The notes: generated from the letters alone by a model not told the origin. A DNA stretch of 33,929 bases from Dehalococcoidia bacterium (GCA_002712585.1 PAUC01000034.1:10317-44245), one strand, 5' to 3'. Numbered from the stretch's first letter, positions 1-33,929 are shown. Translations and numbers: made by a program.

Positions 1-662
1 CCGACGTCAATTACGTAACCGGCTGATCCGCTTTCCAATTCTATATAATCCCCTGGTTTTATTACCCCTTCTGTTAGAACATATGTGCCAGCAAACAGAT
101 TAGCCAACGTTGGTTGGATTGCTAAGGCTACAGCAAGGCCCCCTAGTCCTAATCCTGCTATGAGAGGACTAATATTGATGTTAAATTGGTCAAGAATTAA
201 AAGCCCGCCGAGTGCGTATATTGCCCCCACGACAATGCGTCTAATAAGAGGCATTAGCTGTTCATCTAAGGTCGAACTAGTACGTGGAGCTATTATTTCC
301 ATATACCAGTTGAAAACCGTACTTGTTAGCGAAGCCACAGATATTACGCCTAAAATAAGGCCAAGTAGCCCTGCGGTGTGATTTATAGAGTTTTGTTGTC
401 CAGGAGAGAGGCTGAGCGGGATTACTATAGCTAAATACCCTGCAAAAACCAAAACGCCTAAGGTCAGGGGGGATTTGATTGAGTTTAGGAGGCGGGATTT
501 AAGTCCGTTTTGATTGACTTTGGTGAGGCGAAGCAATCCAGGAATCAATAGTTTCCTGAGAATAAAAATTGTGATCAATCCGGCCGCGAAAATAATCAAG
601 GATTCGATAAAGTCGATCCAATCATTTGCTCCTAGCACACTAATCAGTACGTATAATTGCAT
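1..662 (-). CDS. MscS-family small-conductance mechanosensitive channel (C-terminus outside window)
   Basis: Reading the minus strand from ATG at 662 gives 220 codons before the window edge. Two or three hydrophobic segments come first (around residues 17-32, 60-80 and 90-110). The MscS pore and beta-domain signature follows: a Gly/Ala-rich helix reading ISPLIAGLGLGGLAVALAIQ, then NLFAG and a beta-domain stretch containing IKPGDYIELESG. MscS channels open under membrane tension and release solutes on hypo-osmotic shock. The start is fixed by an in-frame TAA four codons upstream, although no strong ribosome site precedes it. The C-terminal alpha/beta domain lies outside the window, so total length is unknown. 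The gene stands alone; the neighbouring minus-strand gene is 155 bp upstream. Family assignment is secure; the exact paralogue is not. Confidence 0.85.
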   Translation of the reverse strand, partial: MQLYVLISVLGANDWIDFIESLIIFAAGLITIFILRKLLIPGLLRLTKVNQNGLKSRLLNSIKSPLTLGVLVFAGYLAIVIPLSLSPGQQNSINHTAGLLGLILGVISVASLTSTVFNWYMEIIAPRTSSTLDEQLMPLIRRIVVGAIYALGGLLILDQFNINISPLIAGLGLGGLAVALAIQPTLANLFAGTYVLTEGVIKPGDYIELESGSAGYVIDV

Positions 663-816
663 GGCGCTGCCATCTTACCAAAAGACTACTAGGAAGTTTA
701 TTAGCTTCGTATAAGGGTTTCAATATTGTTAAGTAGCATGTTTTGGGTGATTGATGAATTTTGACCAACGCTCTTATTACCTCAGTATTTAAGATATGTT
801 TGTCCATAATTCCTAT

Positions 817-1395
817 TTATTGAATCCTAGGATTCTCATCTGAAAGCTTTTCCATCAAGGTATCTCGATCCTGATAGCGGGCGATTATGAATAAAAGATC
901 CCCAATTCTGTTGAGGTATTTTAGAATCTCAGGGTTCGTTAATTTGTTATGTGCGACGAGGCGAACAGTATTTCTCTCAGCTCTTCTAATTGTAGTACGT
1001 CCCAGATCAATAGCGGCCGACGCAGGCGATCCACCGGGAATTATAAATGACCTAGGAAGATCAATCTTGGAATGAAACTCGTCTATAAGTGCCTCAACTT
1101 GATGAGTCATCTCAGCAGTTACCGGGCGAAAATACTTTTTAAACATTTCATATTTCTTTGGGTCTGTAGCGAGCTCTGCTGCTACAGTAAAAAGATCTAT
1201 TTCAATGGCTTTAAGCGTTGATTGTATAAGGAGGTCTTCAGAGAGTGCTCTGGCTAAACCCAAGGCTGAAGTTGCTTCGTCTACAGCTCCATATGCTTCG
1301 CATTGTAAACTAGCTTTGGAAACACGTCCGCCATAAAGTAGATTGGTATTGCCAGTGTCCCCGTACTTGGTATATAGAGATTTTCTTTTAGGCAT
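817..1395 (-). CDS. PduO-type ATP:cob(I)alamin adenosyltransferase
   Basis: This 192-residue protein has the three PduO/MMAB landmarks. They are the N-terminal ATP-binding loop (residues 8-19, YTKYGDTGNTNL), RTTIRRAER at 133-141, and YLNRIGDLLFIIAR at 160-173. Length is normal for the family (about 180-200). The enzyme transfers the 5'-deoxyadenosyl group of ATP to cob(I)alamin in the cytoplasm, making coenzyme B12 for enzymes such as methylmalonyl-CoA mutase or ribonucleotide reductase class II. The start is ATG at 1395. It is divergent from the CofE gene with only 60 bp between the two starts, so their promoters share that gap. No corrinoid biosynthesis genes are nearby, so it may serve salvage or recycling. 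Confidence 0.92.
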   Translation of the reverse strand: MPKRKSLYTKYGDTGNTNLLYGGRVSKASLQCEAYGAVDEATSALGLARALSEDLLIQSTLKAIEIDLFTVAAELATDPKKYEMFKKYFRPVTAEMTHQVEALIDEFHSKIDLPRSFIIPGGSPASAAIDLGRTTIRRAERNTVRLVAHNKLTNPEILKYLNRIGDLLFIIARYQDRDTLMEKLSDENPRIQ

Positions 1396-1455
1396 TGTGT
1401 TTTCCTTCGGCCGGCAATTTAAATTATACTCTATCCACTAAGTTGAGGCTTTAAT

Positions 1456-2214
1456 TTGAATTCTAATGCTATAACTATCCTTCCGATCGAAGGGATTCCA
1501 GAAGTAAATCAGGGTGATAACTTGGGTAAATTATTGCTTAAGGCTGTCTCAATGAAGGATTTATCATTGGAATCGGGCGACATTATCGTAGTGACCCAAA
1601 AGATTGTTTCTAAATCTGAGGGACAAGTTATATGTCTTGCTGATGTGAAGCCTTCAGTTCTAGCGTGTGAAATAGCGAGAGAACATTATCGAGATCCAAG
1701 GCATATTGAAGTCGTGTTAAGGGAATCTAAAAGAATTGTTAGAATGGAACGTGGAGTAATTATTTCCGAAACTCGTCATGGGTTTACGTGCGCAAATGCT
1801 GGTGTGGACTCCTCAAACAGTTCCATAACAGACTCAGTATGCCTCCTGCCAGCAGATTCTGATTTGTCAGCTTTGTTCATACGAGAACATATACAAAAAG
1901 CCACGGGATCAGACATTGCTGTAATAATATCAGATACCTTCGGCCGACCATGGAGGGAAGGTGCAGTTAATGTGGCAATAGGATTGTCAGGGATTGGTGC
2001 CCATAGGGATTATAGGGATAAAGTTGATCCGATCGGGTATAGGTTGAGGACTACTAGCATAGCTATAGTTGATGAGTTGGCATCTGCGGCGGAATTGGTC
2101 ATGAACAAATTAGATAGAGTACCAGCGGCAGTCATAAGAGGATATGTTTATCCCAAAGATAACAAGGGAATTAAACCGCTTATAAGACCGCATGACAAAG
2201 ACTTATTTGGCTAG
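1456..2214 (+). CDS. cofE: Coenzyme F420-0:L-glutamate ligase (CofE family)
   Basis: CofE adds gamma-linked glutamate to coenzyme F420-0 using GTP and a divalent metal. The 252-residue protein is CofE along its whole length. It shows GDIIVVTQKIVSKSEG (41-56), ETRHGFTCANAGVD (105-118), LLPADSD (130-136), SDTFGRPWREG (159-169) and a late DELASAAELV (206-215). The start is TTG at 1456, supported by GAGG at 1445-1448 at good spacing. It is the stand-alone archaeal/Chloroflexota form, without the nitroreductase-like C-terminal domain of mycobacterial FbiB. No other F420 genes are in the window; the CofD-like protein at 10701 is YvcK, not CofD. It implies that the cell makes or modifies F420. Confidence 0.92.
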   Translation: MNSNAITILPIEGIPEVNQGDNLGKLLLKAVSMKDLSLESGDIIVVTQKIVSKSEGQVICLADVKPSVLACEIAREHYRDPRHIEVVLRESKRIVRMERGVIISETRHGFTCANAGVDSSNSSITDSVCLLPADSDLSALFIREHIQKATGSDIAVIISDTFGRPWREGAVNVAIGLSGIGAHRDYRDKVDPIGYRLRTTSIAIVDELASAAELVMNKLDRVPAAVIRGYVYPKDNKGIKPLIRPHDKDLFG

Positions 2215-2222
2215 AAAATTAT

Positions 2223-2468
2223 CTATTCGTCGTCTGGATTATAAGGCTCATCGTTTGGAACAGATATTTTAATCTCGTTGGGTGTAGATGATATTTCCTT
2301 ATCTTCCCCCCATGGGGTAACCTCGATTGAGTTTAGAAACTCTTTTGTCATGCCGCATACTCGGCATGAACCCATGCTGCTGGGTCCCTTGGGAGCAGAA
2401 ATAACCCAATGATGTTTGCAAGATAGTGAAGAAGCGTTTTCTTCTTCTATTAAAGGCTTGATCGCCAA
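2223..2468 (-). CDS. Small Cys/His protein of unknown function (putative zinc binder)
   Basis: An 81-residue acidic protein with a compact N-terminal core: C17 and H19-H20, then C34-x2-C37 (SCKHHWVI ... GSCRVCGMTKEF). This looks like a one-zinc knuckle. The C-terminal 30 residues are Asp/Glu/Pro-rich and probably disordered. The start is TTG at 2468 with GGTGA a few bases upstream. It directly follows the even smaller Cys-rich ORF at 2477-2659, so the two may be co-transcribed. I recall similar short proteins in Chloroflexota and Actinobacteria but know no assigned role. It is convergent with cofE, with 8 bp between the ends. Confidence 0.65.
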   Translation of the reverse strand: MAIKPLIEEENASSLSCKHHWVISAPKGPSSMGSCRVCGMTKEFLNSIEVTPWGEDKEISSTPNEIKISVPNDEPYNPDDE

Positions 2469-2476
2469 GTTTCACC

Positions 2477-2659
2477 TCAATGGAATTGCAGAAGGTAGCA
2501 TGTAAATCTTGTATTGTCAATAACTAGAACAACATTTTGGATACCAGGACAGTGGGAAACGTATTCATTTACACCTACTCTGCTTATGGAATATCCCTCA
2601 TATTCGCTTCCACAATGTAGACATTGATGTGTAAATTGGGGATTCGACTTGGATCTCAA
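2477..2659 (-). CDS. Possible 60-residue CxxC protein
   Basis: Reading from TTG at 2659 gives 60 codons with C13-x2-C16 (HQCLHCGSEYEGY) and a later HC (SHCPG) that could complete a zinc site. The stop codon lies just before the ribosome site of the downstream 81-residue Cys protein, as expected for an operon pair. A ribosome site for this ORF is not obvious, and its C-terminal part is not distinctive. It could be a real zinc-ribbon micro-protein or chance. No function can be given. Confidence 0.4.
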   Translation of the reverse strand: MRSKSNPQFTHQCLHCGSEYEGYSISRVGVNEYVSHCPGIQNVVLVIDNTRFTCYLLQFH

Positions 2660-2826
2660 TAATCTTCTTTCCTGTACTAGACGGGTCTGTCACCTACGTG
2701 TGGAATCAGACTATATTTGTATTCCATTATGAATAAAGTGACAGAGTTTGTTATTCTAGTGCAGGACGGATCCAATATTGACCGGTTAGCGACTCTTTAT
2801 ACGGGTTGACCTGGGATGGATAACGG

Positions 2827-4266
2827 TTGCAAAAAAAAGATCCAGAAAGACGATTTAATGATTCAATAATCCGTAGACCTAGACTGCGAGAGACGAAGCC
2901 TTTCGTGGTTAAAATACCGTCTCGTCGAAAACCCACGGCATTTTTTTCTTCCCCTTTAATACTTTTGTATGGATTTATCTCGTTAATTTTACTAGGAGGT
3001 ATTCTTTTATCATTTCCGATTGCTAGCGCGGCAGATGGTGGCACCCCATTTGCAAATGCATTTTTTACCTCAACCTCAGCTGTGACGGTTACAGGACTTA
3101 CCGTTGTTTCCACAGCTGAACATTGGAGTATTTTTGGCCAAGTTATAATCTTTATTCTTATGCTTGTAGGTGGTCTCGGCTTTATGAGTTTTGCCACGTT
3201 CATTCTCGTCATGATCGGCCAAAGAATATCTCTCCAGGAGAGTATGCTAATTAGCGACACTATTAGCAGTAATCGCATTGGTGGGATGGTGAGCTTACTC
3301 AGAAACATAGTAATAGTGGTCATGGGTATTTATCTCATAGGAATGATTTTCATCTTTTGGAGAATTGGTGATATGTTTCCGGTCACAGAAGCTCTTTGGC
3401 AGTCGATTTTTCTTTCTGTATCGAGTTTCAACAATGCCGGATTTACGATTCTTCCTGATTCCAGGAGCATAGAAGGTCTAAAGGATTTCAAAATTATATT
3501 TGCTATGATGAGTTTTTTAATCATCTTAGGAAGTATAGGGTGGGTTACCCTAGTGGATATCTGCCGCAAACGACGATTTTCTAGATTTAGTCTTGATACA
3601 AAATTGGTATTGACGACAACCATAGTCCTTTTTTTGATTGGCCTCGCGGTGTTTTTCGTTGGAGAATATTCGAATGGCGACACAATTAAGTACAAAACCC
3701 TTTCCGAAAAATTGGGGCATAGTGTAATTCATTCTATTACTGGTAGGACTGCTGGCTTTACAGCAGTGAATTTTTCAGATACTAGTGATCTCACCAAGCT
3801 GTTTTTCACCATGTTGATGTTTATTGGCGGTGCGGCAGGATCTACTACAGGTGGTATAAAAGTGGTGACCTTCGCGGTAATCGTCGCCGCTGTAATTTCT
3901 TCTATAAAAAATAGAACTCAGACCGAGGCATATGGTCGAGAAATTCCGGCATTTCAGGTCCATAGAGCTTTGACTGTTACCATGCTGTCTGGAGGATTAA
4001 TATTCTTTAGTGCAATGTTATTAACTGTTACAGAGAGGGATTTAGATGTTGCGTTCTTGGACATGTTTTTTGATATCGTGTCCGCCTTTGCTACTACGGG
4101 ACTGTCGACAGGGGTTGCCCCTTTACTTTCAGTCTGGGGTAAAATAATGTTCATAATTGTTATGGTCTTGGGGCGGTTAGGTCCTTTGGCGTTAGCATTG
4201 GCACTGACCCCACAAGAAGAAGTTAGTGCTTATAGGTTTGCCCAGGAAAGAGTGAGGATAGGATAA
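2827..4266 (+). CDS. TrkH/KtrB-type potassium transporter membrane subunit
   Basis: A 479-residue integral membrane protein with the four pseudo-repeats of the Trk/Ktr/HKT superfamily. The filter loops are TSAVTVTGL (83-91), SSFNNAGF (199-206), ITGRTAGF (304-311) and FATTGLSTG (421-429). The hinge GGAAGSTTGG (334-343) sits inside the third repeat. It conducts K+ (possibly with Na+) into the cell and needs a cytosolic RCK ring; that partner begins with the very next base after its stop. The start is TTG at 2827; about 40 polar residues precede the first membrane segment. Length is closer to KtrB/TrkG than to long TrkH proteins. First gene of the potassium cluster. Confidence 0.93.
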   Translation: MQKKDPERRFNDSIIRRPRLRETKPFVVKIPSRRKPTAFFSSPLILLYGFISLILLGGILLSFPIASAADGGTPFANAFFTSTSAVTVTGLTVVSTAEHWSIFGQVIIFILMLVGGLGFMSFATFILVMIGQRISLQESMLISDTISSNRIGGMVSLLRNIVIVVMGIYLIGMIFIFWRIGDMFPVTEALWQSIFLSVSSFNNAGFTILPDSRSIEGLKDFKIIFAMMSFLIILGSIGWVTLVDICRKRRFSRFSLDTKLVLTTTIVLFLIGLAVFFVGEYSNGDTIKYKTLSEKLGHSVIHSITGRTAGFTAVNFSDTSDLTKLFFTMLMFIGGAAGSTTGGIKVVTFAVIVAAVISSIKNRTQTEAYGREIPAFQVHRALTVTMLSGGLIFFSAMLLTVTERDLDVAFLDMFFDIVSAFATTGLSTGVAPLLSVWGKIMFIIVMVLGRLGPLALALALTPQEEVSAYRFAQERVRIG

Positions 4267-4968
4267 ATGAAAAAACAAGTGGTAATTGTAGGATTGGGTA
4301 GATTTGGAATTAGTATGGCCCGGGAGTTATACCAGGCAGGCCATGATGTGTTGGCACTGGACCTTAATGAGACTAAAGTGCAGGATGCTTTGGGAGAAGT
4401 GACCTATGCTGTTCGAGGGGACGCTTCTAGTGAAGCCCTCTTGAAAGAATTGGGAGTACAGAATTTTGATGTTGCGGTGGTGGCTATTGGATCTGATATT
4501 CAAGCGAGCATTTTGGTGACTGTTCTCTTAAAGAGCATGAACATACCATTTATTATAGCCCGCTCAACCAACCAACTTCATGGAGACACATTAGATCGTA
4601 TTGGAGCAGATCGGGTTATCTATCCGGAACAGGAGACTGGTAGGAGATTGGCTCATGTAGAATTTGATCCAGGTGTCATGGACTATATGGATATAACAAC
4701 GAACTATGGCATTACAAAGATCCGCCCTCCCGATCATTTGGTCAAGAAAACGTTAGAGGAGGCGGGATTGAGTGGGCCAAGGGATAAGTATGGGATAGCT
4801 GTGCTCGCGATACGGAGGGGAAGGGAGTGTGTACTGATCCCATCAATGGAAGAGGAAATTAGGTCTGGAGACATTCTTATATTGGCTGGAAATGCCGATC
4901 AATTGGGTCGGCTCCAGGAAATTCCTAAAGAGAAACTGCTAAAGTCAGGTGATAGTTCGGTGTCGTGA
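4267..4968 (+). CDS. TrkA/KtrA regulatory subunit (RCK_N + RCK_C)
   Basis: A 233-residue cytosolic protein. The N-terminal Rossmann fold carries GLGRFG (residues 9-14) with an acidic residue after beta-2 (VLALDLNE), so it should bind NAD(H) or an adenine nucleotide. The C-terminal part, about residues 140-225, is a TrkA_C/RCK_C regulatory domain. The ATG at 4267 abuts the transporter's TAA (4264-4266), so translation is almost certainly coupled and it is the transporter's gating partner. Potassium genes continue after a 128-bp gap, with two further RCK proteins, so this cell makes at least three different RCK polypeptides from one locus. Confidence 0.92.
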   Translation: MKKQVVIVGLGRFGISMARELYQAGHDVLALDLNETKVQDALGEVTYAVRGDASSEALLKELGVQNFDVAVVAIGSDIQASILVTVLLKSMNIPFIIARSTNQLHGDTLDRIGADRVIYPEQETGRRLAHVEFDPGVMDYMDITTNYGITKIRPPDHLVKKTLEEAGLSGPRDKYGIAVLAIRRGRECVLIPSMEEEIRSGDILILAGNADQLGRLQEIPKEKLLKSGDSSVS

Positions 4969-5073
4969 AAGCAGCTGTCAGGTTAGTTTTATATGATTTT
5001 TTTATGTCCCGGGTCTTTTGAAAGTTGTAGACCAGGCCTTTTGCATTTAATATAACCTGCAAATTCGTTTGTT

Positions 5074-5085
5074 GAATACGTATTC
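5074..5085. promoter_or_regulatory. 12-bp perfect palindrome ahead of the UspA gene
   Basis: GAATACGTATTC reads the same on both strands and lies 11 bp before the TTG start of the stress-protein gene. Upstream is an AT-rich stretch (around 5046-5056) that could serve as a -10 region. An operator just downstream of the transcription start is one reading; a chance palindrome is the alternative. Confidence 0.3.
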
Positions 5086-5096
5086 GAGGCAGGGTT

Positions 5097-5558
5097 TTGG
5101 AACAAGATACAACTAAAACAATCCTATTACCAATTTGTGGCACAGAAGTTGATGAAAGCGCGTTCTCAGTTGCAGCATGGCTTGCTAAAGCTTCTAAAAG
5201 TTCAGTTAGGGCATTACATGTAATTGAGGTAAGTAGGGATAAGCCTTTAGACGCCGATTTAGGTGAAGAGGCTGATGTAGGAGAGCAAATCTTGGAGAAA
5301 ATTGAAAACTTAGCCAAAGCTGAAAAATGCCCTATTCAAGCAGGGATAATACAGGCTAGAAGCGCTGGGCACGCAATAGTTCAGGAAGCTCAAATAAGAA
5401 ATGTTCAGACAATAGTCTTAGGAACTAGTAAAATTAAAGGGACGGCTGGCGATTATTTTGGTAGAACTGTCTCTCATATACTTAGGAATTCTGACTGCGA
5501 TGTCATTATTTGGAGAGGCGGTACTTATGGACAGGTCTCGACTGAGAGAGTTGAGTAA
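5097..5558 (+). CDS. Universal stress protein, UspA family
   Basis: A single-domain 153-residue Usp. It has ILLPICGTEVDESAF at the N-terminus (beta-1 and helix 1), ALHVIEV at beta-2, and near the end GTSKIKG...FGRTVSHILRNSDCDVIIWRG. The last matches the ATP-binding Usp pattern G-x2-G-x9-G-(S/T), here with an altered first half. Start TTG at 5097 is preceded by GAGGCAGGG. It lies between TrkA and two more RCK genes and ends directly against the next start (5558/5559). Usp proteins often accompany potassium and osmotic transport genes and are thought to couple them to nucleotide state, so a regulatory role in this cluster is a reasonable inference. Confidence 0.88.
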   Translation: MEQDTTKTILLPICGTEVDESAFSVAAWLAKASKSSVRALHVIEVSRDKPLDADLGEEADVGEQILEKIENLAKAEKCPIQAGIIQARSAGHAIVQEAQIRNVQTIVLGTSKIKGTAGDYFGRTVSHILRNSDCDVIIWRGGTYGQVSTERVE

Positions 5559-5960
5559 ATGCGTTATTTGATTATGGGTTCTGCGGAGATAGCTAGACAT
5601 CTAACCGACGCCATAAATCTAAGGGGGTCTATGGTTATTGTTTTGAATGATTGTAAGGATCTAGAAGATCATTCTTTTCATAATGCGAATGTAATACATA
5701 ATGTTTACACGGGTTGTTTGATGGAGGATCTGCAACGGGCCAAAATTGCTAGTGTTGACGGGTTTCTGGCTTGTTCTGATGACGATAACCGAAATACTAT
5801 GGCAGCTCAAATTGCCACCCAGATATTTCATGTTCCTCTGGTACTTTGTCATGTAGGTAACGGAGTAAAAGCCACGGCATATAAAGAAATGGGGTTAGAC
5901 GTAGTTAGTTCAACGGTAATGGTTGCTGACAATATATTCTCAAGATTAGAAAATTCATAA
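5559..5960 (+). CDS. RCK_N-only TrkA homologue with degenerate nucleotide motif
   Basis: A 133-residue protein matching only the N-terminal Rossmann half of TrkA. It keeps later family features: DGFLACSDDDNRNTMAAQIA around 67-86, and the end MGLDVVSSTVMVADNIF. Where the neighbouring TrkA has GAGQVG at residues 7-12, this one has GSAEIA at the same positions, so two of the three dinucleotide-binding glycines are Ala. The start ATG abuts the Usp stop. Its TAA overlaps the next ATG (TAATG). Short RCK_N plus full TrkA tandems are common in Chloroflexota and Firmicutes, so it is not a truncated pseudogene. It probably fills non-binding positions in a mixed RCK ring. Confidence 0.82.
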   Translation: MRYLIMGSAEIARHLTDAINLRGSMVIVLNDCKDLEDHSFHNANVIHNVYTGCLMEDLQRAKIASVDGFLACSDDDNRNTMAAQIATQIFHVPLVLCHVGNGVKATAYKEMGLDVVSSTVMVADNIFSRLENS

Positions 5961-6622
5961 TGTATATAGTAATTGTTGGCGCTGGACAAGTTGGCAGTAA
6001 CCTAGCGAAGTCTCTTTTGGCGCTAGGCAGGGAAGTGGTTGTCGTTGAAAGGGACTCCCAACGAATAGAAACTCTGACAGAGGAAATTGGGAGTTGTGTT
6101 GTAAAGGGAGATGGTTCGACGATACCAGTTCTGGAGCATGCTGGGGTGAGTAGAGCTAGTATAGTTATAGCCGCAACCGGATTGGATGAGACCAATCTTG
6201 CGGTGTGTCAATTGGCTAAGCATGTTTTCCAAACACCGCGTACGATGGCTATAGTAGGCAATCCAGCTCATGATGCTTTATTCCAACTTTTGGGTATAGA
6301 TGTTGTGATTAATAGGACTCGTATAATAACCTCTCAGATTGAAGAAGAAATAGGAGATAGTGCGTTGGTGCACCTAGTGAGTAGGCGTGCCGATAGTATT
6401 GATATTGTATCTGTTTCTATACCTCCTGATGCTGCTGTTATTGGGAGTTCTCTAGGAGATTTAGATTTGCCCCCCAACAGTTTTATTAGTTTGGTCGTAA
6501 AAGATGAGGGGCCTGTACTTCCTAGGTCAGATTTGAGTTTGGCCTCTGGAGACCAGTTAATTATGGTAACAGCCCTTGATGAGGAACAAGTTTTGTACGA
6601 ACTTCTTACAGGGATAAATTGA
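5960..6622 (+). CDS. TrkA-type potassium regulator (RCK_N + RCK_C)
   Basis: A 220-residue protein with intact GAGQVG at residues 7-12, the acidic VVVERDSQ after beta-2, KGDGSTIPVLEHAGV around 49-63, and TGLDETNLAVCQLAKHVF near 73-90. RCK_C occupies about 140-215. It is translationally coupled to the RCK_N-only protein before it (shared A in TAATG) and to prephenate dehydratase after it (TGATG). It should partner the degenerate RCK_N subunit. Whether the pair gates the upstream TrkH or another channel is not shown by sequence. All four genes from 5097 to 7449 touch or overlap and are likely one transcript. Confidence 0.9.
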   Translation: MYIVIVGAGQVGSNLAKSLLALGREVVVVERDSQRIETLTEEIGSCVVKGDGSTIPVLEHAGVSRASIVIAATGLDETNLAVCQLAKHVFQTPRTMAIVGNPAHDALFQLLGIDVVINRTRIITSQIEEEIGDSALVHLVSRRADSIDIVSVSIPPDAAVIGSSLGDLDLPPNSFISLVVKDEGPVLPRSDLSLASGDQLIMVTALDEEQVLYELLTGIN

Positions 6623-7449
6623 TGATGTCAAAGATTGGATTCCTGGGCCCTTCTGGTACGTTTACTGAAGAAGCGGCACATGATTATAGTCCTGACTCTA
6701 CCCTAGAGTCGTTTCCTAGCATTTACAGTGTTGCTACAGCTGTTTCATCTGGAATAGTAGAGTTCGGGGTAGTACCGATTGAGAATAGCTTGGAGGGATC
6801 TGTTACGTTTACTTTAGATGTTCTGATTAGCCATGAGCAAATTTTCATCTATGATGAGTTAGTCGCAGGGATAGAACACTGTATGATGGTAAAATCTGGT
6901 ACCCGACCTGAAAATGTGGAAGTAATTTACTCCCATCCACAAGCCTTAGGCCAATGCAGAGAGTTTTTGGAGAGATCTTTTCCGGCTGCACAATTAGAAG
7001 CATCACTTAGCACTGCAGCAGCAGTGTTGGATATGATCAATAGCGGATATCGAGCTGCTTCGATTGGATCCGCTCGGTGTGCTGAACTCAATAAAGTGGA
7101 AATATTAGAAAGGAATATACAGGATAATTCGACTAACATGACACGTTTTGTGGTCTTGGCCGCTAAAGACCATGAACCTACGGGGGATGATAAGACATCT
7201 CTTTGCTTCTCTTTTGAGGATGATAGGCCTGGCCTTTTGTACAAAGCAATGGGTGAATTTGCTAAGAGGGGTATAAATTTAGCAAAAGTTGAGTCAAGAC
7301 CTACGAAGCGATCATTGGGGTCCTATATTTTCCTTATTGATCTTCATGGACATCGTGAGGATTCTGATGTTAAGGAGGCTTTAGATATGATAAGACCTGA
7401 AACTTCTATGATCAGAATTTTTGGATCTTATCCCCGTTGGATTGGTTGA
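6622..7449 (+). CDS. pheA: Prephenate dehydratase with C-terminal ACT domain
   Basis: Converts prephenate to phenylpyruvate in phenylalanine synthesis. From ATG at 6622, the catalytic domain starts KIGFLGPSGTFTEEAA. It carries GVVPIENSLEGSV (49-61) and the TRF catalytic triplet (174-176, in NMTRFVVLA). An ACT domain runs from about 193 to 268 with ESRP (224-227), the phenylalanine-binding motif, so feedback inhibition is expected. There is no chorismate mutase domain, which is the usual monofunctional form. The ATG at 6622 overlaps the TrkA stop; ATG at 6625 is equally possible, and TTG at 6619 less so. Its place behind potassium genes looks like operon packing rather than function. Confidence 0.95.
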   Translation: MMSKIGFLGPSGTFTEEAAHDYSPDSTLESFPSIYSVATAVSSGIVEFGVVPIENSLEGSVTFTLDVLISHEQIFIYDELVAGIEHCMMVKSGTRPENVEVIYSHPQALGQCREFLERSFPAAQLEASLSTAAAVLDMINSGYRAASIGSARCAELNKVEILERNIQDNSTNMTRFVVLAAKDHEPTGDDKTSLCFSFEDDRPGLLYKAMGEFAKRGINLAKVESRPTKRSLGSYIFLIDLHGHREDSDVKEALDMIRPETSMIRIFGSYPRWIG

Positions 7450-7521
7450 CCAAAACGACGATGTAAATATTTATGTACATGTAATAGCCTACATATGGCC
7501 TAATTGGGCCAGAATCCACAA

Positions 7522-7595
7522 TGCCCGATGGTGTAACGGTAGCACACCAGCCTTTGAAGCTGAGAGCCCTGGTTCGAATCCAGGTCGGGCAGCCA
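7522..7595 (+). tRNA. tRNA-Gln (anticodon TTG), CCA encoded
   Basis: A full cloverleaf. The acceptor TGCCCGA pairs with TCGGGCA, the D arm is GTG...CAC, the anticodon loop is CTTTGAA (anticodon TTG), and the T arm is CCTGG-TTCGAAT-CCAGG. Discriminator G and a genomic CCA follow (7593-7595). The first anticodon-stem pair is a C-A mismatch. The gene lies 72 bp after pheA and its end is 2 bp from the end of the convergent crcB gene. No intrinsic terminator is seen in between. Confidence 0.95.
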
Positions 7596-7597
7596 CC

Positions 7598-7978
7598 CTA
7601 GGTTAGTTTGCTGGTTATTGAATATCCTACATAAACGGCTGTAAGACCTAGGCAGACGGACAAGCCAATGTTTGCCAAAGCCGCCAAAGATTCGCCGTTT
7701 TTCATTAGCTCGAAGTTTTGTAAGCTAAATGTAGAAAATGTTGTGAAGCCCCCCAGTATTCCGATTATGATCAAAGACCTTAGGTTACTATTTAAAATTT
7801 GGCGACTTTCAAAAAATGCTATAGCAACCCCTATAACCAGGCATCCTAGGACATTGACTGCTACTGTTCCTGAAGGAAAAGATTGATGTTTAGTCAGCTC
7901 GTCTACCCATTTCGTCAAACCGTAGCGGAAGATGGATCCCAAGAATCCCCCTATCCCTATAAAAATAACTGTAAGCAT
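7598..7978 (-). CDS. crcB: Fluoride efflux channel CrcB/Fluc
   Basis: A 126-residue protein with four membrane helices and the Fluc signatures: GGFLGSIFRYGL at 10-21, GTVAVNVLGC at 37-46 (pore Asn), and GGFTTFSTFS at 76-85 (TM3 break and Phe box). Fluc dimers export fluoride. ATG at 7978 has AGGAG seven bases upstream. Only one copy is visible, so a homodimer is expected. I see no crcB (fluoride) riboswitch in the 200 bp upstream. Convergent with tRNA-Gln. Confidence 0.93.
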   Translation of the reverse strand: MLTVIFIGIGGFLGSIFRYGLTKWVDELTKHQSFPSGTVAVNVLGCLVIGVAIAFFESRQILNSNLRSLIIIGILGGFTTFSTFSLQNFELMKNGESLAALANIGLSVCLGLTAVYVGYSITSKLT

Positions 7979-8089
7979 TAATTACTCCTTTAACGTCATC
8001 TAGCATTCAACAGACAGATACCTATTTGAACAAGATAATCAAAACCTGTTGACTGTCCTAGAGTTTACTGTAGCTTTCTAGTGTATCAA

Positions 8090-8113
8090 TCCGTATACTA
8101 TACGGAGTTTTTT
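8090..8113 (+). terminator. Intrinsic-terminator-like hairpin 1 upstream of the RRM gene
   Basis: TCCGTA (8090-8095) pairs with TACGGA (8101-8106) around TACTA, followed by G and six T. It could equally close as an 8-bp stem with a one-base loop. It points toward the RRM gene, about 80 bp ahead of its start. Confidence 0.5.
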
Positions 8114-8118
8114 GAAAC

Positions 8119-8148
8119 TGAGCATGTTTATTGCTCAAATGTTTTTTT
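8119..8148 (+). terminator. Intrinsic-terminator-like hairpin 2 upstream of the RRM gene
   Basis: TGAGCA (8119-8124) pairs with TGCTCA (8132-8137) with a 7-base loop, followed by AATG and seven T. It is the second tandem terminator-like element, and only about 45 bp separate it from the RRM start. Together the two may block read-through from upstream or attenuate RRM transcription. Confidence 0.45.
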
Positions 8149-8193
8149 AAACATAAAACGATTCACGCTGGCAATCAGCTTAAGGAGTAGGTG

Positions 8194-8448
8194 TTGAGGA
8201 TTTACGTTGGTAACCTGCCGTATACGACGCAGGATGAAGATTTGAATGAGGCTTTTTCGGCATTCGGTGAGGTCGAGTCGACCATAGTTATTAGAGACAG
8301 AGAGACAGGGCGTTCCAGAGGCTTCGGGTTTGTGGAAATGTCTGATGGTTCCTCTGCGACCGCTGCCATTGAGTCTTTAAATGGAAAGAACTTTCAGGGC
8401 CGTAATTTGACGGTAAATGAGGCTAAACCTCGGGAGAACCGCTTCTAG
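8194..8448 (+). CDS. Single-RRM RNA-binding protein
   Basis: An 84-residue protein that is one RNA-recognition motif: RNP2 IYVGNL (3-8) and RNP1 RGFGFVEM (42-49), ending in a short basic tail. Such proteins occur in cyanobacteria, Chloroflexota and others. They bind single-stranded RNA and are often cold-induced; cold induction here is inferred. TTG at 8194 is preferred because AGGAG (8183-8187) then sits 6 bases away. GTG at 8191 would leave only 3 and would add one residue before the usual family N-terminus. The leader contains two terminator-like hairpins. No C-terminal Gly-rich extension is present. Confidence 0.93.
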   Translation: MRIYVGNLPYTTQDEDLNEAFSAFGEVESTIVIRDRETGRSRGFGFVEMSDGSSATAAIESLNGKNFQGRNLTVNEAKPRENRF

Positions 8449-8472
8449 CTGTAACCAGAGTTACGTGTAGGT

Positions 8473-8649
8473 TTGTAGTTAGTTCTACAACGCGGTGTGT
8501 TCTTTATCATGGCGGTATAGATTGATTCTGTTGTGTGGTTAGAGGTCTAACATGTTAAGCGTGTCGGCCTCTACCGCCGGTCTATGCCTTAAGGATTGGC
8601 GTCCGCGTACTACATTGAGGCCCACCTCCGCCCACTGGATACTCAGTGG
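8473..8649. other. GC-richer cluster of inverted repeats (candidate structured RNA)
   Basis: Between the RRM gene and the Nudix gene lie three dyads. The first is TTGTAG/CTACAA (8473-8490). The second is a composite arm with GGCGGT (8511-8516) facing ACCGCC (8573-8578), AGAGG (8541-8545) facing CCTCT (8568-8572), and an inner TAACATGTTA. The third is CCACTG/CAGTGG (8632-8649). The stretch is visibly richer in G+C than its surroundings and has no convincing ORF. The first hairpin could be the RRM terminator, although no T-run follows. I do not recognise a known RNA family. Confidence 0.35.
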
Positions 8650-8679
8650 ATTAAGAGCAAATACCTATTTGGTTTTAGC

Positions 8680-9198
8680 TTACCTATCCTGCTGCGTTGT
8701 ACCCAGCTTACTTCTAGCAAGATTGATTGCTCGTAAGCTCAGGAGTCTTACGTCATCTGGTATGGTGATCATTTGCCCAAGGTTATTGGTCATGGCTTCG
8801 TTGTTTAACAATTGATGTTGGGTAACGAGGAGCCAGCCTTTCTTTAAGGAGTGGAGTGTTTTCGGCCCACGACAGAAATAGATCATGTCGATATGTTGAT
8901 GATATCCTGTCTGAGGGTCATCGATATCTTCTATCATTACTGTGACCGGTGGGTAGATTTGCTGAGGATAGGAGATGTCTAGGAGGGGTTCTTGGGGAAT
9001 AATTACTGCTTCTAAGCCGGTTTCTTCAGTTATCTCTCTGTGTAATGCTTGGACAGGGTCTTCGTTGGGCTCTATATGTCCGCCTGGTGGGAGAAACGCT
9101 CCTACTTTGCTATGCCAATGAAGTAATATTGATTCATTTACCACAACATATCCAGTGGCTGTGAAATGGCGAATGTTTTGTTTTGAATGGCCTGTCAC
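8680..9198 (-). CDS. Nudix hydrolase
   Basis: A 172-residue protein with a perfect Nudix box at 40-62: GHIEPNEDPVQALHREITEETGL, i.e. G-x5-E-x7-R-E-U-x-E-E-x-G-U. The box places Mg2+ for hydrolysis of a nucleoside diphosphate linked to another group. FTATGYVVVNESILLHWHSK at the N-terminus is the usual first strand pair. The substrate cannot be read from sequence; the layout resembles NUDIX enzymes annotated for (d)NTP or ADP-ribose clean-up. The start is GTG at 9198 with no clear ribosome site. The 3' side faces the hairpin cluster at 8473-8649. Confidence 0.9.
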   Translation of the reverse strand: MTGHSKQNIRHFTATGYVVVNESILLHWHSKVGAFLPPGGHIEPNEDPVQALHREITEETGLEAVIIPQEPLLDISYPQQIYPPVTVMIEDIDDPQTGYHQHIDMIYFCRGPKTLHSLKKGWLLVTQHQLLNNEAMTNNLGQMITIPDDVRLLSLRAINLARSKLGTTQQDR

Positions 9199-9222
9199 AA
9201 GAAATTATTAGCTCACATCACG

Positions 9223-10566
9223 CTATAGAATGCCTTCAGATTTAAGGTCTCTTAGAGAAAGTTCGAAAGCTTCTATGGTTTGATCTATTTGTTCTTCCGT
9301 GTGAGCAGATGAGACCATGAACACCTGGCCACCCATTACATGTACGTCATGAGTAAGCATGGCTTTCGTTAGATACCCTTTTCTCACACCCGTCATGTTT
9401 TTTCGAACTTCCTCATAGGATAGATCTGGGGATTCTAAATCAGTAGACTTCGAAGGATATTTTCCAAAGAAAGGATTTACAATAGACGCAATTCCATAGG
9501 CGAAACCAGGTATATTCGTTGATTCGAACGCGGAATTTAGGCCAGTTCTTAGACGAGCTGCCATAGCGTCTGCCACTTGATTAACTGGCTCATTCGCGAT
9601 CATGTTTAAACCAACAATCCCGGCGATTGCAGTAGGTGGATTTCCATTAAACGTTCCTCCCTGCCCTATCCTCCGGTTATTATCCCAGTCAGGGTCTCCC
9701 TTGAAGGACATCATTTCTAAAATGTCAGATCTGCCTGCAATGGCAGCGCCAGGCATGCCTCCTGCTACTATCTTCCCGAAAACGCTTATATCTGGCTGAA
9801 CGTTATATCGGATTTGGGCACCGCCTTTGGAAATTCTGAAACCAGTGATAGTCTCGTCGAACATGAGGACGACATTATGCTGACTAGTCAAATCCCTTAG
9901 TCCTTTGAGAAACGTTTTGGGTTGTAGCGGGAAGCAAGCGTAATGAGCTCCTGTGGGTTCCAACATGACAACCCCTATATCCGGGTGTTCTTTAAGGGCT
10001 TTTTCGACTTCGCCTAAATCTGGTTTTACCACCACCACCATATCCATTATGGCCTGAGGGACAAATGCAGGTCCTGCATTTCCTTGGGATGGTAATGCAT
10101 ATTCATGCCAACCGTGGAAATGCTCTTCGAATTTAAGGATCTTAGATTTTCCATTGAAAGCTCGAATGCAACGTAGCGCTAGATAAGTTGATTCTGTACC
10201 TGAATTGGTAAATCGTACTTGTTCTAACCATGGGACCAAATTCTTGACTGATTTGGCCCATTCGATTTCGAAAAGAGTGCTACCTCCTAGATGTGTTCCC
10301 CTAGCCACTTGTGAGGATATGGCCTCCACAATCTTTGGATGAGCGTGACCTTGGAGCAGTGAGCCGTTTCCCATTACGAAGTCGATTATGGTGTTATCAT
10401 CCAGGTCAAATTTAACTCCCCCGGATCCCGAGTTGAAATATACAGGGAATGGTTCAGCATGACGATTCTGGTGAGTTATTCCACTTGGGAAGAATTCAAC
10501 AGCTGTCTTGAAAGCGTTTGCTGAGCTGGGGAACTTCTTGATATAACGGTCGTCTATTGAGGGCAT
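9223..10566 (-). CDS. Class-III PLP aminotransferase, glutamate-1-semialdehyde aminomutase-like
   Basis: A 447-residue fold-type I PLP enzyme (from ATG 10566). It has NSGTES for phosphate binding (121-126), FDETITGFR with the PLP-ring Asp (236-244), and K265 in FGKIVAGGMPG as the Schiff-base lysine. It aligns in style with HemL-like class-III aminotransferases, which are often promiscuous. The upstream in-frame extension to 10656 is rejected because GGAG lies about 7 bases before 10566 and the family N-terminus starts there. No haem-pathway gene is near, so true HemL is unlikely. The substrate is unknown, with amino-acid or amine transamination most likely. Neighbours on the same strand are Nudix and YvcK. 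Confidence 0.85.
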   Translation of the reverse strand: MPSIDDRYIKKFPSSANAFKTAVEFFPSGITHQNRHAEPFPVYFNSGSGGVKFDLDDNTIIDFVMGNGSLLQGHAHPKIVEAISSQVARGTHLGGSTLFEIEWAKSVKNLVPWLEQVRFTNSGTESTYLALRCIRAFNGKSKILKFEEHFHGWHEYALPSQGNAGPAFVPQAIMDMVVVVKPDLGEVEKALKEHPDIGVVMLEPTGAHYACFPLQPKTFLKGLRDLTSQHNVVLMFDETITGFRISKGGAQIRYNVQPDISVFGKIVAGGMPGAAIAGRSDILEMMSFKGDPDWDNNRRIGQGGTFNGNPPTAIAGIVGLNMIANEPVNQVADAMAARLRTGLNSAFESTNIPGFAYGIASIVNPFFGKYPSKSTDLESPDLSYEEVRKNMTGVRKGYLTKAMLTHDVHVMGGQVFMVSSAHTEEQIDQTIEAFELSLRDLKSEGIL

Positions 10567-10700
10567 AATTCGCTCCACTATATGATTCAAACGTTGGAAA
10601 AACTTGGGCAAGTCTAGCATATGAAATAGGAGCCAACAAACGTGATGCGTGTTCACTAACTCACATGGATCGAGAGCTAATGTAAATCCTAGAAACGGTT

Positions 10701-11672
10701 TCAGGATTCATTTATTATGGTCAATAAAGCCTCACTTAACTTGGTTGGATCGTGCCTGGCATAAACGTTTTTAGATATTAAGGGAAGAGCCACAACTCTG
10801 CCGACTAAGGGTTTGCAGTTCATTATGTCTAGTTTTACTGGTTGTTGGCCAGCTGAGGAATATTTTTTGTACTGTCGTTCATTAAGTTTCTCATTATTAA
10901 TTAATAGATAATCTAAAGGCTCAAAATATCCGAGATATTTACAAACTAAACGAAGGAAATCTGAAGCTTGAAATCCAGTACTTTCACCGGGCTTTGTCAT
11001 AAGATTACATACATATACTTTTTGTGCCTTGGAATTTCTAATTGCTTCGGAAATCCCGTCAACAAGAAGGTTGGGTAGAATGCTTGTGTAAATATCTCCG
11101 GGCCCTATTACGATCGTATCTGCTTTTAGAATTGCGTTTAATGAAGGGGCAAAAGCAAAGGCTTTGGGCTCCATGTAGATAGATTCTATTGGCACATCCA
11201 AATCGTGATATCTCTGACCAATTTCGGATTCACCGACTAGCTCTGTTCCGTTTTGCAGTCGTGCTTTTAAGATTGAATTAGTTAACGTGACAGGAATTAC
11301 TTGGCCCTGTATTTTTAGCAATTTTGATGCTGCTGCGATAGCATTTGGCACGTCACCGGTAATTTCTGTGAGAGCTGCTAGGGCCAGATTTCCAAAACTA
11401 TGACCACTCAGGCCCCCTGCTCCGTTAAATCGATATCCGAAAAGTTCTTTTAATTGAACTAATGCATCGTTATCGTTGGCTAGTGCAATTAAACATTGAC
11501 GTACGTCCCCTAGGGGTAGTTGTCCGAGCTCTTCTCTCAATCTCCCAGAACTCCCACCGTCATCTGTAGTGGCTACTATAGCCGTCAGGTCTAGGTTATG
11601 TTCTTTCAGCCCTGTAAGGGTTTGGTAGTTACCAGTGCCTCCACCGATCACGACGACTCTTTTTTTAGCCAT
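10701..11672 (-). CDS. yvcK: YvcK/CofD-like gluconeogenesis factor
   Basis: A 323-residue protein with the YvcK signatures GGGTG (10-14), ATTDDGGSSGRLREELG (34-50), PLGDVRQCL (53-61), a GHSFGNLALAAL block near 90-101, and IGPGDIYTSILPNLLV near 190. In Bacillus and mycobacteria YvcK/CuvA binds UDP-sugars and supports cell-wall synthesis and growth on gluconeogenic carbon. It shares the fold of CofD (the F420 enzyme) but lacks CofD-type extensions, so it is not part of an F420 pathway with cofE. ATG at 11672 is clear. The usual yvcJ/whiA partners are absent. Confidence 0.9.
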   Translation of the reverse strand: MAKKRVVVIGGGTGNYQTLTGLKEHNLDLTAIVATTDDGGSSGRLREELGQLPLGDVRQCLIALANDNDALVQLKELFGYRFNGAGGLSGHSFGNLALAALTEITGDVPNAIAAASKLLKIQGQVIPVTLTNSILKARLQNGTELVGESEIGQRYHDLDVPIESIYMEPKAFAFAPSLNAILKADTIVIGPGDIYTSILPNLLVDGISEAIRNSKAQKVYVCNLMTKPGESTGFQASDFLRLVCKYLGYFEPLDYLLINNEKLNERQYKKYSSAGQQPVKLDIMNCKPLVGRVVALPLISKNVYARHDPTKLSEALLTIINES

Positions 11673-11810
11673 AGTTTTTATCTCGCGTCCGACGGAAGTT
11701 GTAGATTATGTTTTAATAGCATTAGTTGACAATGATTTGGTCAAGATGAGAAGCAATTTGGTTGGTTGTCAGGGAGACGGTTTGGACTGGCCTTGGGCCA
11801 CTAACCAATG

Positions 11811-11835
11811 TAATCCACTTTTTAATAGTGGATTA
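11811..11835 (-). terminator. Strong hairpin immediately after the YbaK-like gene
   Basis: TAATCCACT (11811-11819) and AGTGGATTA (11827-11835) form a perfect 9-bp stem with a 7-base loop, beginning one base after the minus-strand stop. There is no T-run on the minus strand after it, so it may stabilise the mRNA 3' end or act as a weak terminator before yvcK. Confidence 0.35.
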
Positions 11836-11836
11836 T

Positions 11837-12370
11837 TTAAGTGGTTGGTATCCCAAGATCCTCTATAATCACGGTGTTAGGGAGAGAGGCAAGCAGTCTA
11901 CCTGAGACAATTAATTTTGTATTTCTGTTCCCTCCTCCAATAATTACCTTTTCTAAAGGTATGATAGCTTTATCAATCAAGATTGGCCATTCCCTGGGAA
12001 GTCCTATAGGAGTTACTCCTCCGTATTCCATTTTGGATTCTTCTAGAGTGTAATCCATAGGAGCCATAGATATTTTGCTGGCGTCAAGATATTTTTTTAC
12101 CAACCTATTAATGTCCGCTCTAGTTGATGCTAGAACTATACATGCTGCAATGGTAATTCGACTGCCACGCCTTGCTTGCACTACTACGCAGTTAGCTGAA
12201 TGATCTATTGGCCAGTCGTACTGTTTGCAGAATTCAGTGGTATCGGCAAAATTTGGGTCTATCTGGATTAATCCAATTTGAGATTCTAGGCCTTGATTTA
12301 GGATTCCAGAGCGCACAACATTTGGAATAAGAGTTGTCTCGGAAGATATCGCTAACAAATTCAGCTCCAT
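11837..12370 (-). CDS. YbaK/ProX-family aminoacyl-tRNA deacylase-like protein
   Basis: A 177-residue YbaK-domain protein. It contains NCVVVQARRGSR around 60-71 and the late GGVTPIGLPREWPILIDKAI followed by VIIGGGNRNTKLIVSG, the typical GVxPxG and GGGxR patterns of the editing-domain superfamily. Members hydrolyse mis-acylated tRNAs such as Cys- or Ala-tRNAPro; the specific tRNA is not evident here. Its ATG overlaps the stop of the upstream dipeptidase gene (TAATG), so the two are translated together. A strong hairpin follows its stop. Confidence 0.85.
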   Translation of the reverse strand: MELNLLAISSETTLIPNVVRSGILNQGLESQIGLIQIDPNFADTTEFCKQYDWPIDHSANCVVVQARRGSRITIAACIVLASTRADINRLVKKYLDASKISMAPMDYTLEESKMEYGGVTPIGLPREWPILIDKAIIPLEKVIIGGGNRNTKLIVSGRLLASLPNTVIIEDLGIPTT

Positions 12371-13557
12371 TATAGGAGTGCCTGTGATGACCCTTGATTT
12401 GCTTGTAGTTCTTGCGCAATCTTTTCAACCTGTCGCATTACCCGCAAAATATTTCCACCTAATATCTTAATAATATCTTCGTCTGCGTAGTTCCTATGAA
12501 GCAATTCGGCTGTCAGCATAGGATATTGTGACACATCCTCTAGCCCTTTCGGCACACTTGGAACGCCGTCAAAATCGCTGCCAATTCCAATATGTTCTAT
12601 GCCAATTACGCTGCGAATATGGTCTATGTGGTCGGCTACGTCCGTCACTTTGGCTATAGGCTTAGGGTTGTCCGCATCCCAGCGTTTCATTGTGCCGGTC
12701 TCAGAATATTTAGTGCTATTTGTCGACGATTGGAATTGTTTTCTCTCCAGTTCCCATTCATAAACGACTTGTGACACAAATTGAGGAACAAATGTGACCA
12801 TTATAACTCCCCCATTTTTGGAGAGTCGTCTTAGTACGTCATCTGGTACATTTCTGGGATTATCGGTGAGTGCACGTGCTGACGAATGACTGAAGATTAC
12901 CGGTACCATACTTGTATCTAGACTGGCATTCATAGTCTCCACCGAAACGTGAGAGAGATCTACTAACATGCCGAGGTGATTCATTTCCCGTACTACCTCA
13001 CGACCGAATTGTGTCAGCCCATGTGCCAATGGTATATCTGTGCATGAGTCTGCCCAGGTGACACTTTTCCAATGGGTTAAAGTCATATAACGAGCACCTA
13101 ATCTATGAAACATTCTTAACGTAGCCAGCGAACTACCAATACAGTGTCCCCCTTCCACTCCTATCAACGAGGCTATCTTGCCTGCTTTGAATGCTCCATC
13201 TACATCGTCGGCTGTAAGGGCTATTTGGAAGGTTTCCGGGTACAAACGAATTAAATTATGTACCACGTCGATTTGCTCCAGAGTTGCTTGCACATAATCC
13301 TTTTTCTTGAGACTAGTTGCTACGTAGACAGACCAGAACTGTCCGCCCAGTCCACCTTCTCTAAGACGAGGGATATCTGTATGAAGCTCTGGTTGATGTT
13401 GGTTAATGTTAAGTCTAGAAAGGACCCGATCAACTTTTGTCCGAAGTTGCCATGGTAGATCATTATGACCGTCAATAAGAGGATGGAGTTTGTGCAACAT
13501 TTTTGCCCGTTCGATAGTCGTCACGGAATATTCGGGACTCTGATCCGACTTATTCAT
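12370..13557 (-). CDS. Membrane dipeptidase family zinc hydrolase (M19)
   Basis: A 395-residue amidohydrolase-fold peptidase with all M19 metal ligands at family spacing: H31 and D33 (DGHNDLP), E134 (GVEGGH), H202 (LSHVS) and H223 (FSHSS). GIGSDFDG appears later. Family members hydrolyse dipeptides, including D-amino-acid and beta-lactam-like bonds. No signal peptide or anchor is seen, so it is cytoplasmic despite the family name. Start ATG at 13557. It leads the run into the YbaK-like gene (overlapping stop and start) and is divergent from the lipoprotein gene across 311 bp. Confidence 0.93.
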   Translation of the reverse strand: MNKSDQSPEYSVTTIERAKMLHKLHPLIDGHNDLPWQLRTKVDRVLSRLNINQHQPELHTDIPRLREGGLGGQFWSVYVATSLKKKDYVQATLEQIDVVHNLIRLYPETFQIALTADDVDGAFKAGKIASLIGVEGGHCIGSSLATLRMFHRLGARYMTLTHWKSVTWADSCTDIPLAHGLTQFGREVVREMNHLGMLVDLSHVSVETMNASLDTSMVPVIFSHSSARALTDNPRNVPDDVLRRLSKNGGVIMVTFVPQFVSQVVYEWELERKQFQSSTNSTKYSETGTMKRWDADNPKPIAKVTDVADHIDHIRSVIGIEHIGIGSDFDGVPSVPKGLEDVSQYPMLTAELLHRNYADEDIIKILGGNILRVMRQVEKIAQELQANQGSSQALL

Positions 13558-13804
13558 TACTTAAACCTTCCTTCCTTATACTTAACAATTTTTGGATGGT
13601 TAATAAGACCAAACAGGTCACAATGCCATTAATAGCCATATTATGGCTGACAATGGAGAGAGTAGGTAGCCTTGGCTTCCTGATTCGCTCCTTTTGGATA
13701 ACCTAAAATAGGCGTTGCCACGTATTCTAGCACGATTATTTCGAGCTATGTAGGCAGATAATATTTGTTCGCATACCTTACACCAGAGGATTAAGTTTTA
13801 AGAT

Positions 13805-13832
13805 CCTGATTTCTGTGTCTGCAGAAATCAGG
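13805..13832. promoter_or_regulatory. 11-bp perfect inverted repeat in the lipoprotein promoter
   Basis: CCTGATTTCTG (13805-13815) and CAGAAATCAGG (13822-13832) flank a 6-base centre. The repeat ends 3 bp before a consensus TATAAT and covers where the -35 element should be, so a repressor or activator bound here would control the promoter. It could also form a hairpin, but no T-run follows on the plus strand. The rest of the 13558-13804 gap shows no gene or known element. Confidence 0.5.
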
Positions 13833-13835
13833 TGA

Positions 13836-13841
13836 TATAAT
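13836..13841 (+). promoter_or_regulatory. -10 box (TATAAT) of the lipoprotein gene
   Basis: A perfect TATAAT sits 27 bp before the ATG at 13869, giving a short leader of about 20 bases. No good -35 is visible; its place is taken by the inverted repeat, which fits an activator-dependent or operator-overlapped promoter. Confidence 0.5.
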
Positions 13842-13868
13842 GAGAGAATCATACTATTTGGTCCGGTT

Positions 13869-15653
13869 ATGCGATTCATTAAATTTGCGGGAACGATAGC
13901 CCTGATAATGGCACTGGGTTGTGGGTCGACTTCAGATCCTGGTGTCAGCCATTCAACTGCCACTCTTTCCGTGACTGGCGGCGATACGGAGGTTCCAGTT
14001 GAAGTAGAATCCGTTAACCTAAGCCCAGATCCATCTCCCGTAACATCAGATCCGCCTACTGTAACACCAGATCCATCTACTATAACTACGGATGTGCCTA
14101 CGAATGCGATTCCAATAGCCCAAAAAGATTCTTCTCCAGAACAGAAGAGTACGGCGTCGGATCTAGATCCCGCAATTCTTTGTGTACTGATTGAAGAGGA
14201 AGCTCAAATTAAATGTGAATCTATGAACGTAGAAGAGGGATCTCAATATAGATGGACCTCTACAGCTACGGACCAGGACATGGGCGGAAGTAAATGGCAG
14301 TTCACTATTAATAAAGAACCGATTGGAGATAAAGAACAAGTATTTCTTGAAATATGCCAGGGTTCCAATTGCCAAACACTAGAAACATCTGTCGATACAT
14401 CAGCTATTTCGTCAGATTCCAATGAGATCGAAAATCCGACCGAATCAAAAACAGACTTAGAGGGTTCATACGAGGAGCATTCGGATAAGGATAATAAGCT
14501 GGATAATATGACGATGCAAAGTGAATATAGTAGAGGGAAATGTGATCCAGATGGGACCCAATACCTCGATTCACCTCCGATGAATGCGGATGAAATAACC
14601 TTTATGAAGCCTATGGGGGTGATGCAGGGCGATCATATTACTCCCATTGATCATATGTATGTGAACTATGAACCCGGCAGTTCCCCTGACGTGCTCGCAA
14701 TGGCTGATGGCCATATTGTACATATAGGACATACAGGAGTAGATCATAGGGTCATTATTGAGTATTCATGTGATCTTTATTCTATCTATATCCATATTCA
14801 TGAACTCGATCCGGATATAGCATCTCAGCTAGACTGGGTGGGAAGTGATAAAGAATCAAAAGGTAGATCCTATACTAGAGTTCCCGTAAGGTCTGGAATG
14901 ATCATTGGAAACCAAACTGGAGATCAGAGCTTTGACCTCTCTGTGGTTGACACCCGTGTGATTCTGTCGGGGTTTGTAGATCTGAGAAACTATCGAGAGG
15001 AATTCTGGAAAAGCCATTGTGTAGATCCCTATGATTACTGGCAAGGTTTGTTCAAAAAACAGCTTCTGGAGAAAACTATAGTGGTCAACGATAATCCTCC
15101 AGGTGGAAAGATTGATTATGACGTTGATGGTAGGCTGATCGGAAATTGGTTTGAAGAGGGCACCGGTGGATATTCAGGCGGTGTCAGAACTGAATCAGAT
15201 CGCCATGGAATAAGTGGGCATTTGGCTATAGCTCCCTCTGCTTTGGTTGAGGATAAACTAATCATTTCGTTTGGTAATTTCCAGAATGAAGGCAGCAGAA
15301 GATTTTTTGCTAACGATGACGCTCCGGATCCCGCGAATGTAGGACCCTCCAGCGGAATAGTGATGTATGAGTTGTGGGATGTGAATCGAGGCCCAGACAG
15401 AGACGGTATTTGTTGTGATGAAGGGTTAGAGGTAGTTGGCACTGGAGAACGTTGGTACGGAGATACTTACCCCGAAGGTGGTCTTACGCCAATTTTCTAC
15501 GACCATATAAGCTCTGTAGTTCTACTTGAAATGCTTGATGAACGGACCATTAAATTAGAAACATTTAATTTGTGGGATGAGAAATTAAAGAAAATGAAAA
15601 CAGCCGAAGAAATCACTCAGTTCACTGATAAATTCAGGATCTTTAACAGATAA
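13869..15653 (+). CDS. Lipoprotein with Ig-like region and M23-like peptidase domain
   Basis: A 594-residue exported protein. The N-terminal hydrophobic stretch ends in the lipobox ALGC (Cys18). A low-complexity Pro/Asp/Thr linker (about 50-80) follows, then a Cys-containing beta-type region (about 98-172) and an acidic linker to about 220. The M23-like part reads GDHITPIDH (254-262, H256/D261), VLAMADGHIVHIG (275-287) and IHIH (308-311, H309-x-H311). These are placed like the HxxxD, beta-core and HxH elements of LytM/M23 metallopeptidases. The C-terminal 250 residues are unrecognised. Whether it cuts anything is uncertain: motif 1 has an extra residue, and many Chloroflexota relatives may only bind. 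It has its own promoter with an operator-like repeat. Confidence 0.75.
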   Translation: MRFIKFAGTIALIMALGCGSTSDPGVSHSTATLSVTGGDTEVPVEVESVNLSPDPSPVTSDPPTVTPDPSTITTDVPTNAIPIAQKDSSPEQKSTASDLDPAILCVLIEEEAQIKCESMNVEEGSQYRWTSTATDQDMGGSKWQFTINKEPIGDKEQVFLEICQGSNCQTLETSVDTSAISSDSNEIENPTESKTDLEGSYEEHSDKDNKLDNMTMQSEYSRGKCDPDGTQYLDSPPMNADEITFMKPMGVMQGDHITPIDHMYVNYEPGSSPDVLAMADGHIVHIGHTGVDHRVIIEYSCDLYSIYIHIHELDPDIASQLDWVGSDKESKGRSYTRVPVRSGMIIGNQTGDQSFDLSVVDTRVILSGFVDLRNYREEFWKSHCVDPYDYWQGLFKKQLLEKTIVVNDNPPGGKIDYDVDGRLIGNWFEEGTGGYSGGVRTESDRHGISGHLAIAPSALVEDKLIISFGNFQNEGSRRFFANDDAPDPANVGPSSGIVMYELWDVNRGPDRDGICCDEGLEVVGTGERWYGDTYPEGGLTPIFYDHISSVVLLEMLDERTIKLETFNLWDEKLKKMKTAEEITQFTDKFRIFNR

Positions 15654-15705
15654 ATATCACAAGGTAGAGAAGAACGATTAGAAAGATACCGATATATGAA
15701 ATGAA

Positions 15706-15735
15706 GAAGATATCTCATTATAGAATCATATCTTC
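15706..15735. terminator. Hairpin between convergent genes
   Basis: GAAGATAT (15706-15713) pairs with ATATCTTC (15728-15735) around a 14-base loop. It lies exactly between the stop of the lipoprotein gene and the stop of the minus-strand micro-protein at 15740, as a shared bidirectional terminator would. There are no long T-runs, so strength is uncertain. Confidence 0.4.
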
Positions 15736-15739
15736 CCAC

Positions 15740-15898
15740 TCACCAAGGACCGACAATAGATATAACAACAAGGGCTAAGGCAATTATAAAGAACAATGTT
15801 GAGAGACCCTGCCTTCTTGTAGGACTTACTGGTATACCAAATATTGCCATTAGATGACATAGGGTTGCTAAGGTCAATACAATTATCGTGAAAATCAT
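15740..15898 (-). CDS. 52-residue two-helix membrane protein
   Basis: An ORF too short for most gene callers. ATG at 15898 to TGA at 15740 encodes 52 residues. A hydrophobic helix MIFTIIVLTLATLCHLMAIF comes first, then a basic turn GIPVSPTRRQG, then a second hydrophobic helix ending IVGPW. AGGGGAG lies about 10 bases before the ATG. This hairpin layout, with positive charges between two membrane segments, argues for a real gene. No function is known. It is convergent with the lipoprotein gene and divergent from the DHH gene. Confidence 0.6.
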   Translation of the reverse strand: MIFTIIVLTLATLCHLMAIFGIPVSPTRRQGLSTLFFIIALALVVISIVGPW

Positions 15899-15975
15899 CC
15901 TACGGAATCTCCCCTTTGTTTTTCGAGAACTGCCCCGTTTCAGTATAATATGATGATATCAAAACCCGTACGTGG

Positions 15976-15995
15976 GTATTACTAGTAATATTACT
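15976..15995. promoter_or_regulatory. Palindromic half-site array upstream of the DHH gene
   Basis: TATTACT-AGTAATA (15977-15990) is a perfect 14-bp palindrome; the following TTACT adds a third half-site. The 20-base block GTATTACTAGTAATATTACT recurs in exact inverted orientation at 17161-17180. It lies in the leader between a TATAAT-like -10 (15944-15949) and the DHH start at 16057, so it is a likely operator. Confidence 0.5.
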
Positions 15996-16056
15996 CGTCA
16001 TTGGTAATGTTGTGAACGCTAAATAACCATTGCCGGCGGATTCAGGAGATCGGAAA

Positions 16057-16881
16057 ATGAAGGTTCTATATCATGATGGATGTGATGATGGATTCGGAGC
16101 GGCTTACGCTATTTGGCTCAAACATGGGTACCAGGCCGAATATATTCCAGTCCAGCACGGGCAACCTTTTCCGGAGGTCTCATTTGGGGAGACTGTTTAT
16201 GTGGTCGACTTTTCATATCCGCGTGACATACTCCAGAGCGTTGCCACTCGGTGCGAACTCGTGGTACTAGACCATCATAAAACTGCAATGGATGACTTGG
16301 CAGATTTGCCATTCGCACATTTTGATATGAATAAATCCGGTGCTGTCTTGGCATGGGAATATTTTCATCCAAATAAACCCATTCCCATGTTATTGGCATA
16401 CGTGCAAGATTACGACCTGTGGACTAAAGAACTCCCTCATACTGACGATAATAAAGCGTGGAGGAGATCATTTGCCAGGACCTTCGATAGTTGGAAAGAA
16501 ATGGATCTAGTTGTTTCTAGTGATTGCAGATGGAAGACAGAAGGGGAAGCGATATTGCGCTCCGAGAGAATACAGATTCAACATAGAGTAGCAAAGGCAT
16601 TTGAAGTAACAATTGACACCCATGTAGTACTTGCAGTAAATGAGACAGAACATGGTAGTGAGGTAGCCGGTGAACTCGCCAAGGATACCCGGTATCCTTT
16701 TGGGGCATGCTTTTCTGTACAGGGTGATGGTCTCAAGATATGGAGTTTACGCTCGGATAGGAATCTAGGAGATTTTGATGTGAGTGCAGTAGCCAAGTTG
16801 AGGGGTGGTGGTGGTCACCGGAACGCAGCCGGCTTCAAAGAATCATCCGAGCACCCAATATTGCTATCTAAGCTCAGTTGA
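16057..16881 (+). CDS. DHH/DHHA1-family phosphoesterase
   Basis: A 274-residue cytosolic protein. The first domain begins YHDGCDDGFGAAYAIW (DxDD metal site), has VVDFSYP near 49-55 and LDHH (71-74, the DHH motif). The DHHA1 end has GGGGHRNAAGF at 250-260. The family includes oligoribonuclease NrnA, c-di-AMP phosphodiesterases and RecJ. This short, membrane-free form probably acts on small oligonucleotides or another phosphoester; the substrate is not evident. The ATG at 16057 is chosen because AGGAG (16044-16048) lies 8 bases upstream; TTG at 16030 has no such site. It stands between a palindromic array and the tRNA-derived repeat, at the edge of the accessory region, so it may itself be cargo. 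Confidence 0.85.
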   Translation: MKVLYHDGCDDGFGAAYAIWLKHGYQAEYIPVQHGQPFPEVSFGETVYVVDFSYPRDILQSVATRCELVVLDHHKTAMDDLADLPFAHFDMNKSGAVLAWEYFHPNKPIPMLLAYVQDYDLWTKELPHTDDNKAWRRSFARTFDSWKEMDLVVSSDCRWKTEGEAILRSERIQIQHRVAKAFEVTIDTHVVLAVNETEHGSEVAGELAKDTRYPFGACFSVQGDGLKIWSLRSDRNLGDFDVSAVAKLRGGGGHRNAAGFKESSEHPILLSKLS

Positions 16882-16937
16882 TGTCATTGCCCCGGACTGA
16901 CTAAACTGAAGAATCAATTAGTGTAGAGGCGCAAAAT

Positions 16938-16968
16938 AGCCCACTGCTCACATATCTGGGGGCTTTTT
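16938..16968 (+). terminator. Terminator after the DHH gene
   Basis: AGCCC (16938-16942) pairs with GGGCT (16960-16964), followed by TTTT. It ends transcription from the DHH gene and is homologous in layout to the hairpin beside the intact tRNA-Gly. Confidence 0.5.
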
Positions 16969-16981
16969 CGTGCCTAAAAAA

Positions 16982-17023
16982 TGGAGCGGGAGAAGGGATT
17001 CGAACCCACGGCCCTCTGCTTGG
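16982..17023 (-). pseudogene. 3'-half fragment of tRNA-Gly
   Basis: On the minus strand this is the tRNA-Gly sequence from the last two anticodon bases through the anticodon 3' stem, T arm, acceptor 3' strand and CCA. It is nearly identical to the intact gene at 19438-19512. It lacks the 5' half, and one T-stem base is changed (ACCCACGG against ACCCTCGG on the plus strand), so it cannot be a tRNA. Such 3'-half copies mark the far end of elements integrated at a tRNA. Confidence 0.85.
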
Positions 17024-17143
17024 TAATAAGAATGACTGACCCATTAGCTTGTAAATGGATGCAATTCTATGAAGCTGAAAACCCCTGGATCTATAAGCCT
17101 ATGTAAGCCAATGGCAATGGGCGTCTGCGACTTGGCGCCTGGG

Positions 17144-17180
17144 TATTACTCAGTAATAAGAGTAATATTACTAGTAATAC
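17144..17180. promoter_or_regulatory. Five-half-site palindromic array upstream of the propeller gene
   Basis: TATTACT (17144-17150) and AGTAATA (17152-17158) form one dyad with a 1-base centre. AGTAATA (17161-17167), TATTACT (17166-17172) and AGTAATA (17173-17179) form overlapping dyads. The last 20 bases are the exact reverse complement of 15976-15995. The array ends 37 bases before the ATG at 17217, where a repressor would be expected to act. Confidence 0.5.
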
Positions 17181-17216
17181 TTTTCAGCCAAATATGTGGG
17201 ACCGGGAGAATGAATA

Positions 17217-18272
17217 ATGACTAGCCCAGGGGTTCTTTTAATTGGAATGATGGGACAGGGTATATATAGAACGCTCGACGAGGGAACTAGCTGGAAAAGA
17301 TTGGGCCTTAACGATGGATTGCACCCGAACGCAATGGTACATGCCTTAGTAGCCGATCCCAGAGATCCGAACATCGTTTTTTGTGGATGTGATAAAGGGA
17401 TCTATAGAAGCGTAGATCAAGGTAAAACATGGGAATTGTCCACCACTCTTGTTGCTAATCATCACATATGGTGTATTGCTATAGACCCGATTAATCCAGA
17501 TATCATGTTTGCAGGGGCTGGAGCTCCGTCTGTGCCAGCAATGTTTCGCTCCAAGGATGCGGGTAAAACTTGGGAAAAACGCCCAATGGAAGCCGCTGAG
17601 ACGTGCGCTATTGGCGTGCCACAAGTGACAGCTATAGCTATAGATCCAACGGATTCACAAACGATCTGGGCAGGTATCGAAGTTGATGGCCTTCGCAAGA
17701 GTACCGACGGCGGGGAAACATTCGAGACTATCACTAACCAAATTCCTAACGACGAATATTATCCAATAGACGATATCCACAACATAGCTATAACTGTAGG
17801 CCCTCCGTCAACAATATTCGTACTGTCTGGAGGCGGTGGAGGACATGCACCAGATCTCTGGGAAAGCATCAACAATGGCAAAACCTGGAAAGCATTCAAT
17901 ATTCGCGACAATTTTCCCTGCATAGGAGATATAAATGGAGAACGTAATTACCCGCGAGGGATCGCTGTGGATCCCGGTGATCCTCACACTATTTTTATAT
18001 CTCTTGGTGACACCACTCCGGGGCATACAGGGGCGATATTTCGATCTAAAGATACCGGCAACACCTGGGAGCCTTTAGATTTACCTGTTTCTCCAAACTC
18101 TGCACTTTGGACCGTCAACATACCGCCAGGAAATTCGAACAAGGTTTTCACAGGCAGCCGTTACGGCTACGTCTATCAAAGCGATGATGGGGGAAATACT
18201 TGGGCTAAATTATGGAGGGAATGTAGCGAGATATCCTCTATTCTGTGGCTCCCTAACACTCCTCCATTTTAA
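17217..18272 (+). CDS. Seven-bladed Asp-box (BNR/sortilin-like) beta-propeller, cytosolic
   Basis: A 351-residue protein made of seven Asp-box repeats (S/T-x-D-x-G-x-T-W type) at about 20-26, 63-70, 110-117, 160-167, 215-222, 275-282 and 320-327. That count fits one complete propeller. Family members include sialidases, sortilin/VPS10 and xyloglucanase-like enzymes. The Asp box is structural, so no substrate follows from it, and I see no sialidase Arg triad. There is no signal peptide: the chain starts MTSPGVLLIGMMGQG, which forms the first strand. ATG at 17217 has GGGAG 8 bases before it. It is the largest cargo gene between the tRNA-Gly repeats. A binding or scaffold role is as likely as an enzymatic one. 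Confidence 0.8.
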   Translation: MTSPGVLLIGMMGQGIYRTLDEGTSWKRLGLNDGLHPNAMVHALVADPRDPNIVFCGCDKGIYRSVDQGKTWELSTTLVANHHIWCIAIDPINPDIMFAGAGAPSVPAMFRSKDAGKTWEKRPMEAAETCAIGVPQVTAIAIDPTDSQTIWAGIEVDGLRKSTDGGETFETITNQIPNDEYYPIDDIHNIAITVGPPSTIFVLSGGGGGHAPDLWESINNGKTWKAFNIRDNFPCIGDINGERNYPRGIAVDPGDPHTIFISLGDTTPGHTGAIFRSKDTGNTWEPLDLPVSPNSALWTVNIPPGNSNKVFTGSRYGYVYQSDDGGNTWAKLWRECSEISSILWLPNTPPF

Positions 18273-18398
18273 TAATGTCCAATTATGTCCAAATAGTGGT
18301 GTCACTAACAAATAGAGCCTGAATTGGCCTGGAGACTCTTTTTATTAGAGTGCAAATGCGTGCAATTAATGTAGGCGTCGTTTATGACGATGCAGGTT

Positions 18399-18423
18399 TA
18401 ACTTTATATGCTAGAATCGGCTT
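18399..18423 (+). promoter_or_regulatory. Extended -10 promoter, copy 1, leaderless type
   Basis: TATATGCTAGAAT contains TGC-TAGAAT, an extended -10 (box 18412-18417). Only six bases separate it from the ATG at 18424, so transcription should begin at or next to the start codon. The 28 bases from 18399 through the ATG match 18636-18663 at 24 positions. Confidence 0.55.
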
Positions 18424-18606
18424 ATGAAAAAAACGGGGAAACCGGACTATTTTGATAGGGTATTGGCCGTTTTATTCTGTGTATTCATTGTAGCTGTCAT
18501 CGGCATTTGGATTAATGCATTAAGGACTTTAATATTATTTCTCCTTCCCTTCGTCGTTGTTCTAGGGATACTCATATTGTCTAGTGGCTCAATCAGAAAG
18601 AAGTAG
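18424..18606 (+). CDS. 60-residue small membrane protein (island cargo)
   Basis: MKKTGKPDYFDRV is a short basic N-terminus. Two hydrophobic segments follow, about residues 13-30 (VLAVLFCVFIVAVIGIW) and 34-54 (LRTLILFLLPFVVVLGIL), then a basic tail SIRKK. No ribosome site precedes the ATG; instead an extended -10 box ends six bases before it, which suggests a leaderless mRNA. The same promoter precedes the next small gene. No family is recognised. Confidence 0.6.
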   Translation: MKKTGKPDYFDRVLAVLFCVFIVAVIGIWINALRTLILFLLPFVVVLGILILSSGSIRKK

Positions 18607-18635
18607 CTGATGAGAAGGATCTGTCTGGGTGGCAA

Positions 18636-18660
18636 TAACTCTATATGCTAGAATTTCCTT
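18636..18660 (+). promoter_or_regulatory. Extended -10 promoter, copy 2, leaderless type
   Basis: TATATGCTAGAAT recurs, with TAGAAT at 18649-18654 and again exactly six bases before the ATG at 18661. The conservation of box, spacing and CTTATG context between the two copies supports a functional promoter. Confidence 0.55.
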
Positions 18661-18843
18661 ATGAGTACCCCCTATCGTCAAGCTACCTGGAAAAAATGGT
18701 TTGGTGTTACTTTCTTTGTAGGAACAACTCAAGTGCCGTTTTGGATTTTATATCCGCAGACTGGAAATATTGTTAATAGCATGGGTATTACTGCTGTTCT
18801 ATATTGGTTGGGTCAAGTTGATAAAAGAAAACAGGGGGGCTAG
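18661..18843 (+). CDS. 60-residue small membrane protein (island cargo)
   Basis: MSTPYRQATWKKW is a basic amphipathic N-terminus. Hydrophobic segments follow at about 14-30 (FGVTFFVGTTQVPFWIL) and 36-50 (NIVNSMGITAVLYWL), then a charged tail VDKRKQGG. It is not homologous at sight to the preceding 60-residue protein, although both share the duplicated promoter. A terminator hairpin overlaps its stop codon. Function unknown; small membrane proteins inside a tRNA-bounded element could be toxins, immunity factors or membrane regulators, but nothing here decides. Confidence 0.6.
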   Translation: MSTPYRQATWKKWFGVTFFVGTTQVPFWILYPQTGNIVNSMGITAVLYWLGQVDKRKQGG

Positions 18844-18853
18844 ACCCCTTTTT
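18834..18853 (+). terminator. Intrinsic terminator of the small membrane gene
   Basis: A G-run (18834-18839), the loop around CTAGA and CCCC (18845-18848) are followed by TTTTTA and more T-rich sequence. The stop codon lies in the loop. Confidence 0.65.
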
Positions 18854-18901
18854 ATTTTTAAAGGTCTGGCACGCATATCAACATACCCATAACTATAATT
18901 C

Positions 18902-19022
18902 TCAAGTCATACCCCAACCTATTAAAACAACCACAACCACAACAACCAAACAACCACCGTTAATGCCAACACTAACAACTCGGCACCCAACACCACCCTC
19001 CGCCACCCAACACCCCGAAACC
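18902..19022 (-). other. C/A-only tract with G-quadruplex motif on the minus strand
   Basis: For about 120 bp the plus strand is almost free of G and built from CAACCA-like words, unlike the rest of the window. Within it, 18986-19016 has four C-runs of at least three with spacers of 7, 7 and 4 bases, so the minus strand fits the G3-N1-7 quadruplex pattern. No ORF is supported. The strong strand asymmetry suggests an unusual mutational or replication history, or a structural role. Confidence 0.45.
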
Positions 19023-19066
19023 TAAATTTCCCCATAACGTATAAGCTCTCCCTGTTCGTTATAATA

Positions 19067-19107
19067 TTCGCCTAGGGTAAGATGACCTTAGGCGAAAGGT
19101 CATCTTA
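19067..19107 (+). other. Interleaved inverted repeats in A-B-A'-B' order
   Basis: TTCGCCTA (19067-19074) is complementary to TAGGCGAA (19089-19096). TAAGATGACC (19078-19087) is complementary to GGTCATCTTA (19098-19107), both perfectly. The order makes either two mutually exclusive hairpins or an H-type pseudoknot with very short connecting loops. A TATAAT lies just before it (19060-19065). It is inside the island's non-coding part. Confidence 0.55.
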
Positions 19108-19189
19108 TTCTATCGGGATACTAATCGTCACCACCTCAGCCCCCCGGAAATCTGACAGCCACCCCCCGAACCGAAGACCAATTACCCAA

Positions 19190-19207
19190 GAATTACTAGT
19201 AATTACT
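19190..19207. promoter_or_regulatory. Third ATTACTAGTAAT palindrome
   Basis: ATTACTAGTAAT (19192-19203) followed by TACT repeats the core of the arrays at 15976 and 17144. No convincing gene starts beside it. Overlapping 77-codon frames on both strands here are not recognisable proteins. Confidence 0.4.
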
Positions 19208-19363
19208 ACATTGAAAGAGAGTAATGGTGTAGTAAATCCGCACCTGGGTATACCCTTTGACAGATGCAGTAACCGCCTACTGGCAGTACGCTTGCGGTCC
19301 ACTGTTATACCGTAGGACTTCAAGCCATGGGTTAGCAAAAGGTCATGAAAACACCGAGTCCAG

Positions 19364-19479
19364 ACTCCAATTGGTGTAGAAGCCCAAAAATTTAGCCCCC
19401 CGATATGCGGTCAGGGGGCTGTTTCGTGCCTAAAAAATGGAGCGGGAGAAGGGATTCGAACCCTCGGCCCTCTGCTTGG
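19364..19479 (-). repeat. Proximal direct repeat of the tRNA-Gly island
   Basis: The counterpart of 16908-17023. The inner 66 bases (19414-19479) differ at two positions only and run from the tRNA anticodon loop through CCA into the terminator stem. The outer part, with GTGTAGAAGCCC near 19375, is more diverged. Confidence 0.8.
19386..19420 (-). terminator. Intrinsic terminator of tRNA-Gly
   Basis: AGCCCCC (19394-19400) and GGGGGCT (19414-19420) form a 7-bp GC-rich stem with a 13-base loop. On the minus strand it is followed by AAATTTTT. It sits 18 bases after the tRNA CCA. Confidence 0.7.
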
Positions 19480-19512
19480 GAAGCAGATGCTCTGCCACTG
19501 AGCTACACCCGC
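19438..19512 (-). tRNA. tRNA-Gly (anticodon CCC), CCA encoded
   Basis: On the minus strand the gene begins GCGGGTG, with D stem GCTC/GAGC, anticodon stem TCTGC/GCAGA around TTCCCAA (anticodon CCC), T arm GAGGG-TTCGAAT-CCCTT, acceptor CTCCCGC, discriminator T and CCA. Acceptor pair 6-67 is a T-T mismatch, which is unusual, and the same base is present in the displaced copy at 16982. It is the integration target of the island to its left and has its own terminator. Confidence 0.93.
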
Positions 19513-19555
19513 ACAGAATCATATTATGTAGCCATAAGACTGTTGTCAACGGATC

Positions 19556-19584
19556 TTGACATCGGCATGCAATGCCTCTTTAAT
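19556..19584 (+). promoter_or_regulatory. Sigma-70-type promoter of the small protein-amidase pair
   Basis: TTGACA (19556-19561), a 17-base spacer and TTTAAT (19579-19584). The expected start point at about 19591 is only 3-4 bases before the ATG at 19595, so the mRNA would be nearly leaderless. It is the best promoter match in the window. Confidence 0.7.
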
Positions 19585-19594
19585 CAAGTTAATA

Positions 19595-19789
19595 ATGTAT
19601 ATACGTAAACTTGGGGAACAAGAAATACTTGAGGAAAATATTCGTAGAGCTGAAGTAATCTTTTCCTACGATAGATGTCTAATTCTACAAGATATTATGA
19701 AACAAGATGCAAAGTTTATAGCGCAGCTACATGAGGGATTTCCGCCCATGAAGGAATTTCCTACCCTTACTTGGCAAAACCATCCATGA
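19595..19789 (+). CDS. 64-residue hypothetical protein upstream of amidase
   Basis: From ATG 19595: MYIRKLGEQEILEENIRRAE is an acidic, helix-prone start, followed by YDRCLILQDIMKQDAKFIAQLHEGFPP and an end in TLTWQNHP. It has one Cys and no membrane segment. The longer reading from 19556 is rejected because that codon is the -35 box of a strong promoter. Its stop is 12 bases before the amidase start with GGAGG in the junction, so the two are co-expressed and probably coupled. I do not recognise the family; a subunit or partner of the amidase is a fair inference. Confidence 0.65.
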   Translation: MYIRKLGEQEILEENIRRAEVIFSYDRCLILQDIMKQDAKFIAQLHEGFPPMKEFPTLTWQNHP

Positions 19790-19801
19790 TGGAGGAAAAG
19801 G

Positions 19802-21157
19802 TTGACTGACCCTTGTGATTTAACGATAAGTGAAGCATCTCAAGGGATTGAAGATGGTGTTTTCTCTCCTGTTCAGCTAATGGAAAGTTGTTTGGATAGA
19901 ATTAATCAACTAGAAACGCGTTTGAAAGCATGGGTCTTGGTATTGAGAGAGCAGGCGATTGAATGTGCGGAACAAGCAACAAGGGAAATAGAATTATGCG
20001 GCAAGAAAGGACCACTTCACGGGATACCTATAGGGATAAAGGATATCTATTATACAAAGGGGATAAGAACAACAGCATGTTCGAAGATTCATACAGACTT
20101 TATTCCTGAGTATGATTCTACAGCAGTGGCTAAGCTTAAAAAGGCTGGAGCCATTATATTGGGTAAAACAGTGACAACTGAATTCGCTGCAGGAGATCCA
20201 CCCGTTACAGTTAACCCTTGGAATGCAGCGCATACACCTGGTGGGTCTAGTAGTGGTTCTGCTGTGGCAGTTGCTAGTGGAATGTGTACGGGCGCTATGG
20301 GATCACAGACTGGAGGATCCATTCTTAGACCTGCGTCCTATAATGGTATTGTTGGATTAAAACCTACTTTTGGGCGCGTTAGTGTATATGGAGTAATACC
20401 AGTGGCCTGGTCCCTTGATACTATTGGCCCATTGGTGAATTCCGTGAGAGACGCTGCGATCATATTGCAGGCGACTGCGGGTTATGACGAAAATGATCCA
20501 GGGTCGGCACGAGTTGGAGTTCCTAATTACCTACACGAGATTGGACATTTAGATCGGCCACCCAGAATTGGCGTTGTTAAGGATTTCTTTATGGAGAATG
20601 CAGACCTGGCTGTAAGAACTCATACTGAAGAGGTTATTCATAGGCTATCTCTGGCTGGAGCAGAGGTGAAGAGGGTTTCACTCCCAGTAAGTTTTGCCAA
20701 ATCTATGGCAATTCAGTGGGTTGTAATGAATGTCGAATGTGCTGCCTATCATGAAGAACAATTTCGGACTCGTGCAGACGATTACAGTGAACAATTGAGA
20801 AAACGCATTGAATTGGGATTCCTCACTCCTGCCATAACTTATATCCAAGCGCAAAGGTTCCGTAGGGTGTTTAGGAGAGATCTGGATTTCTTAACTCGTC
20901 AATGGGATGTATTGATTACTCCTAGCACTCCAACAGCAGCTCCTAAGGATCTAAGCACAACAGGTGACCCAATGTTTCAGAGCCCTTGGACATTAGCTGG
21001 CCTACCAGCTATAACTATTCCGTCCGGGATAGACGATTCTTCGAATATGCCTTTGGGCATACAGCTAGTAGCTTCATCTTTTGCAGAGAACCGGCTATTA
21101 GCTGTGGCTCATTGGTGTGAAGCCGTTTTAGACTCCAGATTGAGACCTCCGATATAG
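19802..21157 (+). CDS. Amidase signature family hydrolase
   Basis: A 451-residue enzyme with the Ser-cisSer-Lys triad: K80 in GIPIGIKDIYYT, cis-Ser S149 in GGSSSGSA and nucleophile S173 in SQTGGSILRPASYNG. Family members hydrolyse amides and include GatA of the Asp/Glu-tRNA amidotransferase. No gatB or gatC is adjacent, and the specificity loops do not read as GatA, so a stand-alone amidase is more likely. TTG at 19802 has a strong GGAGG 6 bases upstream. It is coupled to the 64-residue protein before it and ends 10 bp from the convergent alpha/beta hydrolase. Confidence 0.9.
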   Translation: MTDPCDLTISEASQGIEDGVFSPVQLMESCLDRINQLETRLKAWVLVLREQAIECAEQATREIELCGKKGPLHGIPIGIKDIYYTKGIRTTACSKIHTDFIPEYDSTAVAKLKKAGAIILGKTVTTEFAAGDPPVTVNPWNAAHTPGGSSSGSAVAVASGMCTGAMGSQTGGSILRPASYNGIVGLKPTFGRVSVYGVIPVAWSLDTIGPLVNSVRDAAIILQATAGYDENDPGSARVGVPNYLHEIGHLDRPPRIGVVKDFFMENADLAVRTHTEEVIHRLSLAGAEVKRVSLPVSFAKSMAIQWVVMNVECAAYHEEQFRTRADDYSEQLRKRIELGFLTPAITYIQAQRFRRVFRRDLDFLTRQWDVLITPSTPTAAPKDLSTTGDPMFQSPWTLAGLPAITIPSGIDDSSNMPLGIQLVASSFAENRLLAVAHWCEAVLDSRLRPPI

Positions 21158-21167
21158 AGGATCAAAT

Positions 21168-22013
21168 CTATTTTAGGAAGTCTATGATAAGGCGATTAAA
21201 TTCGCGATGTTTTTCTATTTGAGGCCAATGGCCGCAGTCATTCAACACTGTTAGCCTTCCTCTAGGAAGTCGCATAGCGGCATTTTTGCCGTGAGAGCTG
21301 GGGAATATCTTATCCTCTCTTCCCCACAGTATGTAAGTTGGAACATTTAAATGTTCCAATCTGGATAAATCAATTAAGTGACCATGGATTCCACGAATAT
21401 TAACGCTTGATCTAAGAATTCTTAGCATTGATTGCTTATTGCCTTTTCTATTTCGTTCTTGGACCAAAGATTCAATAAGATCGTTCGGGATCCTATGGGG
21501 ATTGGCGACTACTTGTTTTAACAAAAACCGAAAACCAGCTTTTGTTGGGATAGTCATTAATTCACCAACCAATGGAAGGGTCATTATCTTAAGAAAGAAT
21601 GGCAATTCTTTTCCAAGCCCGGCGCTATCTACCAGAACTAATTTGCCTAGTTGATTTGGTTGCTTAAACGCTGTTTCCAAGGCGATCATGCCACCCAGCG
21701 AAGATCCGATTAAATGTGGCCTTTCAAGATTTAGTGTTGACAGGAATGAAGATAGGAAATCGACAGATATGTTGAGATTGTAACGCCATTTCGGTTTATC
21801 ACTATGGCCATGACCAGGCAAATCAAGGGCATAGACAGTGTAGTTTTTTGACAACTGGACTATATTGTATGCCCATATAGTCGATGATTCTCCAAGCCCG
21901 TGCAATAATACTATTGGGGCTCCCTTTCCCAATCGGAAATAACGAACATTTACCCCAAGGACTCTAACCCATTTAGCATCAAACACAGGTAGTCTTGGAA
22001 GGTTCATTTTCAT
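21168..22013 (-). CDS. Alpha/beta-fold hydrolase
   Basis: From ATG 22013 the protein is 281 residues. It shows the oxyanion LLHGLGESS near 36-44, DLPGHGHSDKP near 64-74, the nucleophile elbow GSSLGG (Ser105), GREDKIFP with the acid residue, and the catalytic His in CGHWPQIEKH. Family members include esterases, C-C hydrolases and haloperoxidases; the substrate is not evident. The longer reading from TTG at 22079 is disfavoured because AGGA lies 7 bases before 22013 and the extra 22 residues are atypical. Divergent from the VLRF1 gene. Confidence 0.88.
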   Translation of the reverse strand: MKMNLPRLPVFDAKWVRVLGVNVRYFRLGKGAPIVLLHGLGESSTIWAYNIVQLSKNYTVYALDLPGHGHSDKPKWRYNLNISVDFLSSFLSTLNLERPHLIGSSLGGMIALETAFKQPNQLGKLVLVDSAGLGKELPFFLKIMTLPLVGELMTIPTKAGFRFLLKQVVANPHRIPNDLIESLVQERNRKGNKQSMLRILRSSVNIRGIHGHLIDLSRLEHLNVPTYILWGREDKIFPSSHGKNAAMRLPRGRLTVLNDCGHWPQIEKHREFNRLIIDFLK

Positions 22014-22124
22014 TAAACAGTCCTGTAACCAATATTGGTTTAGACTCTGTATCGTATAGCTAAAGGCTTTATAGCACAATCATCTTCTTTGACATGCTGG
22101 TAGCAGTGATCTTAAGCTGAACAC

Positions 22125-22925
22125 ATGCAAGAATCGGCCAGAACATTAACAATGACTAAGGATCATTTAGAATCCCTTGTTTATAGACTTGATGAAATGA
22201 ATTTTCGGAACGTATGGTCACTTAATCTCAAGGCTTCTTCTGATATAGAAATGATTTCAATTCAGGATAATGATCAAGAAAGATGGGCTTCCGAAATCCA
22301 AGAAGTGCTTAAAAGTGACCTTTGCGCAAAAAGAGATGGGTCGATTGTTTTCTGGAGCGATTTCGTGAAATTGATCATTAACCCGCCGAATTTTTTTTTC
22401 GAGGATGTTTCAAGTGGTCATTTTGAATTCCAATCTTTAAAACAAGTTTTTAAGAAACAGCTCACCATAGGCGTAGTCTTGCTACGTTTGGGTTATTATG
22501 CTGTGGGAATATTTCGAGGAGATAGGTTGGTAGTTTCAAAATCAGGTTCTCGATATGTGCACGGTCGGCACAAAAAAGGGGGTTCGTCTCAAGCGCGGTT
22601 TCAACGAATCAGAAACAAACAGATTTTTGAAATTTACAAGAAAACGTGTGACATCACCCGCAAGCAATTCGGACCATATGAGAAAGTAATTGATCAGATC
22701 TTTCTTGGAGGAGAATCCCATGTTTTGAGAAGTTTTATTGATACATGTCCATACTTGTCTAACCATAGAGATATTCTTTCGGATAAGATTTTAGAAATCC
22801 GACGGCCTGGGCACAAAGTTTTGGAAGGGATATTACGAAAAGTTTGGATGAGTCGAGTAGTACTGTACAGATGGCCACAGGAATTGACAGTACAACAAGT
22901 GGTTAATAGGAGCGCTGTCCCATAA
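22125..22925 (+). CDS. acVLRF1-type (Vms1-like, eRF1 fold) peptidyl-tRNA hydrolase
   Basis: A 266-residue protein. The core from about 112 to 200 resembles the eRF1/Vms1-like release-factor domain: a strand pair VVLLRLGYYAVGIFRGDRLVVSKSG, then the catalytic-loop region HGRHKKGGSSQARFQRIRNKQ. Its GSSQ at 153-156 is the GxxQ counterpart of the eRF1 GGQ. The basic helix after it (RFQRIRNKQIFEIYKK) is typical of actinobacterial VLRF1. Known relatives (yeast Vms1, human ANKZF1) cleave peptidyl-tRNA on split 60S subunits. ATG at 22125 is taken; 22152 is possible. MutS2 begins 31 bases after it, which supports a role in rescue of stalled ribosomes. The assignment rests on motif recall. Confidence 0.72.
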   Translation: MQESARTLTMTKDHLESLVYRLDEMNFRNVWSLNLKASSDIEMISIQDNDQERWASEIQEVLKSDLCAKRDGSIVFWSDFVKLIINPPNFFFEDVSSGHFEFQSLKQVFKKQLTIGVVLLRLGYYAVGIFRGDRLVVSKSGSRYVHGRHKKGGSSQARFQRIRNKQIFEIYKKTCDITRKQFGPYEKVIDQIFLGGESHVLRSFIDTCPYLSNHRDILSDKILEIRRPGHKVLEGILRKVWMSRVVLYRWPQELTVQQVVNRSAVP

Positions 22926-22956
22926 CAAGAGTACTTGTAATGTGATAGTAAGCTAG

Positions 22957-25407
22957 ATGGTTTCAAATGGTTTGGTGGAAAATCTTCGCAGCGATGCGGG
23001 AGAAAATTTATTCATAAAAATGGATACAGAGGCAGTAAATAGAGAATCCCCAGCAGAGAACTTTTCCTGGTCTCAATCCGATCGAGTTTTGGAATTTCAC
23101 ATAGTTAAAGAAAGATTGGCTGGGCATTGCCAGAATTCTTTTTCTAGGCATAAAGCTTTGGCTTTGGGGCCGTTGGACGATCCAGAAGATATGAAGAAAA
23201 GTCACAGGGAGACCGATGAAGCAATAAGGGTTTTGCAGGCTAATAGTGATGTTGATATCTCAGTTCCTGATGAACTTATAGTTTGGGTAAAACGTTCTAT
23301 GTTGGATGGGGTACTCAAGGGATGGGAGCTATACAAGATTGGCAAGGTATTAGGGACGATTAGTAAGATACATTCAAATTTGGGTCGAAAATCGGAACTA
23401 ACAAACATATCATCTTTGGCATTATCCCTGCCAGATATGAAGAAGATAGAGCGAGACATAAGTCATTCAATAGATCCCAATGGGACGATTTTGGACGATG
23501 CTTCGTATGCACTTCGTAATTTTCGGTCTCAAGCCGAAATGAGCAGAAGGAAACTTATAAAAGCATTAGAAAAGTTAATCCGTAAATTCGAGAGAAAGGG
23601 TTTTCTGCAGGAGTCTTTAATCACAGAACGTAATGGTCGGATGGTTTTGATGATTAAAATAGAATCCAAAAATAGGATTGAAGGTATAGTTCATGATATT
23701 TCTGATAGCGGTGCGACGGCTTTTCTAGAGCCAATTAGCACTATTGTATTGGGAAATGATTGGCGTGAAGCAATTATCAATGTCCAACATGAAGAAGAAA
23801 GACTATTATTGGAACTTACAAGTTCGATAGGCGCATATAGTACTGAAATATTCGACAGCATAGAAATTCTTGCACTGATTGATCTCTGTATGGCGAAGGG
23901 GAAATATTCCATGAAAATTGGGGGAACCTCACCCAATTTTGTCGATAATCCGAGGACTTTTATTTCTTTAAAGGGAGTAAGGCATCCATTGCTTCCTGGA
24001 CCAGTTGTGCCTGTTGATCTGTTCTTGGGTGATGGAAAACCTATATTAGTTATTAGTGGCCCAAACGCTGGTGGCAAGACTGTAGCGCTAAAGAGTTTGG
24101 GATTAACAGTTCTTATGGCTCAATCCGGACTGCACGTGTCCGCTACATTCTGTTCCATGACCCGATTTGACCAAGTGTTTGCAAACATTGGAGATCATCA
24201 AAGTATCGATTTATCGTTGTCATCTTTTAGTGCAAATGTGCAATTAATAAAGGCTATCATCGGGCAAGCCTCATCTCGATCCCTAGTTTTGTTGGACGAA
24301 CTGGGTACGAGTACTGATCCTGCGGAGGGAGCTGCATTTGCTAAAGCACTTCTATACTATTTTTGTCATAACGATATAATTTGCTTAGCTACTACACATC
24401 AGAGAGGAGTAGCTAATTTTGTTCAGGAACAGACAGATATGGTAAATGCTAGTGTTGGGCTTCGACCAAATAGCTTGGAGCCTACTTATACTATAACAAC
24501 TGGGCTTCCAGGTAGAAGCTATGCTTTAGCTATTGCTAGTAGAATGGGTATCGAAGATAAAATTATTGAACATGCTAGGGCAATGCTTGATCCAGGAGAA
24601 AGAGACTCAGAAAAAATATTAACTGAACTAGAAGAACAGAGGACTATGGTTGATAGCCGCCTGGCTACCCTACGGACTGAATTGGATGAGGCAGTGGCGA
24701 TAAGAAGGAAATTTGAGGATAAGCTTAACGATGTTGAATTCGAAAAGGAGAGAATTTTAGAGAACTATCGTTCTAGTCTTATAGATAAAGCACAAGCACT
24801 GCTAAGCCAGTTGCAAAAAGCTGAAACAGTAATACAGGCTCCTATCTCTAAGAATATTGTGATTGAAGAGAAGGATCGGTTAAAGGCTATACAAAAGACT
24901 CTTAGATCAGAGGAGTGGAGGAATAAACTAACCCAAGCTCAAAAGCTCTTGATTAGTGAGTTGGGTATTGGTGACTTTTTATATTTGAGAGGTGTAGGAG
25001 ACCCAGTGAAAATATTAAGTCATCCCGATAATTTGGGTAATATTGAAGTTTTGATGGGATCTATGAAGGTCCGCATTTCGTCAACGCAAGTAGAAAAAAA
25101 GGCTAGTTTCCATTCCGCGCGAAACTTGGGGGGAATATCTGTTACAAGAAGTTCGAAACGCTCATCTATAAGTACGGAACTAAATTTGCATGGTATGCGG
25201 TCAGATGAAGCTATAGAGGAATTGGATCAGTTTATGGACAGAGCAATTCTAGAAGGCTTTGGTTTGGTCAAGATTATTCATGGTCGTGGCACAGGGGTTT
25301 TAAGAACTATAGTGAGAGGCCATCTTATTAAGCATCCTCTAGTTAAAGATATACGACCGGGAGAAGGGGGAACAGCTGATGGAGTCACAATGGTTGAATT
25401 GAACTGA
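22957..25407 (+). CDS. mutS2: MutS2 (collided-ribosome ATPase/Smr nuclease)
   Basis: An 816-residue protein. The N-terminal part carries the MutS2 core (VLEFHIVKERLAGHC near 45), and a lever/clamp helix region with EERLLLEL near 275. Walker A is GPNAGGKT (368-375), Walker B is LLDELGTSTDP (D447, E448), and a coiled-coil arm lies near 550-640. The Smr domain ends the protein with LNLHGMR (742-748) and HGRGTGVLR (775-783). The LDLRG-type nuclease motif of Smr is LNLHG here, so nuclease activity may be reduced. In Bacillus, MutS2 detects collided ribosomes and splits them. The start could be 22957 or 23020; family homology starts near residue 45. Likely co-transcribed with the VLRF1 gene. Confidence 0.93.
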   Translation: MVSNGLVENLRSDAGENLFIKMDTEAVNRESPAENFSWSQSDRVLEFHIVKERLAGHCQNSFSRHKALALGPLDDPEDMKKSHRETDEAIRVLQANSDVDISVPDELIVWVKRSMLDGVLKGWELYKIGKVLGTISKIHSNLGRKSELTNISSLALSLPDMKKIERDISHSIDPNGTILDDASYALRNFRSQAEMSRRKLIKALEKLIRKFERKGFLQESLITERNGRMVLMIKIESKNRIEGIVHDISDSGATAFLEPISTIVLGNDWREAIINVQHEEERLLLELTSSIGAYSTEIFDSIEILALIDLCMAKGKYSMKIGGTSPNFVDNPRTFISLKGVRHPLLPGPVVPVDLFLGDGKPILVISGPNAGGKTVALKSLGLTVLMAQSGLHVSATFCSMTRFDQVFANIGDHQSIDLSLSSFSANVQLIKAIIGQASSRSLVLLDELGTSTDPAEGAAFAKALLYYFCHNDIICLATTHQRGVANFVQEQTDMVNASVGLRPNSLEPTYTITTGLPGRSYALAIASRMGIEDKIIEHARAMLDPGERDSEKILTELEEQRTMVDSRLATLRTELDEAVAIRRKFEDKLNDVEFEKERILENYRSSLIDKAQALLSQLQKAETVIQAPISKNIVIEEKDRLKAIQKTLRSEEWRNKLTQAQKLLISELGIGDFLYLRGVGDPVKILSHPDNLGNIEVLMGSMKVRISSTQVEKKASFHSARNLGGISVTRSSKRSSISTELNLHGMRSDEAIEELDQFMDRAILEGFGLVKIIHGRGTGVLRTIVRGHLIKHPLVKDIRPGEGGTADGVTMVELN

Positions 25408-25521
25408 TGTTAATGGAATCTGGGCTTAGCATGTTGAAGTAAGCCATAGCTGCCAGGGCATGGAAAAGGAATGACTCTAGAGATTAGTTATACATATACC
25501 TAGTGGGATATAGGCAAAAAC

Positions 25522-27330
25522 ATGAAAATAGCAGTATGTGTTAAACAGGTGCCCACACTTTCTGCAATGCGTTTTGATTACAAGAATAAGACCGTACTTC
25601 GGAAAGATGTTCAACTCGAAGTAAATTCTTTTGATGTTATTGCATTAGCTAAAGCACTGGATCTAAAGGAAGAATTTGGTGCGGAAATAACGGCAATCAC
25701 TTTGGGTACAGCTGATGCCACAAGCGTCTTAACCTTTTGCTTTGCCATGGGAATCGACCATGGAATACTGATTTCAGATAGGGCGTTTGCCGGGTCTGAT
25801 ACTTTGGCCACCGCGAGGGCATTAGCATTAGTTCTAAGGGATCGAGAGTTCGACCTGATTCTATGCGGCAGAAATAGCAGTGATGCCGAAACAGGTCAGG
25901 TGGGACCTGAACTAGCCGAACTACTGGACATTCCTCACGTGAGTAATGTCAGAGCCCTGAAATTCACCCCCCATAAAGTTAGTTTGATTGCAGAACGAGT
26001 AACTGATTTTGGGTACGAGGTTGTAGAAAGTTTGCTGCCAGCCTTGATAACTGCTGTGGAAGGTCTTAGCGAGGAACGATATCCGAGGCGTAAAGAAATA
26101 GAAGCATCGTCCAACAGATGTTATGAGATCGTCGATGGTCAAAAACTGAAAGGAAACTTAGGATCATTAGGGTCTGAGGGGTCTCCTACATCTGTCGGAG
26201 AAATAAGAATAATCCAAACCAAACGTCTAGGAGTTGTTATTGAGGAGCCAGATTCCGAGAAGTTGGGCCAGATCATCTCGGATAATTTGCCAGATTGCGA
26301 AGATCGTTCTACCACTGAGTCTTATGAAGATTGGACTCGTTCCGATCGTCAACCGGGGAGAGAATTTTGGGTGTTAGTAGAAGGTGTTGATGGGATAATT
26401 ACTCAGACTAGTATGGAAATTTTAGGCGAAGTACGAAAATTGGCGGCTCAGATTGGCGGTTATGTTTCCGCTCTTATGCTTAGATCTCCTACTGGGGTCG
26501 AAGCTTCGACTGTGATTGCCTATGGTGCTGATGAAGTTTTGTACTTTGACAACAATGATGCGTTCCCTGCTGGTCCAGTTATGACCAGGGCACTATCATA
26601 TGCTATAGAAGAACGACAACCATATGCATTGATAGCGAGTGCAGTGACGGATGCTCGGGATTTACTGGCTCGTTCAGCAGCTCGTCTGGGATTGGGAATG
26701 ACGGGAGATTGTATTGGGCTGGAAATAGATGAACAAGGGCGAATTGTTCATCTGAAGGCGGGATTTGGAGGGAACGTGGTATGCCCAATATTGTCTAGGA
26801 CAACACCCTATATTGCTACCTTGAGGCCAGGTATGTTTTCTCCAATTAACCCTAAACCATTGGATATAATTAAGGAGGAACAATTGTGCCATCTGGAGAA
26901 TGATTCCAGGATTAAGTTAATTGAGAAATTTCAACAAGAAGACGTTCATGGAAGAAAACTTTTGGAAGCTGATATTGTTATAGGGGTTGGGAAAGGTTTG
27001 GGTGGCCCAGAGAACTTATCAGCTATCTTCAGTGCTGCAAACAAACTTGGTGCTGCTGTGGCCGGAACACGGAGTGTAACAGATGCTGGCTGGTTGCCCA
27101 AGCAAGTTCAAATTGGGATCACCGGAAAGGCGATATCTCCCCGGGTATATTTGGCTATCGGGATACGGGGAGCTTTTAATCACATGGTAGGTTTGCAAAA
27201 TGTGGGGACGTTGTTGGCAATTAATAAGAACCGAAGTCACCCGATTTTCAGTTCCGTAGACGTTGGGGTGGTTGGAGATTGGGAAACCTATTTGGATCCA
27301 ATGGTAGATGCAATATCTAAGATTGGATAG
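25522..27330 (+). CDS. Fused electron-transfer flavoprotein, EtfB-EtfA
   Basis: A 602-residue single chain. Residues 1 to about 250 are the beta subunit: MKIAVCVKQVPTLSAM, then FDLILCGRNSSDAETGQVGPELAELL for nucleotide binding. After an acidic linker (about 250-285) comes the alpha subunit, starting EFWVLVEGVDG. It ends with the FAD module AGTRSVTDAGWLPKQVQIG (from 514), TGKAISPRVYLAIGIRGAF and INKNRSHPIFSSVDVGVVGDW. ETF carries electrons from acyl-CoA or other dehydrogenases to the quinone pool. Fusion in beta-alpha order fixes 1:1 stoichiometry. ATG at 25522 has GGGATATAGG upstream. No ETF-quinone oxidoreductase or dehydrogenase is adjacent. It starts 114 bp after mutS2. Confidence 0.92.
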   Translation: MKIAVCVKQVPTLSAMRFDYKNKTVLRKDVQLEVNSFDVIALAKALDLKEEFGAEITAITLGTADATSVLTFCFAMGIDHGILISDRAFAGSDTLATARALALVLRDREFDLILCGRNSSDAETGQVGPELAELLDIPHVSNVRALKFTPHKVSLIAERVTDFGYEVVESLLPALITAVEGLSEERYPRRKEIEASSNRCYEIVDGQKLKGNLGSLGSEGSPTSVGEIRIIQTKRLGVVIEEPDSEKLGQIISDNLPDCEDRSTTESYEDWTRSDRQPGREFWVLVEGVDGIITQTSMEILGEVRKLAAQIGGYVSALMLRSPTGVEASTVIAYGADEVLYFDNNDAFPAGPVMTRALSYAIEERQPYALIASAVTDARDLLARSAARLGLGMTGDCIGLEIDEQGRIVHLKAGFGGNVVCPILSRTTPYIATLRPGMFSPINPKPLDIIKEEQLCHLENDSRIKLIEKFQQEDVHGRKLLEADIVIGVGKGLGGPENLSAIFSAANKLGAAVAGTRSVTDAGWLPKQVQIGITGKAISPRVYLAIGIRGAFNHMVGLQNVGTLLAINKNRSHPIFSSVDVGVVGDWETYLDPMVDAISKIG

Positions 27331-27349
27331 AAGCTTCCCGCAATCGGGC

Positions 27350-29248
27350 TTATGTACCAGTAAATTTTTTAAAGTGGCCTGCGATTCTTCCTAAGGAGTC
27401 TATAACGGTTTCTGGTCGCCAGTGATACCATCCATGAGGTTCGCAGTTATACTGAATGTATTCTGTGTATAATCCGTTTTCTTTGCTAGCCCTTAAATAA
27501 TCATCAGCCATGCTGATGCGGACAGTGTCTCGGTCTCCCCAGAGGACTAACATGGGTGTTTTTACTTTATCCAAGTTATATATTGTGGAACGTGATTTCC
27601 AGTGGTCAGGAGCAGAGTCTGGTCCCCCTCTATTCCCAGCTACAACATCCCCTAGTACTGGTTTCCCGCTGCCTCCGGCGTAGCGATCTGAGTGAATTAG
27701 ATCTGGTGGCCCATAGAATGTTACCGCGGCCGCAAGTAGGTCGGGATACCTGAATACCATGGCCATCGTAAAGTAGCCACCTGTACTGCCACCTAGCATA
27801 ACTACTTTGTCTGGGTCCGCGAGACCTTGTTCAATTAGATGGTACGCACCGTAAGCAAAGTCGTCTATGTCACCTCCGCCCCAATCACCGTAATTTAGGA
27901 ATTCGTATACCTTGCCTTTTCCAGCACTTCCACGAACTTGAGGGGCTATCACAGAATAGCCTCTACTTAGGTAGTATTGGATATAAGGATAGAATCCTCT
28001 CACATGGAGCCCCTTTGTATTGGCTCTGGCATAAATAACTAAGGGAGTTTTGATGGTGCTTGAGTTGTTAGGTTTGTAAAGAAAAGCCGGAATCTCTAAT
28101 CCATCATTAGATTTATATGTAATCAGTTCCGGCTTAACAAATGGAAAACCTTCCAATTCGGTGGGCATATGGTTTGTGATTTGCTTTGGATGTCCGTTGG
28201 AAGCGGACATTAAATATAAGTCGCTCGTTTTACGATAGTTCATGTAGGTGAATACCAGGTTTTTGCTATCTGCTGTCCATCGCAAGGAGCCTCTTACTTG
28301 GTATGCGTCAATGCCCGAATAGACTCCTTCGCCAGTCGTTAGTTGTATTGGCTTAGAAGATCCATCCGCTTTTATCTTAAATACGTGGAAATTCCACTCG
28401 ATGTTTGCCACATACGCTATCCATTTTCCGTCTGGTGACCAACGGGGATTATATTCATCGAAATCACTGGTAGTCAGGTTGGTGGATTTTCCAGTTTCTA
28501 CGTCTATGGTTGTTATGTTTCTAAAATTGGTTTCATCTGTGGTGTAGACCAGTTTTCGACTGTCCGGAGACCACCTAGGCCGATAATTGTAAAATTCGAA
28601 TGTGTTGGGTGTCATGTTACGAGGAAGGCCCCCGTCTATTGGCATTATCCAGACGTCCATTCGTTTGAAATCTGCGTGTCCACTACGGTCAGACATAAAA
28701 CATATCCACTTCCCGTCTGGTGATACGTGAACATCTGTACTATTGAATGAATCATTTGTTACGTAACGAGGATAAACTTTTCCAGTAGGTATCTCAGTGG
28801 GGATCCAGCAAATTTGACTGTAACCGTTTGCGCCGCCTCTAACGAAATAGATGCGTTTGCCGTCTGGAGTCCAGCGAATGAATTCCTGGTTTCTTGCAGG
28901 TCCCGAACCATAGCTTAGGTTAATGGGAGGTTCGGATCCATCTGATCGTACCTTGAATGCCTCATTTCGTGCGGTATATGCTATCCATTCCCCATCTGGT
29001 GACCAAGATGGATTGATTGCTTCCTCAGGATACATGACTACTAGTCGTTGACTATTAAGTCCATCAATATCACATACCCAGAGGTCGTATCCACCGCTTT
29101 GTGCTGACACATAAGCTAGTCGTTTGCCGTCAGCAGATAGATCAAATTGTTCCACCTTGGCGTTGGTCTGGGCCAAAAGGTTTATTAGCGAGTCCTCTAC
29201 AATTAATGGGGACTCTTTATACGTCGCTCCACGGTTGAGATGTGCCAT
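27350..29248 (-). CDS. S9-family prolyl-oligopeptidase-like serine peptidase with WD40-like propeller
   Basis: A 632-residue cytosolic peptidase. The N-terminal half (about 40-380) is a PD40 propeller with repeated SPDGKWI(A/C) motifs. The C-terminal alpha/beta hydrolase domain has S488 in LGGSTGGYF, D574 in LWGDRDTVR and H605 in EPHGWYHW, all in order. Relatives cleave short peptides, often dipeptides or acylated residues from the N-terminus. There is no signal peptide. ATG at 29248 has AGGAG about 8 bases upstream. It follows acetyl-CoA synthetase on the same strand with a 77-bp gap. Exact specificity cannot be read. Confidence 0.92.
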   Translation of the reverse strand: MAHLNRGATYKESPLIVEDSLINLLAQTNAKVEQFDLSADGKRLAYVSAQSGGYDLWVCDIDGLNSQRLVVMYPEEAINPSWSPDGEWIAYTARNEAFKVRSDGSEPPINLSYGSGPARNQEFIRWTPDGKRIYFVRGGANGYSQICWIPTEIPTGKVYPRYVTNDSFNSTDVHVSPDGKWICFMSDRSGHADFKRMDVWIMPIDGGLPRNMTPNTFEFYNYRPRWSPDSRKLVYTTDETNFRNITTIDVETGKSTNLTTSDFDEYNPRWSPDGKWIAYVANIEWNFHVFKIKADGSSKPIQLTTGEGVYSGIDAYQVRGSLRWTADSKNLVFTYMNYRKTSDLYLMSASNGHPKQITNHMPTELEGFPFVKPELITYKSNDGLEIPAFLYKPNNSSTIKTPLVIYARANTKGLHVRGFYPYIQYYLSRGYSVIAPQVRGSAGKGKVYEFLNYGDWGGGDIDDFAYGAYHLIEQGLADPDKVVMLGGSTGGYFTMAMVFRYPDLLAAAVTFYGPPDLIHSDRYAGGSGKPVLGDVVAGNRGGPDSAPDHWKSRSTIYNLDKVKTPMLVLWGDRDTVRISMADDYLRASKENGLYTEYIQYNCEPHGWYHWRPETVIDSLGRIAGHFKKFTGT

Positions 29249-29325
29249 AAAAGGGCTCCTTATAACGATGATATCAGTGTTTTTGGTATGTTCTTAGTAG
29301 GATACGTTTGGGTATGATGTTCAAT

Positions 29326-31281
29326 TTACTCCGCATCTTCATATTGGTCTTTAAGTAGCTCGATTGCGCTGGCATCAGCCAACGTAGTAGTGTCTCCCAA
29401 TACGTGACCTTCCGCTATGTCCCTAAGTAATCTACGCATTATCTTGCCACTACGTGTTTTCGGAAGGTCTGCCGTGAAGAAGATTTTATCTGGTCGAGCG
29501 ATAGCTCCGATCTTCTTAGTAACGTGTGCCTTGAGCTCATCCTCGAGTATCTTTGACGAAGATATAGCGTCCTTTAAAATTACAAAACTTACTACGGCTT
29601 GTCCTTTTAATGAATCTGATCGGCCTATGGAAGCGGCCTCCGCTACTGAACTGTGGTCTACGAGTGCGGATTCTACTTCCATGGTGCTTATACGATGCCC
29701 AGCGACGTTAATCACGTCGTCAACTCGGCCAAGAACCCATATATAACCGTTCTCATCAATCTTTGCCCCATCTCCAGTGAAATATGTGTTCGGATACTTA
29801 GTCCAATATTGTTCTTTGAACCGTTCGTTATCACCATAAATTGTTCGAATCATAGAAGGCCATGGGCGAGTCAAGACAAGGTATCCTCCGTTGCCTGGTG
29901 AGACCGGATTGCCATTTGCGTCCCATACTTCCGCTCTGATTCCCGGGAATGGTTTAGTAGCTGATCCAGGTATTGTAGTTGTTAGTCCCGCTAGAGGTGT
30001 AATGAGGATTGATCCTGTTTCCGTTTGCCACCAGGTGTCCACTATAGGACAGCGAGATCCTCCTATATTAGTGTGATACCAGATCCATGCTTCTGGGTTT
30101 ATCGGTTCTCCCACGGTACCCAGTAGCCTGAGGGAAGAAAGATCGTGTTTAGCTGGATATTCTTCACCCCATCGCATGCATGCCCTTATGGCAGTGGGGG
30201 CTGTATACAATATTGTACAGCGATATTTTTCTATTATATCCCAGAAGCGGTCTTTATCCGGGAAATCTGGAGAACCCTCATACATCACCGTCGTGGCCCC
30301 GTTAGCTAAAGGGCCGTACACGATGTAGCTGTGTCCTGTTATCCATCCGATGTCTGCAGTACACCAATATACGTCATCGTCCTTTAGATCAAACACCCAT
30401 TTTGTGGTTGCGTATACCCCGGTAAGATATCCTCCTGTTGTATGTACAACTCCTTTGGGTTTTCCGGTAGTACCACTGGTATAGAGTACGAACAGCATAT
30501 CCTCGCTGTCCATATGTTCGGCCTCGAAGGTATAAGGAGCGTCTCTCACCAGATCATCCCACCAGATATCTCTATCAGGTTTCATCTGAACTTTAGCTTT
30601 TTCTCCTATCCGCTTAACCACTATAGATTTTTCTATAGAAGGTGTAGCCTCGAGGGCTTCGTCAGAGTTTTTCTTTAGCGGAATGATTTGTCCGCGCCGA
30701 TACCCTCCATCTGCCGTTATCAAAATCTTGGAACCGCAATCATTTATACGATCTCGTAAAGATTCTGAGCTGAAGCCACCAAAAACAATGCTGTGTGGGG
30801 CGCCGATACGGGCGCATGCCAACATGGCTATAGTTAGTTCTGGGATCATTGGCATATACATTGTAATTCTGTCGCCCTTCTTAACTCCGAGGCTTTTAAG
30901 TCCGTTTGCAAATCTGCAAACTTCTCTGTGTAGGTCTCCAAACGTGTAAACTTTCCAATCTCCAGGTTCACCCTCCCATATCAAGGCGGCTTTGTTTCGG
31001 CGACCCGATTGTAAATGGCGATCAAGGCAATTGTATGAGACGTTCAGTTTTCCATTTATGAACCATTTTGCAAACGGTGGATTCCAATCCAGGGTTTCAT
31101 TCCATTTTTTAAACCAATCCAATTGAGTTGCCCAATTAGACCAATATTCTTCAAAGTTGGCATCTGCTTGTTCATATATAAGAGGATCGTTTACGTTAGC
31201 TTGTCGTACGAACTCAGGGGGAGGAAGAAAACTCCGATTCTCTGTTAGTAAGGACTCTATGTCGGCATTGAGATCTGTCAT
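29326..31281 (-). CDS. acs: Acetyl-CoA synthetase (AMP-forming)
   Basis: A 651-residue enzyme making acetyl-CoA from acetate, ATP and CoA. It has the AMP-binding P-loop [38 protein letters not shown] and the C-terminal [11 protein letters not shown], whose lysine (about K613) is the usual acetylation site. Length is normal for Acs. ATG at 31281 is chosen because AGGAGG then lies 9 bases upstream; GTG at 31287 would leave only 3. Likely used for acetate scavenging. It faces the RraA-like gene across 240 bp. Confidence 0.96.
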
Positions 31282-31521
31282 ACACACAGACCTCCTTGTA
31301 ATGATATGGTCTTTTTATCACAAAGGGCTTTCAGTGGAAAGGGGGTAGATCGGGTTGCACTTATTTGGGCTAGAATGAGAGTTTGATTAAGACATACAAC
31401 TGTGTAGGTAATAAATTCCGGTTTTGGAATGTTAATGTCAGGTTATAAAGACATGTCATGCTTTCATGGACTGATTACCGTGATATACTTCCGATAAAGG
31501 TGCGCGTAAAGGAAGGAATAT

Positions 31522-32208
31522 ATGATTCAAGTACATTCACGAGTAGATAGACTCTCTAAAGATATTATAGAAGCCTATAAGAAATTGGCTCCGGCTACAT
31601 TAGGTCACATAATAGAATCCGCAATGGAATCCGCTATTGAACCGATATTTCGGCCGATCAAATTAGTGGGACCTGCTTTGACTGTACAGACTTATCCTCA
31701 AATCACGTCGGCTGTAGGGGAAGCACTAAAGATAGCTCGACCTGGTGATGTTTTGGTCATAGCTCGAGGGGGGGAACATCGACATGCTACCACGGGAGAA
31801 ATAGGAGCATTGGGGTATATGGAACTTGGAATTGAAGGAATGGTTACCGATGGCCCCATTGCTGATAGAGCAGCTATATCTAGAATGCAATTTCCTACTT
31901 TTTCCAGGGGATCGGTTGCTATGACGGGTAAGACAGGTGGCTGGGGGATAGAATGGGGAGGTGTAAACGTTCCAATAACTGTGGGTGGCATAACAGTCAA
32001 TCCTGGGGACATGGTTTTTGGAGATGATGATGGTGTCTTGATTGCCACACCTGAAGAAGCAGCGGAACATTTGGCATTTGTTCAGGAAAAAGAAGAATGG
32101 GAAGCCTGGGTTAGAGAAAAGATAAGTGCAGGACTAACGATTTCTCAGTGTAGAGCGGAACGACCTGATCCGATGACAAAAGTGACTGTTGGAACTATAA
32201 GGCGTTAA
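31522..32208 (+). CDS. RraA-like protein (aldolase-fold), catalytic Arg replaced
   Basis: A 228-residue member of the RraA / 4-hydroxy-4-methyl-2-oxoglutarate aldolase family. It shows VLVIARGGEHRHATTGEIGA near 76-95, GMVTDGPIADRAAI near 106-119, FSRGSVAMTGKTGG, and VNPGDMVFGDDDGVLIAP-like VNPGDMVFGDDDGVLIAT. In aldolase-active members the third motif reads DGxxRD; here it is D110-G-P-I-A114-D115, so the pyruvate-binding Arg is Ala. Length is at the long end for RraA. It may bind a related oxo-acid, have another activity, or only regulate. ATG at 31522 follows GGAAGG. Family members annotated 'dimethylmenaquinone methyltransferase' are misnamed. Confidence 0.85.
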   Translation: MIQVHSRVDRLSKDIIEAYKKLAPATLGHIIESAMESAIEPIFRPIKLVGPALTVQTYPQITSAVGEALKIARPGDVLVIARGGEHRHATTGEIGALGYMELGIEGMVTDGPIADRAAISRMQFPTFSRGSVAMTGKTGGWGIEWGGVNVPITVGGITVNPGDMVFGDDDGVLIATPEEAAEHLAFVQEKEEWEAWVREKISAGLTISQCRAERPDPMTKVTVGTIRR

Positions 32209-32247
32209 AAATCTGACATTGGTTTGCCATGATAATATTGCATATGT

Positions 32248-33929
32248 ATGTCTAACTCTATTGTCCAGCAACTGAATCCCTCCCAGCGAAGGGCTGTCCA
32301 AACCGTAGATGGCCCAGTTTTGATTATTGCTGGCCCTGGTAGTGGCAAAACAATGGTGATAACTCATAGGATAGCGTACCTTGTAGGTACTATTCAGATA
32401 AGTCCATTTCAGATTTTAGCCGTGACATTTACTAATAAAGCGGCCAACGAAATGCGGGACCGCCTAGTGAATTTGATAAGAGGCAAGGCACATAACGTTA
32501 CAGTCAAGACTTTCCATGCCTTTTGTTCAAGTGTATTAAGGCAACATGGGAAACATATAGGTCTTGGCTCAGACTACACGATATTTGACAGTGAAGATCA
32601 AAGAGACGCATTAAAAATGGCTATGGAAGAAGTAGAAGTAGATCCTAAACGATATCCAATTAGGGGGATACAATCTGCTATATCTAGAGCAAAAAGCACG
32701 ATGTTGGATGTGCATATATTTAAAACCAAGGGCCAAAGTTTTTATGATGAGATTGTTGGAAGGGTTTATGGTTCTTATGAACGAATATTATCGGCTAATA
32801 ATGGGGTAGACTTCGATGATCTTCTCTTGAAAACATTGATAGTTTTCAAGAGTCAGCCATCAGTATTGGAACAGTACCAGAAAAGATTTTTTCATGTGAT
32901 GGTGGACGAATTTCAAGATACGAACATTGTCCAGTATCAGCTAGCTAAGATCTTGTCTGGCAGTTCTCGCAACTTATGTGTCGTAGGCGATCCGGATCAA
33001 GCAATATATTCGTGGAGAAATGCAGATATTAGAAATATTCTTAGTTTTCAACAAGATTTTCCGGATGCTACATTTATAGGATTGGAGGAAAATTATAGAT
33101 CCACAGGAAATATCTTGGATGTGGCGAAGGGATTGATATCAGCCAATAAACAGCGTATTGAAAAGAACATTTTGGCGATTAAAGAGCGAGGGTCTCGTAT
33201 TGTTGTTCATGAATGTTTTACTGGTGACGAAGAAGCTAATTTTATAATGGAAGAAATTAACAGGTTGATGACGAAAAAAACTAAGGTGTTGAACGATGTC
33301 GCAATTATGTATCGAATTAATGCGCAGTCTCGAGCACTCGAAGAAGCCTGTCTTCGTTATGGGATACGTTACCGTATCATCGGGGGAGTTCGTTTTTATC
33401 ATCGTAGAGAAGTAAAGGATCTCATAGCCTTCCTCAGGGTCATTAATAATCCAGATGATCAGATTAGTCTATTACGTGTGATCAATATTCCTCCACGAGG
33501 GTTAGGCACGAGATCTATCGAGAAAATAATTATGTGTTCACGACGGGAGCATTTATCTGTATATGGAGGAATACAAGGAATTATTGAAGGTAACATTCGA
33601 GAACATCAATTATCTCCAAAGTCCTTAAAGGCTCTTGACGAATTTTTCTGGATTATAGAGGAGCTGAGGAGTTCTGCCGGAGCCATTAATATATCTCAGA
33701 CGATCGAAATGCTTTTGGAGAAGATAAGATATCGGGATCATTTAGAAAAAACAGGAAATTTAGAAGATCGCTGGGATAACGTTTTAGAATTGAAAGGCAT
33801 GGCCCAAGAGTTTATTTCTGGGAATAGCTCTGGGGATCTAACTGCCTTGTTGGAACATCTGGCTTTAGTGTCTGATGTAGATACATTAAAGGAAAACTCA
33901 GATGGAATAACTTTGATAACCCTTCATCA
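32248..33929 (+). CDS. UvrD/PcrA-type superfamily 1 DNA helicase (C-terminus outside window)
   Basis: The reading frame from ATG 32248 stays open to the window edge (560 codons). It has the Q motif LNPSQRRAVQ (9-18), Walker A GPGSGKT (29-35), TFTNKAANEMR (motif Ia), DEFQD (220-224), QAIYSWRNADI (motif III) and ENYRST (motif IV). It breaks off in the ITLITLH of motif V. It unwinds DNA 3' to 5' with ATP in nucleotide-excision and mismatch repair or to clear forks. Reading ATG at 32244 is excluded because it hits a stop at the fourth codon. Domain 2A and the C-terminal region lie beyond the window. The gene is 39 bp after the RraA-like gene. Confidence 0.95.
   Translation, partial: MSNSIVQQLNPSQRRAVQTVDGPVLIIAGPGSGKTMVITHRIAYLVGTIQISPFQILAVTFTNKAANEMRDRLVNLIRGKAHNVTVKTFHAFCSSVLRQHGKHIGLGSDYTIFDSEDQRDALKMAMEEVEVDPKRYPIRGIQSAISRAKSTMLDVHIFKTKGQSFYDEIVGRVYGSYERILSANNGVDFDDLLLKTLIVFKSQPSVLEQYQKRFFHVMVDEFQDTNIVQYQLAKILSGSSRNLCVVGDPDQAIYSWRNADIRNILSFQQDFPDATFIGLEENYRSTGNILDVAKGLISANKQRIEKNILAIKERGSRIVVHECFTGDEEANFIMEEINRLMTKKTKVLNDVAIMYRINAQSRALEEACLRYGIRYRIIGGVRFYHRREVKDLIAFLRVINNPDDQISLLRVINIPPRGLGTRSIEKIIMCSRREHLSVYGGIQGIIEGNIREHQLSPKSLKALDEFFWIIEELRSSAGAINISQTIEMLLEKIRYRDHLEKTGNLEDRWDNVLELKGMAQEFISGNSSGDLTALLEHLALVSDVDTLKENSDGITLITLH

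Follow-up and report, generated by a model that had tools for sequence, protein, structure and literature searches.

The window analysed here is a stretch of 33,929 nucleotides from a member of the Dehalococcoidia, a bacterial class of ocean, soil and sediment. It carries a gene for a Vms1-like release factor of the acVLRF1 type, called VLRF1 in the following, with mutS2 as its next neighbour on the same strand. The features of both genes are collected in Table 1.

Table 1. Features of the VLRF1 and mutS2 genes, with positions counted from the first letter of the window.
Feature	Position	Strand	Basis
VLRF1 gene (acVLRF1-type, Vms1-like release factor), 266 aa	22125..22925	+	ORF; PF18859; dN/dS
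N-terminal domain, about residues 1-110, apparent remnant of eRF1/aRF1 domain 1 minus the codon-reading hairpin	22125..22454	+	family profile alignment; confidently modelled
RNase H-fold release-factor domain, residues 114-245	22464..22859	+	Pfam range; aRF1 8hku superposition
GGSSQ catalytic loop (putative), residues 152-156, Gln156	22578..22592	+	direct reading; conservation in relatives
Probable intergenic gap VLRF1-mutS2, 94 bases	22926..23019	+	start correction from relative
mutS2, 795 aa from the conserved start (ORF as listed 22957-25407, 816 aa)	23020..25407	+	TIGR01069; 8qpp match
MutS2 ATPase domain (MutS_V), Walker A GPNAGGKT	24049..24588	+	PF00488, 105 bits
MutS2 Smr domain: LNLHG (DxH Asp lost, His kept), HGxG intact as HGRG	25180..25401	+	PF01713, 73 bits

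A preliminary description of this DNA had proposed a 266-residue protein with a GxxQ loop (G153-S-S-Q156) and had placed it, by its motif, in a Vms1/eRF1-like family. Both the reading frame and the loop were present, and profile searches assigned the protein to the VLRF1 family. The Pfam model PF18859 (acVLRF1) matched residues 114-245 with 95.2 bits (E 4.6e-27; cut-off 27.1). Lesser Pfam matches were obtained for eRF1 domain 2 (eRF1_2, 40 bits) and for baeRF_family10. Over the whole protein the NCBIfam model NF041024 (acVLRF1_NCBI) gave 95.1 bits, below its cut-off of 125. VLRF1 falls outside this model, which seems to be tuned to a narrower group. The chain ends at residue 266, and a Pelota domain was absent from both the structural model and the fold search. 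The Vms1-specific zinc finger, ankyrin and VIM parts were likewise not found in the 266 residues by Pfam. Comparison with a same-genus relative revealed purifying selection, with a dN/dS of about 0.21 (0.068/0.319).

The loop reads R148-H-K-K-G-G-S-S-Q156 and matches GGxSQ, the published motif of acVLRF-1 (PMC6514570). Among relatives from a whole-protein search G152, G153 and S155 were invariant, and Q156 was present in 25 of 29. In a set of 53 sequences the invariant residues included R148, H149, G152, G153, S155 and Q156 and, as the conserved arginines of the following helix, R158, R161 and R163, where the invariance of the Gln is biased because the scan that fetched the set required SQ. 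By its sequence, the 266-residue protein is a release factor of the acVLRF1/eRF1 type whose GGSSQ loop is intact.

The structure of VLRF1 was modelled from the 53-homolog alignment, with a pLDDT of 87.7 and a pTM of 0.85; prediction from the single sequence was unusable (pLDDT 32). A fold search with the model matched residues 113-242 to domain 2 of aRF1 (8hku) with a Z of 15.6 and 2.6 Å over 128 residues. Yeast Vms1 on the 60S subunit (6r84) matched residues 6-248 (Z 10.8, 4.5 Å, 179 residues) and superposed on the model as a single body, both domains together. eRF1 and aRF1 fitted both domains at 13-16 Å only, so their domain arrangement differs from that of the model. Balon and Pelota were also among the structural matches. 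The predicted fold thus agrees with Vms1 and with eRF1 domain 2, the latter comparison having been suggested at the outset. In the family profile of the 53 homologs, residues 5-228 aligned with residues 5-258 of aRF1, and the NIKS-type codon-recognition stretch of aRF1 fell into a gap. The N-terminal part of VLRF1 therefore looks like a trimmed eRF1 domain 1 from which the codon-reading hairpin was removed. This is contrary to the published account, in which acVLRF-1 is without domain 1 and bears a short N-terminal extension instead (PMC6514570).

The downstream gene was identified as mutS2 by TIGR01069 (657 bits; cut-off 400). Its product aligned end to end with the B. subtilis MutS2 of PDB 8qpp (E 5e-112) and is under purifying selection as well (dN/dS 0.15 against the same-genus relative). 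The model for the KOW/SH3-like linker expected ahead of Smr, PF20297, matched weakly (13.7 bits against a cut-off of 26.8). The preliminary description had put mutS2 31 bases behind VLRF1. Strand and adjacency were confirmed, and the distance was not. In the same-genus relative a stop interrupts the frame that starts at 22957, and the ATG at 23020 is conserved; mutS2 therefore probably starts at 23020, with a gap of about 94 bases. A pattern scan of this gap (22926-23019) revealed no terminator-like site.

The Smr domain had also been taken as a hint to splitting, on the ground that LNLHG stands where nucleases would usually show LDLRG. This argument has to be reversed. DxH is the Smr nuclease motif, and DLR is the non-nuclease form found in B. 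subtilis MutS2 (PMC10897456). Most MutS2 proteins neighbouring VLRF1 carry DLR. The window and the same-genus relative have N-L-H, which does not correspond to the SmrB-type DxH active site; this unusual loss of the Asp was also seen in locus L066. The NLH form would fit a protein that splits and does not cut, though not on the ground first given.

The neighbourhood of VLRF1 was surveyed in 80 named loci; the titles of nearly all refer to Dehalococcoidia, SAR202 or Chloroflexi/Chloroflexota. mutS2 was the direct same-strand neighbour in 24 of them. Two gene orders occurred, mutS2 before VLRF1 in 16 loci and VLRF1 before mutS2, as in the window, in 8. Elsewhere in the flanks or on the opposite strand, mutS2 was found in none of the 80 loci. 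With few exceptions, the linked genes were between -25 and about 116 bases apart. Of 187 genomes drawn from across the class, 42 had both genes, and in 25 of these, spread over 15 families, the two were adjacent; in the window's order they were so in 10 of 32; adjacency counts are affected by contig ends and include three genomes (G055, G589, G527) with 0.5-1 kb between the matched parts. The pairing of VLRF1 with mutS2 is real and conserved, and the survey across Chloroflexota that had been proposed for it showed recurrence in many lineages and in both orders.

In a tree of VLRF1 a single supported clade held the mutS2-first type and a few unlinked sequences. Proteins of the VLRF1-first type branched at another place in the same half; the remainder, about half of the tree, was never linked to mutS2. 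Another translation partner at the loci without mutS2 was considered and rejected, since no translation gene was among the frequent neighbours. Going by sequence, the frequent same-strand upstream neighbour at these loci is alpha/beta hydrolase-like and the convergent one short-chain dehydrogenase-like. One locus titled Rhodospirillaceae (L085) grouped with SAR202 at 99% support, together with L077, and its contig is probably mislabelled or mis-binned.

The two genes also co-occur. Among 60 genomes of the window's order 32 had both, one had VLRF1 only (84% complete), 6 had MutS2 only and 21 had neither (p 7e-10; 1.4e-7 when counted by family), where the Fisher p values ignore shared ancestry. 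MutS2 was thus present in 32 of 33 VLRF1 genomes of the order. Genome streamlining as a cause of joint loss was rejected, since the link survived when the model included genome size (p 1.5e-8). Of the genomes drawn from the class, 42 had both, 8 VLRF1 only, 78 MutS2 only and 59 neither (p 5e-4). MutS2 was therefore without VLRF1 in 78 of its 120 genomes, including apparent Dehalogenimonas, so that VLRF1 is not required wherever MutS2 occurs without RqcH.

The 8 VLRF1-only genomes were mostly discounted as exceptions. In four of them the sole VLRF1 is a distinct paralog, recognised from the tree in G563, G581 and G461 and from the loop GGRSE in G476. Three others (G523, G536, G570) have a completeness of 66-81%, which leaves G506. 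VLRF1 of the linked form is thus nearly always accompanied by MutS2 in the class, and the reverse does not hold. The second paralog group comprises loci L112, L113, L114, L116 and L117, with a loop GGRS[E/Q] or GGSSQ preceded by YIHK/FIHK; four were assigned by tree and L114 by the loop alone. The paralog occurs in genomes that lack MutS2 and in G220, where it is the second copy beside a first one linked to mutS2. The tree joins the second copy of G220 and the VLRF1 proteins of G563, G581 and G461 with full support. Outside the class, three genomes of other Chloroflexota classes (G104, G289, G431) had VLRF1 without MutS2 and without RqcH. They gave the strongest PF18859 scores, 144-154 bits, and their proteins are perhaps of the actinobacterial type.

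RqcH was searched with the NFACT_N profile, for which B. subtilis and other controls were positive. No match over the cut-off was obtained in the 60 genomes of the window's order. In a draw of 400 genomes from the phylum 167 were positive, and none of them belonged to the class. None of the 22 clear VLRF1 genomes of this draw had RqcH (p 6e-6). The window's own genome gave no match either; at 79% completeness this single absence means little, and the argument rests on the pattern in the class. The absence of RqcH, which the preliminary description had asked about, thus applies to the sampled class. tmRNA occurs in the window's own genome, and 50 of the 60 relatives had it above the cut-off. 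Loss of tmRNA as the driver was therefore rejected, and a MutS2-VLRF1 unit would complement trans-translation. A search for bVLRF1 (PF18826), run to examine the idea in Bacteroidota, gave no match, and its controls were equally silent. Besides Chloroflexota, Actinobacteriota are the other main home of the acVLRF1 family. A survey of 2024 found mutS2 and rqcH to co-occur, with 35 mutS2 and 26 rqcH among 41 Chloroflexota genomes and neither gene in Actinobacteriota (n=3,213; PMC11633108). For 1,956 FCB genomes its table gives 1,781 with mutS2 and 404 with rqcH.

Neither outcome that the preliminary description had named as speaking against it, membership in an unrelated family or a lack of conserved adjacency in relatives, was observed, and its interpretation is supported. 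Based on these observations, we think it reasonably likely that VLRF1 and mutS2 make up a unit for the rescue of collided ribosomes, which works by splitting and then direct release without alanine tailing. MutS2 would recognise the collision via its Smr domain, and its ATPase would split the stalled ribosome so that the peptidyl-tRNA stays on the 50S subunit. VLRF1 could then enter from the free A-site side of the 50S. Having lost the codon-reading hairpin, it would not need a stop codon. The GGSSQ loop with Gln156 would cut the peptidyl-tRNA, and the chain would be freed untagged. Alternatively, the chemistry of VLRF1 might consist in cleavage of the tRNA CCA end, which has been reported for Vms1 too. 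In either case VLRF1 would take the place held by RqcH/RqcP plus Pth in Bacillus. For the wider claim that the whole class runs ribosome-associated quality control (RQC) by splitting and direct release, with MutS2 and a dedicated Vms1-type terminator replacing the alanine tailing of RqcH, we see even chances. Against the rescue unit speak the unlinked half of the VLRF1 tree, linked orthologs that lack the Gln, the frequent occurrence of MutS2 without VLRF1, the three VLRF1 genomes of other classes without MutS2, and the survey result that Actinobacteriota have neither mutS2 nor rqcH.

The Gln-less orthologs are the chief difficulty of this reading. In mutS2-linked orthologs the catalytic Gln was replaced by Ser in G141, G555, G236 and G055, by Ala in G116, G589 and G527, and by Glu in G196. 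At the level of loci, L024, L121, L122, L124, L125, L126, L130 and L131 have a mutS2-linked VLRF1 in which the Gln has given way to Ser, Ala or Glu and GG and the arginines are kept. Hydrolysis can therefore not be assumed for the whole family, and these lineages may leave room for a non-catalytic role. VLRF1 might then act on split 50S subunits or on stalled ribosomes in the manner of Dom34/Pelota or of the hibernation factor Balon. It would fill the A site and promote splitting or shield the subunit, and release of the chain would fall to Pth or another enzyme. The structural matches to Balon and Pelota fit this possibility, as does the loss of the Gln with the flanking GG, Arg and Lys kept. 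However, the VLRF1 of the window and 25 of its 29 relatives retain the Gln. Loss of this residue is treated as a mark of inactive families (PMC6514570), so that retention of Gln156 implies its use, and we regard a non-catalytic role of VLRF1 as rather unlikely.

Two further explanations accept the locus and deny the shared pathway. VLRF1 could be a stand-alone rescue release factor, with the adjacency merely co-regulating two independent stress genes. Throughout about half of its tree it has no link to mutS2, and it occurs without MutS2 in other Chloroflexota classes and presumably in Actinobacteriota, where mutS2 was not found (PMC11633108). Independence is however hard to combine with adjacency in both gene orders and with the finding that VLRF1 depends almost completely on MutS2 in the order of the window. 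Moreover, 4 of the 8 exceptions in the class draw carry only the paralog and 3 are incomplete. We consider it improbable. Still less probable, and in our estimate very unlikely, is that MutS2 serves DNA recombination or repair and that the neighbourhood is due to chance or purely vertical. The first studies of MutS2 concerned its part in recombination, and a large share of the mutS2-first loci belongs to a single clade. The two gene orders, the spread over 15 families and the short or overlapping gaps argue against this, together with a co-occurrence that holds under control for size and the full-length match of MutS2 to the ribosome-bound B. subtilis protein.

The preferred rescue unit would resemble the B. 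subtilis RQC pathway (MutS2/RqcU, RqcH, RqcP, Pth) in the family and architecture of MutS2 and in its proposed substrate, the 50S peptidyl-tRNA after splitting. B. subtilis MutS2 binds and splits collided ribosomes, leaves the mRNA uncut and passes the 50S-peptidyl-tRNA to RqcH (PMC10897456). The chain is there freed by Pth; termination is the least understood stage, and no dedicated factor is known (PMC11317155). In contrast, RqcH was undetected in the Dehalococcoidia sample, and the genetic partner of mutS2 is a Vms1-like factor, so that no alanine tail is expected. With Vms1/ANKZF1 (eVLRF-1), VLRF1 shares the clade of the eRF1 superfamily, the two-domain superposition and a small-residue loop ending in Gln. 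It is however much shorter, without zinc finger, ankyrin and Cdc48-binding parts, its loop is GGxSQ and not GxuQ, and it has no Rqc2/RqcH partner. The published acVLRF-1 agrees with VLRF1 in phyletic range (Chloroflexi), GGxSQ, conserved arginines and the missing Pelota domain, but was described as stand-alone, with domain 1 lost; here the gene is linked to mutS2 and domain 1 appears trimmed (PMC6514570). The same work described bacterial VLRF-1 proteins as occurring independently of RQC components (Burroughs and Aravind 2019). Operons of a release-factor paralog with a second translation-related gene are likewise formed by prfH-RtcB and by baeRF-1 with HPF, although these involve other release-factor families and other partners.

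Both families were already known. As the preliminary description had supposed, no account of their pairing was found in the literature searched. In a class without detectable RqcH, the mutS2-VLRF1 pair is a testable candidate for a dedicated bacterial RQC termination factor, and it suggests a possible step after MutS2 in RqcH-less bacteria. If the proposed reading is true, a Vms1-like terminator would be part of bacterial RQC too and not eukaryotic only, and natural Gln-less versions may function without hydrolysis. The pair is a compact two-protein system in which to study Vms1-type release, and the mutS2-linked orthologs without Gln are natural variants suited to testing catalysis.

Other genes of the window were recorded as well. 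Directly downstream of mutS2, at 25522-27330, lies a 602-aa ORF in which Pfam detected two ETF stretches as well as the C-terminal domain of ETF-alpha, apparently a fusion of the electron transfer flavoprotein beta and alpha subunits. A 594-aa ORF at 13869-15653 had no Pfam match. Genes for F420 gamma-glutamyl ligase (1456-2214) and CofD (10701-11672) indicate coenzyme F420 biosynthesis in this genome. A potassium uptake cluster extends over 2827-6622, where TrkH is followed by three genes of the TrkA type and one for a universal stress protein.
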